A DNA stretch of 64,000 bases. It comes from Geminicoccus roseus DSM 18922. Its GTDB lineage: Bacteria > Pseudomonadota > Alphaproteobacteria > Geminicoccales > Geminicoccaceae. Each line of letters begins with the position of its first letter. Position 1 is the stretch's first letter. The notes under the pieces are model-generated. The model worked only from the letters and a program-made list of their open reading frames with translations, made no database searches and was not told where the DNA came from. Of the stretch, positions 1 to 64,000 are shown piece after piece. The translations under genes and the position numbers were made by a program. The DNA lies in assembly GCF_000427665.1 (NCBI RefSeq), contig NZ_KE386572.1, positions 372,001 through 436,000 of the forward strand, read 5' to 3'.

Positions 1-924
1 CGGCGCCAGCGCGTCGTCGCGGAGCGACGCCCAGTTGCGCGACGAGATGCCGTTCTGGAACAGGGTCGGGTCGAAGCTCGGCACCGAGCCCAGCGCCAGC
101 ACGCCGCCGTCCCGCACGTCGATCAGGGCGGCGGCGGCACTGGTCTCCGGAGCCAGCCGGTTCATGCAGAAGCGCTGCAGGTCCAGGTCGAGCGACAGGA
201 CCAGATCCTGGCCGGGCGTGCCCTCGTCCCGGTCGAGCGCGCGGATCTCGCGGCCGACCGCGTTGACCTCGACCCGCGACCGCCCGGCCGACCCGCGCAG
301 GATCGGATCGTAGCTGCGCTCGATCCCCTGCTTGCCGATCCGGAACTCGGGCAGCTGCAGGAGCGGGTCGCGGTCGTCCTTCAGCTCGGGCTCGGCGACC
401 GGGCCGACATAGCCCAGCACATGGGCAATGGTGATGCCCTCGGGATAGCGGCGCACGGTGCCGGCATCCAGGATCACCCCCGGCAGTTCCGGCGCGCGCA
501 CCGCGATCGCCGACACCTCCTCCCAGGACAGGTCCTCGCGCACCACCACCGGCACGAAGCGCGGCCGGGCCTGCGCCTGGCGGACCACCTCCGCGATCCG
601 CTCCGGGCTCACCGGCACGAGCTGCGCCAGGTTCTCCAGCGTGCCCGGCAGGTCCCGGGTCAGCTCGCGCACCACCCGGACCCGGTAGGTCGGGACGTTG
701 TCGGCGAGCGGCCGGCCGGTCCGGTCCAGGATCCGGCCGCGCGGCGGCAGGATCAGGCGCTCGCTGACCCGGTTGGATTCCGACAGGAGCTGGTAGCGCT
801 GGCCCTGCTCCATCTGCAGGTACCAGAGCCGGCCGGCCAGCGTGCCGAACAGGCCGACCGTCCCCATCCCCAGGAGGAGGGAGCGGCGCTTGAACCAGCG
901 AAGCCGGTCAGCCTCCTGCTGCAT
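1..924 (-). CDS. mrdA: Penicillin-binding protein 2 (elongasome transpeptidase), 3' end cut by window edge
   Basis: Class B PBP that cross-links peptidoglycan during lateral-wall synthesis, working with RodA and MreBCD in the inner membrane. The visible 308 codons give a short cytoplasmic N-terminus (MQQEADRLRWFKRR), one membrane segment (LLLGMGTVGLFGTLAGRLWY) and then the PBP dimerisation region, with the typical RG-x-I-x-DR (PRGRILDRTG) and LGYVGP-like motifs. The transpeptidase SxxK, SxN and KTG motifs lie beyond the left edge and cannot be checked. The ATG at 922-924 overlaps the end of mreD by 17 bp, so the gene is translated in the mre operon. The order mreB-mreC-mreD-mrdA is standard in Proteobacteria. 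Confidence 0.93.
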   Translation of the reverse strand, partial: MQQEADRLRWFKRRSLLLGMGTVGLFGTLAGRLWYLQMEQGQRYQLLSESNRVSERLILPPRGRILDRTGRPLADNVPTYRVRVVRELTRDLPGTLENLAQLVPVSPERIAEVVRQAQARPRFVPVVVREDLSWEEVSAIAVRAPELPGVILDAGTVRRYPEGITIAHVLGYVGPVAEPELKDDRDPLLQLPEFRIGKQGIERSYDPILRGSAGRSRVEVNAVGREIRALDRDEGTPGQDLVLSLDLDLQRFCMNRLAPETSAAAALIDVRDGGVLALGSVPSFDPTLFQNGISSRNWASLRDDALAP

Positions 925-1438
925 GACGCGCTCTCGGCAGCATCCCCTGGACCTGGATCAGCACCACCACGACCAGGGGCCAGAACAGCACGGTGAGCAT
1001 CAGGTCGCCCAGGACCGGTTCGGCGGCCTGCCAGTGCCGGGCATAGGCGGAGGCGACCAGCCAGCCGGCCAGCGCCACGCCCGCCGCCGACAGGGCGAAA
1101 CCGGCCCAGCGCACCAGGGGCGAGGCCGCCCGCAGCAGGCGCTGCTGGCGCAGCACCGCCTCGCGCACCAGCAGCAGCGTGGCGGGGCCAAGGCCGATCA
1201 GGCTGCCGGCCACCAGGTCGGCGCCCAGCGCCACCAGGAACAGCCCCAGCGCGGGCAGGAGGTCGGGGCGGTGCAGCGACCAGAAGAACACGGCAGCCAG
1301 CATCAGGTCGGGCGCTTGGCCCTGCGGGCCCACGTCCGGGAGGGGCGTCAGGTCGAGCAGCGCCGCCAGCAGGACGGTGAGGAGCGGCAGGAGCTGGCGC
1401 AGCCGCGCTTCCAGGTCCTGGGCCGGCAGGTTTCTCAT
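908..1438 (-). CDS. mreD: Rod shape-determining membrane protein MreD
   Basis: Small polytopic inner-membrane protein of the Rod complex, connecting MreC/MreB to the cell-wall synthases. At 176 aa it is near the usual MreD size. It is almost entirely hydrophobic, with about five predicted membrane segments (for example LLPLLTVLLAALLDL near residue 20 and LLPALGLFLVALGADLVAG near 60). MreD is poorly conserved in sequence, so the call rests on size, topology and its place between mreC and mrdA. Its ATG overlaps the mreC stop by 4 bp (ATGA), and its end overlaps the mrdA start. Confidence 0.88.
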   Translation of the reverse strand: MRNLPAQDLEARLRQLLPLLTVLLAALLDLTPLPDVGPQGQAPDLMLAAVFFWSLHRPDLLPALGLFLVALGADLVAGSLIGLGPATLLLVREAVLRQQRLLRAASPLVRWAGFALSAAGVALAGWLVASAYARHWQAAEPVLGDLMLTVLFWPLVVVVLIQVQGMLPRARHAAGG

Positions 1439-2352
1439 CGGCTGCCACCAATGCGGACAGCCAGCCGGGTGTCGGCCGGGGCGCCGTGGCGCCGCTCCAC
1501 CAGATCCTGCCCCGCTTCCGGGGCGGCGACCGGGCGGGCGCGCAGGACCCGCACATGGTCCAGCCGCGCCCAGTCGACGAACGGGGTCACCTCGACCCGG
1601 GACGGGTCGGCGCGGCTGATCACCCCGACCGCGATCCCGGCCGGGATCAGGCCGCCATCACCGGAGGTGATCACCCGGTCGCCGACATGGAAGCGCGGGT
1701 CGCGCGGCAGGAAGCGCAGGCGCAGGCGCTTGCCGTTGTCGCCCTCCATCAGGGCGCGGTCGCCGCTGCCCTCGACCAGCACCGGGATCTTGGCGTTCAG
1801 GTCGGTGATCAGGAGGACCCGGGCGCTGGCTAGGCCGACCGAAACGATCCGGCCGACCAGCCCCGCCTCGCCGACCACGGCCTGGCCGATCTCGACGCCG
1901 CGGCCGGCGCCGGCGTCGATCAGCCGGGTCTGCACGAAGCTGCCGCCGGTATCACCGACAATGGCGGCGGTGGTCACCAGTTCCGCCGGATCGGCCGGCG
2001 GCATCCCCGCCCAGCGGCGCAGCGCCTGGTTCTCGACATCCAGGCGGATGGCCTCCGCCTGCCAGCCGCGCAGCCGGTCGACCTGCTCGCGCAGGCGCTG
2101 GTTCTCCTCGGCCATCGCCAGGCTGTCGCCAAGGCCGCGGGCCAGCTGGCGCACCGCCTGGAGCGGCGTCGTCACCAGTTGCAGCGCCGGCGTCGCCAGG
2201 TCGGCGGCGCCGGTGGCGACGGCATCGACCAGCTTCAGGTCGGCCTTGCCGACCACCAGGAGCAGGACGGAAACGGCCACCAGCATGCCGACCGTCAGGC
2301 GGTCGGCCGCCCCCTTCAGGGACGCCGGGAGTCGGGAGAGGCGGCGTGCCAT
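1435..2352 (-). CDS. mreC: Rod shape-determining protein MreC
   Basis: Periplasmic scaffold of the Rod complex, anchored by one N-terminal membrane helix (LTVGMLVAVSVLLLVVGKAD, about residues 20-40). It is followed by a coiled coil (about 70-120, AEENQRLREQVDRLRG) and the two-barrel MreC domain, with the characteristic region around VGRIVSVGLASARVLLITD and the late ITSGDGGLIPAGIAVG motif. At 305 aa it is a normal length. It lies 187 bp after mreB, a gap with no gene and no clear terminator, and is coupled to mreD. The Arg/Ala-rich C-terminal tail after the second barrel is probably disordered. Confidence 0.93.
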   Translation of the reverse strand: MARRLSRLPASLKGAADRLTVGMLVAVSVLLLVVGKADLKLVDAVATGAADLATPALQLVTTPLQAVRQLARGLGDSLAMAEENQRLREQVDRLRGWQAEAIRLDVENQALRRWAGMPPADPAELVTTAAIVGDTGGSFVQTRLIDAGAGRGVEIGQAVVGEAGLVGRIVSVGLASARVLLITDLNAKIPVLVEGSGDRALMEGDNGKRLRLRFLPRDPRFHVGDRVITSGDGGLIPAGIAVGVISRADPSRVEVTPFVDWARLDHVRVLRARPVAAPEAGQDLVERRHGAPADTRLAVRIGGSR

Positions 2353-2539
2353 GGCGTGCCCCAGCTTTTCTCACAAGCACTGCTCGTCGGGTGCGCGGCA
2401 GGCCGGCCGGTCGGGCGGGTTCGGGCGGCCTGGTCCCTGTCAGGACACCGGCGGCGCGCGATCCTCGTCAACCGACCGCTACCGTGATCATGTACGATCG
2501 TCCATGTCGACGTAACCTTCCTCCATAAGAATTTCGTCC

Positions 2540-3664
<1,125 letters not shown>

Positions 3665-3806
3665 CTACGGCGGCCGACATGCGGTTGCGCCGAACGCCGT
3701 GCTGCGGCCGGCGCGCCGGTCAGGGAACCGGCTGGCTGTGGCCCGGGCGCCGCTCATGCTCTCCGGCCATGCCGGCGGCCTAAGGCGAACAGGTTACTCT
3801 GGCCGC

Positions 3807-4181
3807 TCACATCGCGGCGGCGGCCTCCTGCTCGTGCGGCAGGGATGCCTCCACCAAGCCGCCGGTCCAGGCCATCTCGTGGCGCTTGCCTCGCCACGCC
3901 TGGCCGCGCCCAGCCAAAGACGCCGCCACCACCAGGACGATCCGGTCCTTGCGCGCCAGTTCCTCGCGCTGGACCTGCTCGAACTCGAGAACCATGCCGC
4001 CGAACTGCGACGCCACCGTCTTGGCCTGATGCAGGTAGATCCAGCCGCCGACCAGGCGTTGCGCGTCCTCGACGCTGAGGTTCCAGAAACCCGACCGGTA
4101 GGTGCCGCTCGCCTTGTCGAAGCTCAGGTTGATCAGGCCGCCCTGGGGCGCGCGCTCGCACTTGAGATGGATGGCATTCAT
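3807..4181 (-). CDS. Conserved small protein of unknown function
   Basis: A 124-aa protein I do not recognise. It has no signal peptide or membrane segment. The N-terminal half (MNAIHLKCERAPQGGLINL, then a YRSGFWNLS stretch) looks like a compact mixed alpha/beta domain; the C-terminus ends in an acidic/Ala-rich tail. The reading frame has normal high-GC third positions and the ATG is preceded by an A+T-richer stretch, which supports a real gene. It stands alone between the ECF-phosphoribosyltransferase operon (73 bp upstream) and mreB (226 bp downstream). Function unknown. Confidence 0.6.
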   Translation of the reverse strand: MNAIHLKCERAPQGGLINLSFDKASGTYRSGFWNLSVEDAQRLVGGWIYLHQAKTVASQFGGMVLEFEQVQREELARKDRIVLVVAASLAGRGQAWRGKRHEMAWTGGLVEASLPHEQEAAAAM

Positions 4182-4254
4182 GGTTTTGCGTCCGCAATGT
4201 CGGACCGCAGCATAGCCGAACCGGAACCAAAGAACTTGCGTGATTTCTCCGGCA

Positions 4255-4878
4255 TCAGGTGCCGGCGATCGGGATCCAGCCGCCCTTCCCGTCCGGGGCG
4301 AACTGGGGGATGTGGCCGAGCCCGGTCACCAGCGCCGCATCCTCGCCCAGGACCGGGCGCCACTCCTGGGCCTCGGTGAGGACCACCCCGGCGCCCACCA
4401 CCTCGGCCCCGGCGGCGCGGGCCAGCGCGATCGAGCCCTTCAGGCTGGAGCCGCTCGCCACCACGTCGTCGACCACCACCGTGCGCCGGCCCCGCAGCAG
4501 CGGGATCGCCCGGCGATCCAGGAGCAGGCGCTGCTCGCCTTTGGAGGTGATCGAGGTGATCGGCTCCACCAGGGCATCGCCTAGATGGATCTTGGGCGAT
4601 TTCTGCAGGACCACGTAGCGGTCCAGCCCCAGCGCCCGGGTCACCTCGATCGCCACCGGAATGCCCAGCGTCGCCGCCCCCACGATCACCTCGGGCCGCA
4701 GCGGTTCCAGGCGCGCGGCCAGCTCGCGACCGACATGGGCCAGGAAGTCGACGCCCAGGTCGATCACCATCATCAGGGAGATCGCGAAGTCCGGCTTGAT
4801 CGCCACGATCGGCAGCTCGACCGGCCGTCCGGCGACGTCGACGGTCCAGCGATGCTCGGTGACGGGAGAGGAGGTCAT
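4255..4878 (-). CDS. Purine-type phosphoribosyltransferase coupled to an ECF importer
   Basis: Type I phosphoribosyltransferase, 207 aa, which would convert a free base plus PRPP to the nucleotide. The PRPP-binding loop is clear at residues 134-146 (VVVDDVVASGSSL), with a preceding PEVIVGAATLGIPVA flexible-loop region typical of adenine/xanthine-type enzymes. The base cannot be fixed from sequence. Its ATG overlaps the ecfT stop by 4 bp, so it is the last gene of the ecfS-ecfA-ecfT unit. That suggests the imported substrate is a nucleobase or related compound that is trapped by phosphoribosylation. This pairing is inference; the family assignment is firm. Confidence 0.85.
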   Translation of the reverse strand: MTSSPVTEHRWTVDVAGRPVELPIVAIKPDFAISLMMVIDLGVDFLAHVGRELAARLEPLRPEVIVGAATLGIPVAIEVTRALGLDRYVVLQKSPKIHLGDALVEPITSITSKGEQRLLLDRRAIPLLRGRRTVVVDDVVASGSSLKGSIALARAAGAEVVGAGVVLTEAQEWRPVLGEDAALVTGLGHIPQFAPDGKGGWIPIAGT

Positions 4879-5552
4879 GGTGCTGGCACCTTATTCAGCG
4901 GGAGGCGGGCTTCCACGGTCAGGCCGACCTGGCGCCAGGTCGTGCGCTTGTGGGCGGCGTCGAAGCCGTTGACCGCGAGCGAGGTGGAGATGGCGTGGGC
5001 CATGCGGATCGACTGGACCAGCAGCGGCACGCCGCGGGCCAGGGCATAGCGCAGCCGGGTGTGCAGCGGCACCCCGTCGATCTCCATGCCCCGGGCACGC
5101 TGCGCGTCGGCGATCCGGTGGAACTCCTCGCGCAGCATCGGGATGATGCCGAACACCAGGGACAGGACCAGGGTCACCATCGGCGGGAAGCGCGCGGCGC
5201 TGGCCGCCGCCAGGATCGAGCCGGGCGTGCTGGTCTCCATCACGAAGAAGAACGCCCCGGTGGTGGCGACCAGCCGGGCGGCCATCCGCACCGCCATCGG
5301 CAGCACCTGCGCCAGTTCCTGCCCCTGCAGGGTCAGGTTCAGCGTCCAGGTCGCCAGCACCATGGCGACCAGGATCGCCGCCCCCTTGAGGTAGGCGGCA
5401 AGCCCCGGCACCCGGGCGGCGGCCAGGACCAGGATCACGGCCAGGGCGATCGCCACGGCCGGCCAGGCGCTGTCGACCAGCCAGGCAGCGGCCATCACCA
5501 GGAAGGCGGCAGCGAGCTTGACCAGGAAATGGACCCGATGGAGGCGGCTCAC
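4875..5552 (-). CDS. ecfT: ECF transporter transmembrane (T) component
   Basis: Integral membrane subunit linking the substrate-binding S component to the ATPases in a group of energy-coupling-factor importers (CbiQ/EcfT family). About 225 aa with roughly five membrane helices. The cytoplasmic coupling region shows the two family Ala-Arg-Gly signatures (AQRARGMEID near residue 155, and ALARGVPLLV near 175). I chose the GTG at 5550-5552, which overlaps the ATPase stop as GTGA; a much longer open frame upstream is the antisense shadow of the ATPase gene. The downstream phosphoribosyltransferase overlaps its stop. Confidence 0.88.
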   Translation of the reverse strand: MSRLHRVHFLVKLAAAFLVMAAAWLVDSAWPAVAIALAVILVLAAARVPGLAAYLKGAAILVAMVLATWTLNLTLQGQELAQVLPMAVRMAARLVATTGAFFFVMETSTPGSILAAASAARFPPMVTLVLSLVFGIIPMLREEFHRIADAQRARGMEIDGVPLHTRLRYALARGVPLLVQSIRMAHAISTSLAVNGFDAAHKRTTWRQVGLTVEARLPLNKVPAP

Positions 5553-7069
5553 GAGGCGAGCTCCGGGGCCAGGGTCGGCGCCGGCCAGCCGAGCGCGCGG
5601 AAGGCGGGCGAGGACCAGCCCTGCTCGATCGGCCCGTCCTGGGCGATCCGGCCGTCGGCCAGGACCAGCAGCCGGCCGCACAGCTCGTCGACCAGATCCA
5701 GGTCGTGGGAGATCAGCAGCACCGCCCGGCCCGCCTCGGCGGCACGGCGCAGGAACCGGTCGAGCATGGCACGGCCCTGCACGTCGCGGGCGAGCAGCGG
5801 CTCGTCCAGGATCGCGACCGCACACCCCGCCGCCTCCAGGCAGGCCAGGCCCAGCAGCGCCTGCTCGCGCGCCGACAGGGCGAACGGGCTGGCATCGGCC
5901 TTGCCGGCCAGTCCGTAGGGCGCCAGGGCGGCCATGCCGCGCTCCCGGGTCGCAGGATCGGCGCTGCGGCCGGTGCTGCCGGCGAGAGCGAAGGCGATCT
6001 CGTCCAGCACCGACAGGTTGAACAGCATCCGGCGCATGTTCTGGGGCAGGTAGCCGATCCGGCGGGCGCGGCGCGCCGGCGTCCAGGTCTTCGCGTCCTG
6101 TTTCTCGATCACGATCGTCCCGGACGCGGCCGGCGCCAGGCCCAGCACCGTCTGGATCAGGGTCGACTTGCCGGCGCCATTGCGCCCGACCAGCCCGACC
6201 ACCTCGCCCGCGTGCAGTTCCACCGAGACGTCCTGCAGCACGGGCGTGCCGTCCGGGCGGCAGAGCCGGGTCCGAAGGCGCTCGACCTGCAGGAGCGGCA
6301 CGCCGCCCCTGCCCTGCCGGTTCCGGGCTACGGCCGTGCGCCTGGGCGGCATCACCCCGGCCTCCAGCCAGGGCGCCTGCAGCGCCAGCGCCTGGGCGGT
6401 GGGCCAGCCGGCCGCGATCCGGCCGTCCTGGAGCAGGTGGATGCGGCCGACCGCACCGGCCAGGGACGCGGCGTCCTGGTCGGCCGCCAGGATCAGCGGG
6501 ATCCGGTCCCGCACGGCGGCCAGGCTCGCCTCCAGCCGCGCCCGCGCGGCCGGGTCCAGCCCGGTGGTCGGCTCGTCCAGCACCAGCAGTTCCGGCCGCG
6601 CCGCCAGGGCGGAGGCCAGCACCACCATGCGCCGCTCGCCCCCCGAAAGGGTGAGGACCCGCCGGCCGGCCAGCGCACCGATCGACAGTTCGGCGAACAG
6701 CTCGACGAGCCGGGCGCGGATCTCGGGCCTGGGCACCCCCCGGTTCTCCAGGGGTGCGGCGACCACGTCCTCGACCTCCAGGTCCCAGAGCTGGTCGTCC
6801 AGGTTCTGGAACACGATCCCGATCCGCTGGAACAGCTCGGCCCGAGACATCCCGGCGAAATCCCGGCCGCCCAGCCGAAGCCCGCCGACCACCCGGTCGG
6901 CATGGACCAGGCGCGGCACCACCCCGCAGGCGGCCGCCAGAAGCGTCGACTTGCCGGTGGCGCCCGCCCCGCAGATGAGGGCGCCCTGGCCGGGCTCGAC
7001 CTCCAGCGTCACCCCGCGCAGGACGTCCCGGTCGCCAAAGCCGACGACGAGTTCTTCGATGGAGAGCAA
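5549..7069 (-). CDS. ecfA: ECF transporter ATPase, two ABC domains fused
   Basis: 506-aa protein with two nucleotide-binding domains in tandem, replacing separate EcfA1/EcfA2 subunits. N-domain: Walker A GAGATGKST (34-42), signature LSGGERR, Walker B LLVLDEPTTGLD. C-domain: Walker A GRNGAGKST near 295, Walker B-like VAILDEP near 425, but a degenerate signature (LSARE in place of LSGGQ), so the two ATP sites are probably unequal. The start is a TTG (7067-7069); no ATG is available in frame close by. It sits between ecfS (40 bp upstream) and ecfT (4-bp overlap). The fused layout resembles YkoD-type group transporters. Confidence 0.9.
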   Translation of the reverse strand: MLSIEELVVGFGDRDVLRGVTLEVEPGQGALICGAGATGKSTLLAAACGVVPRLVHADRVVGGLRLGGRDFAGMSRAELFQRIGIVFQNLDDQLWDLEVEDVVAAPLENRGVPRPEIRARLVELFAELSIGALAGRRVLTLSGGERRMVVLASALAARPELLVLDEPTTGLDPAARARLEASLAAVRDRIPLILAADQDAASLAGAVGRIHLLQDGRIAAGWPTAQALALQAPWLEAGVMPPRRTAVARNRQGRGGVPLLQVERLRTRLCRPDGTPVLQDVSVELHAGEVVGLVGRNGAGKSTLIQTVLGLAPAASGTIVIEKQDAKTWTPARRARRIGYLPQNMRRMLFNLSVLDEIAFALAGSTGRSADPATRERGMAALAPYGLAGKADASPFALSAREQALLGLACLEAAGCAVAILDEPLLARDVQGRAMLDRFLRRAAEAGRAVLLISHDLDLVDELCGRLLVLADGRIAQDGPIEQGWSSPAFRALGWPAPTLAPELAS

Positions 7070-7109
7070 GACTGGCCCCAGGCTGCGATCGACAGGAAAA
7101 GGCTTTGGC

Positions 7110-7676
7110 TCAGAACCGGGTGAAGCCGCCCGGATGGGCGCTTTTCAGGATCTTCAGCGCCGGCACCACCAGGAGCGGCGTGCCGATCACCATCGGCACC
7201 ACGTCGGACAGGCCCAGATAGGTCAGGCCCCACAGGAACGGGAAGATGCCGAGATAGGCTAGGCTCGCCGCCACCACCACGACCATGCCCAGGCCCACCA
7301 GCAGGCAGACCAGCCCGATCTTCACCAGGGTCGGCCGGTTCAGCGGCGTCCTGGCCGGGTCGAACAGCAGGCCCGGCAGGAAGCCGGTCATGCCCACCGC
7401 GATCCCGTCCACGATCAGGGAGTGGGCCGGGATGAAGGTCCCGGCCAGGAGCGACCAGATGACGGTGCCGAGATAGCCGCAGATGAAACCGCTCTTGGGC
7501 CCCAGCAGGATGCCAATCAGGCAGGGCAGGAAGGCGAAGATCCGCCACTGGATGACACCCGGCACCAGCTGGATCGGGTTGGCATAGGCCCACAGCACCC
7601 CGGTCGCCGCAGCCCCCACCAGGGCCAGCACGATCGGGAAGAGGGTGTTCTGCTCACGGGTATAGGTCGTCGCCAT
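7110..7676 (-). CDS. ecfS: ECF transporter substrate-binding (S) component, substrate unknown
   Basis: 188-aa hydrophobic protein with about six membrane helices and a Gly-rich loop (GILLGPKSGFICGYLGTVI) typical of S components. Helix 1 lacks an obvious vitamin-specific signature, so no substrate is assigned from sequence. I prefer the ATG at 7676 (MATTYTREQ), preceded by a purine-rich GGATGGGC. The ATG at 7691 would fall inside a stem-loop. It is the first gene of the ecfS-ecfA-ecfT-phosphoribosyltransferase operon, whose last gene hints at a nucleobase-like ligand. Confidence 0.82.
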   Translation of the reverse strand: MATTYTREQNTLFPIVLALVGAAATGVLWAYANPIQLVPGVIQWRIFAFLPCLIGILLGPKSGFICGYLGTVIWSLLAGTFIPAHSLIVDGIAVGMTGFLPGLLFDPARTPLNRPTLVKIGLVCLLVGLGMVVVVAASLAYLGIFPFLWGLTYLGLSDVVPMVIGTPLLVVPALKILKSAHPGGFTRF

Positions 7677-7690
7677 GCCATGCCCATCCA

Positions 7691-7720
7691 TTGCTGAGGC
7701 CGTTGGCGGGCCTCAAGCAA
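7691..7720 (-). promoter_or_regulatory. Leader stem-loop directly upstream of ecfS
   Basis: On the minus strand the 30 nt read TTGC, a bulged T, TGAGGCC, a 7-nt loop, GGCCTCA and GCAA: an 11-bp stem with one bulge. It ends 14 nt before the chosen ecfS start and next to its likely ribosome-binding site. It has no U-tract, so it is not a standard terminator. It may limit ecfS translation or be part of a longer riboswitch-like leader. No known riboswitch class is recognised. Confidence 0.45.
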
Positions 7721-7808
7721 GATCCGGTCCACACGGGCCGGCGGTGACATGCGGGCACGATGGCTGCCGAGAAAACGGGCAGACCGGGGGGAAGGCTGCC
7801 CGAAAATC

Positions 7809-7840
7809 GCCACCCCCGGCCAGCATCGGCCGGGGGTGGC
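7809..7840 (-). terminator. Intrinsic terminator of leuA
   Basis: A perfect 13-bp inverted repeat (GCCACCCCCGGCC and its complement) with a 6-nt loop lies just after the leuA stop. On the minus strand it is followed by GATTTT. The short U-tract and the very stable G+C stem fit a Rho-independent terminator. Confidence 0.85.
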
Positions 7841-7845
7841 GGGGA

Positions 7846-9399
<1,554 letters not shown>

Positions 9400-9447
9400 G
9401 ATGGAGTTTCCTGCGGGAATGGCACTGATGGTCGACGGATCGCTAAT

Positions 9448-9482
9448 CCCCTGAACGCGCGCGAGGGCGCCGCACTCAGGGG
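9448..9482 (-). promoter_or_regulatory. Stem-loop in the leuA leader, overlapping the leader-peptide stop codon
   Basis: On the minus strand CCCCTGA (9482-9476) and TCAGGGG (9454-9448) form a perfect 7-bp stem around a G+C-rich 21-nt interior that can pair further. The TGA in the 5' arm is the stop codon of the Leu-rich leader peptide, so a ribosome finishing the leader would prevent this stem while one stalled on the Leu codons would not. There is no U-tract, so the output could be translational or Rho-linked instead of classical attenuation. Confidence 0.5.
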
Positions 9483-9577
9483 CGGATAAGTCGAAGCAGG
9501 CCCAGCAGCGTCCGGCCACGCGCGATCGCGGGCGAGATGCCCGGCGCTGCGACGTGATCCTGCGGACGAAAACTCAT
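9476..9577 (-). CDS. leuL: Leucine-rich leader peptide of leuA
   Basis: A 33-residue ORF (ATG at 9575-9577, TGA at 9476-9478) ending 76 nt before leuA on the same strand. Its C-terminal part is TLLGLLRLIRP: five leucines within residues 24-30, then Ile. Such clusters are the mark of leader peptides that sense charged tRNA-Leu. Leader-peptide attenuation of leuA has been described in Proteobacteria, including alphaproteobacteria. A GGA about 8 nt before the ATG is a modest ribosome-binding site. It is too short for routine gene calling. Its stop codon lies within a stem-loop, as expected for coupling of translation and RNA structure. Confidence 0.72.
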   Translation of the reverse strand: MSFRPQDHVAAPGISPAIARGRTLLGLLRLIRP

Positions 9578-9672
9578 CGGTCGATCCAAAGAAGCGGCCG
9601 GGAACCGGCCACCGTTGGCAGGGCGCTTAGATGCCGCGATCCGCGCCCGGGTGTAAAGGTTTTTGTGGATGG

Positions 9673-9692
9673 AGCGGGCCCGAAGGCCCGCT
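9673..9692 (-). terminator. Stable UUCG-capped hairpin after the LVIVD-type gene
   Basis: On the minus strand the RNA reads AGCGGGCC-UUCG-GGCCCGCU: an 8-bp perfect stem capped by a UUCG tetraloop, 2 nt after the stop codon of the upstream gene. No U-run follows (CCATCCACAAAAACC), so it may protect the 3' end or act with Rho. Confidence 0.6.
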
Positions 9693-9694
9693 TC

Positions 9695-10963
9695 TCAGCT
9701 GCCGGTATATTCCAGGATGAACAGGCCGGCATTGTAGTCGTTGGCGTAGATCAGGCCGTTACGGTCCACGAAGATGTCGCAGGACTGGATCACCTGCGGC
9801 CGGTTCGGGCGATGGTCGACCAGCTGGTTCGGTTTGGGCGGCACGAACGCGGCGATCTCGGTCGGCCGGTAGGCGTCCTTGATGTCGAACACCCGGATGC
9901 CGGCATTCTGGTAGGTGGTGAAGATCCGCTCCGAGCTGACATAGCTGCCCGGACGGTTCTCGTGGAGGTTGTGCGGCCCGAAATGGCCGCCCTTGCTCTT
10001 GTAGTCGGCCTCGTCCGGCGACCGGAAGGTCGAGATGCTGATCGGGTTGGACTTCTCGCGGTTGTCGAAGATCCAGATCAGCTTCTCGCCGTCCTCCTGG
10101 TGGTCCAGCACCGCCTCGTCCAGCACCACCAGGAGGTCCCGGTCGGGCAGCGGCAGGCAGTTATGGGTGCCGCCACCGAACGGCGGCGACCAGTTGCGGT
10201 GCACGATCAGCTTGGGATCGTGGCGGTCGGCGATGTCCAGCACCACCATGCCGGCATCGCGCCAGGCGCAGTAGGCGATGTCGCCGGCAATGATCGGATG
10301 GTGCAGCCCGAAGCGCCGGGTCGGCGCCCAGTCCGGGGTCTCGCCGGCAGCCTGGTTCATGCCCGGGATCCACCAGCGCCCGGCCGGCTCCGGCCTGGTC
10401 GGGTCGGCCATGTCGATGGCCATGAAGATGTAGTCGGTGAATCCGTCCAAAAGCACCGAGCAGTAGGCCCAGCGCCCGCCCGTGTACCAGATCCGGTGCA
10501 CGCCGCCGCCTTCGACCGGCATGAAGCCGATCTGCCTGGGCTCGCCGGCCTTGGAGATGTCGTAGACCACCATGCCGGCGGTCCAGTCGCGCGTGGAAGC
10601 ACTCTCCCGCCGCTCCGAGGTGCCGACCTTCTTGCCGAGCGAGCCCTTGTAGTAGGCTTTCTCGTCCTGGAACTCGGCCGAGGCGAACATGTCCTTGGCG
10701 TTGATCACCAGGAGCAGGTCGCCGTGGGCCTGCAGATGGATGTTCCAGCTTCCGGGAGGGGCCGGAAAATAGCCCGCGGCCTTGGGCTGGTAGGGGTCGC
10801 GCACGTCGACCACGCTGAAGCCCTTGGAGAACATGTGGCCCACATAGGCAAAGCCGTCCTGGACCATGAGCTGGACGCCATCCGGCCGGCCGCCCTGGTC
10901 GCTATGGCCGAGCAGGCGCATGTGGCGGACGTAATCGGGGACAGGCAGGTCTTGGGTAGCCAA
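9695..10963 (-). CDS. LVIVD-repeat beta-propeller-like protein, last gene of a sugar ABC operon
   Basis: 422 aa with repeated blades of the form x-VVDVRDPYQP, MVVYDISKAGEPRQIG, MVVLDIADRHDPKLI and IRVFDIKDAYRPTEIA, the LVIVD-type repeat. Many His and Trp residues sit in conserved loops (HFGPHNLHENRPG, GGTHNCLP), suggesting a ligand or metal site. No signal peptide is seen. I chose the TTG at 10961-10963 because GGAGAG lies 8 nt upstream; the ATG at 11038 would run into the preceding gene. It follows the sugar-binding protein by 71 bp. Proteins of this type are generally annotated hypothetical. A role in handling the imported sugar is inferred from position only. Confidence 0.7.
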   Translation of the reverse strand: MATQDLPVPDYVRHMRLLGHSDQGGRPDGVQLMVQDGFAYVGHMFSKGFSVVDVRDPYQPKAAGYFPAPPGSWNIHLQAHGDLLLVINAKDMFASAEFQDEKAYYKGSLGKKVGTSERRESASTRDWTAGMVVYDISKAGEPRQIGFMPVEGGGVHRIWYTGGRWAYCSVLLDGFTDYIFMAIDMADPTRPEPAGRWWIPGMNQAAGETPDWAPTRRFGLHHPIIAGDIAYCAWRDAGMVVLDIADRHDPKLIVHRNWSPPFGGGTHNCLPLPDRDLLVVLDEAVLDHQEDGEKLIWIFDNREKSNPISISTFRSPDEADYKSKGGHFGPHNLHENRPGSYVSSERIFTTYQNAGIRVFDIKDAYRPTEIAAFVPPKPNQLVDHRPNRPQVIQSCDIFVDRNGLIYANDYNAGLFILEYTGS

Positions 10964-11034
10964 GGGAACTCTCCGGGCAGGCAGGGACGGACCGGGCGGG
11001 AGGCGCGCATCCGCCCCCCGCCCGTGGGCAGGGC

Positions 11035-12150
11035 TCACTCGGCCGCGACGCCCCAGATCTTCAGATAGGCGTCAGTGTAGCCGTTCTCGGGGTCGTAGAT
11101 GCCCTTCGGGCCTCCATCGGAATCGATGTTGGAGGGCAGGAACAGATGGGCCGGGGCGACGTAGCCGGAATCCTTCTCGCCGGCGAAGGCGCGGTTGGCC
11201 TCGTCGACGACCTGCCAGCCCTGCAGCCGCAACGGCTCGGCGACGGTGCCGACCTGGTATTCCTCCTGCTGGATCCGCTGGAACGCCGCGGCACTGCCGT
11301 CGCCAGCCGAGATGTTGCGCGGCTGGCCGTCGCCGGCGATCCCGGCGGCCGCCAGCGAGGGCGCCATGAAGTCGAAGGTCAGGTCGTTGATCGACAGGCC
11401 ATGGGTCCACTGGTCGCCATAGCGCTGCAGCAGGGCGGTGGTGAGCGGCGGCATCCGCGAGCTGGCATCCGCGAGCGGCGTGTCGACCACCTCCAGCAGC
11501 GTGCAGCCCTCGCAGGCCTTGATGATCTCGGCCATGGCGTCGGACTTCGCGATCGCGATCTCGTAGACGCTGTCGGTGAAGATCACGACCCCGGCCTTGC
11601 CGTCGGATTCGGCGACCGCATAGGAGCCAGCCGCCTTGGCGACCTCCAGCGGGTCGGTGGTGATGTTGGTGAAGATCGGCAGGCTGTCGTGCGGGCCGGT
11701 CTTGGCATAGGCGTGCCAGCCCAGGATGGTGATGCCCTGCCTGGCGGCTTCCTCGATGGCGCTGGCCTGCTCGGTTGCGTCGATGCCGCCCAGGATGATG
11801 GCGTCCGGCTGGGAGGCGATCGCCTGGTTCAGCGCCGAGGAGCGCGCTGAGACGGAGCCCTGCCCGTCCAGCACCCGGACGGTCCAGCCGAGCTTGCCGG
11901 CGGCCTCCTCGACGCCCTCGCCAACGCCGCGCGCCCCGCCGTTGCGCTGGTCGGTCGAGACATAGACCAGGGTCTTGTTCTCGGCAGCCTTCGGCCCGCT
12001 GGTCGGCCCGTCCCAGGGCGGGTTGGGCTTGCTGGCCTTCTCCACATAGGCCTTGGCGTCGGAGACCGCGTCCGCCAGGGCCGGGGCCCCCGCGAGCGCC
12101 AGGGCGGCAAAGCCCAGGAGCGCCAAGGCCGAGCTCGACATCTTCGTCAT
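11035..12150 (-). CDS. Periplasmic sugar-binding protein of an ABC importer (ribose/xylose class)
   Basis: 371-aa exported binding protein: signal peptide at residues 1-27 (SSSALALLGFAALALAGAPALADA) followed by a Peripla_BP_4/LacI-like two-lobed fold, with YVSTDQRNGGARGVGEGVEEAA, a DAIILGGIDATEQASAIEEA segment and GVVIFTDS. It lies 5 bp after the permease gene and has AGGGAG upstream of the ATG. The unusual YVEKASKPNPPWDGPTSGP insert after the signal peptide occurs in a subgroup of sugar-binding proteins. The sugar cannot be assigned. Transcribed with permease, ATPase and the LVIVD-type gene. Confidence 0.88.
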   Translation of the reverse strand: MTKMSSSALALLGFAALALAGAPALADAVSDAKAYVEKASKPNPPWDGPTSGPKAAENKTLVYVSTDQRNGGARGVGEGVEEAAGKLGWTVRVLDGQGSVSARSSALNQAIASQPDAIILGGIDATEQASAIEEAARQGITILGWHAYAKTGPHDSLPIFTNITTDPLEVAKAAGSYAVAESDGKAGVVIFTDSVYEIAIAKSDAMAEIIKACEGCTLLEVVDTPLADASSRMPPLTTALLQRYGDQWTHGLSINDLTFDFMAPSLAAAGIAGDGQPRNISAGDGSAAAFQRIQQEEYQVGTVAEPLRLQGWQVVDEANRAFAGEKDSGYVAPAHLFLPSNIDSDGGPKGIYDPENGYTDAYLKIWGVAAE

Positions 12151-12155
12151 GTTGT

Positions 12156-13208
12156 TCAGCTCCCTGATCCTGATTCGCGCGCGGGCTTGAGGCGAACCTT
12201 GCCGCGCTTTCTCTGGGCGTAGCCGGCCAGCCCGATCGCGAGCAGGAGGGTCACGCCGTTGAACAATGGCTCGACGTAGAACGCGCCGCCGAGCTGCTGG
12301 ATGCCGGAGATGCCGACCGCCAGGATGGCGACCCCGGCGATCGTTCCCCAGACATTGACCCGGCCCGGCCGGATCGTGGTCGAGCCCAGGAACGCGCCCA
12401 CCAGCGCCGGCAGGAGATATTCCAGCCCGACGCTGGCCTGGCCGATCCGCAGCCGCGCCGCCAGCACGATCCCGGCCAGCGCCCCGATCAGACCCGACGC
12501 CACGAAGGCGCCGATCACGAACCGCCGGGTCGGGATGCCGTTCAGGGCGGCGGCGCGCGGGTTGGCGCCGATCGCGTAGAGATAGCGCCCGACCGGCAGG
12601 TACTCGGTGATGATCCAGAGCAGCAGGGCCAGCGCCAGCACATAATAGGCCGCGATGGGGATCCCGAACGGCATCATCGTGTAGATCGAGGTGAAGCCCT
12701 TGGGCAGCATGCCCACCACCTGGCGGCCCTCGGTGTACCACAAGGCCAGGGCGTAGAGGACGGTGCCGGTGCCGAGCGTGGCGATGAAGCTGTCGATCTG
12801 GGCGAGCTCGACCAGCAGGCCGTTGAGCAGGCCGAGCAGGCAGCCCATCGCCAGGACGATCAGCACCACCACCGGCCAGTCCAGCCCGAACTGGGTCTGC
12901 AGGGCGATCGCCATGATGTGCCAGAGCACGATCCCGTAGCCGACGGTGAGGTCGATCCGCCCGGCCATCATCGGGATCATGGCGGCCAGCGACAGCATCG
13001 CGATGATCGCCTTGTCCCCCAGGATCGAGCGCAGGTTCAGCATGGTCGGGAAGGTCGCCGGCAGCAGCAGCGAGAAGAACAGGATCAGCAGCAGGGTCAG
13101 GATCGGCAGGCCATAGACCGGCAGGAGCTTGGCCACCTTCTCGCCCGGTCCCAGGCGCGCCAGTTCGGCGCGGGTCGGCTCCAGGGCCGTGGACTTGATC
13201 GACTGCAT
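12156..13208 (-). CDS. Sugar ABC transporter permease (RbsC/XylH class)
   Basis: 350-aa inner-membrane permease of the BPD_transp_2 family with about ten hydrophobic segments. The coupling region reads GANPRAAALNGIPTRRFVIGAFV, which matches the G-x-N-x-x-A-x-x-x-G-I motif of RbsC-like permeases. The ATG at 13206-13208 overlaps the ATPase stop by one base (TGATG), and the gene ends 5 bp before the binding-protein gene. One permease is present, so the transporter is presumably a homodimer. Confidence 0.9.
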   Translation of the reverse strand: MQSIKSTALEPTRAELARLGPGEKVAKLLPVYGLPILTLLLILFFSLLLPATFPTMLNLRSILGDKAIIAMLSLAAMIPMMAGRIDLTVGYGIVLWHIMAIALQTQFGLDWPVVVLIVLAMGCLLGLLNGLLVELAQIDSFIATLGTGTVLYALALWYTEGRQVVGMLPKGFTSIYTMMPFGIPIAAYYVLALALLLWIITEYLPVGRYLYAIGANPRAAALNGIPTRRFVIGAFVASGLIGALAGIVLAARLRIGQASVGLEYLLPALVGAFLGSTTIRPGRVNVWGTIAGVAILAVGISGIQQLGGAFYVEPLFNGVTLLLAIGLAGYAQRKRGKVRLKPARESGSGS

Positions 13209-14746
13209 CAGTGCTTCCCCGCCCGATCGGGTCTGTCCAGCGGCGGCGGCGCCAGCGAGGCGGCCGCCAGCAGGTTGCCGGGCTCCAGCGATGCGCCATC
13301 CAGCTCGGCCACGATCCGGCCGTCCCGGAACACCAGGGCCCGGTGGCAGATCGCGGCGACCTCCTCGAAATCGGTGGAGATCAGGATCACGGCCAGGCCG
13401 CGGCCGACCGCCTCGGCCAGCAGCCGGTAGATCTCCGCCTTGGCGCCGACATCGACCCCGGCGGTGGGATCCTCCAGGATCAGCGCCTTGCCGCCGATCC
13501 GCATCCAGCGGGCCATCACGACCTTCTGCTGGTTGCCGCCGGACAGGGTCTCGATCGGCGCTGCCGGATCGTTCGGCATCAGCCCGACCCGCCCGCCGAG
13601 CCGGACCGACTCCTCGGCCTCGGCGGCCGGCTGCCGCCAGCCGAACAAGGATCGGCCGGTGGCGCCCGGGTTGATGAACATGTTCTCGCGCACGCTAAGG
13701 CCGTGGGCCACCGATTCGGCGATCCGGTCGGCGGCGACGAAGCCCAGCCCGGAGCGGATCGCCTGCGGCGGCCCCCGCAGGTCGGGCGCCTGCCCGTCCA
13801 GGACGATCTCGCCGCCCAGCCGCACGACGTTGCCGACCAGCACCCGCCCGATCGATTCCTGCCCGGCACCACGCAGCCCGACCAGGCCCACGATCTCGCC
13901 GGCATGGACGTCCATGGCGACGGGGCCTGCCTCCTCGGTCTCGACGTCCCGCAGGGTCAGCACGGAATTGGGCTGCGGGCGGGGCGGGCGCACGAACAGG
14001 CTGTCCGGCGGCCGGCCGATGATTGCCCGCACCACCTGGTCCGGGTCGGCGCCGGCCGTCGGCCAGCTGTCCACCAGCCGGCCATCGCGCAGCACCACCA
14101 TCCGGTCGGCGATCGCGAAGATCTCGTCCAGGCGGTGGGAGACGTAGATCATCGCCACGCCGCTGGACTTCAGCCCGCGCAGGACCTGGAACAGGTGCTC
14201 GACCTCGTCCTGCGGCAGGCTGGCGGTGGGCTCGTCCAGCACCAGGACCCGGGCATCCACCGCGACCGCCCGGGCGATCGCCACCAGCGACTTCTCGGTC
14301 CGGCTGAGGTCCTGGACGCGGCTGTCCGGGTCGATGTCCGGTGCGATCGAGGCGAGCGCCTCGACGGCGCGCCGCCGGACGCCGCCCCAGTCGATCAGGC
14401 TGCCCCGGCGACGGTAGCCCTGCGAGAGTGCCATGTTCTCGGCGACGCTCATCCACTCGATCAGGCCCAGGTCCTGGTGGATGAACGAGATGGCGCCCTT
14501 GCCGGCGACCGGGTCGATGAGCTGGCCGTCGACCCGCATCTCGCCCGCATCCGGCACGTGCACCCCGGCCAGCATCTTGATCACGGTGGACTTGCCGGCC
14601 CCGTTCTGCCCCAGCAGCGCCATGATCTCGCCGGGGAACAGGTCCAGGTCGAAGCCATGAACAGCCACGGTCCCGCCGAACTGCTTGCGCAGGCCGCGCA
14701 GCGACAGGACCGGCGTCGCTGCCGTCTGGCGCACGGATTCCGTCAC
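13208..14746 (-). CDS. Sugar ABC transporter ATPase with two ABC domains (RbsA/XylG class)
   Basis: About 512 aa with duplicated ATPase domains as in RbsA/MglA. N-domain Walker A GQNGAGKST, signature replaced by LSRTEKS, Walker B VLVLDEPTASL. C-domain Walker A-like GLRGAGQES (degenerate, as usual in this family), signature LSGGNQQK and a final LILEDPTAGVDVG. The degenerate N-terminal signature is a family variation. The frame is open to an ATG at 14845, but that start lacks a ribosome-binding site and would overlap the divergent AraC gene's promoter, so I prefer the GTG at 14746 just before the conserved PVLSLRGLRKQFGG. First gene of the sugar operon. Confidence 0.85.
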   Translation of the reverse strand: MTESVRQTAATPVLSLRGLRKQFGGTVAVHGFDLDLFPGEIMALLGQNGAGKSTVIKMLAGVHVPDAGEMRVDGQLIDPVAGKGAISFIHQDLGLIEWMSVAENMALSQGYRRRGSLIDWGGVRRRAVEALASIAPDIDPDSRVQDLSRTEKSLVAIARAVAVDARVLVLDEPTASLPQDEVEHLFQVLRGLKSSGVAMIYVSHRLDEIFAIADRMVVLRDGRLVDSWPTAGADPDQVVRAIIGRPPDSLFVRPPRPQPNSVLTLRDVETEEAGPVAMDVHAGEIVGLVGLRGAGQESIGRVLVGNVVRLGGEIVLDGQAPDLRGPPQAIRSGLGFVAADRIAESVAHGLSVRENMFINPGATGRSLFGWRQPAAEAEESVRLGGRVGLMPNDPAAPIETLSGGNQQKVVMARWMRIGGKALILEDPTAGVDVGAKAEIYRLLAEAVGRGLAVILISTDFEEVAAICHRALVFRDGRIVAELDGASLEPGNLLAAASLAPPPLDRPDRAGKH

Positions 14747-14868
14747 GGCGACGCTTGGCACCGCTGCCCGACCTCCCTGTTGCGCGCACGGCTTCTTGCC
14801 GTTTGCCCGCGCCTGACCTATCGATCCTCCGAACGCTGGCAGCATATCAACACAAGGGCAACTTCTTT

Positions 14869-15714
14869 TTGCAAACGGTCACGACCATCGAACGCCTCGC
14901 GCGCACCGCGGCCGATTTCGTTCCCGCCGCCACGCCCGAGCGCCGGCTGGCCCCGCCCGCGGATGGCGTGGAGCATGCGGTGGCGGTTGCCCTGGGTTTC
15001 TGGGAGGAGGCCAGCCTGGGCGACCCGATGCACAAGCTGGTGCTGGTGCGCAGCGGTGCGCTCGACCTGGAGGGCGCGTCCGGCGGCTGGCTGATCCTGC
15101 CCGGGCACCTGGTATTCATCCCGGCAGAGCGGTGCTTCTCGCTGCGCACCAAGCCCGGCACGCGGCTCGAAGTCGTGCATCTCGACCCAGCCCGGACGCC
15201 TTGGCATCATCACGGCTGCTGGGTGACGGCCGCGACACCGCTGGCCAGCCAGCTGATCGAGCGGGCGCTCGGCTGGAACCGGACGGAGGCGCAGCGCTCC
15301 TCCCTGGCGCAGAGCCTGTTCCGAACGCTGGCCCTGCTCTGCTCGGAACTGTTCTGCAACCCGCGCATGCTCTGGCTGCCGGTCGCCACCAGCCCGGAGA
15401 TGCGGCAGGTGGTCCGCTACCTGTCCTGCAATCTGGCAGATGCCTCGGCTCCCGGCGCGGCGCAGGCGGCCGGCCTGTCGGTGCGCACCCTGCACCGGCG
15501 CTGCCTGGCGGAGTTCGAGATGAGCTGGCGCGCCTTTGTGCGCGAGGCGCGGATGATGCGCGCGCTGGAGCTGATGGCGCTGGGCAGCCCGATCGGAACG
15601 GTCGCCGGCATGGTCGGCTTCGAGACGGTCTCCGCCTTCACCGTGGCGTTCAGCCAGCGCTTCGGCATGCCGCCCAGCGCCTATCCCGCCGCGAACGCCG
15701 CCTGCGGGGGCTGA
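14869..15714 (+). CDS. AraC-family transcriptional regulator, divergent from the sugar ABC operon
   Basis: About 281 aa: an N-terminal cupin-like ligand domain (LILPGHLVFIPAERCFSLRT near residues 75-100), then a C-terminal AraC DNA-binding domain with two helix-turn-helix motifs (AAGLSVRTLHRRCLAEF and VAGMVGFETVSAFTVAFSQR ending in GMPPSAY). The start is uncertain: no ATG or GTG is available, and the in-frame TTG codons at 14755 and 14869 are the candidates; I take 14869, with AAGGGC upstream. Divergent placement, about 120 bp from the ATPase start, suggests it controls the sugar transporter. Confidence 0.78.
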   Translation: MQTVTTIERLARTAADFVPAATPERRLAPPADGVEHAVAVALGFWEEASLGDPMHKLVLVRSGALDLEGASGGWLILPGHLVFIPAERCFSLRTKPGTRLEVVHLDPARTPWHHHGCWVTAATPLASQLIERALGWNRTEAQRSSLAQSLFRTLALLCSELFCNPRMLWLPVATSPEMRQVVRYLSCNLADASAPGAAQAAGLSVRTLHRRCLAEFEMSWRAFVREARMMRALELMALGSPIGTVAGMVGFETVSAFTVAFSQRFGMPPSAYPAANAACGG

Positions 15715-16216
15715 CCGCTTCCCCCTCTGCGGCAACCGCAGGACCGACGCTTCGACCTCCTCCCTTCCGACCACCACGCTCCGGGCCTCCGGAGCGCCGA
15801 TCCCGGCCGTCCCGGATTCGGGTCTGAGGCCCGCGGCCGAGCGCCGTCATGCCTTCCGCGGCCGCGCCCCCATAGCCCGAGCCAAACAGACAACAAGAAG
15901 ATGATTTCTACAAGATAAGCGAAGAATAACCAATAAAATCTTGCCGATTGACACACCATCCATGATACGATGACCCCGATTTGAGTGAATATACTTACCT
16001 TACCTTAGTATTATTGGTTTCCGTGAAAGTTTGAACGAAATTAATATCAACAGCTCTGTCAGCACTACATCCGGATATGGTCTTCAAGACGTAACAGAAC
16101 CCAACAAGAAGCAAGCAGGACATCTCCTGAAGATTATTTTCCAGAAGATTTGATCAACACCACTAATCATCTGCCTCCTGGTGGATGTGCTGATGTAACG
16201 ATCGGAGGAAACATAG
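15715..16216. other. 502-bp intergenic region, its second half markedly A+T-richer than the rest
   Basis: No credible ORF. The first 160 bp are normal G+C-rich sequence with one hairpin. From about 15880 to 16205 the composition shifts to roughly 40% G+C, with A-runs and a short direct repeat (TTACCTTACCTTA near 16000). A TTGACA hexamer lies at 15948-15953 but no good -10 follows at 16-18 bp. A clear GGAGGA lies just before the di-haem gene. Possible uses are a long 5' untranslated region, a regulated promoter for the cytochrome gene, or an A+T-rich remnant of transfer. Confidence 0.6.
15777..15796 (+). terminator. G+C-rich hairpin downstream of the AraC gene
   Basis: CGCTCCGG and CCGGAGCG form a perfect 8-bp stem with a GCCT loop, 60 nt after the AraC stop. 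No T-run follows, so it is only a candidate terminator. Confidence 0.4.
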
Positions 16217-17608
16217 ATGCTGACGAAACAGCACGTCAAATCGGTGATCCTGGCTTCGATGACAACCATGCCGCTGACGCTCTGGACCGCAGGCGCTGGC
16301 GCGCTTGAACCCATCGAGGCGTTGGGCAAGAATATCTTCTTTGATGAGAAGCTCTCGATCCCGGCCAACAAGCAGGCCTGCGCTTCCTGTCATGATCCCG
16401 CCCGGGGCTGGATCCTCCCGGACTCCCGCATCAACGCCACCACGGTGGTGGCGCCGGGCGCCAAGCCGCATGCGCTGGGCAACATCAAGCCGCCGGCGAA
16501 CGCTTATGCAAGCTTCAGCCCGCCGTTCCGCCGCGGGAATTTCGGGCCGTTCGTGGTCGGCTGGGAAGGCGGCAATTTCTGGGACGGCCGGGCCGAAGGC
16601 TGCGGCGCCAAGTCCGGCGCCAAGTGCCCGACCACGACCGGAGGCGCCGCCAGCGAGACGATCCGGCTGTCGGACCTGCCGTCAGGCTTGCAGGCTGCCT
16701 ACCGCAAGTATCTGGGCCCGATCGCCGATCAGGCCCTGAACCCCTTCCCGAACGACGTCGAGCAGAACATCCGGGAAAAGAACGTCTGCCAGCGGGTCAA
16801 GACCGCCAAGTACAAGAACCTGTACAGGCAGGCCTTCGGCGGGAACATCGACTGCAGCCCGAACCCGAAGAACAACCCGGCCTACCGGGGCAGCTTCAAG
16901 CTGCTTGCCGTGGCGCTGGCGGCCTGGCAGTCGTCCAGCGACGTCAACTCGTTCAGTTCCAAGCGCGACAAGGCGCTCGCGGCCGATCCCGACCACAAGT
17001 TCCCCCTGGTCGGCTTCACCGACCAGGAGAACCAGGGTCACGACCTGTTCTACGGCATCACCTCGGCCCTGAACCCCTCGGGCAAGCGCGCGAACTGCAA
17101 TGTCTGCCACAACGGCGTGCCGCAGGGGCAGCCCCCCGATCGTACCGGCGAGGCACCGCACCAACTCTACGCTGACAACCGCTTCCACAACATCGGCGTG
17201 CCGTTCAACCGGGAGATCCCGGAGGTCGGCAAAGGGACCAAGGTCGGTCTCAAGGCGCATGTCTCCAGCGTCCCGGCCGGCAACTTCCGGACTCCGACCG
17301 TGCGCAATGTCGCCAAGGGCCTGCATGGCGGCTTCGTGAAGGCCTTTGCCCATAACGGCTGGTTCAAGAGCCTGGAAAGCCTCGTGCACTTCTACAATAC
17401 CCGCGATGTGCTGCAGCGTTGCGAGAGCCTGGGCATCGTCCATGCGACCGAAAAGGAGGCGCTCAAGAACAATTGCTGGCCCGCCTCCGAGTTCGCCAAT
17501 CCCGCGGCCTTCGTGATCGGCAACCTGAGGTTGACGGCCGCCGAGGAGGCAGCACTGGTCGCCTACCTGAAGACGTTGACGGACACGCATACGCCCACCA
17601 GGCCCTGA
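16217..17608 (+). CDS. Exported di-haem cytochrome c, MauG/CcpA-like peroxidase family
   Basis: 463 aa with a signal peptide (about 1-29, ending AGAGA) and two haem c attachment motifs: CASCH at 55-59 and CNVCH at 294-298. The N-terminal IFFDEKLSIPANKQACASCH and the later RFHNIGVPFN and GNFRTPTVRNVA segments are hallmarks of bacterial cytochrome c peroxidase/MauG proteins. It is longer than CcpA (about 330 aa), with an inserted stretch between residues 125 and 290 that has extra cysteines (C129, C137, C191, C213). GGAGGA lies 9 nt upstream. It is monocistronic with a 3' hairpin. Its base composition is somewhat lower in G+C than neighbouring genes. The substrate, peroxide or a protein, is unknown. 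Confidence 0.88.
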   Translation: MLTKQHVKSVILASMTTMPLTLWTAGAGALEPIEALGKNIFFDEKLSIPANKQACASCHDPARGWILPDSRINATTVVAPGAKPHALGNIKPPANAYASFSPPFRRGNFGPFVVGWEGGNFWDGRAEGCGAKSGAKCPTTTGGAASETIRLSDLPSGLQAAYRKYLGPIADQALNPFPNDVEQNIREKNVCQRVKTAKYKNLYRQAFGGNIDCSPNPKNNPAYRGSFKLLAVALAAWQSSSDVNSFSSKRDKALAADPDHKFPLVGFTDQENQGHDLFYGITSALNPSGKRANCNVCHNGVPQGQPPDRTGEAPHQLYADNRFHNIGVPFNREIPEVGKGTKVGLKAHVSSVPAGNFRTPTVRNVAKGLHGGFVKAFAHNGWFKSLESLVHFYNTRDVLQRCESLGIVHATEKEALKNNCWPASEFANPAAFVIGNLRLTAAEEAALVAYLKTLTDTHTPTRP

Positions 17609-17633
17609 GCCGCCCGGCCCAGGCACCACCGTC

Positions 17634-17662
17634 CCGGTCCCGCCATCGCTGGGCGGGACCGG
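17634..17662. terminator. Hairpin between convergent genes
   Basis: CCGGTCCCGCC and its exact complement form an 11-bp stem with a 7-nt loop between the convergent di-haem cytochrome and methyltransferase genes. It could serve both strands. No U-tract on the plus strand. Confidence 0.55.
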
Positions 17663-17693
17663 CTGTGGGAAGGCAGGTCCTTCCGACCGCGCC

Positions 17694-18575
17694 TCAGACC
17701 CGCTCGTACACCCCGAACAAGAGCCCGATCGGCAGCGGCATCACCGCCGCCTCCACCGCCGGCGGCGGGCGCAGCGCCAGGCCAAAGGTCTGGTTGATCC
17801 GGTCGACCAGGGCGCCGAGGCTGGCCGGATAGCCGATCCGCGCATCGTGGCGGCGCCGAAAGCCCATGCGCTCCATGAACATGCCAAGCGTCGTCGGGCT
17901 GAAATACCAGAGATGCTCCAGCAGGTAGCAGCCCCAGCGCCGGCCCAGCAGCTTCGCGGCAGGCGCGGAGACGTCCGGCACCGTCACGAAGAACAGCCCG
18001 CCCGGCCGGATCAGGGCATGCATCGCCCGGATGTCGTCCTCGATCCTCGGCAGGTGCTCCAGCACGTCCCAGGCGACCGCGAAGTCGAACGAGCCGTCTT
18101 TGAAGGCGTCCAGCGTGCGGCGTGCCTGGTCGAGCTCGCCATGGCAGATCCGCCCGTCCCAGCGCAGGTCCTGGCCGGTGCGTACCTCGAAGCCCACCCC
18201 GCGATAGTCGGGAAGCTGGTCCAGGAACCGGCCGCCGCCGCAGCCGAAGTCCAGGAAACGCGCAGGTGCCTGCCGCTCGCGGACGAAGCGTGCAAGCCGG
18301 ACGAAGCGCTGCTCATCGGCGGATGGCGGCGCGCCGGCCGGCGGCGGCGGAATCTCGCCATAGATCCGGTCGTACTCGGCGGGGGCGAACTGCGGCGAGG
18401 TGAACCGGAAGCCGCAGGACCGGCAGCGCATGATCCGCCCGTGCACCGCGCGCTCGCGATGGCTCAGGAAGAACCGGTGCGCCTCGGCGACGCCGCCCTG
18501 GTAGGTCGGCTCCATCACGCAGTCGAGGTCGGCCGACCGGCAGGCCAGGCAGGTCGTCAGGTCCAGCATCGCCAT
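17694..18575 (-). CDS. Class I SAM-dependent methyltransferase with N-terminal Cys motif
   Basis: 293 aa. Residues 1-60 hold two Cys pairs (CLACRSADLDC and RCRSCGF), a zinc-ribbon-like head common in methyltransferases of sugar and lipid pathways. The SAM site reads FLDFGCGGGRFLDQLPD (about 109-125) and the later AWDVLEHLPRIEDDI matches Methyltransf_23 enzymes. It lies 3 bp after the glycosyltransferase gene and is the last of three co-directional genes (membrane protein, GT2, methyltransferase). That suggests it methylates a glycan or polyprenol-linked sugar. Substrate not deducible. Confidence 0.82.
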   Translation of the reverse strand: MAMLDLTTCLACRSADLDCVMEPTYQGGVAEAHRFFLSHRERAVHGRIMRCRSCGFRFTSPQFAPAEYDRIYGEIPPPPAGAPPSADEQRFVRLARFVRERQAPARFLDFGCGGGRFLDQLPDYRGVGFEVRTGQDLRWDGRICHGELDQARRTLDAFKDGSFDFAVAWDVLEHLPRIEDDIRAMHALIRPGGLFFVTVPDVSAPAAKLLGRRWGCYLLEHLWYFSPTTLGMFMERMGFRRRHDARIGYPASLGALVDRINQTFGLALRPPPAVEAAVMPLPIGLLFGVYERV

Positions 18576-18578
18576 GGC

Positions 18579-19391
18579 TCAGTCGTGGGATTTCTTCACG
18601 TTTTCGCGGTACGGCTTCATCAGCCGGTTCAGGACCTTGTAGCGGAAGATGTACAGGTACCAGTACATGTACCGCGAGATCCACTGCATCAGCCTGAACT
18701 TCGAGGCGCCGGTGCTGCGGTCGCGGTTGACCGTCGGCACCTCGGTGATCCGGTAGCCCAGGATGTAGGCCTTGGCGATGATCTCCATGGTGATCTCGAA
18801 CCCGCCCACCGTCTCGATCCGGATGTCGTCCAGCACCTCCTTGCGGTAGATGATGAAGGCGTTGGTCATGTCGTGGGTCGGGATCTTGCTGATCCGGTGC
18901 AGGCTGAGGTTGGCCATCCGGGAGAGCAGCAGCTTGATCCTGGGTCCGCCGATCTTCTTGCCGCCCGGGGCGTAGCGCGACGCCACCACCAGGTCGTAGC
19001 CTTCCTGGATCTTGGCGTAGAGCCGGTTGACCGTCTCCGGCATGTCGGAAAGGTCGCACATGATCGGGATGATGTAGGGCGTCGTCGCCAGCTCGAACCC
19101 GGTCTTGAACGCGCCGACCACACCCCGGCCATGCACGTTCCTGACGAAGCGGATCGCCGGATCGGAGGTGAGCACCTCCCGGTGCACCAGGGTCGGGTCG
19201 TCCTCGTCGTCGTAGATCACCAGCGCCGTGTAGGGCAGCGCCACCACCTGCCGGATCTCCTCGAACAGCGGCAGGATGTTGTGCTCCTCGTGGTAGACCG
19301 GGATGACCAGGGTCACCATGGCATCGGGGTGCGCCCTGCCTTGCGGCTGGGCCTTTCCCGGTCCTGCGGCTGCGTCGAGGTCGACGTTCAT
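18579..19391 (-). CDS. Glycosyltransferase family 2, polyprenol-phosphate sugar transferase-like
   Basis: 270-aa GT-A fold enzyme of the dolichyl-phosphate-mannose-synthase/ArnC type. VTLVIPVYHEEHNILPLFEE starts the domain; the donor-binding acidic cluster is VIYDDEDDPT (about 69-78), followed by IMCDLSDMPE, VASRYAPGGKK and the acceptor-side GASKFRLMQWISRY near the C-terminus. It lacks the C-terminal membrane pair of ArnC but ends in an aromatic, basic amphipathic segment. The ATG overlaps the upstream membrane-protein stop by 4 bp. It likely makes a lipid-linked sugar donor used by a membrane glycosyltransferase; the 589-aa membrane protein at 20609 is a candidate. Confidence 0.85.
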   Translation of the reverse strand: MNVDLDAAAGPGKAQPQGRAHPDAMVTLVIPVYHEEHNILPLFEEIRQVVALPYTALVIYDDEDDPTLVHREVLTSDPAIRFVRNVHGRGVVGAFKTGFELATTPYIIPIMCDLSDMPETVNRLYAKIQEGYDLVVASRYAPGGKKIGGPRIKLLLSRMANLSLHRISKIPTHDMTNAFIIYRKEVLDDIRIETVGGFEITMEIIAKAYILGYRITEVPTVNRDRSTGASKFRLMQWISRYMYWYLYIFRYKVLNRLMKPYRENVKKSHD

Positions 19392-20356
19392 CTGGAGCTT
19401 CTTTTCTCCGCCATGTCCGGCCGGCCCCAGACATGCACCAGGAGCGGCAGCGACAGCACACCCACCAGGGTGGTCGACAGGCCGAACACGACCGAGGACG
19501 CGACCGCCGCATCTCCAGGTATTCCCACCATCCCGAGGCCGACCGCAAGCACCGCCTCGCGCACCCCCCAGCCCGCGATCGAGAACGGCAGCATCATCAC
19601 CAGCGTGGTGACCGGCAGCAGGAACGCCGCGACCGGAAAGGTCACCGCCAGCGGCATTCCCCAGGCGATCACCCAGAAGCCCAGCACCCAGAGAAGCTGG
19701 TTGACGATGCTCACCCCGAACACCGCGGCCAGCAGGACCGGGCGGCGCGACTGGCTCTCCACCCCCTGCCAGAGCTGGCCGCCGAGCCTCGCCAGGTTGG
19801 CGAGTGGGCCCGGGTGGTGCCGGCGCCGGGCGATCAGCCGGCTGAGCAGCAGGGCCAGCCCGATCCCCGCCACCACCAGGGCCACCAGCCCTCCCACCCG
19901 CTCGGGCGACAGGGTCCGGTGCAGGCTGGCCGGCACGAACGGCCAGGCCGCCAGCACCACCGCCACCAGGCCGACCAGGCCCATCATCCGGTCGAAGGTG
20001 ACCTGGCGGACCGCATGCATCGCCGGGACGCCGCCCCGGTGCAGCAGGACGATGCGCAGCGCATCGCCGCCCGCCACCGAGGGGACCACCTGGTTGACCG
20101 CATGGGAGGCGAAGGTCAGCCGGGTCAGCGTTCCCCAGGCGACCGCATCCCCGTCGCCGGCCGCGATCAGGCGCAGGCGCAGGACTTGGCAGGCGATCTG
20201 CAGAAGGAAGATCGCCACCGCCAGCGCGAAGAAGGCCGGGTGGTAGCCCAGGATCTGGTCGACCACCGCCCGCCAGTCGAACATCCACGCCACCACCGCC
20301 AGGATCGACAGCGTCACCGCGATCTTGGCGAGAATGATCCCGTTCTTGCTGCGCAC
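19388..20356 (-). CDS. Lysylphosphatidylglycerol synthase-like transmembrane protein (UPF0104 family)
   Basis: About 322 aa with around eight membrane segments and the family landmarks ASHAVNQVVPSVAGGDALRI (near residue 75) and PFSIAGWGVREAVLAVGLGMVG (near 250). Homologues often sit beside GT2 genes and are thought to act in lipid-linked sugar flipping or membrane remodelling; this has not been shown for this protein. The frame is open far upstream as an antisense shadow; I chose the GTG at 20354-20356 because GGGAGG lies just before it. Overlaps the GT2 gene by 4 bp. Confidence 0.8.
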   Translation of the reverse strand: MRSKNGIILAKIAVTLSILAVVAWMFDWRAVVDQILGYHPAFFALAVAIFLLQIACQVLRLRLIAAGDGDAVAWGTLTRLTFASHAVNQVVPSVAGGDALRIVLLHRGGVPAMHAVRQVTFDRMMGLVGLVAVVLAAWPFVPASLHRTLSPERVGGLVALVVAGIGLALLLSRLIARRRHHPGPLANLARLGGQLWQGVESQSRRPVLLAAVFGVSIVNQLLWVLGFWVIAWGMPLAVTFPVAAFLLPVTTLVMMLPFSIAGWGVREAVLAVGLGMVGIPGDAAVASSVVFGLSTTLVGVLSLPLLVHVWGRPDMAEKRSSR

Positions 20357-20608
20357 CCGGCCTCCCAGCACCCACCCGTCGACGGCGGCCCGTCTCAGGT
20401 GCGGCTCCGACGAAGGTGGGCGACGGTCATGGATGCTCTCTTGCAGTGTGGCGCCCGCTTCTGCCGTGTCGGCAGCGCGCGGGTCCCGCCCCGAACGGCA
20501 GGCACGCGGCTTCATAAGGCCCGGCCGGGAGCTTTGCCAGTGCCACGCGGCGGCGCGTGCCGGGCATCCCTTCCCGCCCCATGGCCATGACGAGAGAACG
20601 GTAACTGG

Positions 20609-22378
20609 ATGACGGTCCCGCCGATCCACCGATCCCCCCTGGACGACCGCGAGGGCGAGCCGCCTTTGTCGCGGGTCCTGCTGGCCCTGGCCCTGCTGGC
20701 GCCGGCCTGCCTGTTCTTCCTGGCGACCGGCGGCGACTGGCTGTTCGATTTCGGCGGTGCCGACAACTGGCAGTACGTGAAGTACTTCCAGGCCTGGGAC
20801 AGCGACGATGCCGCCATGCGGGCCGCCATGGACCGCGACTACAAGGGCTCGCGGGTGCCATGGATCCTGCCGGGCTATCTGAGCCATGCCCTGTTCGGCC
20901 CGGACTGGGGCACGATCGTCCTGCACGGCGCCGTCCTGCTTCTCTCGGCCTTCCTGCTGTTCGTGGTGGCGGAGCCGTTCGTGGGCGGGCGCGTCGCCCT
21001 GCTGACCGCGATGCTGGCGGCAAGCTTTCCCGGATTCCAGGCGTCCGGCGTGGCCGGCTTCTGGAACTATCACGGCAGTGCCGCCAACCTGTACTTCCTG
21101 GCCGGCCTGGTCTTCACGGTCCGCGCCTTCGCGGCAGAACGGAAGACCGGTTTTGCCCTGCTGGCGGGTGCCGGCCTGTTCAGCGCGCTTCTCACCACCT
21201 TCATCTATGCCGTGCTCGGGCCGATGCTGCTGGCCTTTGCCTGGACCTGCTGGCGGCGGTTCGGGCCCCAGCCGCTCGGCCGGCTCCTCCTGGCCGCCTG
21301 CGCGGGCGCGGTGCTGGCGACGGTCCTCTTCGGGATCGCCCGCCTCGCCACCGGCGGCACCTTCTGGTTCTTCATGTCCCAGATCCGCTTCCTGATGCGG
21401 GCCGCCAGCAACAATGTCTGGGCCGAGCCGCTCTCGGTCTGGCTGCCGAACGCGGGCTGGCTGAGCTTGCCCCTGCTGACCGGCGTGGCCAGCCTCCTGT
21501 TCCTCCTGGCGGCGCGGCGGGAAAGCCCTTCCCGGATCGGCTGCGCCCGGCTGTTCATCCTGCAGTTCTGGCTGGCGCAGCTGGCGCTGATCCTGTGCGA
21601 CCTTCTGGGCCAGAACAGCTTCCAGGTGCCTTATGTCCATTACGTGAGCACGCCCGCCACCTTCCTGGCGCTGGCCGCGATGGCGGCGGCGGCGTTCGGC
21701 CCGGCCCTGCGGCAGGTACCGCCCGCCCTGGCGGCGGCGCTGGCGCTGCTGGTCCTGGTGCCGGGGCAGATCCTGGCGGTGCCGGCCTTCCGCGAAGCGC
21801 TGACCGGGCTGCCACTCTACCGGTTCGTGCTGCCCTGCCTGATGGGCCTTCTGGTGGTGCTGGCCGGCGCCTGGCTGCGCCGCCGGCCCGCCGGCGCGTT
21901 CGTGGCGCTGGCGGGCTTCCTGCCGCTGGCGGTGCTGGCCTATCCGGCCGGCCCCTATGCCGCTTGGCAGCGCTGCTACCCGGCCCGGGCGATCTTCCCG
22001 GCCATCGTGCAGGGCTCCGCCTACATCTCGTCGCTGGGCGCCACCCAGATGACCGGCGCCTTCTGGTACCAGCCGGACCACGCGGTCCGCTGGCGGGATG
22101 GCTGCCCGCCCATGACGCTGCGGCAGTTCGCGTTCCAGCTCAGGCATGCCGGGCTGGTGCGGCCCTTGGGAACGCTGGGCGAGATCCCCCTGCAGGCGGT
22201 CCGGGACGCGCGGCCCGAGCAGCTCAAGACGTTCTTCGTGGTCAGCCCGGCCGAGGATGCCCAGGCCCTGGCCACGGAGCTGGCGCCGCTGGCCGACAGC
22301 TACGCCGCCCTGCCGCCGGAGCGCCTGCAGGTCGGCAGCGGCGGGAGCCTGGTGATCCAGGCCTATCGCCAGCGCTGA
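20609..22378 (+). CDS. Large polytopic membrane protein, probable GT-C-type glycosyltransferase
   Basis: 589 aa with about ten to twelve hydrophobic segments after a 20-residue cytoplasmic start. The first extracytoplasmic loop has acidic residues in FDFGGADNWQYVKYFQAWD (about 47-65), where GT-C enzymes carry their catalytic Asp, and a further soluble C-terminal part from about residue 470. I recognise no named family, so the enzymatic call is inference from topology and from the divergent methyltransferase, GT2 and flippase-like group 250 bp away. The 252-bp gap between them holds no ORF. Confidence 0.6.
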   Translation: MTVPPIHRSPLDDREGEPPLSRVLLALALLAPACLFFLATGGDWLFDFGGADNWQYVKYFQAWDSDDAAMRAAMDRDYKGSRVPWILPGYLSHALFGPDWGTIVLHGAVLLLSAFLLFVVAEPFVGGRVALLTAMLAASFPGFQASGVAGFWNYHGSAANLYFLAGLVFTVRAFAAERKTGFALLAGAGLFSALLTTFIYAVLGPMLLAFAWTCWRRFGPQPLGRLLLAACAGAVLATVLFGIARLATGGTFWFFMSQIRFLMRAASNNVWAEPLSVWLPNAGWLSLPLLTGVASLLFLLAARRESPSRIGCARLFILQFWLAQLALILCDLLGQNSFQVPYVHYVSTPATFLALAAMAAAAFGPALRQVPPALAAALALLVLVPGQILAVPAFREALTGLPLYRFVLPCLMGLLVVLAGAWLRRRPAGAFVALAGFLPLAVLAYPAGPYAAWQRCYPARAIFPAIVQGSAYISSLGATQMTGAFWYQPDHAVRWRDGCPPMTLRQFAFQLRHAGLVRPLGTLGEIPLQAVRDARPEQLKTFFVVSPAEDAQALATELAPLADSYAALPPERLQVGSGGSLVIQAYRQR

Positions 22379-22433
22379 ACGCCACGCCGGCCTGCCTGCC
22401 GGCCGGCGCTGACACGTCGCACCGGGGAAGCCG

Positions 22434-23072
22434 TCACTCCGGCAGGCGCGCGCCGCCCGGATCGCAGTTGCCGTACAGCACGCAGTCGACCTCGGCCTCG
22501 GGTGCCTGGCCCGGCACCTGGCGCGGGTCCGGACCGCCCCGGACCATGCCGCCCCGCGGGTTCCAGCGCAGGATCTTGCCCGCCTCGTCCTCGCCGAACG
22601 CCAGCGAGAGCACGCCATAGGAGAAGGCATTGCGCTCCATCGGCCGCAGCGCGTCCCACTCGGCCTGCGCCCGCTCCCAGATCCCGGTCATATCGGCGAG
22701 GTCGATCTGCGCCGGCTCGGGCAGGCCCGCGAAGCTCTCGGCCAGGTAGTCGCGCACCACCGCACGGTCCGCCGCCAGCCGGGCCGGGTCCTGCCCGGCA
22801 TGGGCCAGGCAGAAGATCAGCGCGTCCACATAGGCGTCGGCATCGGCCCGGGTGAGCTGCAGCCCGCCCACCTCGGCCAGCACCGTGCCGGGATCCTGTG
22901 CCTCCGCCGCACGGGCGCCGTCCGTCGGTGCCGCCGGCGTAGGCATGGGTGCCGGCGTCGCCGGCTTGGGCGGGGGTGCGGGCGGCGTGGCGGCCTGCGC
23001 TGCGCCCAGGCAGATCCAGCCGGCGGCCGCGGCCGCCAGCATCCGGCCGCCGTGCCTGTGCCAGGCGGCCAT
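22434..23072 (-). CDS. Exported protein of unknown function with a Pro/Ala-rich linker
   Basis: 212 aa. A signal peptide (about 1-28, LAAAAAGWICLGAAQA) is followed by a Pro/Ala-rich linker (about 29-50) and a predicted alpha-helical domain (60-165) with a repeated ADAYVDAL / ADRAVVRDYLAE pattern. The C-terminus holds a small Cys pair (VDCVLYGNCDPGG). I recognise no family. The ATG overlaps the amidohydrolase stop by one base (TGATG), so the two are co-expressed. It might be a periplasmic or outer-membrane-associated accessory protein. Confidence 0.55.
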   Translation of the reverse strand: MAAWHRHGGRMLAAAAAGWICLGAAQAATPPAPPPKPATPAPMPTPAAPTDGARAAEAQDPGTVLAEVGGLQLTRADADAYVDALIFCLAHAGQDPARLAADRAVVRDYLAESFAGLPEPAQIDLADMTGIWERAQAEWDALRPMERNAFSYGVLSLAFGEDEAGKILRWNPRGGMVRGGPDPRQVPGQAPEAEVDCVLYGNCDPGGARLPE

Positions 23073-24217
23073 CAGGCAGCCCGGGCGTCGTGCCAGAGCC
23101 GCCCGTCCAGCACCACCGAATCCAGGCTGAACCGGCGGCCGCCGCTGCGGGTGGCGCCCTGCACGTCGACGAAGGTGAAATCGCCCTGCTCGACCCGCAG
23201 CACCGTCACGTCGCCGGTCGAGCCCACCGACAGGTCGGCCAGGTCCGGGCGCTTGAGGATGTCGGCGGGGGTCTTGGTGACCGAGCGGACGATGTCGTTC
23301 ACCGACATGCCCAGGTGCAGGAACTTCGACATGGTCTCCAGATTGTCGTAGGCTGGGCCGTCGATGCACAGGGCGTGCACGTCGGAGCTGATCACGTCGG
23401 GCGGGAAGCCGCCCGCCAGCATCGCCTCGGCGACCTCGAACGAGAAGCTGCCCATGCCGTGGCCGATGTCGAAGAACACGCCGCGCTCGCGCGCCTCGAA
23501 GCAGGCCTCGCGGACCCGGCCGTCGGTGTAGGTCGGCGCGTTCGGGCGCGGCCGGAAGCAGTGGGTCAGGGTGTCGCCCGGCCGCAGCACCGCCAGCACG
23601 TCCTCGTAGCGCGGCGGCGGGGTGTCGATGTGGCACATCACCGGCAGGTTCGCCTGCTCGGCCGCCTCGATGGCGAACTTGAGCGGGGTGATGCCGTTAA
23701 AGCCGCTGGCATGGCTGCCGATCCGGACCTTGATGCCGCGCACCAGGTCAGGGTTGGCCCGGGCGACATCGGCGCAGCTGTTCGGTTCCAAGAGGCGCAT
23801 GTCGCAGCTCTCGCCCACCGAGACCTTGTCCGAGAACCCGTAGATCCCGGCGAAGCTGATGTGGAGATAGGCCAGGATTTTGGTCTCGGTCCGGCCGATC
23901 ACGTGCTCGCGGAAGCCCTCGAAATTGCCGGGCCCGGCACTGCCCACGTCCAGCCAGGTGGTGGTCCCGGCGCGCCTGGCCAGCTCGTCCGGGCGGATGC
24001 CCAGGGACGTGCCGCCCCAATAGACATGGGTGTGGAAGTCGATCATGCCGGGCATCACGATGGCGCCGGAAACGTCACGCACCTGGGCGGCCTGACCATT
24101 CAGCCCATCGCCTACCGCCGCGACCTTGCCGCCGGCGAACGCGACATCGGTCACCCGGTCGATGCCCTGGCCCGGATCGACCACCTGTCCGCCCGTCAGC
24201 ACCAGATCGTAGTTCAT
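23072..24217 (-). CDS. Amidohydrolase, dihydroorotase-like (EF_0837/AHA_3915 type)
   Basis: 381-aa cytosolic metal-dependent hydrolase. The N-terminal small beta domain (YDLVLTGGQVVDPGQGID) leads into the TIM barrel with the metal-binding MIDFHTHVYWGG near residue 60. Later ligands include the MCHIDTPPP His, the LTHCFRP His and the VISSDVHA Asp. The YWG after HTH is characteristic of this deacetylase/amidohydrolase subgroup and separates it from true PyrC. GGGAGC lies upstream of the chosen ATG (24215-24217). The substrate is unknown. Coupled to the exported protein gene downstream. Confidence 0.82.
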   Translation of the reverse strand: MNYDLVLTGGQVVDPGQGIDRVTDVAFAGGKVAAVGDGLNGQAAQVRDVSGAIVMPGMIDFHTHVYWGGTSLGIRPDELARRAGTTTWLDVGSAGPGNFEGFREHVIGRTETKILAYLHISFAGIYGFSDKVSVGESCDMRLLEPNSCADVARANPDLVRGIKVRIGSHASGFNGITPLKFAIEAAEQANLPVMCHIDTPPPRYEDVLAVLRPGDTLTHCFRPRPNAPTYTDGRVREACFEARERGVFFDIGHGMGSFSFEVAEAMLAGGFPPDVISSDVHALCIDGPAYDNLETMSKFLHLGMSVNDIVRSVTKTPADILKRPDLADLSVGSTGDVTVLRVEQGDFTFVDVQGATRSGGRRFSLDSVVLDGRLWHDARAA

Positions 24218-24376
24218 TCCAGCTCCCAAGTTCGTTTGTTGCGGCGCCCCGGCCCCGATGCGCTACCGCAAACGCCTGTTCACCGTCCGGGTCAACGGGT
24301 TGTTAACCGGAACCGGCTAGGATGGACGTCATGCCATCACGATCGCGCAAGCGCGCGAGGAAAGGTTGTCGCGAGC

Positions 24377-24877
24377 ATGAAGTCCAATCTTCGATCGGCC
24401 GCTCTCGGCCTCTGCGCAGCCCTGGCCCTGGCGGTCGTGCCGCTGCAGGGGTCCGGGGCCGGGACCAGCACCACGACCCTGGCCGTGGGCGTCACCGTGG
24501 TCAGCAACTGCAAGGTGGCCGCCGCCGCCCTGACCTTTGCGAACTATGTCAGCGGGCAGACCGAGAACGTCGACACCACCACCACCCTGTCCTACTCCGG
24601 CTGCCCCAACGAAAGCCTGAAGTTCGAGCTGAACGACGGCAACAACGTCCAGGGCAGCTACCGGGGGATGCGCAGCAGCGGCGGGTCGGTCCTGGGCTAC
24701 CAGCTCTACCGCAACGCCAACTACAACAGCCTGATCGGCACCGGCAGCAACGCGGTGAGCTTCACCGCACCGTCCAGCGGCAGCGGCACGGTGACGGTCT
24801 ATGGCCGGATCCCGGCCAACCAGTCGGTGCCGGCCGGCAGCTACACCGACACGGTCGGGGTCACCCTGACCTTCTGA
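24377..24877 (+). CDS. Spore coat protein U (SCPU) domain protein, secreted
   Basis: 166 aa. Signal peptide (about 1-29: ALGLCAALALAVVPLQGSGAG), then a single SCPU domain of the Csu-type pilin/adhesin class. It has two cysteines (SNCKVAAA and SGCPNESLKFEL) and the closing VPAGSYTDTVGVTLTF motif shared with chaperone-usher type pilins. AGGAAAGG lies upstream of the ATG. No chaperone, usher or second pilin gene is adjacent, so it is an orphan subunit or a stand-alone secreted domain. Confidence 0.85.
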   Translation: MKSNLRSAALGLCAALALAVVPLQGSGAGTSTTTLAVGVTVVSNCKVAAAALTFANYVSGQTENVDTTTTLSYSGCPNESLKFELNDGNNVQGSYRGMRSSGGSVLGYQLYRNANYNSLIGTGSNAVSFTAPSSGSGTVTVYGRIPANQSVPAGSYTDTVGVTLTF

Positions 24878-24972
24878 GGTCCGCAACGGAATCCAGGCAA
24901 GACTGCCGGGCCTGTCGTCCCGGCTGCGGGCTCCCCACCGGCATCGGCCGGCCGGGGTGCCGCCGCGCCGGC

Positions 24973-25461
24973 TCAGATCTGGCTCTGGCCGAAGTTCTGG
25001 ATGCCGATCCGCTCGATCAGCTCCAGTTCCGCCTTGTTGTGGTCCTGGTGCTCCTCCTCTTCCTCGAGGATGTGGATGAACAGGTCGCGGGTCACGTAGT
25101 CGCCATGCCGCTCGGCGATGGCGATGCCCTTGCGGTACTGCTCGATCCCCTCGAGTTCGAGGCGGTAGTCGCACTCGATGATCTCTTTGAGGTCCTGGCC
25201 GATATAGAGCTTGCCCAGGTCCTGCAGGTTGGGGAGGCCTTCCAGCAGCAGGATGCGCTTGATCAGCTTGTCCGCGTGCTGCATCTCCTCGATCGATTCC
25301 TTGTATTCCGCCTCGCCGCGCTTGAAGAAGCCCCAGTTCTCCAGGATCCGCGCATGCAGGAAATACTGGTTGATCGCGGTGAGCTCGCCCTTCAGGGAAA
25401 GATTGAGGGCGGCCAGCACCTCGGGATGCCCCTTCACGGGGGCTGCGGTCGACATCGGCAT
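24973..25461 (-). CDS. bfr: Bacterioferritin (haem-containing iron store)
   Basis: 162-aa ferritin-like four-helix-bundle protein. Di-iron ligands are visible as LKGELTAINQYF, EEMQHADKL, LEGIEQY and EEEEHQDH; the Met of EEMQHAD is the haem axial ligand. Length is typical of Bfr. Several ATGs cluster at 25453-25470; I chose 25461 because AGGA lies 9 nt upstream. It overlaps or abuts the end of the ABC ATPase gene and is the third gene of bfd-ATPase-bfr. Stores iron as ferric mineral; release is normally through Bfd. Confidence 0.95.
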   Translation of the reverse strand: MPMSTAAPVKGHPEVLAALNLSLKGELTAINQYFLHARILENWGFFKRGEAEYKESIEEMQHADKLIKRILLLEGLPNLQDLGKLYIGQDLKEIIECDYRLELEGIEQYRKGIAIAERHGDYVTRDLFIHILEEEEEHQDHNKAELELIERIGIQNFGQSQI

Positions 25462-25466
25462 GAGCA

Positions 25467-26612
25467 TCATTCCTGCAGGTTTGGCGCAGGGACGATGCCC
25501 CCTTTCCTTGAGCCGTTCAAGACAGCGGGATCGGGAAAGACGAACAGCGATTCGGGCGCGAACGCCAGGCCGATCTCGCCGCCCACCCGGTGCGCCACCT
25601 CGCCCGGCACATGGATGTCGCCCAGCCGGTTGCCCTTGGCGGCCAGCTCGACCCGGCAGCGGTCGCCCAGGTCGCGGCAGGCCAGCACCGTCGCCCGCCA
25701 GGGGCTCTTGCCCAGGGCCACCGGGGTGAGGTCGCGGGTGCGCAGGATCACCTCGACGTCGCTCTGGGTATCGCCCTCGATCGGGATCGGCCCGATCGGG
25801 GTAGCCAGGCAGCCCTGCTCCGGGCTGCCGCAAAAGCGCAGCACCGGGCCGAAGAAGCCGGCGACGAAGCGGGTCTCCGGCATCCGGTAGAGCTGGCCGA
25901 CCGTGCCCGACTGGGTGATCCGGCCATCCTCGATCACGTGGATCCGGTCGGCCTCGGCGATCGCCTCGTCGGGATCGTGGGTGACCATCAGCACCGGGAT
26001 GCCGGCATGGCGCAGGATCGTCAGCACGCTGGCGCGGACTTCCGCCCGAAGGCTCGGATCCAGCGCGGAGAAGGCTTCGTCCAGCAGCACGGCACGGGGC
26101 GAGGCGGCCAGCGCCCGGGCCAGGGCCGCGCGCTGCTGCTCGCCGCCGGACAGCTCGTGGGGAAATTTCGCCGCATGGCCGGCCAGGCCGACCAGGGCCA
26201 GGAGCTCGCCGACCCGGCGCTCGCGGACCCTGGCATCCGGGGTGCGCAGGCCGAAGCCGACATTGCGGGCGACGGTCATGTGCGGGAACAGCGCCACGTC
26301 CTGGAACATCAGCCCCATCGACCGGCGCTCGGGCGGCACGAACCGGTCCGGCCCGCTCAGCTCCTGGTCATCCAGGGCGACGATGCCGGCGCGCGCCCGC
26401 TCCAGGCCGGCGATCAGGCGCAGCACCGTGGACTTGCCCGAGCCGGACGGGCCCAGCAGGCAGTGCACCGCCCCGGGCGGCACCTGCAGCGACACGTCCT
26501 CCAGGGAGAAGCCGCGCCCGTCGCCCAGATCATAGCGATGATGGATATGCTCGACCCGGAGGCCGGCCCCGGACGCCGGCTGCGGCGCCCGGCAGCTGGC
26601 GGCTGAGATCAC
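25467..26612 (-). CDS. ABC ATPase of the Fe(III)/polyamine type (FbpC-like) without a permease
   Basis: 381 aa: ABC domain with Walker A LLGPSGSGKST (about 52-62), Q-loop FQDVALFPHMTV, signature LSGGEQQR and Walker B AVLLDEAFSALD, then a C-terminal TOBE-like regulatory region (about 250-360). This is the layout of FbpC/PotA importers. The start is a GTG overlapping the bfd stop (GTGA). It lies between bfd and bfr, so a link with iron uptake is likely. No permease or binding-protein gene is next to it, so its membrane partner must be encoded elsewhere. Confidence 0.85.
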   Translation of the reverse strand: MISAASCRAPQPASGAGLRVEHIHHRYDLGDGRGFSLEDVSLQVPPGAVHCLLGPSGSGKSTVLRLIAGLERARAGIVALDDQELSGPDRFVPPERRSMGLMFQDVALFPHMTVARNVGFGLRTPDARVRERRVGELLALVGLAGHAAKFPHELSGGEQQRAALARALAASPRAVLLDEAFSALDPSLRAEVRASVLTILRHAGIPVLMVTHDPDEAIAEADRIHVIEDGRITQSGTVGQLYRMPETRFVAGFFGPVLRFCGSPEQGCLATPIGPIPIEGDTQSDVEVILRTRDLTPVALGKSPWRATVLACRDLGDRCRVELAAKGNRLGDIHVPGEVAHRVGGEIGLAFAPESLFVFPDPAVLNGSRKGGIVPAPNLQE

Positions 26613-26833
26613 CCCGCCACCTCGTCCAGACAGGTCGCCGCCTGCTTCGCGGCCTCGCGCTCATGGCGCGCACGCACCTCGTCGATGATCGCCTCCATGG
26701 TCGGCAGGCAGCGCCCGCAGCACACGGTGGCGCCCATCACGGCATGCAGGTCCTCGCCGGCATCCACGGACCGGGCGGCGGCCGCCCGCTCGCAGTCGGC
26801 TTCACTCAGGCAGTTGCAGACGCAGACGATCAT
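26609..26833 (-). CDS. bfd: Bacterioferritin-associated ferredoxin, [2Fe-2S]
   Basis: 74-aa BFD-like protein. Four cysteines in the family pattern bind a [2Fe-2S] cluster: CVC at residues 4-6, and C39 and C42 in VCCGRC (C8 and C38 are additional). It reduces the mineral of bacterioferritin so that Fe(II) is released. Smallest gene of the bfd-ATPase-bfr group and first in it. The 220-bp gap to the divergent oxidoreductase holds no ORF but contains ATTGTT-N8-AACAAT near 26950. Confidence 0.9.
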   Translation of the reverse strand: MIVCVCNCLSEADCERAAAARSVDAGEDLHAVMGATVCCGRCLPTMEAIIDEVRARHEREAAKQAATCLDEVAG

Positions 26834-27053
26834 GATCGGCTCGGGTGGACCAGCACGGGTGAAAGGGACATGCCACATATCGGGACGCCATGCCTGATAT
26901 GCCAGGACCATTGGAACCTCGGGGCATCCGGGTAAAGCCGAACCCGACCATTGTTTTATTTGGAACAATTCGAAACTGAGGCGGCCCGGCTTCTCTGGAG
27001 CCGCCTGCGGCGGAGTGCTATCGCGCTTCTCGGACAGCGGATGACGGGCGACG

Positions 27054-28301
27054 ATGAAGCGGTTCTCGGCGGCACGGATCATGGACGAGGCGGCCGGCGG
27101 CCACCGGGGCTGGGGGCCGCACTGGACCGACCGCGCCGAGCCCTTGCCGCGCTACGACGTGGTGGTGATCGGCGGCGGCGGCCACGGCCTGTCAACCGCC
27201 TACCACCTGGCGAAGAACCACGGCATCCGCCGGGTCTGCGTGGTGGAGAAGGGCTGGCTCGGCGGCGGCAACACCGGGCGCAACACCATCACGATCCGCT
27301 CCAACTATTTCTATCCCGAGAGCGTCGCCCTCTACGACCTGGCGCTGCGCCTCTACGAGCGGCTCTCGGTCGAGCTGAACTTCAACATCATGGTCAGCCA
27401 GCGCGGCGTGGTCCGCCTGGCCCATTCCGATTCCGACATGGAGCTGTGCGCCCGCTTCGTGAACGCCATGCTGCTGAACGGGGTCGACGCCGAACTCCTG
27501 GACGAGGCGCAGCTGCGCCAGGAGATCCCGGGCTTGAACACGCGCGGCCGCTACCCCTTGTATGGCGGCTACGTCCAGCGCCGCGCCGGGGTCGCCCGCC
27601 ACGACGCGGTCGCCTGGGGCTATGCCCGCGCCGCCACCGCGCTGGGCGTCGACATCGTGCAGAACTGCCAGGTGGAGGGCTTCGACATCCAGGGCGGCCG
27701 GGTGGAGGCGGTGCGCACCGCCAAGGGCCGGATCGAGTGCGGCCAGGTCGCCTTGTGCGTGGCCGGCCATTCCGGCCATCTGGCGGAGATGGCCGGCTTT
27801 CGCCTGCCGATCACGTCGATGTGCCTGCAGGCCCTGGTCAGCGAGCCGGTGAAGCCGTTCCTCGACCGGGTGATCATGGATCCGCCCACCGGCACCTATG
27901 TCAGCCAGTCCGACAAGGGCGAGCTGGTGGTGGGCGGCGGGCTGGACCTTTATCCCTCCTATGCGCAGCGCGGCAACTGGCCGGTCCTGGAGACGGTGGT
28001 GGCGGGCCTGGTCGACATCCTGCCGGCCGCGTCGAACCTGAAGATGATGCGCAAATGGGGCGGGGTCTGCGACATCGTCCACGACAGCTCGCCGATCATC
28101 GGCCCGGCCCCGGTGGACGGGATGGTGCTCAACTGCGGCTGGGGCACCGGCGGGTTCAAGGCGATCCCGGCGGGCGGCTGGCTGACCGCGCACCTGATCG
28201 CCCATGGCGCCCATCACCCCGTCAGCCGCCCGTTCGACCTGGAGCGGTTCGTGACCGGCAGGCTGATCGACGAGGCGGCCGCGTCCGGCATCGCCCACTG
28301 A
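27054..28301 (+). CDS. FAD-dependent oxidoreductase, sarcosine oxidase beta-subunit-like
   Basis: 415 aa, DAO superfamily. The dinucleotide-binding motif is YDVVVIGGGGHGLSTAYHL (about 34-52), then EKGWLGGGNTGRNT, which is diagnostic of the beta subunit (SoxB) of heterotetrameric sarcosine oxidase. The C-terminal CDIVHDSSPIIGPAPVDG and GWGTGGFKAIPAGG motifs also match. Length agrees with SoxB. Unlike in canonical soxBDAG operons, no delta, alpha or gamma gene is adjacent, so it either works alone or on a related N-methyl amino acid. The start is the ATG at 27054. Confidence 0.85.
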   Translation: MKRFSAARIMDEAAGGHRGWGPHWTDRAEPLPRYDVVVIGGGGHGLSTAYHLAKNHGIRRVCVVEKGWLGGGNTGRNTITIRSNYFYPESVALYDLALRLYERLSVELNFNIMVSQRGVVRLAHSDSDMELCARFVNAMLLNGVDAELLDEAQLRQEIPGLNTRGRYPLYGGYVQRRAGVARHDAVAWGYARAATALGVDIVQNCQVEGFDIQGGRVEAVRTAKGRIECGQVALCVAGHSGHLAEMAGFRLPITSMCLQALVSEPVKPFLDRVIMDPPTGTYVSQSDKGELVVGGGLDLYPSYAQRGNWPVLETVVAGLVDILPAASNLKMMRKWGGVCDIVHDSSPIIGPAPVDGMVLNCGWGTGGFKAIPAGGWLTAHLIAHGAHHPVSRPFDLERFVTGRLIDEAAASGIAH

Positions 28302-28387
28302 ATGGTGGCAACCTTGCGGGCGACGCCGCCGCTGCGCACCTCTTCCGCATGGCCACCGTTCGGGGCCAGGGAACGAGGAGCGCGCGG

Positions 28388-28819
28388 ATGCAGCCGGTCA
28401 AGGTCACGGACAAGCTCTCGGTGGCGGGCCAGCCGGCCCTGGATGACGTCGCGGCCATCGCGAAGGCCGGCTATGGCACCCTCATCAACAACCGCCCGGA
28501 CGGCGAGGAGGCCGGCCAGCCCGGCGCCGCCGCCGAGGCCGACGCCGCCGCCCGGGCGGGGCTGGACTATCTCGACCTGCCGGTGACCGGCGCCACCATC
28601 TCCAAGGAGGACGTGCGCCGCTTCCAGGAAGCGGTGGACCACGCCGACGGTCCCGTCCTGGCCCATTGCCGCACGGGCACCCGCTCCCTGACCCTGTGGG
28701 TGCTGGGCGAGGTCATGGACGGGCGGATGGCGCCCGAGGCGGTCCGCGGGTTTGGCGCAGCGCACGGCATCGACCTGAGCGGGGCCGTTGCCTGGCTGGA
28801 GCGCCACGCCCACGGATGA
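28388..28819 (+). CDS. BLH-type protein phosphatase (beta-lactamase hydrolase-like family)
   Basis: 143-aa dual-specificity-phosphatase-like protein. The active-site P-loop is HCRTGTRS (residues 93-100, matching HCx5R-S), and the N-terminal VTDKLSVAGQPALDDVAAIAKAGY is typical of the TIGR01244 family. In other genomes the domain is linked to sulfide or persulfide handling and to a metallo-beta-lactamase fold protein; none is adjacent here. GAGGAG precedes the ATG. It lies 86 bp after the sarcosine-oxidase-like gene and is probably co-transcribed. Confidence 0.8.
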   Translation: MQPVKVTDKLSVAGQPALDDVAAIAKAGYGTLINNRPDGEEAGQPGAAAEADAAARAGLDYLDLPVTGATISKEDVRRFQEAVDHADGPVLAHCRTGTRSLTLWVLGEVMDGRMAPEAVRGFGAAHGIDLSGAVAWLERHAHG

Positions 28820-28850
28820 CCGGCTGCCCGATCACGGCGCCGGCCGGCTT

Positions 28851-29444
28851 TCACGCCCCGCCGGCCCGGAACGAGAAGTCGGCGAAGATCTTCTGGACGG
28901 TGGCGTCGATCGCCGCCTCGGGCAGCGGGTCGGCGTCGGGCTGGGTCCGGTCGATGGCGACCCCTTCCCAGACCACCTCCCGCCGTGCCCGGTCGATCAG
29001 GTCGATGACCAGGGTGCCCTCGGTGTAGGCCTGGACATCGGTGAAGCCGCCATAGCCGGCCCAGGGCCGGTACATCCCGCCCCAGTACGGGCCATACGCA
29101 TAGCTGCCATAGGCGTCGGGGTACGGCCCCCAGAGCGGCGGCGCGCTGATCACCCGCACCTTGTCCTCCAGCCGGCTGCGGAACTCGACCAGCAGGTCCG
29201 GCTCCTGCCCGGCCAGGACATAGCCGCGGCTTTCCATCTCCTGGGTGATCGCACGCTTGAGGCGCTGGGTGGTCAGGGTGGCGTAGCCGGCGGGATCGGT
29301 GCCCAGCCGCTCGGCAAAGCCGAAGCTGCGATAGACGGCGAAGTCCGCACCACGGTCATAGTCGCTGCGGATGATCGGCTCCGAGGCGCAGCCGGCCAGC
29401 GCCAGCACCACTACGCAAGCCAGGATCTGCCAGCACCGTCTCAT
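28851..29444 (-). CDS. Lipoprotein with DUF4136-like domain
   Basis: 197 aa. Signal peptide with lipobox (VLALAGC, Cys at about residue 19) indicates a lipid-anchored envelope protein. The mature part has the DUF4136 pattern: YDRGADFAVYRSFGF, TTQRLKRAITQEMESRGY, PDLLVEFR and a closing EGTLVIDLIDRARREVVWEG motif. A Tyr/Gly-rich middle stretch (about 108-135) is probably disordered. I chose the ATG at 29442-29444 because GGAGGA lies 7 nt upstream. Function of the family is unknown. Confidence 0.83.
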   Translation of the reverse strand: MRRCWQILACVVVLALAGCASEPIIRSDYDRGADFAVYRSFGFAERLGTDPAGYATLTTQRLKRAITQEMESRGYVLAGQEPDLLVEFRSRLEDKVRVISAPPLWGPYPDAYGSYAYGPYWGGMYRPWAGYGGFTDVQAYTEGTLVIDLIDRARREVVWEGVAIDRTQPDADPLPEAAIDATVQKIFADFSFRAGGA

Positions 29445-29569
29445 CCCGTGTTCCTCCATGCCCAGGCTCTCCACATGGAGGAACCGCCCGGCTCCGGCAA
29501 GTCGGCGGCCCTTGCGCCCGTCGCCCGGCCGGCCGAAGCTCGCATCCTTGCGACCGGAGGCGACGGCGG

Positions 29570-29767
29570 ATGGACAGGAGCGCATTGACCGCGCGGCAGC
29601 GCCAGGTCCTGGCCCTGGTCCGCCAGGGCCTGTCCAACAAGGCGATCGCCCATGCCCTGGGCATCGCCGAGGCCACGGTGAAAGAGCACCTGAGCGCGAT
29701 CATGCAGCGCCTGGGGGTGGCGACCCGCACCGAAGCCGCCCTGCGCGCCCCGCCCCCGGATGCGTGA
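29570..29767 (+). CDS. Stand-alone LuxR/GerE-type DNA-binding protein
   Basis: 65 aa consisting of little more than one LuxR-type helix-turn-helix: LTARQRQVLALVRQGLSNKAIAHALGIAEATVKEHLSAIMQRLGV. No receiver or sensor domain precedes it and none is found in frame upstream. Single-domain GerE proteins can act as DNA-binding regulators or as modulators of larger LuxR proteins. It is divergent from the lipoprotein gene and lies 50 bp before tRNA-Glu. A truncated longer regulator is a possible alternative. Confidence 0.7.
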   Translation: MDRSALTARQRQVLALVRQGLSNKAIAHALGIAEATVKEHLSAIMQRLGVATRTEAALRAPPPDA

Positions 29768-29817
29768 TCCGGTCTTGCACTTCGCCGCCCGCTCGCCTAC
29801 CTAGCCCCGCAAGGCCG

Positions 29818-29893
29818 GTCCCCATCGTCTAGAGGCCTAGGACTCCACCCTTTCAAGGTGGCGACACGGGTTCGAATCCCGTTGGGGATGCCA
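29818..29893 (+). tRNA. tRNA-Glu (anticodon UUC)
   Basis: 76 nt with encoded CCA. The acceptor arm is GTCCCCA paired with TGGGGAT, the anticodon loop CTTTCAA gives UUC, and the T-arm is CGGGTTCGAATCCCG. It matches the usual proteobacterial tRNA-Glu almost throughout. tRNA genes are common integration sites, but no integrase or repeated 3' end is seen near it. Confidence 0.95.
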
Positions 29894-30117
29894 GCCTTCT
29901 CCAGGACCGAGGCCAGTCAGGCCATGGCGTCCTGCTCCCCCCCGATACCGGTCGACATGGCGGCATGGGCGATAATCCCGCCACCGGGACTTCTTGAAGT
30001 CGCGCAGGCGCCCGCCCAACTCTGTGGGCGAACCCGATCCGGGCCCCTCTGGCGCAAGTTTCCTGGCACTTGTGCGATGTCGGATCCTCCGCATCCGCCT
30101 GCCAGCAGGAAGCAGCC

Positions 30118-30426
30118 ATGATCTGGGACTTCGTCGCGGCGCTCGTCCGCCTGTTCGTCATCGAGCCCTTCCAGGCCGACTTCGACCAGCAGCTGAGCCG
30201 CTTGGGTGCGCCGGCAGCCGTCGTGCAGGAGGTCGCGAGCTGCGCCTCGGCTGCGCAGCCGGTGCTGATCGAGCGGATCGGCAACGATCCCTGGTGGGGT
30301 GCTGCCACCATCGTCCGCCTCTGGATCGGCACCACCAGCTATGAAGCCGTGCTGGGCGACCAGGTCCCCGCCTGTGCGCCCGCCCTGAAGGCGGCACAGC
30401 CCTTTCTTCAGGATGCCGACGGGTAA
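30118..30426 (+). CDS. Small protein of unknown function
   Basis: 102 aa beginning MIWDFVAALVRLFVIEPFQA, a hydrophobic N-terminal stretch that could be a signal anchor or an amphipathic helix, followed by a mixed domain with two cysteines (VASCASAAQ and VPACAPAL). AGGA lies 8 nt before the ATG at 30118. I do not recognise the family. The 220 bp between it and the tRNA hold no gene. Confidence 0.6.
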   Translation: MIWDFVAALVRLFVIEPFQADFDQQLSRLGAPAAVVQEVASCASAAQPVLIERIGNDPWWGAATIVRLWIGTTSYEAVLGDQVPACAPALKAAQPFLQDADG

Positions 30427-30558
30427 TAGGGGGGCTGGCAGCCGGCAGGTGCGCGACGCGCCCTGGCCACCGCTACGGCGTCCCGGCCGGACAAGGAACC
30501 GCGCCGATCCGGCGGCGGACGCCCCTTCCCTCGAACGGAACGGCCAGCCCGGTGCGCA

Positions 30559-32370
30559 TCAGCCCGGCGGCGGTGACAGGATCGCGAGCCCGGCCTTTCG
30601 CAGGCCGTCGGCCATGTGCTCGATGTGCGGATCCGGAATCTTCCAGACGCGCGCCAGGGTCCAGAAGCGCTCGCGGATAGTGGGATTCAAGGCAAGCGCC
30701 ACCTCGATATAGGGCTGCGCTTCCTCGTTCCGGTCGAGTTGTCCCAGGATCATCGCCCTGAACAGCGACAGCCACATCCTCGGCACCTCGGATCGGCGGA
30801 CCTCGCGCAGCGCCTGATCGTAATCGCCCTTCTGGTAGGAATAATAGATCAGCGGATCCCGGTACCATCCCGGAGCGTCGGGATTGAGCATGATCGCCTT
30901 GCCGACCAGGCCGCGGCCATCCTCCCACTCGCCCATGTAGACGAGCCGCGTCCCGAAATGGGCGAGGACATCCGGATCATTGGGGTTGAGGGTCAGGGCC
31001 CGCTCGCCGGCCATCCTGAAGCCGGCGATGTCGTCGCGATCGAAGAGCGCGTTGGAAAGCATCAGCTGGGCGACCGGGCTTCTCGGCTCGATCTCGACGC
31101 CGCGCCGCGCCGCGGCGAGCGACCGTTCCCTGGCGTCGTAGAGTTCCGGCCGCGGGTTGATCTCCTGGCGATATTCCTGGGCATAGATGTTGGCGAGCAC
31201 GGCCCAGGCGTCGGCATAGTCCGGCTCCAGTTCCACCGCCCGCTCCAGGCAGCCGCGGACCTCTGCATGCTCCTGCCGATCGAACGACTTCTGGTAGTGG
31301 TAGTAGCGCAGAAGACATTCATAAGCGGCCAGGGAGCCCGGGGGACGCCGCTGCGCTTCCGTCTGACCTTCCTCCGCGATGATGCCGTAGCTGCCGGCAA
31401 GGGTCGCCACGATCTTGTCCGAGATGTCTTCCTGGATGTCGAAGATGTTCGAGGGCGTGAGCTTGCTCCGGTAGGGTTCCGCCCAGACGATCCCGCCGCT
31501 TCGGGTGTCGATCAGGCGGGCCATCAGCCTGATCTCCTCGTTCTGGCGTTGAACGCTGCCGGTCAGCAGATAGTCGACCTCCAGGTCCGGGCTCACGTCC
31601 GCCGCGGAAAGCGGCAGGGCCGGGGCATCCGCCGAACGCTGCAACGGCAGCACGAACAGGGCGCGGAACCGCGCAAGGTCGGTCACGATCTCCTCGGTGA
31701 TTCCCTGGGCGAGATAAGCCTGCTCGGGATCGTCCCCCAGGCCCAGGAACGGCGCCACGGCGATCCGCGGACCTCGGGGCAGGTCGATGGCGGCGGTGGC
31801 GTCCGCTTCAGGCAGCGACGACACCCTTCCTGGTCCCGCTGCGCTCCAGGCCAGGGCCAGAAGAACCACAACCACAAGGGGGGCGAGCATGAGCCAGCGC
31901 CGCTGCGGCCATGGCCGCTCGGGGGCCTTGGGCGGAAGGGCGACCTCAGCGGCCTTCTCGACCTCCCGATCTTCGAAGCTCGGGACGTAGCCGCCCTTCG
32001 GGATCGATAGGATGACCGGGTCCTGCTTGCCCGCCGTGTCATAGTAGCTGTGCAGGTCGCGGCGGAGACGGCGCGCTTCCACCCGGACAACCGGATCGGA
32101 TTGGGGATCGAAATTCTGGTCGCGCGCGAACACCGCCACGGCGATCGTGAAGCCCTTCAGCTGGTCGCCGCGGCCGGCCAGCGTCTCCTCGACGATGAAC
32201 TCCAGCAGGCGGCGGCGGGCCGCGCTGGCCTGGAAGCCCGGGTCCGCGAGGATGCGGCGCATCTGGGCGCGCACGGCATCATGCGACGGCTGCTCAACCG
32301 CAGGGGTGTCATCATGGGCTGAGGCAGCAACAGACAAGGGCAACCGTCCTTCCATCCTGTGGCGCCACAT
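30559..32370 (-). CDS. Membrane-bound CadC-like regulator with TolB-like and TPR periplasmic part
   Basis: 603 aa. Residues 30-130 contain RLLEFIVEETLAG and a recognition-helix/wing-like segment (VVRVEARRLRRDLHSYY, then ILSIPKGGYVPSF) that resembles OmpR/CadC winged helices. One membrane helix (158-178, LMLAPLVVVVLLALAWSAA) follows. The rest begins with a TolB/FlgO-like domain (RIAVAPFLGLGDDPEQAYLAQGITEEIVTDL) and ends in TPR repeats (about 330-590). Similar proteins are often labelled adenylate cyclase although no cyclase domain is visible. It is divergent from the sulfatase/MoxR operon and its promoter region holds a perfect 22-bp palindrome, so it may regulate that operon. That role is inference. 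Confidence 0.75.
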   Translation of the reverse strand: MWRHRMEGRLPLSVAASAHDDTPAVEQPSHDAVRAQMRRILADPGFQASAARRRLLEFIVEETLAGRGDQLKGFTIAVAVFARDQNFDPQSDPVVRVEARRLRRDLHSYYDTAGKQDPVILSIPKGGYVPSFEDREVEKAAEVALPPKAPERPWPQRRWLMLAPLVVVVLLALAWSAAGPGRVSSLPEADATAAIDLPRGPRIAVAPFLGLGDDPEQAYLAQGITEEIVTDLARFRALFVLPLQRSADAPALPLSAADVSPDLEVDYLLTGSVQRQNEEIRLMARLIDTRSGGIVWAEPYRSKLTPSNIFDIQEDISDKIVATLAGSYGIIAEEGQTEAQRRPPGSLAAYECLLRYYHYQKSFDRQEHAEVRGCLERAVELEPDYADAWAVLANIYAQEYRQEINPRPELYDARERSLAAARRGVEIEPRSPVAQLMLSNALFDRDDIAGFRMAGERALTLNPNDPDVLAHFGTRLVYMGEWEDGRGLVGKAIMLNPDAPGWYRDPLIYYSYQKGDYDQALREVRRSEVPRMWLSLFRAMILGQLDRNEEAQPYIEVALALNPTIRERFWTLARVWKIPDPHIEHMADGLRKAGLAILSPPPG

Positions 32371-32470
32371 GAGTCGCCGTCACCTACCCATTGATCTGCT
32401 AGCTGAGAACCCCCGGGGGCAGGAAACATTCGTCGGCCGGCCCGGTGCGATGATCGGTCGGGAATCCTCA

Positions 32471-32492
32471 AGGTGCGAACATGTTCGCACCT
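32471..32492. promoter_or_regulatory. Perfect 22-bp palindrome in the divergent promoter region
   Basis: AGGTGCGAACA is followed at once by its exact complement TGTTCGCACCT. The palindrome lies 101 bp before the chosen TPR-regulator start and 63 bp before the 80-residue protein gene. A gapless perfect 22-bp palindrome is typical of a dimeric regulator site. Its core GAAC-AT-GTTC has 2-bp spacing, unlike the GAAC-N4-GTTC LexA box. Confidence 0.7.
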
Positions 32493-32554
32493 ACCGCTTC
32501 AGGCAGTACGAAAGCTATCGGGGTCTGGTTCAGAGAACATGCAGGACAGGTCAG

Positions 32555-32797
32555 GTGCAGGGCGTCGATCTGCTCGTGAGCCGGTTTCCGACACAGGAGT
32601 TCTCGATCCGGCGGCTCTATGCCTGCGATCCGGACTTCCGGATGGTGTGTGACGACTACGAGGACGTGCAGAATGCGCTGCAGCATTGGCAGGCCGATGA
32701 TCGAGCGACACCAGGAATGGTCGGCCACTACCGCACTTTGCTGGAGGAGTTGGAGACTGAGGTGCTGAGCATTCTGACCAGGCGCAGGAAGGCGTGA
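32555..32797 (+). CDS. Small conserved protein at the head of the sulfatase/MoxR operon
   Basis: 80 aa from the GTG at 32555 (AGGACAGG upstream). The body reads FPTQEFSIRRLYACDPDFR, then a VCDDYEDVQNALQHW segment and GHYRTLLEELETEVLSIL. I know this pattern as a small uncharacterised alphaproteobacterial family: acidic, helical, with alternating Arg/Glu heptads. It has no signal peptide, so it is cytoplasmic. It is the first gene of the run and ends 41 bp before the beta-barrel gene. An open frame extends upstream to 32147 but crosses the palindrome and the divergent gene, so I reject it. Confidence 0.65.
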   Translation: MQGVDLLVSRFPTQEFSIRRLYACDPDFRMVCDDYEDVQNALQHWQADDRATPGMVGHYRTLLEELETEVLSILTRRRKA

Positions 32798-32838
32798 GTG
32801 GGCCGAGATCTGGGCAAAAGTGCAGAGAAGGCAACGTG

Positions 32839-33627
32839 ATGCGTCATCTCGCTGTGGGCGTGCTTGCTGCACTGGCGACCCCCGCCGCCGCCTGGGCCCA
32901 GTCCGACGAGGATCTGGCCAAGCAGCTTGCGAACCCGGTTGCCAGTCTGATCAGCGTGCCCTTCCAGTTCAACTACGACCGCGGCTATGGCCAGGACGAC
33001 GGCGATAGGACCTACCTCAACATCCAGCCGGTGATCCCGGTCTCGCTGAGCGAAAACTGGAACCTGATCTCCCGCACCATCCTGCCGGTGGTCTGGCAGA
33101 ATGACGTGGTCGGCGACACCGAGCAGTTCGGGCTCGGCGACACGGTGCAGAGCGTGTTCTTTTCGCCCAAGGAGCCGAGCAACGGGATCATCTGGGGTGT
33201 CGGGCCGGTCTTCCTGGTGCCGACGGGGACCGACGACGCGTTGGGCACCCAGAAGTGGGGAGCAGGACCGACCGGGGTGGCGCTCACCCAATCCGGCCCC
33301 TGGACCTATGGCGCCCTGGCCAACCATATCTGGTCGTTCGCCGGCGAGGGCAGCCGCAGCGACGTCAACACCACATTTCTGCAACCTTTCCTGAACTATA
33401 CGACCGCCGACGCCACCACGTTCTTCCTCAACACCGAGACGACCTACGACTGGGAGGCAGACCAGGCTTCCGTCCCGATCAATTTCGGCGTCAACCAGCT
33501 CATCGACGTGTCCGGGCAGAAGATCCAGGTCGGCGCGGGGCTGCGCTACTGGGCCGCTTCTCCGGACGATGGTCCGGAAGGGTTCGGTGGGCGTATCAAT
33601 CTCACCTTCCTCTTTCCGACCGGATAG
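32839..33627 (+). CDS. Outer-membrane beta-barrel protein, MetA/phenol-degradation-like
   Basis: 262 aa with a signal peptide (about 1-20, ending AAAWAQ). The mature part is rich in alternating hydrophobic strands and aromatic girdle residues: VPFQFNYDRGYGQDDGDRT, IWGVGPVFLVPTG, WTYGALANHIWSFAG, and a C-terminal RINLTFLFPTG strand. The pattern fits the family often annotated as neuromedin U or transporter, which is related to MetA-pathway barrels. AGAAGG lies upstream of the ATG. It could be the outer-membrane pore for a sulfated substrate used by the operon. Confidence 0.75.
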   Translation: MRHLAVGVLAALATPAAAWAQSDEDLAKQLANPVASLISVPFQFNYDRGYGQDDGDRTYLNIQPVIPVSLSENWNLISRTILPVVWQNDVVGDTEQFGLGDTVQSVFFSPKEPSNGIIWGVGPVFLVPTGTDDALGTQKWGAGPTGVALTQSGPWTYGALANHIWSFAGEGSRSDVNTTFLQPFLNYTTADATTFFLNTETTYDWEADQASVPINFGVNQLIDVSGQKIQVGAGLRYWAASPDDGPEGFGGRINLTFLFPTG

Positions 33628-33643
33628 GGCCAGGGCCGGCAGA

Positions 33644-34675
33644 ATGAGCGACCTGCGATTGCCTCACCGAACAGAACCGGCCGTTGCACCGCCGCGCGCG
33701 GGCAGGCCAGGGGCGGCGGAGGGCCGTGCGACGGCGGCAGTCGTCCGGCCGGCCAGCGCGGATGCCGGCAACGGCATGGTCTACCTTCCCGGCGCTTCCT
33801 TCCGGATGGGTTCGGATCGGCACTACCCGGAAGAGGCGCCGGTGTGCACCGTGCAGGTCGAAAGCTTCTGGATCGACCGGACCGCGGTCACCAACCGGCA
33901 GTACGCCGCTTTCGTGGCGGCCACCGGCTATGTGACGGTGGCAGAGCGGCCGCTCGATCCGGCGCAGTATCCGGGGGCCTCGCTGGACATGCTGAAGCCG
34001 GGCGCGCTGGTGTTTACCAAGCCCAGGAAGCGTGTCGACCTGCGCGACATGCACAACTGGTGGCGCTACGTGCCAGGCACGTCGTGGCGCAGCCCGGAAG
34101 GTCCGGGCAGCACCATCAAGGGCCGCGAGGACTACCCCGTCGTCCAGGTCGCTTACGAGGACGCGCTCAGCTTTGCGCGCTGGGCCGACAAGGACCTGCC
34201 GAGCGAGGCGGAGTGGGAGTTCGCCGCCCGGGGCGGGCTGGATGGCGCCGAGTTCTGCTGGGGCGACGAGTTCCGTCCGGGTGGCCGTCACATGGCGAAC
34301 ACCTGGCAGGGCGAGTTCCCCCACCAGAACACCCGCGGCGACGGCTATGAGCGGCTGGCGCCGGTCGGCGTGTTTCCGCCGAACGGCTATGGCCTGTCCG
34401 ACATGGCCGGCAATGTCTGGGAGTGGACCTCGGACTGGTACGCGCCGGTGCGGACAGCGGCGGGATGCTGCGGTTCCGGCAGCGAGGCCGAAAGCTACGA
34501 CCCGCGCCAGCCACAGGTCCGCATCCCGCGCAAGGTCGTCAAGGGCGGCTCGTTCCTGTGCGCGCCCAACTATTGCTTGCGCTACCGGCCGGCAGCCCGC
34601 CAGCCGCAGATGATCGACAGCGCGATGTCCCATCTCGGGTTCCGCTGCATAAGAAGAGGAGAGAACGCCGGATGA
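33644..34675 (+). CDS. Formylglycine-generating enzyme (sulfatase-activating, SUMF1-type)
   Basis: 343 aa. Oxidises the active-site cysteine of a sulfatase to C-alpha-formylglycine, using oxygen and copper. The FGE-sulfatase fold is clear: MVYLPGASFRMGSDRHYPEE, FWIDRTAVTNRQYAAFV, LPSEAEWEFAARGG, YGLSDMAGNVWEWTSDWY and the catalytic cysteine pair in SFLCAPNYCLRYR (Cys at about 306 and 311). The N-terminal 40 residues are Pro/Ala-rich with no signal peptide, so it works in the cytoplasm before export. The TGA overlaps the sulfatase ATG by 4 bp: enzyme and substrate are translated together. Confidence 0.93.
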   Translation: MSDLRLPHRTEPAVAPPRAGRPGAAEGRATAAVVRPASADAGNGMVYLPGASFRMGSDRHYPEEAPVCTVQVESFWIDRTAVTNRQYAAFVAATGYVTVAERPLDPAQYPGASLDMLKPGALVFTKPRKRVDLRDMHNWWRYVPGTSWRSPEGPGSTIKGREDYPVVQVAYEDALSFARWADKDLPSEAEWEFAARGGLDGAEFCWGDEFRPGGRHMANTWQGEFPHQNTRGDGYERLAPVGVFPPNGYGLSDMAGNVWEWTSDWYAPVRTAAGCCGSGSEAESYDPRQPQVRIPRKVVKGGSFLCAPNYCLRYRPAARQPQMIDSAMSHLGFRCIRRGENAG

Positions 34676-36354
34676 CCGCGAAGCCACACGATCAGGGAAG
34701 CCCACCGTCCGATCAGGTCCGGGTCGACCGCCGCTCGATGCTGCTGTCCGGCAGCAGCCTGGCCCTGGCCTCCACGGTGGGGGCGGCACTGACCGGCTCT
34801 GCCCAGGCGCAGGAGACCACTCCCGCGACGCCGGCGCCGGCTTCGGCCGGGGCCACCGAGATGCCCAACATCCTGGTGATCTGGGGCGACGACATCGGCC
34901 AGAGCAACATCAGCGCCTATACCAGGGGCCTGATGGGCTACCGGACACCCAACATCGACCGGATCGCGAACGAGGGCGCGCTGTTCACCGACGCCTATGG
35001 CGAGCAGAGCTGCACCGCCGGCCGGGCGGCGTTCATCCTGGGCCAGCATCCCTTCCGCACCGGCCTCCTCACCATCGGCATGCCCGGCTCGCCCCATGGC
35101 ATCCCGGAATGGGCGCCGACGATCGCCGACGTGATGAAGGGCAAGGGCTACGCCACCGGGCAGTTCGGCAAGAACCATCTGGGCGACCAGGACGAGCACC
35201 TGCCGACCAACCACGGCTTCGACGAGTTCTTCGGCAATCTCTACCACCTGAACGCGGAAGAAGAGCCGGAAGGCTACTACTACCCGAAGGACCCGGCGTT
35301 CCGCGAGAAGTACGGTCCGCGGGGCGTCATCCATTCGCGGGCCGACGGCCAGATCGAGGATACCGGCCCGCTGACCCGCAAGCGCATGGAGACGATCGAC
35401 GAGGAGATCCTGCAGCACGCGACCGACTTCATCGATCGCAACGCTGCCGCGTCGAAGCCGTTCTTCGTCTGGTTCAACACCACCCGGATGCATGTCTGGA
35501 CCCATCTGAAGCCGGAATCCGTCGGCACCACCGGGGTCGGGCTCTATCCGGACGGCATGGTCGAGCATGACGGCCATGTCGGGCAGTTGCTGAAGAAGCT
35601 CGACGACCTCGGCATCGCCGACAATACGATCGTTATGTACTCGACCGACAACGGCGCCGAAGAAGTCTCCTGGCCGGATGGCGGCACCACGCCGTTCAAG
35701 GGCGAGAAGGGCACGACCTGGGAAGGCGGGCACCGCGTGCCGATGCTGGTGCGCTGGCCCGGCGTCATCGAGCCCGGCACCGTCATCAACGAGCCGGTGG
35801 CCCACAACGACTGGATGCCCACCTTCGCGGCCGCGGCCGGCGAACCCGATCTGGTCCAGAAGATGGCGCAGGGCTACACCACCAACAACAAGACCTTCAA
35901 GGTGCACCTCGACGGCTACAACCTGGTGCCCCTCCTGAAGGGCGAGGTCGAGGAAGGGCCCCGCGACTTCTACCTGTACTTCTCGCAGGCGGGCGAGCTG
36001 AACGCGGCCCGGTGGGGCGACTGGAAGATCCATTTCGCGGTGATCCGCGGCAACATCGCCACCGGCACGCGCGAAACGCCCGGTTGGCCCCTCATCATCA
36101 ACCTGCGGGCCGATCCCTACGAACGGGCACCGGACGAATCCGGCATGTACATCCGGTGGTACGGCGATCTCCTCTGGCTGTTCGTGCCGATCCAGGAACG
36201 TCTCAAGGAGTTCTTCGCAGACTTTGAGGACTATCCCTACCAGCTCGGCACGAGCCTGAATGCCGGCAACATCAACTACAACACGTTGCAGGCGCGTCAG
36301 GCGTTCGGGCGCCTGCAGCAGCTCGAGGAGTTCATGCCAGGGGCACGCAACTGA
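34672..36354 (+). CDS. Arylsulfatase, Tat-exported
   Basis: 560 aa. A twin-arginine signal (VDRRSMLLSGSSLALAS, RR at 20-21) exports the folded, matured enzyme. The sulfatase domain starts at PNILVIWGDDIGQSN with metal-binding Asp 73-74. The modification motif is CTAGR at 114-118, with Ala in place of the usual Pro. Further ligands lie in GKNHLGD, STDNGAEE and the EKGTTWEGGHRVPM loop. It hydrolyses sulfate esters; the natural substrate is unknown. Start overlaps the FGE stop; end overlaps the MoxR gene. Confidence 0.92.
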   Translation: MTAKPHDQGSPPSDQVRVDRRSMLLSGSSLALASTVGAALTGSAQAQETTPATPAPASAGATEMPNILVIWGDDIGQSNISAYTRGLMGYRTPNIDRIANEGALFTDAYGEQSCTAGRAAFILGQHPFRTGLLTIGMPGSPHGIPEWAPTIADVMKGKGYATGQFGKNHLGDQDEHLPTNHGFDEFFGNLYHLNAEEEPEGYYYPKDPAFREKYGPRGVIHSRADGQIEDTGPLTRKRMETIDEEILQHATDFIDRNAAASKPFFVWFNTTRMHVWTHLKPESVGTTGVGLYPDGMVEHDGHVGQLLKKLDDLGIADNTIVMYSTDNGAEEVSWPDGGTTPFKGEKGTTWEGGHRVPMLVRWPGVIEPGTVINEPVAHNDWMPTFAAAAGEPDLVQKMAQGYTTNNKTFKVHLDGYNLVPLLKGEVEEGPRDFYLYFSQAGELNAARWGDWKIHFAVIRGNIATGTRETPGWPLIINLRADPYERAPDESGMYIRWYGDLLWLFVPIQERLKEFFADFEDYPYQLGTSLNAGNINYNTLQARQAFGRLQQLEEFMPGARN

Positions 36355-37343
36355 GCGAAGCCTCGGCCTCCCGGGCGCGCGACGCGGTCCTCACGCTGCG
36401 CGCCCGGATCCAGGAATCGATCATTGGCCAGGAGCAGGTGACCGAGCGCCTGCTCCTCTGCCTGCTCTGCAACGGCAACATGCTCCTGGAAGGCCTGCCG
36501 GGTCTGGCCAAGACCCGGGCGATCAAGACGCTCGCCAAGAACCTGGAAGGCAACTTCCAGCGCATCCAGTTCACGCCGGACCTCCTGCCGTCCGACGTGA
36601 CCGGCACAGAGATCTACTACGAGCAGGGCGGCGCCGGCACGTTCAAGTTCCAGCCGGGACCTGTGTTCGGCAACCTCGTCCTGGCCGACGAGATCAACCG
36701 GGCCGGGGCCAAGGTGCAGGCGGCGCTCCTGGAGGCGATGGAGGAGCGGCAGGTCACCGTGGCCGGAACCACCCACCGGCTGCCGGACCTGTTCATGGTG
36801 CTGGCGACCCAGAACCCGATCGAGCAGGAGGGGACCTACCCGCTGCCCGAGGCGCAGATGGACCGGTTCCTGATGCACGTCACCATCAGCTATCCGAGCG
36901 ATGCGGCGGAGCTGGAGGTGATGCGCCTGGTGCGCGGCGAGGAGAATGCCGCCTCCGGCCCTCATGGGCCCTCGGCCGACATGATCCCGCAGGCGATGAT
37001 CTTCGAGGCCCGCGCGGCGATCCGCGCCCTGCCGATCACGGAGCCGGTCGAGCGCTACATCGTCGACCTGATCGCCGCGACGCGCCGGCCGGAGAGGTTC
37101 GGCGACCGGCTGAAGGGCTGGATCCAGATCGGCGCCAGCCCGCGCGGCACGATCGCCCTGGACAAGGCGGCCCGGGCGCATGCCTGGCTGCATGGGCGGG
37201 ACTTCGTCTCGCCGGACGATGTCCGCTCGGTGCTGGGCGACTGCCTGCGCCACCGGCTGACGCTCAGCTACGATGCCGTGGCCGAGGGCATCACCAAGGA
37301 TGCCGTGATCGCGGAACTGGCAAAACAGGTGGCGGTGGCCTGA
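36351..37343 (+). CDS. MoxR-family AAA+ ATPase
   Basis: About 330 aa. Walker A EGLPGLAKT, Walker B VLADEINRA, the ATQNPIEQEGTYPLPEAQMDRF sensor region and the C-terminal lid (VEGITKDAVI) are intact, as in MoxR chaperones that work with VWA proteins on metal-cofactor or protein maturation. No ATG, GTG or TTG lies in frame before the conserved IIGQE motif: the first is a GTG at 36438, which would delete it. I therefore extend to the CTG at 36351, which overlaps the sulfatase stop as CTGA and has AGGGG 8 nt upstream. The start is unproven. DUF58 and VWA genes follow. Confidence 0.82.
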   Translation: MSEASASRARDAVLTLRARIQESIIGQEQVTERLLLCLLCNGNMLLEGLPGLAKTRAIKTLAKNLEGNFQRIQFTPDLLPSDVTGTEIYYEQGGAGTFKFQPGPVFGNLVLADEINRAGAKVQAALLEAMEERQVTVAGTTHRLPDLFMVLATQNPIEQEGTYPLPEAQMDRFLMHVTISYPSDAAELEVMRLVRGEENAASGPHGPSADMIPQAMIFEARAAIRALPITEPVERYIVDLIAATRRPERFGDRLKGWIQIGASPRGTIALDKAARAHAWLHGRDFVSPDDVRSVLGDCLRHRLTLSYDAVAEGITKDAVIAELAKQVAVA

Positions 37344-37358
37344 ACGGGAGAGGCAACA

Positions 37359-38390
37359 ATGCGGTGGACGACGGTGCGGAAATGCCGAGGCATGCTGGCG
37401 GGGCTGGCCCTGTGGTCGCTCGCGGCCTGCGCCTCGGGCGGAACGGCCACGACCGAGGTCGACCCGCTGCCCTCGTGGAACCCGACCCCGGTCAAGTATG
37501 CGCTGGTCGACTTCGTCGAGCGCGTGATCACCGAGGGCGACCCCCGCTACCTGCCGCCCGGCGAACGCATCGCGACCTTCGACAATGACGGCACGCTGTG
37601 GGCGGAGCAGCCGATCTATTTCGAGGTCCTGTTCGCGCTCGACCGGGTGCGCGCCATGGAGGCCGACCATCCGGAATGGCGGACGGAGGAGCCTTATGCC
37701 TCGGTGATCGCCAACGACCCGGAACGGCTGGCACGGCTCAGCCAGGCCGACCTCGTCAAGATCATCGCCGTCACCCATACCGGCATGACCGAGCAGGCCT
37801 TCGAGGCGGACACGAAGGAGTGGTTCGCCACCGCGCGCCATCCCACGCTCCAAAAGCCGTTCCCTGCCCTCGTCTATCAGCCGCAGCTGGAGCTGCTGGA
37901 CTACCTGCGCGCCCACGGCTTCGAAACCTTCATCGTGTCCGGCGGCGAGGTCGACTTCATCCGGGCGTTCGCGCCGGAAGCCTACGGCATCCCGCCGGAG
38001 CAGATCATGGGCACGACGCTCGGCTACCGCTTCCAGGAGGTCGACGGCCAGCCGGTGATCGACCGGCTGCCGGAGGTGATGATCAACGGCGACAATGTCG
38101 GCAAGCCGGTCAACATCCACCTGCACATCGGCAAGAAGCCGGTCCTGGCGTTCGGCAACTCCGACGGGGACCTGCAGATGCTGCAGTACGCCGACAGCGG
38201 CGACGGCCCGCGCATGATGCTGCTCCTGCACCACGACGATGCGGAGCGCGAGTTCGCCTATGACCGGCAGTCCCATGTGGGCCGGCTCGACAAGGCCTGG
38301 GACGAGGCGAAGAAGCGGGGCTGGACGGTGGTCAGCATGAAGAACGACTTCGCGACCATCTTTCCGGCCACGCCGGCCAACGACGACTGA
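37359..38390 (+). CDS. HAD-superfamily phosphatase, predicted lipoprotein
   Basis: 343 aa. Lipobox SLAAC near residue 23 indicates a lipid-anchored periplasmic protein. HAD motif I is ATFDNDGTLWAE (about 69-80), motif II FIVSGGEVDF and motif IV VLAFGNSDGD with the metal Asp. The family is phosphoserine-phosphatase-like (HAD subclass with C1 cap). GGGAGAGG lies upstream of the ATG. It would remove phosphate from a periplasmic substrate beside the sulfatase; placement between MoxR and DUF58 genes is recurrent in this operon type as far as I know. Confidence 0.82.
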   Translation: MRWTTVRKCRGMLAGLALWSLAACASGGTATTEVDPLPSWNPTPVKYALVDFVERVITEGDPRYLPPGERIATFDNDGTLWAEQPIYFEVLFALDRVRAMEADHPEWRTEEPYASVIANDPERLARLSQADLVKIIAVTHTGMTEQAFEADTKEWFATARHPTLQKPFPALVYQPQLELLDYLRAHGFETFIVSGGEVDFIRAFAPEAYGIPPEQIMGTTLGYRFQEVDGQPVIDRLPEVMINGDNVGKPVNIHLHIGKKPVLAFGNSDGDLQMLQYADSGDGPRMMLLLHHDDAEREFAYDRQSHVGRLDKAWDEAKKRGWTVVSMKNDFATIFPATPANDD

Positions 38391-38396
38391 CGCGCC

Positions 38397-39341
38397 ATGG
38401 CTGGCAGGGCAGACCAGGGCGTCCATGTCGAGCTGCAGGACCTGGTGCGCCTGCGCGCCCAGGCCAGCGGCTTCTCGTTCCTGCCCCGCCAGCCGGTCCA
38501 CAGCCTGCTGGCCGGCCGCCATGCCTCCCGCCTGCGCGGCCGCGGCCTGAGCTTCGAGGAGCTGCGCCGCTATGTGCCGGGCGACGATGTCCGCGCCATC
38601 GACTGGAAGGTCACCGCGCGCACCCGCAAGCCGCATGTCCGGGTGTTCACCGAGGAACGCGACCGTCCGGTGCTGCTGGTGGTGGATCAGCGCCGCTCGA
38701 TGTTCTTCGGCAGCAGGCGCGCGATGAAATCGGTGGCGGCGGCCGAGCTTGCGGCGCTGGCGGCCTGGCGGGCGCTGGCGGCGGGCGACCGTGTCGGCCT
38801 GCTCGTGTTCGACGACCACGACGTGGTGGCGATCCCGGCCCGGCGCAGCCAGCAGCAGGTGCTGCAGATCATCCACGCCATCGTCCGCAAGAACCGTGCA
38901 TTGCGGGCGGACCTGCCGCTCCATCCCGATCCCGCCATCCTCGACCGCGTGCTCGACGCCGCGCTCAGGATCGCCACGCATGACCAGCTCGTCTGCCTGA
39001 TCGGCGATGGCGCCGGCGTCGGGGCGCACACGATCGAGCAGGTCACCCGCCTGTCCCGGCACAACGACGTGCTGTTCGCCTTCGTGTTCGATCCCCTGGA
39101 AGCCAGCCTGCCCGAGGCCGGCACGCTGGTGATGGCTGCAGGCGAGCTGCAGCTGGAGGTGGACACGTCCAGCCGCCGGCTTGGCCAGAGCTTCGCCGAC
39201 GACTTCGCCCAGCGCCTGCAGACCCTGCGCCGGCTGTCCCGCGAGCGCGCCATGCCGTTCCTGCCGATCTCGACCGAGGGCGAGGTGGCCGGCCAGGTCC
39301 GCAGCCTGCTGGGCAGGCATGCCGCCAGGCGGGCCGCCTGA
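38397..39341 (+). CDS. DUF58 protein, MoxR partner
   Basis: 314 aa with the DUF58 core GRGLSFEELRRYVPGDDVRAIDWKVTARTRKPHVRVF (in blocks from about residue 45) followed by a VWA-like domain starting LLVVDQRRSMFFGS. The MIDAS equivalent is D-Q-R-R-S, so one serine is replaced by Arg. DUF58 proteins accompany MoxR ATPases and are proposed to bind client proteins. No membrane segment. It is 6 bp after the HAD gene and 1 bp before the DUF4381 gene. Confidence 0.88.
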   Translation: MAGRADQGVHVELQDLVRLRAQASGFSFLPRQPVHSLLAGRHASRLRGRGLSFEELRRYVPGDDVRAIDWKVTARTRKPHVRVFTEERDRPVLLVVDQRRSMFFGSRRAMKSVAAAELAALAAWRALAAGDRVGLLVFDDHDVVAIPARRSQQQVLQIIHAIVRKNRALRADLPLHPDPAILDRVLDAALRIATHDQLVCLIGDGAGVGAHTIEQVTRLSRHNDVLFAFVFDPLEASLPEAGTLVMAAGELQLEVDTSSRRLGQSFADDFAQRLQTLRRLSRERAMPFLPISTEGEVAGQVRSLLGRHAARRAA

Positions 39342-39342
39342 G

Positions 39343-39825
39343 ATGGACCAGACCGACCCCGGCAGCCTGGCAGGCCTGCACGACATCGTCGCTTCCCCGC
39401 CGGTCCCCTTCTGGCCGCCGGCGCCGGGCTGGTACGTCGTGGCGCTGGCCCTGGCGATGACCCTTGGCTGGGCCTGCTGGCGGACGGCCCGTCGATGGCG
39501 GGCCGATGCCTACCGGCGCGCGGCGCTTGCCGAGCTGCAGTCAGCCGGAGGGCGCCGCGACCAGCTGACCATCCTGCCGGAACTGCTCAAGCGCACGGCG
39601 CTGGCGGCCTATCCCCGGGAGCGGGTCGCCTCGCTCAGCGGCCAGGCCTGGCTGGCCTTCCTGGACGAGACAGCCGCCGCTCCGGCGTTCACCACCGGGC
39701 CGGGCCGGCCGCTCGGCGCGCTCGCCTATGATCCGGGCCTAGCCAGGCGCATGAGCGAAGCGGACGGGGACGCCCTCTTGGCCGCCGCCACCGCCTGGAT
39801 CCGCCGCCACCGGGCAGCGCCCTGA
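39343..39825 (+). CDS. DUF4381 membrane protein
   Basis: 160 aa with one membrane helix (about 26-46, GWYVVALALAMTLGWACW), flanked by a periplasmic PPVPFWPPAPG motif typical of DUF4381 and a cytoplasmic helical region with Arg-rich start (RRWRADAYRRAALAEL) and LLKRTALAAYPRERVASL. It is a regular member of bat/MoxR operons. The stop overlaps the VWA gene start by one base (TGATG). Confidence 0.85.
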   Translation: MDQTDPGSLAGLHDIVASPPVPFWPPAPGWYVVALALAMTLGWACWRTARRWRADAYRRAALAELQSAGGRRDQLTILPELLKRTALAAYPRERVASLSGQAWLAFLDETAAAPAFTTGPGRPLGALAYDPGLARRMSEADGDALLAAATAWIRRHRAAP

Positions 39826-41804
39826 TGATCCAGCTCGCCTATCCCTGGCTCCTGGCGGTCCTGGTCCTGCCGCTCGCGGTTCTGCTGCTGCCGCCGTTCC
39901 GCCAGCCGCGTGCGGCGGTGGCGGTGCCCTTCCTGGACCGGCTGGCCCGGCTGACCGGACAGTCGCCGACGCCCGGGGCGGCGGTGGCCAGGCCCGGCCT
40001 CTTCCAGCGCATCGTCCTGGTCCTTGCCTGGACCTGCATGGTGCTGGCGCTGGCCCGGCCACAATGGGTCGAGCCGCCGGTCGTGCGGGAGCTGCCGACC
40101 CGCGACCTTCTGCTGGCGGTCGACCTGTCGGGCTCGATGGAGACCGAGGACTTCACCGACCAAAGCGGCCGGACGATCGACCGGCTCGCCGCCGCCAAGC
40201 AGGTGGTCGGCGACTTCCTGCTGCGGCGCGACGGCGACCGGGTCGGCCTGATCGTGTTCGGCACGGCACCGTTCGTGCAGGTCCCGTTCACCCAGGATCT
40301 CGCGGTCAGCCGGCGGCTGCTGGACGAGACCAGCGTGCGGATGGCGGGTCCCCAGACCATGCTGGGCGACGCGATCGGCCTGGCGATCAGCACGTTCGAG
40401 AACAGCCAGGTCCAGGAGCGCGTCCTGATCCTGATGACCGACGGCAACGACACCGGCAGCAAGGTGCCGCCGGTGGAGGCGGCGCGGATCGCCCGGGACC
40501 GCGGCATCACCATCCACACGATCGCGGTGGGCGACCCGGCCGCGGTGGGCGAGGACCGGCTCGACGAGGAAACCCTGCGCTCGATCGCCAGCACCACGGG
40601 CGGCGCCTACTTCCACGCGAACGACCGCGCCGAGCTGGAAGGCGTCTACCAGCGCCTGGACGAGCTGGAGACCCGCAAGGTCGAGACGATCAGCTACCGG
40701 CCCAGGCACGACCTGTTCTTCTGGCCGCTCGGCATCGCCCTGGCGCTGACCATGCTGGGCCAGCTGGCCCTGGTGCTGCGCGAGGTGGTGCGCCGGCGGC
40801 GCCCGGCCCCGGTGGCGACGACCGCCGCGTTCTGGCCGGTTCTAGGCATTGGCGAGTTCCACCTGCTGCGGCCCTGGTGGCTCCTGGCGCTGCTGCCGGC
40901 CCTCCTGCTCGCCTGGGAGATCGGGCGGCGGCAGGACAGCGCGCGGCCCTGGCGGGGCGTCATCGCCCCGCACCTCCTGCAGCACCTGATGGTGACGCAG
41001 GAGCAGCAGGGCATCCGTCCCTGGCAGGTGCTGCTGGCGGCATGGTGCATCGCCATCCTGGCCTTGAGCGGGCCGACCTGGCGCCGGGAACCGGCCCCGT
41101 TCGCCCAGGACCAGGCGGCGCTCATGATCGCCATGAAGGTGACGCCGTCGATGCTGGCGCAGGACATCCAGCCCACCCGGCTGGAGCGGGCCGCCCAGAA
41201 GATCAAGGACCTGCTGGCGCTGCGGCCGGATGCCGCCAGCGGGCTGGTCGCCTATGCCGGCAGCGCGCACCTGGTCATGCCGCTCACCCGCGACGCCGAC
41301 ATCGTGGCAGGCTTCGCCGCCGAGCTGGTGCCGGACGTCATGCCGCGAGAAGGCGACGCGCCGGCCGAGGCGGTGGCGCTGGCCGACCAGGAGCTGAAGT
41401 CGTCCGGGCAGCCGGGCTCGATCCTGCTGGTGACCGACGCGGTCACACCCGACCAGGCCGAGGCGCTGCGCAGGATCCGCGAGAATGGCGGCGCGCCGGT
41501 GCATGTGCTCGCGGTGGCGGCCGGCACGGAGGTGTCGGTCGTCGGCGGGCCGCCGGCTCCGGCGCTGGACCGGGCGGCGCTGCAGGCCGCCGCCGATGCG
41601 GGTGGCGGCGGGCTCACGGTGGTGACGCCCGATCCGGCGGATGTCACGGCGCTGGCGGGCGAGGTCGCGACCAGCCTCGCCGACGTGGCGGGCGGCGTCG
41701 ATGGCGGCGAGCGCTGGCAGGATGCCGGCTACTGGCTGGTGCCGCTGGTGGTGCTGCTGAACCTGATGTGGTTCCGCCGCGGCTGGGTCGTGCGATGGTC
41801 ATGA
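39825..41804 (+). CDS. Fused BatA-BatB protein with two VWA domains
   Basis: 659 aa with two copies of the BatA/BatB layout: two N-terminal helices, a VWA domain and a C-terminal helix. Copy 1 (1-320) has an intact MIDAS start D100-LSGS and TDGNDTGS. Copy 2 (about 345-659) begins FHLLRPWWLLALLPALLLAW, and its MIDAS position reads IAMKVTPSM (437-443): Asp replaced by Lys438 and the first Ser by Thr. This copy probably cannot bind metal. BatA and BatB are normally separate genes. The stop overlaps the TPR gene by 4 bp. Confidence 0.87.
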   Translation: MIQLAYPWLLAVLVLPLAVLLLPPFRQPRAAVAVPFLDRLARLTGQSPTPGAAVARPGLFQRIVLVLAWTCMVLALARPQWVEPPVVRELPTRDLLLAVDLSGSMETEDFTDQSGRTIDRLAAAKQVVGDFLLRRDGDRVGLIVFGTAPFVQVPFTQDLAVSRRLLDETSVRMAGPQTMLGDAIGLAISTFENSQVQERVLILMTDGNDTGSKVPPVEAARIARDRGITIHTIAVGDPAAVGEDRLDEETLRSIASTTGGAYFHANDRAELEGVYQRLDELETRKVETISYRPRHDLFFWPLGIALALTMLGQLALVLREVVRRRRPAPVATTAAFWPVLGIGEFHLLRPWWLLALLPALLLAWEIGRRQDSARPWRGVIAPHLLQHLMVTQEQQGIRPWQVLLAAWCIAILALSGPTWRREPAPFAQDQAALMIAMKVTPSMLAQDIQPTRLERAAQKIKDLLALRPDAASGLVAYAGSAHLVMPLTRDADIVAGFAAELVPDVMPREGDAPAEAVALADQELKSSGQPGSILLVTDAVTPDQAEALRRIRENGGAPVHVLAVAAGTEVSVVGGPPAPALDRAALQAAADAGGGGLTVVTPDPADVTALAGEVATSLADVAGGVDGGERWQDAGYWLVPLVVLLNLMWFRRGWVVRWS

Positions 41805-42475
41805 CCCGCAGGCTGGTGGCGGGCGGGCTCGCCCTCCTCGTCCTCGCGGCGGCCGGCCTCTGGGCCGGCTCGGCTGCCCGCTGGTCGTTCAGCGGGCTCT
41901 GGCTGACGCCGGACCAGCGCGGGCAATGGCTGGAGGAGCGCGGCCGGCACGCCGAGGCGGCGAAAGCCTTCGCCGATCCGCTGCGCCAGGCCGAGGCTCT
42001 CTACCGGGCCAGGCAGTACAAGGAGGCTGCCGCTGCGTTCGGACGGGTGGATCGGCCGCAGGCCGCCTATGGCCGGGGCAACGCGCTGGTGATGAGCGGC
42101 GACTATCCCGGCGCCATCGCGAGCTACCGGCAGGCCCTGGCAGCCCGTCCGGACTGGGTGGAAGCGCAGGAGAACCTGGAGATCGCCCGGATCCGCCAGG
42201 AGCGTCTGGACCAGGCCGGCGCCGATGCGGCCGAGGAGAGCACCGGCGGGCAGCTCGCGGCCGATTCGATCGTCTTCGACGACCGCGCCCAGGATGCGCC
42301 GCCCGACCAGGTCGAGCAGACCGAGGGCGGTGCCGCGCTGGCCGACGACACGCTGCGCGCGATGTGGCTGCAGCGCGTGCAGACCAGGCCGGCCGACTTC
42401 CTGCGGGTGAAGTTCGCGTTCCAGGACGCGGTACCGCCTGCCCAGGACGCGGCGCCGCCGGGTGGCGCGCCATGA
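41801..42475 (+). CDS. Membrane-anchored TPR protein (BatC/BatE-like)
   Basis: 224 aa: N-terminal anchor (about 7-26, VAGGLALLVLAAAGLWAGSA), two to three TPR units (AEAAKAFADPLRQAEALYRARQ, YKEAAAAFGRVD, YPGAIASYRQALAARPDWVEAQENLEIAR) and an acidic tail. The arrangement matches the TPR member of bat operons. I chose the ATG at 41801, which overlaps the VWA stop (ATGA); ATG 41795 is also possible. Confidence 0.83.
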   Translation: MTRRLVAGGLALLVLAAAGLWAGSAARWSFSGLWLTPDQRGQWLEERGRHAEAAKAFADPLRQAEALYRARQYKEAAAAFGRVDRPQAAYGRGNALVMSGDYPGAIASYRQALAARPDWVEAQENLEIARIRQERLDQAGADAAEESTGGQLAADSIVFDDRAQDAPPDQVEQTEGGAALADDTLRAMWLQRVQTRPADFLRVKFAFQDAVPPAQDAAPPGGAP

Positions 42476-43737
42476 TCCGCTGCCTGCTGCTCCTCGCGCT
42501 GATCCTGGCCGCACCGGCGCGGGCCCAAGCGCCGGATGCGCTGGTGGAAACCAGCCTGGGCGAACAGGCCGACGTGCTCGTCGGCCAGCGCGTCTCGATC
42601 TACGTCAAGCTGCTGACCACCACGACCTTTGCCGGCGCCGCGGCCTTCGACCTGCCGAGCCTGCCGGGGGCCGTCCTGATGACGGTGCAGGACCGGCCGC
42701 TGCTGGGCAGCGAGAGCGACCGTGGAACCAGCTATGTCAGCCAGACCCACGGGCTCGCTTTGTTCCCGCAGCGGCCCGGCCCGCTGACGCTTCCGGCCTT
42801 CACCGTCCGCTTCGCCAGCACGTCGGCCGATGGCGGCCCGGTCCGGGACCACCAGCTGCAGACCGAACCGGTCACCATCACGGCCGCGCTGCCCAGAGGC
42901 GCCGAGGGGCCCGGCCCGCTCGTGGTGAGCAGCGGCGTGGAACTGACCGAGCAATGGCAGCCGCAGCCGGACGGCCTCCGGCCGGGCGACGCGGTGACCC
43001 GGACGATCACGCTCCAGGCCCGGGACGTCCCGGCCATGATGCTGCCCTCGCTGACCGGGGACCCGATCGCCGGCCTTCGCGCCTATCCGCGCCCGCCCCG
43101 GCTGGACGACCAGCAGCAGCGCGGTGCGTTCACCGGCAAGCGGATCGAGCAGGTCACCTATGTCGCCGAAACGCCAGGGACGGTGACGGTGCCGCCGATC
43201 GAGCTGCGCTGGTGGCATGCGGACAGCGGCGAAGCGGCCACGGCCGAGCTTCCCGGCCGGACCTTCACGATCGCCGCGGCCGCGCCGGCCGCGGCGGCCG
43301 GCAACCGGCCGCTGGCGACGTCGGCCGGATCGGGTGCCTGGCCGGCCCTGGTCGTGCTGGCCATCCTGATCCTGGCAGCTCTTGGATGGCTGGTCGCGCG
43401 GCGGCGGCAACGGCGGCATGGCGACGAGGAACAGGACGCCTTTGCGAGGCTGGAGGATGCCCTGCGTTCCGGCAATGCCCCGAAAAGCGAAGCCGCGCTG
43501 TTCGGGTGGCTCGACCGGCTGCGGGGCCTGCCGGCACCCGCCACGGTCGCCGCCTTTGCCGCGCGCCTGCCTGATCCCGCCCTCGGCCGCGAGCTGGATG
43601 GATTGCTCCAGGCGGCGCAACTCCATCGCCCTTGGGACGGGGAAAGACTGAGGGAGCGGCTGGGCGAGGCACGCCTATGGCTTGGCCGCAATGCGCCGGA
43701 GGCCGGCAAGCCTGGGCTGGGGCCGCTCAACCCATGA
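42472..43737 (+). CDS. BatD-like protein (oxygen tolerance family)
   Basis: 421 aa with signal peptide (MIRCLLLLALILAAPARAQA), several Ig-like periplasmic segments (VLVGQRVSIYVKL, LRPGDAVTRTITLQA, QVTYVAETPGTVTVPPIELRWW), one membrane helix near residue 285-305 (WPALVVLAILILAALGWLV) and a helical cytoplasmic end. This is the BatD/BAM layout in MoxR operons. Starts by 4-bp overlap with the TPR gene. The 67 bp after it are the widest gap before the DUF3300 gene. Confidence 0.85.
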   Translation: MIRCLLLLALILAAPARAQAPDALVETSLGEQADVLVGQRVSIYVKLLTTTTFAGAAAFDLPSLPGAVLMTVQDRPLLGSESDRGTSYVSQTHGLALFPQRPGPLTLPAFTVRFASTSADGGPVRDHQLQTEPVTITAALPRGAEGPGPLVVSSGVELTEQWQPQPDGLRPGDAVTRTITLQARDVPAMMLPSLTGDPIAGLRAYPRPPRLDDQQQRGAFTGKRIEQVTYVAETPGTVTVPPIELRWWHADSGEAATAELPGRTFTIAAAAPAAAAGNRPLATSAGSGAWPALVVLAILILAALGWLVARRRQRRHGDEEQDAFARLEDALRSGNAPKSEAALFGWLDRLRGLPAPATVAAFAARLPDPALGRELDGLLQAAQLHRPWDGERLRERLGEARLWLGRNAPEAGKPGLGPLNP

Positions 43738-43804
43738 TCCTTTCCTGCCCTGCCGGCCGGTTTGCGGCCGCTTTCGAGCAATCTCAGCAGCGGGAGTATC
43801 AGTC

Positions 43805-45211
43805 ATGACGAGATGGCGCTGGCGCTTCGGTGTCCTCCTGTCCTGCGTCGTGCTGCTGGGCACCGGCAAGCCGGGTCCCGCGGGCGCGCAGGATGACCCG
43901 GCGCAAGCTCCCCCGGCCACTGCCCCTGCGGCCGACGCCGACCCGGCGGACATGCAGCCCGAGGCAGCCCTTTGGGGCGAGGACGAGCTGGACGACCTGG
44001 TGGCGCCGGTGGCGCTCTATCCCGACGCGCTGCTGGCCCAGGTGCTGGTGGCGACGACCTTCCCGCTGGAGGTCGTGAAGGCGGGACGCTGGGTGGAAGC
44101 GAACCAGTCGCTTGCCGGCGATGCGCGCAGCGAGGCGGCGCAGGCCGAGGGGTGGGATGTGTCGGTGACCGTGCTCGCCGCGGGCTTCCCAACCCTGATC
44201 GAACGGATGGCCGACCAGATCGAGTGGACGGAATCGCTGGGCGACGCGCTGCTCGACCAGAGCGACGGCGTGATGGACGCGATCCAGCGCCAGCGCGCGC
44301 GGGCCTCGGCGGTCGGCAACCTGGAAAGCAACGAGGCGCAGACCGTCACGATCGAGAACGAGGCGATCAGCATCGCGCCGGCCGATCCGGAGGTGGTGTA
44401 TGTCCCGACCTACGATCCGGCGGTCGCCTACACCCAGCCGCCCCCGGCGGCGCAGGCCCCGGCTGCGCCCGCGGTGGCCGCAGCACCGGTCGATCCCGGC
44501 TATTCCGGCACCGCCATGCTCGCCACGGGCGTGATCAGCTTTGGCGCCGGCATGCTCGTCAACGAGATCTTCGACGATGACGACGACTGGGACGACTACT
44601 GGCGCGGCCCGCCGCGCTTCGACTGGGACGACGGCGACTTCTATCCCCGTCCAGGTCGGCCCAACGTCGCCGTCGGCGGCGACGTCAACATCAATGTCGA
44701 CCGCGACGGGGTCGATGTCGATCGCGGCGGCGCGTGGCGGTCGGACCGCGACCGCCGGACGGCGGCAGGCGATCGGCGTGCGGTGCGCAGCCAGGGAAGC
44801 GGCCCCGCAGCCGGCGGCGACCGCGAGGCCGTGAGGAACAAGATCGCCGCGCGCAGCGCGGGGGGATCCGCCGGACTGGCCAGGACCACCGACGGCGGAG
44901 CCCGGGCGGTGCGCCAGCAAGGAGCCAGGCCCGCCGCCTTCTCCAGGCAGAACGACGGCCTCAGCAGCGCCCGCAAGGCCGATCGGCGCGGTGCCGCCAG
45001 TCTGCACCCATCCCGCGGCGGCGATGGCGGCAGGCTGCAGCAGGCGCGGGAACGGGCGCCGACCAAGATCGCCAAGCCCAAGACCAGGACCAAGGCCGTC
45101 AGGTCCACCGGGCGCGCGCAGACGGTCTTCACGAAGCAGGAAGGCGGACGGCAGGCGGCGGCTGCCAAGGCCCGCGGCTCCAGGCATGCCGGCAAGCTCA
45201 AGAGGAGGTAA
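43805..45211 (+). CDS. DUF3300 exported protein with a basic repetitive tail
   Basis: 468 aa. Signal peptide (about 1-28), then the DUF3300 domain: DDLVAPVALYPDALLAQVLVATTFPLEVVKA, VLAAGFPTLIERMADQIEWTESLGDALLDQ and EVVYVPTYDPAVAY (about 60-215). After a Pro/Ala linker and a hydrophobic stretch (FGAGMLVNEIF) comes an extremely acidic D/W cluster (FDDDDDWDDYWRG) and a 180-residue Arg/Gly/Ala-rich basic tail. The tail looks disordered and could bind polyanions such as sulfated glycan or peptidoglycan-linked polymers. Function unknown. It lies 5 bp before DUF2950. Confidence 0.85.
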   Translation: MTRWRWRFGVLLSCVVLLGTGKPGPAGAQDDPAQAPPATAPAADADPADMQPEAALWGEDELDDLVAPVALYPDALLAQVLVATTFPLEVVKAGRWVEANQSLAGDARSEAAQAEGWDVSVTVLAAGFPTLIERMADQIEWTESLGDALLDQSDGVMDAIQRQRARASAVGNLESNEAQTVTIENEAISIAPADPEVVYVPTYDPAVAYTQPPPAAQAPAAPAVAAAPVDPGYSGTAMLATGVISFGAGMLVNEIFDDDDDWDDYWRGPPRFDWDDGDFYPRPGRPNVAVGGDVNINVDRDGVDVDRGGAWRSDRDRRTAAGDRRAVRSQGSGPAAGGDREAVRNKIAARSAGGSAGLARTTDGGARAVRQQGARPAAFSRQNDGLSSARKADRRGAASLHPSRGGDGGRLQQARERAPTKIAKPKTRTKAVRSTGRAQTVFTKQEGGRQAAAAKARGSRHAGKLKRR

Positions 45212-45216
45212 CGTCG

Positions 45217-46137
45217 ATGTCCAGGCTGCACTTGGCCTTCATGGCCGTGGCTGCTCTCGGGCCGGTGGCGGCCCAGGCCGAACCGACCACCTACGCCTCG
45301 CCCGACGAGGCGGTCGGCGCCGTGGTGGAGGCTTTGGAGGCCCGTGACCGCGAGGCGCTGGTCGCGGTGTTCGGGCCGGAATCGGAGGATGTCGTCTTCA
45401 CCGGCGATGCCGGGCGCGACCGGGCCAACTGGTCCGGATTCCTGGAGGACTGGCGCGAGGCCAACCGCATCGTGACGTCGGAGAATGGCCAGACCGCCAC
45501 GCTCTTTGTCGGGCGAGACCAGTGGCCGTTTCCAGCGCCTCTGGAAAAGGAAGCCGACGGCAGGTGGTCGTTCGACGCCGAGGCGGCGCGCACGGAGGTC
45601 CTGGAGCGACGGATCGGGCGCAACGAGCTCGACGTGATCGACCTCCTGCGCGCCTATGTGCGCGTCCAGTCCGACTACCGGAAGACCGACTGGGACGGCG
45701 ATGGCGTGATGGAGTTCGCCAGCTCGATCCTGAGCGACTCCGGCACGCGCGACGGCCTCTACTGGCCGGCCGAGGCCGGAGCGCCCGAGAGCCCGATCGG
45801 CGACTTCGTCGCCCGGGCGTCTGCCGACGGCTACAGCCTGGACGGGCGGGACGTCGAGCCCGAGCCCTATCTCGGCTATTATTACCGCGTGCTGCAGAGC
45901 CAGGGCGACGCGGTGCCCGGCGGCGCCATGAGCTATCTGGTCAACGGCCACATGGTCGCCGGCCACGCCCTGCTTGCGTTCCCGTCCGCCTATGCCGAGA
46001 CCGGGGTGATGAGCTTTCTCGTCGGCGAGAACGGGATCGTGTACGAGGCCGATCTGGGAGAAGGCACCCTCGATCGCGCCGACGCGATCGACCAGTTCGA
46101 TCTGGACGAAGGCTGGATCCAGGTCGACCAGCCATGA
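45217..46137 (+). CDS. DUF2950 exported protein
   Basis: 306 aa with signal peptide (about 1-20, ending AAQA). The domain shows ASPDEAVGAVVEALEARDREALVAVFG, LLRAYVRVQSDYRKTDWDGDGVMEFA, YYRVLQSQGDAVPGGAMSYLVNGHM and MSFLVGENGIVYEADLGEGT, all recognisable in DUF2950 proteins. Its partner DUF3300 is immediately upstream, and the pair travels together in many proteobacteria. AGAGGAGG overlaps the DUF3300 stop. The stop overlaps the next gene by 4 bp (ATGA). Confidence 0.87.
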   Translation: MSRLHLAFMAVAALGPVAAQAEPTTYASPDEAVGAVVEALEARDREALVAVFGPESEDVVFTGDAGRDRANWSGFLEDWREANRIVTSENGQTATLFVGRDQWPFPAPLEKEADGRWSFDAEAARTEVLERRIGRNELDVIDLLRAYVRVQSDYRKTDWDGDGVMEFASSILSDSGTRDGLYWPAEAGAPESPIGDFVARASADGYSLDGRDVEPEPYLGYYYRVLQSQGDAVPGGAMSYLVNGHMVAGHALLAFPSAYAETGVMSFLVGENGIVYEADLGEGTLDRADAIDQFDLDEGWIQVDQP

Positions 46138-47348
46138 CCGCCGGATCGAGCTGTTCCGGGAGTGGTGCGGCGACGGTGCTGGGTGACGCCATCGAGCGGT
46201 TCGGGCTGAGCGACCGTGGCCGGTTCGAACGCCTGTGTGACCAGCTCGGCGCGATGGGCGAGGTCGCCCGCACCGCGAAGCGGCGGGCGCTGCTGCTTTG
46301 GGCCCTGGCCTGGGCCGTGCCCCTGCTGCTTTGCCTGGCAGCCGGCACCGCCTTGGGCGCAGGCGAGCACGATTCGTTCCTGAGGGACTGGGGAGCCTGG
46401 ACCCGGTTCTGCATCGTCGTGCCCATGCTCGTGCTGATCGACCGGATGGTCGACGAGAAGCTGCGCCGCCACCTGCGGCAGTTCGCCGAGGCGCCCCTCA
46501 TCGCGGCCGGCTCGATGGGGGCGGCCGCGGACGCGGTGGCGATCGCGATCAGGCGCGGCCGGAGCCTGCTGGGAGAAGCCGTCTGCCTCCTGCTCGCGAT
46601 CGCCCTCAGTCTCGGCGGCGCCTTCACGATGCCGGCCCGCAATGCCGGTTCCTGGCTGATCGCCACCGGTCCGGACGGCGCCGCATTGACCGTCGCCGGC
46701 TGGTGGGCGGCGCTGGTGAGCAGCCCGATCTTCTGGTTCCTCCTCCTGCGCTGGCTCTGGCGTCACCTGGTCTGGGCGCTGCTGCTGCGCCGCCTGGCGC
46801 GGCTCAGGCTCCGCCTGGTGGTGACGCATCCCGACGGGGTCGGCGGGCTGGGCTTCCTTGGCAAGTATCCCAACGTGTTCGTGGCCCTGGTCTTGGCGAT
46901 GAGCCTGGTCCTGGGAGCGGCGATCGCGCGGGCATTCGAGCAGGAATCGCTGTCGCTCCAGGCGTACAGCATGCTGATGGGCACATGGCTGGCCTTCGTC
47001 CTGGCCCTGTTCGCCTTCCCGCTCGCCTCGTTCGCCGCGCCGCTTTCGGCATTGAAGGAGGCCACCGAGCGGGCCGCCTCGGTCCAGGCGACCAATCACT
47101 TCCGCAACGCCGAGCGCAAGATGCTCGGGACCAACATCGCCGCACCCGAGGCGTCCGGACCGGAGGCGGAAGCCGACGATCCGACCAAGCTCCATGCAGC
47201 GGCCCAAAAGCTCAAGGTCCTGCCGTTCAACCGCGCAGCGATCCTGCCGATCGGCGCCGCGGCGCTCGTTCCGATGATCGCCGCCGGCCTCACGCAGCTG
47301 CCGTTCGGCGAGCTGTGGAAGGTGGCGAAGCGGCTGCTCCTGCTGTGA
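46134..47348 (+). CDS. Integral membrane protein of unknown function in the sulfatase operon
   Basis: 404 aa with about six membrane segments (ALLLWALAWAVPLLLCLAAG, WTRFCIVVPMLVLIDRM, AVCLLLAIALSLGGAFTM, FVALVLAMSLVLGAAIA and others) and cytoplasmic helical ends rich in Arg and Glu. No family recognised. GGLGFLGKYPNVFVALV and LHAAAQKLKVLPFNRAAILP are recurrent-looking blocks. Coupled to DUF2950 by ATGA overlap, so its product likely acts with the envelope proteins of the operon. A 135-bp gap follows, which may carry a promoter for the cyclase gene. Confidence 0.65.
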   Translation: MTAGSSCSGSGAATVLGDAIERFGLSDRGRFERLCDQLGAMGEVARTAKRRALLLWALAWAVPLLLCLAAGTALGAGEHDSFLRDWGAWTRFCIVVPMLVLIDRMVDEKLRRHLRQFAEAPLIAAGSMGAAADAVAIAIRRGRSLLGEAVCLLLAIALSLGGAFTMPARNAGSWLIATGPDGAALTVAGWWAALVSSPIFWFLLLRWLWRHLVWALLLRRLARLRLRLVVTHPDGVGGLGFLGKYPNVFVALVLAMSLVLGAAIARAFEQESLSLQAYSMLMGTWLAFVLALFAFPLASFAAPLSALKEATERAASVQATNHFRNAERKMLGTNIAAPEASGPEAEADDPTKLHAAAQKLKVLPFNRAAILPIGAAALVPMIAAGLTQLPFGELWKVAKRLLLL

Positions 47349-47483
47349 CCAGCGAATCGGCGCTGTCCCGGCGGCGAGACAACGAAGCCGCGGGCCGGGC
47401 CGCGCTTGTTGCGGGCGCCGGATCATCCTGCGCAGGTGCAGCCAGCTTCCACCAGGCACGCGTTCGGCGTACAGTTCCCGGTC

Positions 47484-48890
47484 ATGAGCGAAGCCGACAG
47501 CCTTTTCGCGATCCTGCGGCACGCCGCTGATGCGGGCGCGGTGGCCGCGATCGAGCGCCTGGTTCAGGAGGGCAGCGATCGGGATCTCTGCCGCATCAAC
47601 GCGCTTGCCTTCGCGGCTTCAGAAGGGCTGGACGAGGAGCCGTTGATCGGGGCCTTCCTCCATGCGGCACGCCTGGGGGCCTTCGAGCTGTCCTGGAACC
47701 TGCTCTGCCCCGGCTGCGGGGGCGTGCTCGCGACCGGCGCCACGCTCAAGACCTTCGACCGGAGCGAGTACGACTGCAGGCTCTGCGCCTGCGGCTACGA
47801 GCCCACGCTCGACGAGATGGTCGAAGTGACGTTCACCGTCAGCCCGCGGGTGCGCCCGATCGCGGCCCACCATCCCGACACGCTGCCGCCCGCCGACTAT
47901 CTGCGCCAGATCTTCTTCGGCTCGGGCGCCGATCTGCCCGACGACCTCGACCGGCTGCTGGACGAGGTGACCCTGGAGCTGGTCGAGCTGCCGCCAGGCG
48001 AGCGGGCGATCCTGTCGCTGCAGCTGCCGGCCGCGTTCCTGGTCGTGTCCGACCCGGTGACGCACTCCACGCAGTTCCTGGACGTCAAGGGCGAGCCCAC
48101 CCGCGAGCGGCAGAGCCTCACCGTGGTGATCGACCCGATGAGCCCGCCCAGCGGCACGGTCGAGCTGCACCCGGGACCGCTCCGCCTGACGCTCGAGAAC
48201 CGTGCCGGCCGGCGGACGCTGCCGGGGGTCTGGATCGCAGGCGACACGCTGCACGACCTGCTCGGCCGGCGCCGGCCGTTCCTGACGGCCAAGCGGCTGC
48301 TCTCCAACCAGACCTTCCGCGACATCTACCGGACCGACACGCTGGACGTCGACCAGCGGCTCAAGATCACCAGCCTGACTTTCCTGTTCACCGACCTGAA
48401 GGGCTCCACCGAACTGTACGAGCGCGTCGGCGACCTGGTGGCGTTCGACCTGGTCCGCTCCCATTTCCGCGTCCTGCACGAGACCATCGCCGCGGAGGGC
48501 GGTGCCGTCGTGAAGACGATCGGCGATGCGGTGATGGCGACCTTCCCGACGCCCAACCGGGCGGTGGCGGCGGCGCTGCGGATGCGCGAGGCCATGCGCC
48601 AGCTCAACGACCAGCGCGAGCGGGAGGACCTGGTGCTCAAGATCGGCATCCACGAGGGTCCGTGCCTCGCGGTGATGTTCAACGACCGGCAGGACTATTT
48701 CGGCCAGACCGTGAACATCGCCGCCCGCGTGCAGGGCCTCGCCACCTCGCGCTCGATCTTCGCCACCGCCCCGGTGGTGGAGCATCTGGAAGCCGTCCGG
48801 ATCTTCGAGGGCAGCGGGATCCGGCCGGCGCGGCAGGACCGTTCGCTGCGCGGGATCGGCGACAAGCTGTCGGTCTACGAGATCCCCTGA
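47484..48890 (+). CDS. Class III adenylate/guanylate cyclase with DUF5939-like N-terminal region
   Basis: 468 aa. The C-terminal class III cyclase domain (about 285-468) begins LTFLFTDLKGSTELYERVGD, with metal-binding Asp, and continues through GAVVKTIGDAVMATF (second Asp), LVLKIGIHEGP and GQTVNIAARVQGLA. The N-terminal part has a CPGCGG...CRLCAC zinc-ribbon-like module (about 73-102), then a DUF5939-like stretch. It makes a cyclic nucleotide; ATP or GTP preference was not resolved. I chose the ATG at 47484 (MSEADSLFAI); a ribosome-binding site is weak. It follows the sulfatase/MoxR run by 135 bp. Confidence 0.85.
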   Translation: MSEADSLFAILRHAADAGAVAAIERLVQEGSDRDLCRINALAFAASEGLDEEPLIGAFLHAARLGAFELSWNLLCPGCGGVLATGATLKTFDRSEYDCRLCACGYEPTLDEMVEVTFTVSPRVRPIAAHHPDTLPPADYLRQIFFGSGADLPDDLDRLLDEVTLELVELPPGERAILSLQLPAAFLVVSDPVTHSTQFLDVKGEPTRERQSLTVVIDPMSPPSGTVELHPGPLRLTLENRAGRRTLPGVWIAGDTLHDLLGRRRPFLTAKRLLSNQTFRDIYRTDTLDVDQRLKITSLTFLFTDLKGSTELYERVGDLVAFDLVRSHFRVLHETIAAEGGAVVKTIGDAVMATFPTPNRAVAAALRMREAMRQLNDQREREDLVLKIGIHEGPCLAVMFNDRQDYFGQTVNIAARVQGLATSRSIFATAPVVEHLEAVRIFEGSGIRPARQDRSLRGIGDKLSVYEIP

Positions 48891-49028
48891 ACCGGCATAG
48901 GCTCCGGCCTCCGTCGTCGCGGCCCCGGCCGGCTGCCGCTGCTGCCTCTTGCTCTGGTGCATCTTGTGGATGCAAGTTTGCGCCGGCCTGTCGACAGACA
49001 GGAATCCGACGCCACGCGATGATCCCCC

Positions 49029-50276
49029 ATGGCCCAGCCTTCCCCCCTCGTCACCCCGGTTCTTCTCGCAGGCAGCTTCGTGGTGCTGGTGGGATTCGCC
49101 ATCCGCGCCTCGTTCGGCGTGTTCCAGCTGCCGATCGCCACCGAGTTCCACTGGCCGCGCGCCGAGTTCTCGCTGGCCATCGCCATCCAGAACCTCGCCT
49201 GGGGCTTCGGCCAGCCGCTGTTCGGGGCCGCCGCCGAGAAGATCGGCGACCGCAAGGCGATCATCCTGGGGGCCCTGGCCTATGCCCTGGGCCTGGTGCT
49301 GTCCGCCGGCGCCACTACGCCGATCGAGCACCAGCTCTACGAGGTGCTGGTGGGCATGGGCATCGCGGGAACCGGGTTCGGCGTGGTGCTGGCCGTGGTG
49401 GGCCGGGCCTCGTCGCCGGAGAACCGCTCCATGTCCCTGGCGATCGTGACCGCCGCCGGGTCCGCCGGGCAGGTGCTGGGCCCGCCGCTGGCCGAGGGCC
49501 TGCTGGCGCTGATGCCCTGGCAGAGCGTGTTCGTCACCTTCGCCGCCCTGATCCTCGGCTCGCTGCTGGTGCTGCCCTGGATCCGCTCGCCCGCGCCCGC
49601 CTCCAGGGCCGAGCTTCAGGAAAGCATGGGTGCGGTGGTGCTGGGCGCGCTACGCGACCCGAGCTTCGCGATGATCTTTATGGGGTTCTTCTCCTGCGGC
49701 TACCAGCTGGCCTTCATCACCGCCCATTTCCCGGCCTTCGTCGCCGAGAGCTGCGGGCCGATCATGCTGGGCAGCGTGCTCCACTCCATGGGGATCACCA
49801 CCACCCAGGCGCTGGGCGCGGTGGCGATCTCGATCATCGGCCTTGGCAACATCGCCGGCACGATCCTGGCCGGATGGGCCGGCAAGCACTTCACCAAGAA
49901 ATACCTGCTCGCCGGGATCTATACCGGCCGCACCCTGATCGCGGCCTGGTTCATCCTGACGCCGATGACCCCTTCCACGGTGCTCCTGTTCTCGGCGTTG
50001 ATGGGCAGCCTGTGGCTTGCCACCGTGCCGCTCACCTCCGGCCTGGTCGCGCATCTCTACGGGCTGCGCTACATGGGCACCCTGTACGGCATCGTGTTCC
50101 TGAGCCACCAGCTGGGCAGCTTCGTGGGCGTGTGGCTGGGCGGGCGGCTCTACGACGCCTATGGCAACTACGAGGCGGTGTGGTGGATCGGCGTGGGCGT
50201 CGGCGCGTTCAGCGCGCTGATCCACCTGCCGATCCGGGAGAGCGCGCGGCCCCTGGCGGCGGTCCCGGCCGCCTGA
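49029..50276 (+). CDS. MFS transporter, monocarboxylate/oxalate-formate-like
   Basis: 415 aa with twelve predicted membrane helices. The loop motif between helices 2 and 3 is GAAAEKIGDRKAIILGA (MFS motif A variant), and a repeat occurs in the second half (GWAGKHFTKKYLLAG). ASFGVFQLPIATEFHWPRAEFSLA resembles the YbfB/OFA branch. Substrate unknown. It is flanked by 138 and 141 bp without genes and is probably monocistronic. Confidence 0.85.
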   Translation: MAQPSPLVTPVLLAGSFVVLVGFAIRASFGVFQLPIATEFHWPRAEFSLAIAIQNLAWGFGQPLFGAAAEKIGDRKAIILGALAYALGLVLSAGATTPIEHQLYEVLVGMGIAGTGFGVVLAVVGRASSPENRSMSLAIVTAAGSAGQVLGPPLAEGLLALMPWQSVFVTFAALILGSLLVLPWIRSPAPASRAELQESMGAVVLGALRDPSFAMIFMGFFSCGYQLAFITAHFPAFVAESCGPIMLGSVLHSMGITTTQALGAVAISIIGLGNIAGTILAGWAGKHFTKKYLLAGIYTGRTLIAAWFILTPMTPSTVLLFSALMGSLWLATVPLTSGLVAHLYGLRYMGTLYGIVFLSHQLGSFVGVWLGGRLYDAYGNYEAVWWIGVGVGAFSALIHLPIRESARPLAAVPAA

Positions 50277-50417
50277 GCCGGGCTGGGCAGAGAGGCCTTG
50301 CCCCTACTCAGGCCGCTGCTTTCCTGGCACGCTGATCGACACGGTGCCGCGGTGGAGGACCCTGGCCATGCCGTGCGGGAGCCGGATCGCCGTGGATGAA
50401 GCGGGAAAACGCGGCCG

Positions 50418-51446
50418 ATGAGCACGGCCAAGGCGAGCGGCCGAGGGCCGCAGGAGCCCAGGAAGCCCGATCCCGCCGCCGGCGCCCCCCTTGTCCTTCC
50501 GCAGGACTTGAAGCTGCTGGCCAGGCTGCCCCTGTCGGCGGCCCTGGCCTGGGCAGTGCCTGAGCGCCACTGGCATGCCCTGGCGCTCAGGGCGGCCGGG
50601 CTGGAACCGGCCACCCTGGCCCGCACCGCCCGCAAGATCGCCGCGATGATCGGACCGGACCGTCTGCCGGAACCGGCCGCGGGACTGGCCCGGCGCCAGC
50701 TGGCGCTGATCCGCCTGGACCAGTTCTGCTTCCTGCGCAGCTACCGGCCAGGCGGATGGCGGCCGCTCCTGACCCTCCATGGGCAGGACCATCTCGACCA
50801 GGCCCTTGCCGCCGGTCGGGGCGCCATCCTCTGGGTCGCCCCCACGGTCTTCCAGTGGCTGCCGGCCAAGCGGACCCTGGCCGAGGCCGGCTATCGCCTC
50901 CACCACCTGAGCAGCCCGCAGCACGGCTTCTCCACCCCTTCCAGGTTCGGCCTTGCCTGGCTCAACCCGATCCGCACCAGGGTCGAGGACCGCTACCTCG
51001 CCGAGCGGGTGATGCTGGGCACCGACGGTCAGGCCAAGGCTGCCCTGCGGCGCCTCACCCTGCTGCTGCGCCAGAACCAGGTCGTGTCGATCACGCTTGG
51101 CTCCGCGGGCGCCCGGACGATCCGCGCGCCGCTGCTGAACGGCTGGCTGCGCGCCGCCAGCGGTGCGCCCCACCTGGCGGCGCGCACCGGCGCCGCCCTC
51201 CTGCCGGTCATCACCCTGCGCAACGGCGACGGCAGCTTCACGACCCGGATCGGCGCACCGCTGGGTCGGCCGGGCGCCGCTGCTTCCGACGACGATCTGT
51301 CCGACCTGGTCGCCCGGATGGCCCGTCATCTCGAACCGCAGGTCCTGGCCGACGCCGACCAGATCGTCTGGGGGCTCGGCTGCCTGGAGACCGGGACGGC
51401 CCCGCCGCCGGATATCGCCGCCATCCCCGGGCGCCCGCAGCCATGA
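50418..51446 (+). CDS. LpxL/HtrB-like acyltransferase homologue lacking the catalytic dyad
   Basis: 342 aa, LPS_acyltransferase-like fold by pattern: HGQDHLDQALAAGRGAILWVAPTVFQWLP, then LRQNQVVSITLGSAGARTIRAPLLNGWLRAA. In LpxL-type enzymes the first motif is H-x4-D/E; here the equivalent reads A-x4-Q (APTVFQ), so a standard acyl-transfer dyad is missing. The N-terminal 25 residues are Pro-rich. It may be a pseudoenzyme or use other residues. The next two genes overlap in sequence (51443 and 52666), forming a three-gene unit. Confidence 0.7.
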   Translation: MSTAKASGRGPQEPRKPDPAAGAPLVLPQDLKLLARLPLSAALAWAVPERHWHALALRAAGLEPATLARTARKIAAMIGPDRLPEPAAGLARRQLALIRLDQFCFLRSYRPGGWRPLLTLHGQDHLDQALAAGRGAILWVAPTVFQWLPAKRTLAEAGYRLHHLSSPQHGFSTPSRFGLAWLNPIRTRVEDRYLAERVMLGTDGQAKAALRRLTLLLRQNQVVSITLGSAGARTIRAPLLNGWLRAASGAPHLAARTGAALLPVITLRNGDGSFTTRIGAPLGRPGAAASDDDLSDLVARMARHLEPQVLADADQIVWGLGCLETGTAPPPDIAAIPGRPQP

Positions 51447-52669
51447 AGCAGGCCTTGTGGTGGGCCTACGAGCGGAGCCCGGCCGGCCTGGACCGGCTCT
51501 TCCATGCCGGGCGGCGCCATGTCATGCCGCTGCTGCGCCACCGCCTGCCGGTGCGCCGGTTGATCGGGCCGGCCGGGCCGGAGCGGGCCATGGCGACGCT
51601 GATCACCACCGGCGAGGCGATGACGCTGGACGTCCTGGCCGGCGCATTCTTCGCCGAGCCGCCCCGTTGCGAGGATCTCGGCCGGGTCTCCCTCCTGCGC
51701 CTGCCCGCCGTGCTGGACGAACTGTCGCCAGATGCCGACCTGGTGCTCGCCTGCGTGCCCCGGATCCTGGTCGGGCGGTTCGACGACCGCTACCTGCGGG
51801 TGCCCTCGCTGGTCGAGGCCCGGCTGCCGCTGGCCGGCGACCTGACCGCCACCCTCGCCCATGCCAGCCACACCATCCGCTACGAGGCGCGCCGGGCCCT
51901 TGCCAGCGGCTACGACTGGTCGTTCTCCCGGGACCTCGCCGATTTCGAGCGATTCTACGACGACTTCTACCAGCCGTTCGTCCAGAGCCGGTTCGGTCCG
52001 CTGGGCGTGGTCCGGGAGCGGCAGGTGCTGCGCCGTCATTTCCGGCACCAGGGCGGGATCATCTGGCTGCGCCACGGCGGCCGCGTCGTCGCCGGCGAAC
52101 TGGCGCGCCAGGAAGGCCGGCGCCTGCGGGCGATGGTCGAGGCGCTGAAGCCGGACTGGCCGGAGGACGCCCGGCCCACCCCGCAGTACATGCTCAAGTT
52201 CGCCGACTGCGTGATCGCCCTGGAGATGGGCCTGGACGAGGTGGATTTCGGGGCGTCGGTGCCATCGCTGCGCAATGGCCCGCTGCGCAGCAAGCGCGCC
52301 TGGGGCGTCCGGTTCGCGAACTATGGCGACAGCCATCGCGACATCCTCCTTCGCTGGCAGGCTCCCTGCGGCGCGGCGATGCATAGCTTCCTTGCGGAGA
52401 ACCCGCTCCTGTTCGAATCCCCCCTCGGCCTGCAGGTCCTGACGGCGACCCCGCCCGGCGACGTGACCGATCACCGCTCGGTCCGGCGACTGCGCAACGG
52501 CCTGCTGCCGCACGGCATCACCCGCCTCCATGTGCTGAACGGCGGCGCACCGGCGGAAGGTCCGGCCGGGCTGCCGGACGACACAGCGGTCTGGGACCCG
52601 GCCAGCGACGCCCGGGCGATCAACCGGCTCGCGGCCGGGCCGCCGGCCAGGACGGGCAGCGGCCGGTGA
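51443..52669 (+). CDS. GNAT/FemAB-like acyl- or aminoacyltransferase
   Basis: 408 aa. The central region (about 140-290) resembles the BioF2/Acetyltransf_6 domain of FemAB relatives in exopolysaccharide clusters: SHTIRYEARRALASGYDWSFS, DDFYQPFVQSRFGPLGVV, WLRHGGRVVAGELARQEG and MLKFADCVIALEMGLDEVDFGAS. There is no signal peptide. Substrate unknown; it could acylate a sugar or a lipid-linked precursor. Starts by ATGA overlap with the LpxL-like gene and its end overlaps the formyltransferase. Confidence 0.72.
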   Translation: MKQALWWAYERSPAGLDRLFHAGRRHVMPLLRHRLPVRRLIGPAGPERAMATLITTGEAMTLDVLAGAFFAEPPRCEDLGRVSLLRLPAVLDELSPDADLVLACVPRILVGRFDDRYLRVPSLVEARLPLAGDLTATLAHASHTIRYEARRALASGYDWSFSRDLADFERFYDDFYQPFVQSRFGPLGVVRERQVLRRHFRHQGGIIWLRHGGRVVAGELARQEGRRLRAMVEALKPDWPEDARPTPQYMLKFADCVIALEMGLDEVDFGASVPSLRNGPLRSKRAWGVRFANYGDSHRDILLRWQAPCGAAMHSFLAENPLLFESPLGLQVLTATPPGDVTDHRSVRRLRNGLLPHGITRLHVLNGGAPAEGPAGLPDDTAVWDPASDARAINRLAAGPPARTGSGR

Positions 52670-53658
52670 CCACCACGGCCCCGGCCCGGATCGTCTTCAT
52701 CGGGATCAACAGCCACTTCTCGGCGGTGCATCTGCACGCCCTGGCCGGCTGCCGCGGCCAGGTCTCGGCAGTGCTGGAGACCGTCGGTCGGATCAGCCCG
52801 CTGAAGCGGCTGCAGCGGCGGCTCCAGCCTTCCCGGCTGGCGCGGATGGCGCGTGCAGCCGGGGTTCCTTTCCAGGAAATCCGCCATCGCGACATGTCCG
52901 GCCTGACCCTCGCTCTGCGCGACCGCGCCCCCGACCTGGTGGTGGTCGCCGGGATGGGCTGGCTGCTGGACAAGGCGGCGCTGGCGGTGCCGCGTCTGGG
53001 CACGCTCAACGTCCATCCGGCCCTGCTGCCCGCCTACCGGGGTGCCGAGCCGGTCTTCTGGCAGCTGTTCGACGGCGTCCCGCAGAGCGGCGTCACCGTG
53101 CATCTGGTGGATCGCCGCGAGGACCACGGCCCGATCGTTGCCCAGCGCTCGTTTCCGCTCCCCCCGGGCTCCAGCCTTTCCCACTTCCTGCGGCGCATCC
53201 ACGAACTCGGCCCGCCGCTGCTTTCGCAAGCGGTCGACGCGGTCCTGGCCGGAACGGCGCGGCCGCAGGCGCAGCCCGAGGTCAGCCCGACCCGCCGGGC
53301 GCGCCGCCTGCAGCCGGCCGACCGCTTCCTGGTCGACCTCGAGGGGTGGAGCCTGGAGCGGACCTGCCAGGTGCTGAAAGGGGTGGGCCCGGTTCTCGGC
53401 TGGCCGCGCCCTCGCTGGCGGGACCTTGGCCGGGTGCCGGTAATCGAGGCGGCGGTCCCTGGCGAACCGGGCCTGCCGGCGGGCGCGGCCAGCGCCGATT
53501 CCGATGGCCCGTTCCTCGCTCACCCGCAGGGACGCATCCGCTTTCGCCGTTGCTGGGCGCCCGCTGCATGGCTGGAGGCGATGCGCCGCGGCGACCGGGT
53601 GGCCTCCGGCATCATCGCCACCGAAAAGACCGCATGGCCGCCCCTGCCCGGTCCTTGA
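52666..53658 (+). CDS. Formyltransferase, Fmt/ArnA-N-like
   Basis: 330 aa. Formyl_trans_N domain (about 10-190) with the N10-formyl-THF motif LGTLNVHPALLPAYRG (catalytic Asn and His near 115 and 117) and the later HLVDRREDHGPIV with its Asp. The C-terminal third (210-330) is not the typical Fmt anticodon-stem domain, so this is not methionyl-tRNA formyltransferase; it more likely formylates an amino-sugar or another amine in the glycan group. GTG start overlapping the preceding stop as GTGA. Confidence 0.78.
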   Translation: MTTTAPARIVFIGINSHFSAVHLHALAGCRGQVSAVLETVGRISPLKRLQRRLQPSRLARMARAAGVPFQEIRHRDMSGLTLALRDRAPDLVVVAGMGWLLDKAALAVPRLGTLNVHPALLPAYRGAEPVFWQLFDGVPQSGVTVHLVDRREDHGPIVAQRSFPLPPGSSLSHFLRRIHELGPPLLSQAVDAVLAGTARPQAQPEVSPTRRARRLQPADRFLVDLEGWSLERTCQVLKGVGPVLGWPRPRWRDLGRVPVIEAAVPGEPGLPAGAASADSDGPFLAHPQGRIRFRRCWAPAAWLEAMRRGDRVASGIIATEKTAWPPLPGP

Positions 53659-53845
53659 GCCGGCCCGAGAGCCGATGGCGGCCGGCCGTGCCGGGCGGGA
53701 CGATGGACAGGCGGGCGAGGCTCGACGATGATCGCCGGAGAATAGTCCGGGAGGCGAGCACAAGATGGCAGCAGGCCGCAGCCTGCGCCCTTGGCCTGTT
53801 TCCCGGTGAGCGTGCGCGACCACTCGGGACAGGAGCGATCGACCG

Positions 53846-55030
53846 ATGCCGCTGCTGCGGATCCTGATGGTCGTCTACGAGTTTCCCCCGATCGGCGGCG
53901 GCACCGGCGTCGCCTGCGCGCAGCTCCTGGCCGAGCTGGCCGGCCGGCAGGACGTCGCGGTCGATTTGGTTACCAGCGGCATCGGCGAGCGCACCGAGGT
54001 TGTCCGGGTGGCGCCCAACATCGAGATCCACCGCCTGCCGGTGCGCAAGCGGGACCTGCATTACTGGCGCCCGTGGGAGCTGGCCGCCTGGACAGCGCGG
54101 GCGCTGGTCCATGCCGGGCGCCTGGCCCGCGCGCATCGCTACGATCTCTGCCATTGCTGGGCCGGCTGGCCGTCCGGGATCGTCGGCTACCGGCTGCGCC
54201 GGCAGATGCCCTACCTCGTCTCGCTGCGCGGCTCCGACGTGCCCGGCTACAACCGGCGGCTCCGCCACCTGGACCCGCTGTGCATGCGCCACCTGATGCG
54301 GCAGGTATGGAGCGGCGCCGCACGGGTGATCGCGGTCAGCCGCGGCCTGCGCGACCTGGCGCTGCGGACCAGGCCCGGCACCCCGATCGACGTGATCCCC
54401 AATGGCGTCGACGTGCAGCGCTTCGCCCCGGACCCTCGGGCCGACCGGTTCCATGTCCTGTTCGTGGGCCGGCTGATCGAGCGCAAGGGAGTGCATGTCC
54501 TGCTCCAGGCGTTCCGCCTGGTGGCGGCGGCGGTGCCCGGGGCGATGCTCACCGTGGTGGGCGACGGCCCCGAGCGCCCGGCCCTGGAGGCGATGGCGGA
54601 CGAGTTCGGCCTGGCCCGACGGGTCGTGTTCCGCGGCCATCTGGAGGGCGACCAGATCCCCGCCGCCTACCGGGGCCACGCGATCCTGGCCCAGCCGGCC
54701 CTGGCCGATGCCATGCCGAACGTGGTGCTGGAGGCGATGGCGGCCGGGCTGGCCATCGTCACGACCTCGACCGGCGGCGGCGAGGTGCTGGACGGCAACG
54801 GCCAGGTGGTGCCCTGCGCCGATCCCGAGGCGCTGGCCGATGCCCTGATCGGCTACCTCACCGACCAGCACCGCCTGGACGAGCATCGCCGACGGTCGCG
54901 GCAGCTGGCCGAGGAAATGTCCTGGGCCGCCGTCGCCGGCTATGTCCTGCAGCTCTACCGCGAGGTGGCGGCGGCGCGGGCGCGGCCCTTGACGGCACCG
55001 CCGCGCGAGTTCCAGCTCAGGCCCTTCTGA
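53846..55030 (+). CDS. Glycosyltransferase family 4 (GT-B)
   Basis: 394 aa. The N-terminal Glyco_trans_4-like half opens RILMVVYEFPPIGGGTGVACAQ. The C-terminal half has DVIPNGVDVQRFAPD, LFVGRLIERKGVHVLLQAF and the donor-binding PNVVLEAMAAGLAIVTTSTGG (E-x7-E variant). Retaining enzyme using a nucleotide sugar. Its last 14 bp overlap the 3' end of the opposite-strand flippase gene. A 187-bp gap separates it from the formyltransferase gene; no ORF is seen there. Confidence 0.9.
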   Translation: MPLLRILMVVYEFPPIGGGTGVACAQLLAELAGRQDVAVDLVTSGIGERTEVVRVAPNIEIHRLPVRKRDLHYWRPWELAAWTARALVHAGRLARAHRYDLCHCWAGWPSGIVGYRLRRQMPYLVSLRGSDVPGYNRRLRHLDPLCMRHLMRQVWSGAARVIAVSRGLRDLALRTRPGTPIDVIPNGVDVQRFAPDPRADRFHVLFVGRLIERKGVHVLLQAFRLVAAAVPGAMLTVVGDGPERPALEAMADEFGLARRVVFRGHLEGDQIPAAYRGHAILAQPALADAMPNVVLEAMAAGLAIVTTSTGGGEVLDGNGQVVPCADPEALADALIGYLTDQHRLDEHRRRSRQLAEEMSWAAVAGYVLQLYREVAAARARPLTAPPREFQLRPF

Positions 55031-56459
55031 TCCGCAGCCGCCGGCGCAGATAGGCGGCAAGCGCCAGCAGCACCGGCGTGATCGCGACCAGGTAGCAGGC
55101 CAGGGCCAGCAGGCAGCTGACCAGGTCCACCGGCGGCAGCAGGTGCGCCACCAGGGTGGTGGCCGCCGCGCACCAGGCGATCGGCCAGAGGATGCTCATC
55201 GCCACCCGCAGCGGCGCCGCCTCGGCCTTGCCCGCCACCAGCACGATCACCCCGGCGGCATAGAGCAGGCGCGCCACCACCGCGCCGGCGGCCAGGCCGA
55301 CCATGCCGAACCCCAGCGCCAGGGTGCCGGTGGCGAGCGCCGCGTTCACGGCCAGCGCCGCGGCGCTGAACAGCGGCAGGCTGCGCTGCCGCCCGGACGC
55401 GATCACCGCCACCATCGCCAGCCCCACCACGCCCTGGGCGATCCCGGTGAACACGAAGGCCGCGGCTGGCCGCATCGCCGCCTCGTACTGGGGCAGCAGC
55501 AGCGTGACCACCAGGCCCAGCGCCAGGACGCCGGCGCCCACGATCGGGGTCAGGAACAGCACGAACGGCCGGATCGTCTGGTCCAGATGCTCTCTGGTGA
55601 TCCCGGCCGCACCCTCGCTGTCCAGCCGGCGGTAGAGGTCCGGGAACACCACGGTCTGCACCACCAGCGCCGCCGACACGCCGAGCGAGGCCACCGACAC
55701 CGCGAACGCGTACTGGCCAAGCGCGGTGAAGCCCAGCCAGGCGCCGACCACCAGCCGGTCGACGGTGGCCAGCATCGCCGAGAGAAGCTGGCTGACGCTC
55801 AGGGGCACGCCCACCGCCAGCATCGCCTTCAGGCGGGTCCGGTTCAGCTCCGGCCAGAGCGGCGCCCGACCGCGCAGCAGGAGGAAGGTCGCGGCCATGG
55901 CGAGCACGAAGCCGATAAGCGCCCCGTCCAGGCCGAACAGGTAGCCAAGCGTCAGGGTCAGGACGAGCTGCGCCAGCGCCTGCGCCAGCTCCAGCAAGGC
56001 GAATTCGCGCAAGGAACCCGCCACCCGCAGAAAGCTCAGGCCGTAGAACCAGAACCGCTCGAGCAGCAGCCCGGCCGCCACCGCCCAGAGCAGGGTGCGC
56101 AGCCAGGGCTCGCCGACCACGCCCGAGGCGATCACCGTCGCCAGCGCCACGCCGCCGAAGATCGCGAGCGTGCAGCCGGCCGCCGTGCGTCCCCACGCCC
56201 ATTGCCTGGCCGTGTCGCTGCTGGCGCGCTCCTTGGAGATCTCCAGCTCCATGCCGCGCAGCAGGCCGAGCCCCGCGAAATTGCCATAGGCCAGGATCAG
56301 CCGGAACAGCGCCCAGATCCCGAACGCCTTGGGCCCGAGCACGCCCGCCAGCAGGACGCCGCGAACCCCGATCACCCCTTCCACGAAGGCGCGCGACGAG
56401 CCGTACAGGGCGATCTTGCCGATCCGGCCGCCCTGGAGCCGGCGCCACCAGGCGCTCAC
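55017..56459 (-). CDS. Polysaccharide/lipid flippase, MOP superfamily (Wzx/MurJ-like)
   Basis: 480 aa with 12-14 hydrophobic segments and a short basic N-terminus (GGRIGKIALYGSSRAFVEG). The early GVRGVLLAGVLGPKAFGIWALF segment and the second-half GVPLSVSQLLSAMLATVDRLVVG and GLAAGAVVARLL are typical of RfbX/Wzx polysaccharide flippases. GTG start overlaps the CapK-like stop (GTGA). The open frame upstream is the shadow of that gene. Exports a lipid-linked glycan; the cargo is unknown. Confidence 0.82.
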   Translation of the reverse strand: MSAWWRRLQGGRIGKIALYGSSRAFVEGVIGVRGVLLAGVLGPKAFGIWALFRLILAYGNFAGLGLLRGMELEISKERASSDTARQWAWGRTAAGCTLAIFGGVALATVIASGVVGEPWLRTLLWAVAAGLLLERFWFYGLSFLRVAGSLREFALLELAQALAQLVLTLTLGYLFGLDGALIGFVLAMAATFLLLRGRAPLWPELNRTRLKAMLAVGVPLSVSQLLSAMLATVDRLVVGAWLGFTALGQYAFAVSVASLGVSAALVVQTVVFPDLYRRLDSEGAAGITREHLDQTIRPFVLFLTPIVGAGVLALGLVVTLLLPQYEAAMRPAAAFVFTGIAQGVVGLAMVAVIASGRQRSLPLFSAAALAVNAALATGTLALGFGMVGLAAGAVVARLLYAAGVIVLVAGKAEAAPLRVAMSILWPIAWCAAATTLVAHLLPPVDLVSCLLALACYLVAITPVLLALAAYLRRRLRIRRA

Positions 56460-57739
56460 GTCACCGGCCGATCCGGCGGCAGGCACGACTGCACGATCCG
56501 GTACTTGCCGCTCCGCTCGGGCGGGATCTCCTGCACGCGTTCGATGGCGACCTCGACCCCGGGCACGACCGGGGCCAGCGCCTGGCGCAGCGCCGCCTCG
56601 CTGTGCGCGCCGAAATCGTCGCGCGGCACGACCCGGAGCAGCAGGCGGGCGGGCTCGGTCTGCACGAACTGGTACTGCCGCATCCCCTCGATGTCCTCGA
56701 TCGCGCAGGTCAGGCTGTAGGGGGCCAGCGTCGTGCCGCCGGGCAGGCGCAGATAGTCGACGCTGCGCCCGAGCGTCGGCCGGATCAGCGGCAGGCCGCG
56801 CCCGCAGGCGCAGCGCCCGGGCAGCAGCATGCCGGTGTCGCCGACCACGTAGCGCAGCAGCGGCATGGCCCGGTTGTAGAGCGGGGTCAAAAGGACCTTG
56901 CCGGCAGCGCCGGGCGGGTCGATCTCCAGCATGACCCAGTCGGCGTTGAGATGGTGGCCGGCATGGGCCGGGCATTCCCAGGCGACCTCCTTGACCTCGG
57001 TGCAGCCATAGACGTCGAACACCGGTGCCTGAAAGCCCTCCTCAATGGCGCGCCGGGTGAACGGGTCCAAGAGCTCGCCCGAGGTGAAGATCATGCGCGG
57101 CCGGAGCCGTCCCTGCGCCGCCTGGGCCAGCTGCACGAAATAGCCGGGGAAGCCGTAATAGGCATGGGCGGCGAACCGCTCGGCCGCCGGCAGGATCTCG
57201 GCGATCGGCCGGTGGATCGAGAAGGCATGGCTGCGCTTGTGCGAAGGCACCTGCGTGGCGGCGGAGCCGTCCTCCTGGAACAGCGCCACCCGGTGCCAGG
57301 GCTGCAGGCCGCAGGCCCGCCGCGCCCGCAGCTTCAGGAGATATTTGGACAGCACCCAGGCGCGCTCGTCGAAATAGCTGGTGGTGCGCCGCCCGGTCGA
57401 GCCGGAGGTGGTCGAGCGGCGCAGGCGGTCCTCCGGGAAGCCCTCGGCGAGCAGTTCGCCCGGTGCCCGCAGGTCGTCGCGCGTGGTCGGCGGCAGTTGG
57501 CGGAAATCCTCGGGGGTGCGGATGTCCTCGGGCCGGATCCCGGCCTGCGCGAAGCGGCGCCGGTAGAGCGGGGAATGGGTCGCGGCATGCTGGACGACGC
57601 GCCGCAGCCGCTGCCACTGCAGGTCCTGCAGCCGCTCGGGTGCCATCCACTGCGCGGCTTCCAGCCCGGGATAGCGGGCCATCCCGCGCCCCAGCTCCGC
57701 CATGCGCCTGGCCAGCGGCGGGCCACCCACTCCCGACAT
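56456..57739 (-). CDS. CapK/phenylacetate-CoA ligase-like adenylate-forming enzyme
   Basis: 427 aa. The AMP-binding motif STTSGSTGRRTTSYF (about 143-157) and DVYGCTEVKEVAWECP are ANL-superfamily landmarks; LLTPLYNRAMPLLRYVVGDTG and the Cys-containing GRCACGRGLPLI match PaaK/CapK proteins. CapK-like proteins occur in capsule clusters where they activate acids for attachment to sugars. Start chosen at ATG 57737-57739 with GGGAGGG upstream; a longer open frame to 57850 has no ribosome-binding site. Transcribed with the flippase. Confidence 0.82.
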   Translation of the reverse strand: MSGVGGPPLARRMAELGRGMARYPGLEAAQWMAPERLQDLQWQRLRRVVQHAATHSPLYRRRFAQAGIRPEDIRTPEDFRQLPPTTRDDLRAPGELLAEGFPEDRLRRSTTSGSTGRRTTSYFDERAWVLSKYLLKLRARRACGLQPWHRVALFQEDGSAATQVPSHKRSHAFSIHRPIAEILPAAERFAAHAYYGFPGYFVQLAQAAQGRLRPRMIFTSGELLDPFTRRAIEEGFQAPVFDVYGCTEVKEVAWECPAHAGHHLNADWVMLEIDPPGAAGKVLLTPLYNRAMPLLRYVVGDTGMLLPGRCACGRGLPLIRPTLGRSVDYLRLPGGTTLAPYSLTCAIEDIEGMRQYQFVQTEPARLLLRVVPRDDFGAHSEAALRQALAPVVPGVEVAIERVQEIPPERSGKYRIVQSCLPPDRPVT

Positions 57740-58014
57740 CCGTCGCCCTCCCGCCCTCGTGCCCCGGTGCGTCGGGGACAGCGCCGTAGTGCGTGGAAGT
57801 TGCCCGGCCGTAAAGGGCGGCTGTCGGGCTGATGGGACCCGGCACGCCATGCTCGCCTGTCCGTGATCGCTGGATCAAGGCAGCCGCGGCTCGGCCGGAA
57901 CCAGGGGAACACAGGGCGATTTCCGATCGGATATCCACCCTCGGGGCTCCCGGCGGTGGCCTTTGCCTCGCCCGGAAGGCAGGCTACCAGCAGGATGATG
58001 AGCTGGAGCTTCGC

Positions 58015-58989
58015 TTGAACGATATCCCGCCCGAGGCCGCGCCGCCGCCCGCTTCCGCCATCAGCGTCGATCTGTGCGCGGTGGTGATCGGCGTCGAGGC
58101 GGGCTCGCCCCGGGTGCTCACCGTGCAGCGGCAGCCCCACGAGCCGCCTTCCCTGCCGGCCGGGCCGCTCCATCCCGAGCATCGCACCCTGGAGCGCGGC
58201 TTGCGCAGCTGGGTGGAGCAGCAGACCCGGCAGCCCCTGGGCTATGTCGAGCAGCTCTACACCTTCGGCGACCTGGACCGGTTCGGGCAGAGCGGCGACG
58301 CCCGGCGGCCGCTCTCGGTCGCCTATCTCGCGCTGGTGCGCGACGCCCAGCCGCCGGGCGTCACCGCCTCGGCCTGGCACGACTGGTACGACTACCTGCC
58401 CTGGGAGGACCAGCGCGCCGGCCGCGGCGCCCTGGAGCGGATGATCGTGCGGCTGCAGGCCTGGGCGGGTGCCGGCGGCTCCGCCCAGGAAGCGCGCCAG
58501 CGGCGCGAGCGGGTGCGGATGACCTTCGGCGACGGCGCCGACTGGGACAACGAGCGGGTGCTGGAACGCTACGAGCTGGCCTACGAGGCGGGCCTGGTCG
58601 CCGAGGCGCTGCGCGACCGCGGCGCGCCGCCGGACGGCCTGCCGCCCTCGTTCGGCATGGCGCTTGACCATCGCCGCATCCTGGCCACCGCGATCGGCCG
58701 GCTGCGCGCCAAGATCAAGTACCGCCCGGTGCTGTTCGAGCTGATGCCGCCGGAATTCACCCTCTCGGAACTGCAGCGCGCTGCGGAATCGATCTCCGGG
58801 ACCCTGCTGCACAAGCAGAATTTCCGCCGTCTGGTCGAGAGTTCCGGGCTGGTCGAGGAAGCGCCGGGCATGGCCAAGGCCACCGGCGGCCGCCCGGCCC
58901 GGCTGATGCGCTTCCGGCCCGAGGTCGGCCTGGAGCGCCCGGCGCCTGGGGTGCGGATCGGCCCGCTCCGCCGTCCCGCCGCCTCCTGA
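58015..58989 (+). CDS. nadQ: NadQ-type transcriptional regulator of NAD biosynthesis
   Basis: About 324 aa: a Nudix-like ligand domain (VDLCAVVIGVEAGSPRVLTVQ, then GPLHPEHRTLERGLRSWVEQQT) with a degenerate, presumably non-catalytic Nudix box, then a winged-helix domain (about 220-300: IKYRPVLFELMPPEFTLSELQRAAESI, HKQNFRRLVESSGLVEE). This domain order is that of NadQ, which represses nad genes in alphaproteobacteria. I chose the TTG at 58015 (GGAG 7 nt upstream); the nearby ATGs are out of frame. It lies directly upstream of nadABC, whose promoter carries two matching palindromes. Confidence 0.82.
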   Translation: MNDIPPEAAPPPASAISVDLCAVVIGVEAGSPRVLTVQRQPHEPPSLPAGPLHPEHRTLERGLRSWVEQQTRQPLGYVEQLYTFGDLDRFGQSGDARRPLSVAYLALVRDAQPPGVTASAWHDWYDYLPWEDQRAGRGALERMIVRLQAWAGAGGSAQEARQRRERVRMTFGDGADWDNERVLERYELAYEAGLVAEALRDRGAPPDGLPPSFGMALDHRRILATAIGRLRAKIKYRPVLFELMPPEFTLSELQRAAESISGTLLHKQNFRRLVESSGLVEEAPGMAKATGGRPARLMRFRPEVGLERPAPGVRIGPLRRPAAS

Positions 58990-59037
58990 GCAGCGCCGGC
59001 ACGGTGCAGCCTTGTCGCGGAAACGTCATCGAGCGGC

Positions 59038-59065
59038 TTGACAGCCTTATGCTCAGTTCTAGCAT
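59038..59065 (+). promoter_or_regulatory. Predicted sigma-70 promoter of nadABC
   Basis: TTGACA (59038-59043), 16-bp spacer, TAGCAT (59060-59065). The first NadQ palindrome lies over the spacer and the -10, which fits repression by blocking RNA polymerase. Confidence 0.65.
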
Positions 59066-59068
59066 AAG
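59046..59068. promoter_or_regulatory. NadQ operator 1
   Basis: CTTATGCT and AGCATAAG form an 8-bp inverted repeat with a 7-nt spacer, overlapping the predicted nadA promoter. Written as TATGCTCA-N3-TGAGCATA, it matches except for two positions in the right half. Confidence 0.75.
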
Positions 59069-59112
59069 CCCCGACTTTCCCGCGGGCAGGGCCCGCAGCT
59101 CTGGCCCCAACA

Positions 59113-59131
59113 TATGCTCAAAATGAGCATA
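59113..59131. promoter_or_regulatory. NadQ operator 2
   Basis: TATGCTCA-AAA-TGAGCATA, a perfect inverted repeat, 33 bp before the nadA start. Same motif as operator 1; the centres are 65 bp apart (about six helical turns), so two dimers would lie on the same face. Confidence 0.8.
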
Positions 59132-59163
59132 AATCGCCCCTCGGGCGGCATGAAGGTGAAGCG

Positions 59164-60153
59164 ATGCTGGCTTCGACGCAGGGTAAAGCAACCGGCCTGG
59201 ACGCCGTGTACGAGCGGGTGCGCCATGTCATCCCGTCCTTCGAGTGGCCGGCCTTCGCGCCGGAGATCGAGGCGATCCTGCGCCTGAAGAAGGAGCGCGA
59301 CGCCGTGATCCTGGCGCACAACTACCAGACGCCCGAGATCTTTCACGGCGTCGCCGACATCACCGGCGACAGCCTGGCGCTCGCCCGCGAGGCGATGCGG
59401 GTCGATGCCGGGGTGATCGTGCTGGCCGGGGTGCACTTCATGGCGGAGACCGCCAAGCTCCTGAACCCCACGCGCACCGTGCTGATCCCGGACCTGCGCG
59501 CCGGCTGCTCCCTGGCCGAATCGGTCACCGCCGCCGACGTGCGTGCGCTCAAGGCGAAGCACCCGGGTGTGCCGGTGGTCACCTACGTGAACACCTCGGC
59601 GGAGGTGAAGGCCGAATCCGACATCTGCTGCACCTCGGGCAATGCCAGGCGGGTGGTCGAGAGCCTGGGCGTGCCGCGGGTGATCTTCATCCCCGACGCC
59701 CATCTGGCCCGCAACGTCGCCGCCGAGACCGGCGTGGAGATGATCATCTGGGAGGGTGCCTGCGAGGTCCACGAGCGCTTCACCGCCCGCGACATCGAGC
59801 GGATCCGCTTCGGCCACGAGGGCGTCACCGTGGTGGCGCACCCCGAATGCCCGCGCGACGTGGTGCAGGCCGCCGACTTCGCCGGCTCCACCGCCGACAT
59901 GGTGAACTTCGTGCGCGACCGCCGGCCGAAGAAGGTGGCGCTGATCACCGAATGCTCGATGAGCGACAACGTCGCCGTGGCCTTCCCCGAGGTGGAGTTC
60001 GTCCGGCCCTGCAATCTCTGCCCGCACATGAAGCGGATCACGCTTGGGAAGATCCGCCATGCGCTGGAGACCATGACCCACGAGGTGACGATCGACCCGG
60101 CCGTCTCGCAGCGCGCCCGCCGCGCCATCGAGCGCATGCTGGAGGTCCGCTGA
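59164..60153 (+). CDS. nadA: Quinolinate synthase
   Basis: 329 aa [4Fe-4S] enzyme making quinolinate from iminoaspartate and dihydroxyacetone phosphate. Cluster cysteines are visible in RAGCSLAES, DICCTSGNA and PCNLCPHMKR; the substrate motif HNYQTPEIFHG is at about 43-53. First structural gene of nadABC, 4 bp before nadB. Preceded by two palindromes and a TTGACA promoter, so it is probably repressed by NadQ when NAD is plentiful. Confidence 0.95.
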   Translation: MLASTQGKATGLDAVYERVRHVIPSFEWPAFAPEIEAILRLKKERDAVILAHNYQTPEIFHGVADITGDSLALAREAMRVDAGVIVLAGVHFMAETAKLLNPTRTVLIPDLRAGCSLAESVTAADVRALKAKHPGVPVVTYVNTSAEVKAESDICCTSGNARRVVESLGVPRVIFIPDAHLARNVAAETGVEMIIWEGACEVHERFTARDIERIRFGHEGVTVVAHPECPRDVVQAADFAGSTADMVNFVRDRRPKKVALITECSMSDNVAVAFPEVEFVRPCNLCPHMKRITLGKIRHALETMTHEVTIDPAVSQRARRAIERMLEVR

Positions 60154-60157
60154 GGCG

Positions 60158-61621
60158 ATGGCCAGCCACGACCCGGTCCTGGTGGTGGGCGGCGGGATCG
60201 CCGGCCTGGCCACCGCCCTCCATCTGGCTCCCCTCCCGGTCCTGCTGCTGACCGCGGGAAGCCCCGGCCAGGGTGCTGCCACCGCGCTGGCCCAGGGCGG
60301 GATTGCTGCTGCGATCGGCGCCGACGACGAGCCGCGCCTGCACGCCGCCGACACGCTCGCGGCCGGCGCTGGGCTGGTCGACCCGCTGGTGGCGCACCGC
60401 GTCGCCGCGGCGGCCCCCGGCGCCATCGCCGACCTGGTCCGCTGGGGCGTCGCCTTCGACCAAGATGAACAGGGCCGCCCGGCCCTGGGCCTGGAGGCGG
60501 CGCACCAGCGGCGGCGGATCCTGCATGCCGGGGGCGACGCCACCGGCCGGGTGGTGCTGGCGGCAATGCTGGCGCAGGCGTCCCGCACCCCCTCGATCGA
60601 GATCCGCACCCACGCCCAGGCCACCGATCTGCTGCGCGACGCGCATGGCCGGGTCTGCGGAGTCCGGGTGGTCCAAGACGGCCAGGCCACCGACCTTGCC
60701 GGCCGGGCCGTGGTGCTGGCGACCGGCGGGATCGGCGGCCTGTTCGCCACCACCACCAATCCCTTGAGCGCCATCGGCGGCGGCCTGGCCATGGCCGCGC
60801 GGATCGGCGCGGTGATGCGCGACCTGGAGTTCGTGCAGTTCCATCCCACCGCCATGCTGCTGGGCCTGGACCCGGCCCCCTTGGCGTCCGAGGCGATCCG
60901 CGGCGAGGGCGCCTGGCTGGTGGACGAGGCTGGCCGGCGCTTCATGGCCGACCTGCCCGGTGCCGAGCTGGCGCCGCGCGACGTGGTGGCCCGCGCCATC
61001 GCGACGGAGATCGCGCGCGGCCACCGCACTTTCCTGGACGCCCGCTATGCCCTGGGCACCCGCTTCGCCCAGCGCTTCCCTGAAGCCGCCGCCGCCTGCC
61101 GCCGGGCCGGCATTGACCCCGCCACCGACCCGATCCCGGTGATGCCCGCCGCGCATTACCACATGGGCGGCATCGCCGTGGATGCCGCCGGCCGCTCCTC
61201 CGTGCCCGGCCTGTGGGCGGTGGGCGAGGTGGCGGCGACCGGCCTGCACGGCGCCAACCGGCTGGCCAGCAACTCGCTGCTGGAGGGCCTGGCCTGCGGA
61301 CGCTGGGCGGCACGGGACATTGCCGGCCTGGAGGCCGTACTGGCGAGGCCGGAGCCTCCCAAAGACCCGACACCGCTGTCCCCGCCCTCCCCCGCCCTGG
61401 TGGCGGAGCTGCGCTGGCTGATGACCCGGCAGGTCGGCGTGGTGCGCGACGCGGCCGGGCTTGCCGACGCCGTCGCCCGCCTGGGGGCCTGCGGCGACCG
61501 TTCCGGCCGGGCGCTGGTCTGCCGGATGATCGCCGAGGCAGCCCTGGCCCGTGCGCAAAGCGTCGGCAGCCATCATCGCCAGGACCTGGCCGGGGCGGAG
61601 CGCCTGCCTGCGGCCGCCTGA
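60158..61621 (+). CDS. nadB: L-aspartate oxidase
   Basis: 487 aa flavoprotein that oxidises aspartate to iminoaspartate for NadA. FAD motif VLVVGGGIAGLATALHLA at about 7-24; the succinate-dehydrogenase-like family motifs GGIAAAIGADDEP, EFVQFHPTAML, and the C-terminal HYHMGGIAVDAAG and GANRLASNSLLEG are present. Shorter than E. coli NadB (540 aa) mainly in the C-terminal helical domain. Forms one unit with nadA; nadC follows after 47 bp. Confidence 0.95.
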   Translation: MASHDPVLVVGGGIAGLATALHLAPLPVLLLTAGSPGQGAATALAQGGIAAAIGADDEPRLHAADTLAAGAGLVDPLVAHRVAAAAPGAIADLVRWGVAFDQDEQGRPALGLEAAHQRRRILHAGGDATGRVVLAAMLAQASRTPSIEIRTHAQATDLLRDAHGRVCGVRVVQDGQATDLAGRAVVLATGGIGGLFATTTNPLSAIGGGLAMAARIGAVMRDLEFVQFHPTAMLLGLDPAPLASEAIRGEGAWLVDEAGRRFMADLPGAELAPRDVVARAIATEIARGHRTFLDARYALGTRFAQRFPEAAAACRRAGIDPATDPIPVMPAAHYHMGGIAVDAAGRSSVPGLWAVGEVAATGLHGANRLASNSLLEGLACGRWAARDIAGLEAVLARPEPPKDPTPLSPPSPALVAELRWLMTRQVGVVRDAAGLADAVARLGACGDRSGRALVCRMIAEAALARAQSVGSHHRQDLAGAERLPAAA

Positions 61622-61668
61622 CCCTCCCTCGCCTCCCAAAGGCCTTCGTCTCCCAGAGGAGAGACCGC

Positions 61669-62511
61669 ATGCTCGACACCCTGCCGGCCATCCTGGTCGA
61701 GCCCATCATCCGCGCCGCCCTGCTGGAGGATCTCGGCCGGGCCGGCGACATCACCACCATGGCGGTGGTGCCGGCCGAGGCGCCGATGCGCTGCCGCCTG
61801 GCCGCCCGCCAGCCCGGGCGCCTGGCCGGAATCGAGGTGGCCGCCCAGACCTTCCGGCTGCTCGATCCGTCGATCCGGATCGAGACCCTGCGCAGCGATG
61901 GCGATGCGGTCGCCGCCGGCGACGCGGTCCTGGAGCTGTCGGGCCGGGCGCGCTCGATCCTGACCGGCGAGCGCACCGCCCTGAACCTGGCCTCGCGCCT
62001 GTCCGGGATCGCCACCGCCACCGCCGCCATGGTCGAGGCGGCTAGGCCGCACCCGGCCAGGATCACCTGCACCCGCAAGACCACGCCCGGCCTGCGCGCC
62101 CTGGAGAAGCAGGCGGTCCGCGCCGGCGGCGGCGTCAACCACCGCTTCGGCCTGGATGACGCGATCCTGATCAAGGACAACCACATCGCGATCGCCGGCG
62201 GGATCATGACCGCCATTGAGAGGGCCAAAGCGGCCGCGGGCCACCTGGTCAAGATCGAGGTCGAGGTCGACACGCTGGACCAGCTCCGCGAGGCGATGCA
62301 GGTCGGAGTCGATGCCGTCCTCCTGGACAACATGGACCCGGCCACGCTTGCCGAGGCGGTCCGCATCGTCGCCGGCCGGGCGGTGACCGAGGCGTCCGGC
62401 CGGGTCAACGCGCAGACCGTGGGCGCGATCGCCGCGTCTGGCGTGGACCTGATCTCGGTCGGCTGGCTGACCCACAGCGCGCCGATCCTGGACCTGGGCC
62501 TCGACGTCTAG
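61669..62511 (+). CDS. nadC: Nicotinate-nucleotide pyrophosphorylase (carboxylating)
   Basis: 280 aa; converts quinolinate and PRPP to nicotinate mononucleotide. TCTRKTTPGLRALEKQAV (about 134-151), GGGVNHRFGLDDAILIKDNH and the VDTLDQLREAM, VLLDNMDP and EASGRVN motifs are all canonical. GAGGAGAG precedes the ATG (61669). Ends the nadABC operon; no clear terminator in the 97 bp after it. Confidence 0.95.
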   Translation: MLDTLPAILVEPIIRAALLEDLGRAGDITTMAVVPAEAPMRCRLAARQPGRLAGIEVAAQTFRLLDPSIRIETLRSDGDAVAAGDAVLELSGRARSILTGERTALNLASRLSGIATATAAMVEAARPHPARITCTRKTTPGLRALEKQAVRAGGGVNHRFGLDDAILIKDNHIAIAGGIMTAIERAKAAAGHLVKIEVEVDTLDQLREAMQVGVDAVLLDNMDPATLAEAVRIVAGRAVTEASGRVNAQTVGAIAASGVDLISVGWLTHSAPILDLGLDV

Positions 62512-62608
62512 GGCCGGGCCCACCGGCTCTCCGTCACCGCCCTGTTTCAATTCTGTTGAAAATCTGCCGCATTCCACCCAGGTTGGCCCGGTCCGGACGG
62601 GGGGACAT

Positions 62609-63268
62609 GTGGACGCTGCGGTGAAGAACGAGGCGACGCCGGAACCGGTGCTGAAGGTCGGCCCGCGCCTGCGCGCCCTGCGCAAGGGCCAGGGCATGTC
62701 GCTGGCGGCGCTCTCCGGCCGGGCCGACCTGTCGATCGGGATGCTGTCCCAGATCGAGCGCGGCCTGTCCAATCCCTCGCTCGCCTCGTTGTCGCGGATC
62801 GCCCGGGCGCTGGGCGTGCCGGCGGTCGAGCTGTTCGATGCCCGCCAGGACGAGGCCGCCGGCGATCCGGCGCCGGTGGTCCAGCGCGGCCGCAGGCGCC
62901 CGCCTTTGGTGTTCGAGCGGTTCGGGCTCACCAAGGAGATCGTCTCGCCGGTACGCTCGCCGCGCCTGCGGATGATCCTGGTCACCCTCGCGGCCGGCGG
63001 CCGTTCCAGCGATGGCCCCTATGTCCATGAGGGCGAGGAAGGTGGCCTGGTGCTGGAGGGCGCCCTGGAGCTCCAGGTGGCCGGCCGGATCCACCGGCTG
63101 GCAGCCGGCGATTCGTTCCAGTTCGACAGCTCGCAGCCGCACTGCTTCCGCAACATCCATGACGGGATCACCCGGGCGCTCTGGGCGATCTCGGCGGCGC
63201 CGGCGCAGGCGGCCGCATCCGCAACAACCGCAAGAACCAGGGCCCGGCCGTCGCCCGGGCACCGCTGA
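62609..63268 (+). CDS. XRE-family regulator with C-terminal cupin (PuuR-like)
   Basis: 219 aa. N-terminal helix-turn-helix (about 16-72: RLRALRKGQGMSLAALSGRADLS, IGMLSQIERGLSNPSLASLSRIARALG), then a cupin_2 domain (VHEGEEGGLVLEGALELQVAG, GDSFQFDSSQPHCFRN). This architecture is common for regulators of polyamine and amino-acid uptake. GTG start. Lies 14 bp before a PotD/PotF-like gene, so it likely controls it. Confidence 0.87.
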   Translation: MDAAVKNEATPEPVLKVGPRLRALRKGQGMSLAALSGRADLSIGMLSQIERGLSNPSLASLSRIARALGVPAVELFDARQDEAAGDPAPVVQRGRRRPPLVFERFGLTKEIVSPVRSPRLRMILVTLAAGGRSSDGPYVHEGEEGGLVLEGALELQVAGRIHRLAAGDSFQFDSSQPHCFRNIHDGITRALWAISAAPAQAAASATTARTRARPSPGHR

Positions 63269-63282
63269 AGGGGGGACAACAG

Positions 63283-64000
63283 ATGTCGATGCAAACAAGG
63301 AGCCTGATCGCCGGGCTGGGCCTTCTGGCGACCGCGGCGCTGCCGGGCCAGGCGGATGCCCGCGACTTCACCGTCGCGTCCTGGGGCGGCAACTACCAGG
63401 ACGCCCAGCGCGACGTGTACTTCACCCCGTTCGCCGAGCAGCAGGGCGGCATCCGGGTGCTGGAGGAGACCTATCTGGGCGGCCTCGCCCAGATCAAGGC
63501 GATGGTCGAGACCGGCAACGTCACCTGGGACGTGCTGATGATCGAGCGCAGCGACCTGATCGTCGGCTGCGACGAGGGCCTGCTGGAGGAGCTGGACTGG
63601 GACGCCGTCGGCGGCGAGGACAAGCTGGTGGAGCAGGCGGTCCATCCCTGCGGCGCCGGCAACGTCGTGGTCTCGACCGGCTTCGCCTACGACCCGGCGC
63701 GGGTGACCGACGCGCCCAAGGACTATGCCGACTTCTGGAACGTCGAGAAATGGCCGGGCAAGCGCGGCCTGCGCGGGATCCCGAAGAGCACGCTGGAGCT
63801 GGCCCTGATCGCCGACGGCGTGCCGCTCGACCAGGTCTACGAGGTGCTGGGCACGCCCGAGGGCCTGGACCGGGCGTTCGCCAAGATGGACGAGCTGAAG
63901 CCGCACATCCAGTTCTGGGAGGCCGGCGCCCAGCCGGTGGAATGGCTGGCGGCGGGCGACGTGGTGATGAGCACCGCCTATAACGGCCGGATCGCGCTCG
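63283..64000 (+). CDS. Polyamine-type ABC transporter binding protein, 3' end cut by window edge
   Basis: At least 239 residues seen. Signal peptide (about 1-26, LIAGLGLLATAALPGQADA), then the PotD/PotF-like fold: FTVASWGGNYQDAQRDVYFTPFAEQQGG, VETGNVTWDVLMIERSDLIVG, then VVSTGFAYDPARV and FWNVEKWPGKRGLRG. GGGGGA lies upstream of the ATG. Probably the first gene of a spermidine/putrescine-class importer that continues to the right. Confidence 0.87.
   Translation, partial: MSMQTRSLIAGLGLLATAALPGQADARDFTVASWGGNYQDAQRDVYFTPFAEQQGGIRVLEETYLGGLAQIKAMVETGNVTWDVLMIERSDLIVGCDEGLLEELDWDAVGGEDKLVEQAVHPCGAGNVVVSTGFAYDPARVTDAPKDYADFWNVEKWPGKRGLRGIPKSTLELALIADGVPLDQVYEVLGTPEGLDRAFAKMDELKPHIQFWEAGAQPVEWLAAGDVVMSTAYNGRIAL

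Follow-up and report, generated by a model that had tools for sequence, protein, structure and literature searches.

In the window, that is, the whole stretch of 64,000 nucleotides of Geminicoccus roseus DSM 18922 analysed here (64 kb; genome G000 below), the gene of a 603-aa membrane protein faces an 80-aa ORF and a putative sulfatase operon across a palindromic site. The features of the locus are as follows.

30559–32370, minus strand: 603-aa membrane regulator (ORF, Pfam, orthologues), with a predicted DNA-binding N-terminus, a TM segment and a TolB-like plus TPR part.
31957–32298, minus strand: predicted winged-helix domain, residues 25–138 (alignment, AF2, fold searches and hhalign; no Pfam match).
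31837–31893, minus strand: TM segment, residues 160–178 (peak mean hydropathy 2.48; arginines N-terminal of the segment).
31495–31767, minus strand: TolB_N/FlgO-like region, residues 202–292 (weak Pfam matches; periplasmic by prediction).
30679–31281, minus strand: TPR region, residues 364–564 (Pfam TPR_14, E 1.1e-08, and others).
32471–32492: candidate operator, a perfect 22-bp palindrome of exact sequence AGGTGCGAACATGTTCGCACCT, conserved in relatives.
32473–32482: unit 1 within the palindrome, GTGCGAACAT.
32483–32492: unit 2 within the palindrome, GTTCGCACCT.
32555–32797, plus strand: 80-aa companion ORF with a GTG start, matched by neither Pfam nor NCBIfam; its family is often divergent from the regulator.
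32839–33627, plus strand: 262-aa protein, with a signal-peptide-like start by eye; its Roseibium homologue (67% identity) is annotated 'transporter'.
33644–34675, plus strand: FGE-sulfatase family protein of the sulfatase-modifying factor type (Pfam E 2.4e-78).
34672–36354, plus strand: sulfatase (Pfam E 1.4e-49), with a Tat-like signal sequence by eye (RRSMLLSG).
36438–37343, plus strand: MoxR-type AAA ATPase (Pfam AAA_3, E 6.4e-63).
37359–38390, plus strand: HAD-family hydrolase (Pfam E 4.2e-14).
38397–39341, plus strand: DUF58 protein (Pfam E 1.6e-40).
39825–41804, plus strand: VWA-domain protein (Pfam E 1.4e-28).

The end coordinate of the original prediction, 32797, is the end of the 80-aa ORF, which was not separated out there.

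The 603-aa reading frame named in that prediction was recovered, and so were the single TM helix and the TolB-like/TPR part that it had described. Hydropathy above 1.6 was confined to residues 156–183, giving one membrane-type segment with a single peak, and the Pfam matches to TPR, which were clear, and to TolB_N (E 0.0021, under the cut-off) and FlgO (22.7 bits, with the cut-off at 22.6), which were weak, all lay C-terminal of it. By hydropathy and Pfam, the layout is of the CadC/ToxR type, with a single TM segment between the predicted DNA-binding N-terminal domain and the TolB/TPR part. A receiver domain, as in response regulators, was not found in the protein by Pfam at E 0.1, and no NCBIfam model scored above its cut-off; the CadC model reached 17.5 bits where its cut-off is 400, and matched within the TolB/TPR part. 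The window's own genome also encodes a regulator with Trans_reg_C and TolB/TPR parts (G000:C5:1571175), which has the same layout and a related TolB/TPR part, but its Trans_reg_C domain is genuine (67 bits), whereas the N-terminal domain in the window is not recognised by that model.

Relatives of the regulator are frequently annotated as hypothetical protein or adenylate cyclase, and several of those borne on plasmids carry the cyclase label. The original prediction held this label to be unsupported by the sequence, and the domain searches agreed: Pfam matched no cyclase family in the 603-aa protein at E up to 0.1, hence no class III catalytic domain, and TIGR04510 of NCBIfam (putative peptide-modification-system cyclase) gave E 0.016 and 13.7 bits, far below its cut-off of 400, over residues 268–402, which belong to the TolB/TPR part. 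Compared with class III adenylate cyclases with TPR, the window protein is alike in the annotation of its relatives and in its TPR part, but lacks a matched catalytic domain. A reading of the protein as an adenylate cyclase, with the palindrome beside it due to chance, could draw on the plasmid labels and the sub-threshold TIGR04510 match; the Pfam result and the position of that match speak against it, and its second half is weighed below with the palindrome.

The same prediction placed an OmpR/CadC-like winged helix in the N-terminal region. AF2 with a three-sequence alignment gave a best model of pLDDT 84.2 and pTM 0.80, the other four models being at 42.7–45.2, and from the single sequence it gave pLDDT 53. 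The model comprised H26–40, H49–57, H69–87, E95–98, and E107–110, and the helical core, long recognition helix and beta-hairpin wing of the OmpR/PhoB-type fold were seen in one of the five AF2 models. The top three Foldseek chains were ArlR and PhoB DNA-binding domains, at poor E-values of 0.2–0.6, and in VIA, which re-examines the chains that Foldseek listed, ranks 1–16 were all OmpR/PhoB-type DNA-binding domains (Z 8.1–6.6, a range that the tool describes as common among models lacking a clear match). An hhalign comparison of 42 N-terminal domains to 12 genuine Trans_reg_C domains encoded in the same genome gave E 0.001 at a probability of only 21.5%, over 76 columns in a near full-length register, and the score of 23.9 was reached by none of 300 column-shuffled decoys (best 22.1). 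Pfam Trans_reg_C (PF00486) did not match the window protein at E 0.1 and matched 4 of the 42 domains weakly (E up to 1, best E 0.089), and a profile search of PDB sequences returned nothing credible, its best hit (E 0.067) being an RNA polymerase. AF2, Foldseek, VIA and hhalign, none of them decisive, are together taken to show that the modelled N-terminal domain is probably a diverged branch of the OmpR/PhoB fold. The predicted winged helix was thus upheld, in that the AF2 model came closest to OmpR/PhoB DNA-binding domains, but since Trans_reg_C did not match, 'CadC-like' describes how the domain probably works and not its membership.

The regulator start (32370) and the GTG start of the 80-aa ORF (32555) are separated by a 184-bp gap, and the exact 22-bp palindrome claimed to lie between the regulator and the facing operon was found in it, as the sole match to this sequence at ≤3 mismatches in the window. 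A perfect palindrome with arms of at least 11 was also found in 16 of 200 first-order shuffles of the window (70% GC), and its length alone is therefore weak evidence; it was judged real because of its position and conservation. The shuffles do lend something to the reading of a cyclase beside a chance palindrome, but both Hyphomicrobiales and Rhodospirillales keep the site at this pair of genes, and we consider that reading highly improbable. A chance palindrome was accordingly rejected on conservation, though length by itself would not reject it.

The closest orthologue found, 44% identical to the 603-aa regulator, is encoded in a 5.4-Mb genome of the class, G037. The 12-bp core CGAACATGTTCG of the palindrome occurred once in the 5.70-Mb G000, twice in G037, and not at all in four other genomes of the same search, and all three copies adjoin the pair of regulator and 80-aa gene. 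The fuller pattern GTNCGNACATGTTCGYAC was matched exactly at four places in 2 of 385 class genomes, three of them being the regulator/80-aa module, and its backward control gave no match among the matches listed for these genomes; the fourth place, G037:C149, was set aside as it lies inside a reading frame, by eye an alpha/beta hydrolase. A genome-wide regulon was likewise rejected, a 20-base pattern at ≤3 mismatches having eight matches in G000, of which two belong to the module itself, while the backward control had 28; L002, one of two earlier places with three mismatches, falls inside a 683-aa ORF. As the 5.7 Mb contain a single site and near matches are not in excess, the regulator looks local rather than global.

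In G037 (locus L069), the site GTACGAACATGTTCGTAC lies at 3415–3432, about 100 bases from the likely GTG start of the regulator at 3317 (start by eye), and a second copy at 1357–1374 lies on the upstream side of the 80-aa homologue, whose gene in this genome comes after the regulator on the same strand; of the operon, only a homologue of the 262-aa protein is present on this 9-kb contig. A tblastn search of 72,556 plasmids with the 80-aa protein returned five records. In four of these, from Sinorhizobium terangae, Rhizobium jaguaris, Roseibium aggregatum, and Azospirillum argentinense, the 80-aa gene is divergent from a regulator of the family, with the site or a variant between them and sulfatase, FGE, HAD or MoxR genes next, in the gene order of the window. 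On the fifth, from Rhizobium sullae, about 7 kb separate the regulator from the 80-aa gene and one site lies by each, that of the regulator being between it and a divergent MoxR-DUF58-VWA set. Hence, loss of the back-to-back arrangement, as in G037 and R. sullae, goes with a separate site for the regulator and for the 80-aa gene. The site was absent beside other orthologues, among them those of 34–38% identity in genomes of the same genus and family (G001, G021, G005). The expectation that the palindrome would accompany orthologues therefore held where the recognition-helix pattern described below is shared, but failed beside these others.

Alignment of the site copies, all oriented like the 80-aa gene, showed a constant and a variable half. 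The right-hand unit is GTTCGYACYT in nine copies (window, two in L069, L102–L106, and L119) and differs from it by one change in the Ruegeria locus L110. The left-hand unit is inverted (GTGCGAACAT, GTACGAACAT, GAGCGAACAT), self-symmetric (GTACGTACAG), or direct (GTTCGCACAT, GTTCGTACAT, GTTCGCACCT); the direct repeats are those of Roseibium and R. sullae, the self-symmetric unit is that of Azospirillum, and in Roseibium a weaker direct unit, GTTCATACCT, is present as the third. As the left-hand unit varies in orientation, the constant property of the site is a pair of units at a spacing of 10 bp, which is one helical turn. The palindrome claimed as operator thus proved to be a conserved site, but its perfect palindromy is just one of the forms that this array of two 10-bp units takes. 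These variants also bear on the alternative that the palindrome works at the RNA level, where the leader of the 80-aa gene would carry it as a hairpin or attenuator. An operon preceded by a perfect inverted repeat would suit such a role, as would the flanks of the window site GTGCGAACATGTTCGCAC, which differ from those of the G037 site on both sides together (GTG..CAC against GTA..TAC). However, a loop spacer is absent, no terminator-like site was found in 32300–32900, and the direct or self-symmetric units of the relatives would give a different hairpin and suit DNA binding, so that action in RNA appears very unlikely.

The site was associated with one type of recognition helix. Among 38 N-terminal domains with a readable helix, from 39 scanned, the pattern VR.EA.RLR[RQH][DE][LI][DH].YY accompanied a site of at least 12/15 in 8/8 regulators, compared with 0/30 for the others; L078 was scanned (9/15) and stands outside this count as its helix did not fit the text pattern, and the second N-terminal domains of L107, L108, and L109 were outside the operator scan. 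The 8/8 are not eight independent tests, because the helix pattern was drawn after looking at the loci and shared ancestry is contained in them. The site pattern was first written from the window, L069, and L102–L106, which cover six of the eight helix-class regulators, and L110 (12/15) and L119 (15/15) came afterwards; one position was loosened with all eight in view, by which L106 and L119 gain. Of 19 domains fetched later, 17 had a readable helix and none was of this class (L146 repeats the place of L070), and the highest site score among them was 12/15, in L150 alone. In the 10 class genomes with the N-terminal domain, only the regulators of G000 and G037 have the helix pattern.

Six of the eight helix-class regulators lie beside sulfatase or FGE genes (window, L102, L103, L105, L106, L119), and in the Ruegeria neighbourhood there are genes annotated as alkyl-sulfatase-type and as 3-sulfinopropanoyl-CoA desulfinase, which together point to sulfur scavenging as a likely context. 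Four sulfatase gene sets without an adjoining regulator (L083, L085 from G037 itself, L086, and L087) had no site of at least 13/15, the single 12/15 match of L083 being over 7 kb away from the gene that comes first in its set, and this suggests that the site goes with the regulator and not with sulfatase genes as such.

A further possibility is that the site is the operator of another DNA-binding protein, such as the 80-aa companion or a LexA-like repressor, with the 603-aa protein acting otherwise, for example as an envelope sensor. The companion family is indeed often next to the regulator: its HMM found a member divergent from the regulator and no more than 1.5 kb away in 18 of the 51 loci retrieved by a regulator search, and at another position in six more of them; L102–L106, retrieved by way of the companion gene, are not among the 51. 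In addition, CGAACATGTTCG resembles a Gram-positive LexA box, with a 2-base spacer instead of a 4-base one. However, the site is present beside the regulators of R. sullae (L119) and Ruegeria (L110; 12/15, equalled in 4 of 200 shuffles), in whose fetched stretches no companion gene was found, indicating that it tracks the regulator, and conversely a companion lies beside regulators with other helices (L108, L109, L112, L113) where no site of this type is seen. As for LexA, an SOS regulon would have several copies in a genome, whereas G000 has one exact core and no excess over the backward control at ≤3 mismatches, and some copies of the site are direct repeats and not GAAC..GTTC. Another binder is thus unlikely, though the least improbable of the alternatives.

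Regulators with other helix types were accompanied in part by another two-unit element, GTAGNNTACGGTANNNTACG, with a consensus drawn up by eye on L112, L113, L118, and L120–L122 before the scoring. It reached 15/15 in L112, L120, L121, and L122, 14/15 in L118 and L155, 13/15 in L113, and 12/15 in L076, L079, L109, L123, L160, and L161, and is tentatively regarded as a second site type; many regulators of other helix types have neither. The companion also lies beside regulators of the second site type (L112, L113, L161), and may be a partner or modulator. The N-terminal domain itself occurred in 276 plasmid records and in 10 of 289 class genomes, the window's own among them; a scan of genome contigs gave one match, a distant TPR one, and scans of viral contigs gave two loci, both without a first-type site of at least 12/15. 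It is conceivable, at somewhat less than even chances, that these proteins form a large alphaproteobacterial family, often labelled cyclase, in which a winged helix missed by Pfam, in some chains present as two domains, reads tandem 10-bp operators by a helix code, one helix type with GTnCGnAC-type units and others with GTAnnnTACG-type units, and in which the small back-to-back protein would be a dedicated partner. The companion gene is undescribed; the literature searched contained no paper that we recognised as treating this regulator family, which is not proof of absence.

For the window, we consider it likely that the 603-aa protein works as a one-component membrane regulator whose effect is local, on its own gene and on the sulfatase operon, a reading with an operator that had been put forward from the sequence and is now supported by the conserved site, the helix association and the predicted fold. 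The regulator would be anchored in the membrane, its cytoplasmic N-terminal domain being a divergent OmpR/PhoB-type winged helix that would bind the two 10-bp units (32473–32492) as a dimer, one subunit per helical turn, and its periplasmic TolB/TPR part would sense an envelope or substrate signal. Since the site lies between two divergent genes, control of both sides is likely, and the regulator would most likely control its own gene and switch the 80-aa gene with the sulfatase/FGE/MoxR/DUF58/VWA operon. Our guess is that it is an activator rather than a repressor; the promoter geometry favours neither sign, and a -10 element at a fixed distance from the site was unsupported, 460 of 2000 shuffles being equally good. 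DNA binding, dimerisation, topology, signal, sign of regulation and extent of the operon are given here as we infer them.

With CadC and ToxR, the system shares an N-terminal winged helix (here predicted), one TM segment, a C-terminal sensor part (here putative), and an operator (here a candidate) beside the controlled gene, and a V. cholerae complex with ToxR and TcpP ranked 25 in VIA (Z 5.8) against the N-terminal model. One CadC study reports that the cadBA promoter contains a quasi-palindromic sequence and presents a model of two CadC DNA-binding domains head to head on the promoter, an arrangement comparable to the inverted variant of the window site (PMC5430869). The window system differs from both in a winged helix outside Pfam Trans_reg_C, a putative TolB/TPR sensor, a GC-rich two-unit site with three orientation variants, and a small companion gene. 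Compared with PhoB and OmpR, the best structural matches to the window model were SaeR, ArlR, and PhoB with the pho box, OmpR with F1 DNA had VIA rank 19, and the window site likewise consists of two units one helical turn apart. OmpR and PhoB sites are tandem units spaced by 10–11 bp, one turn apart. Unlike these regulators, the window protein has no receiver domain match, and its model has four helices followed by a hairpin, with no N-terminal beta-sheet.

If the N-terminal domain is DNA-binding with a readable operator, the targets of such regulators would be predictable from sequence and wrong cyclase labels could be corrected. The gene pair would then be a compact test case, with a local regulator, one site and one sulfatase operon.

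A second tandem element, GTAGNNTACGGTANNNTACG, was observed 5′ of regulators with other recognition helices, at seven of the fetched loci that carry relatives of the 603-aa membrane regulator (L112, L113, L118, L120, L121, L122, and L155). The copy at L120 consists of two 9-base arms of perfect complementarity that are separated by one base. Genes for DUF3300 and DUF2950 proteins were located near the regulators of this second group at L120, L121, and L125. At L118, L120, and L121 a gene of the companion family, that is, the homologues of the 80-aa ORF beside the window regulator, lies 3–4 kb upstream of the regulator on the same strand.

In the window itself, other reading frames were read by eye as follows:
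24973–27082, minus strand: clustered frames that are bacterioferritin-like, ABC ATPase-like, and bacterioferritin-associated ferredoxin-like
about 24385–24877, plus strand: end of a frame that resembles a secreted spore-coat-U-type protein

The same genome also encodes a genuine Trans_reg_C protein (G000:C5:1571175), the C-terminal part of which is TolB/TPR-like.

Shorter members of the regulator family, with CDSs of 314–325 codons, were found at L117, L124, and L126; these proteins contain the N-terminal domain and a portion of the TolB region, and no match to the TPR region was found in them. The regulators of L107, L108, and L109, plasmid loci of Sinorhizobium sp. RAC02, R. gallicum, and S. 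meliloti, respectively, each carry two tandem copies of the N-terminal domain within a single open frame, an arrangement that would suit a two-unit operator.
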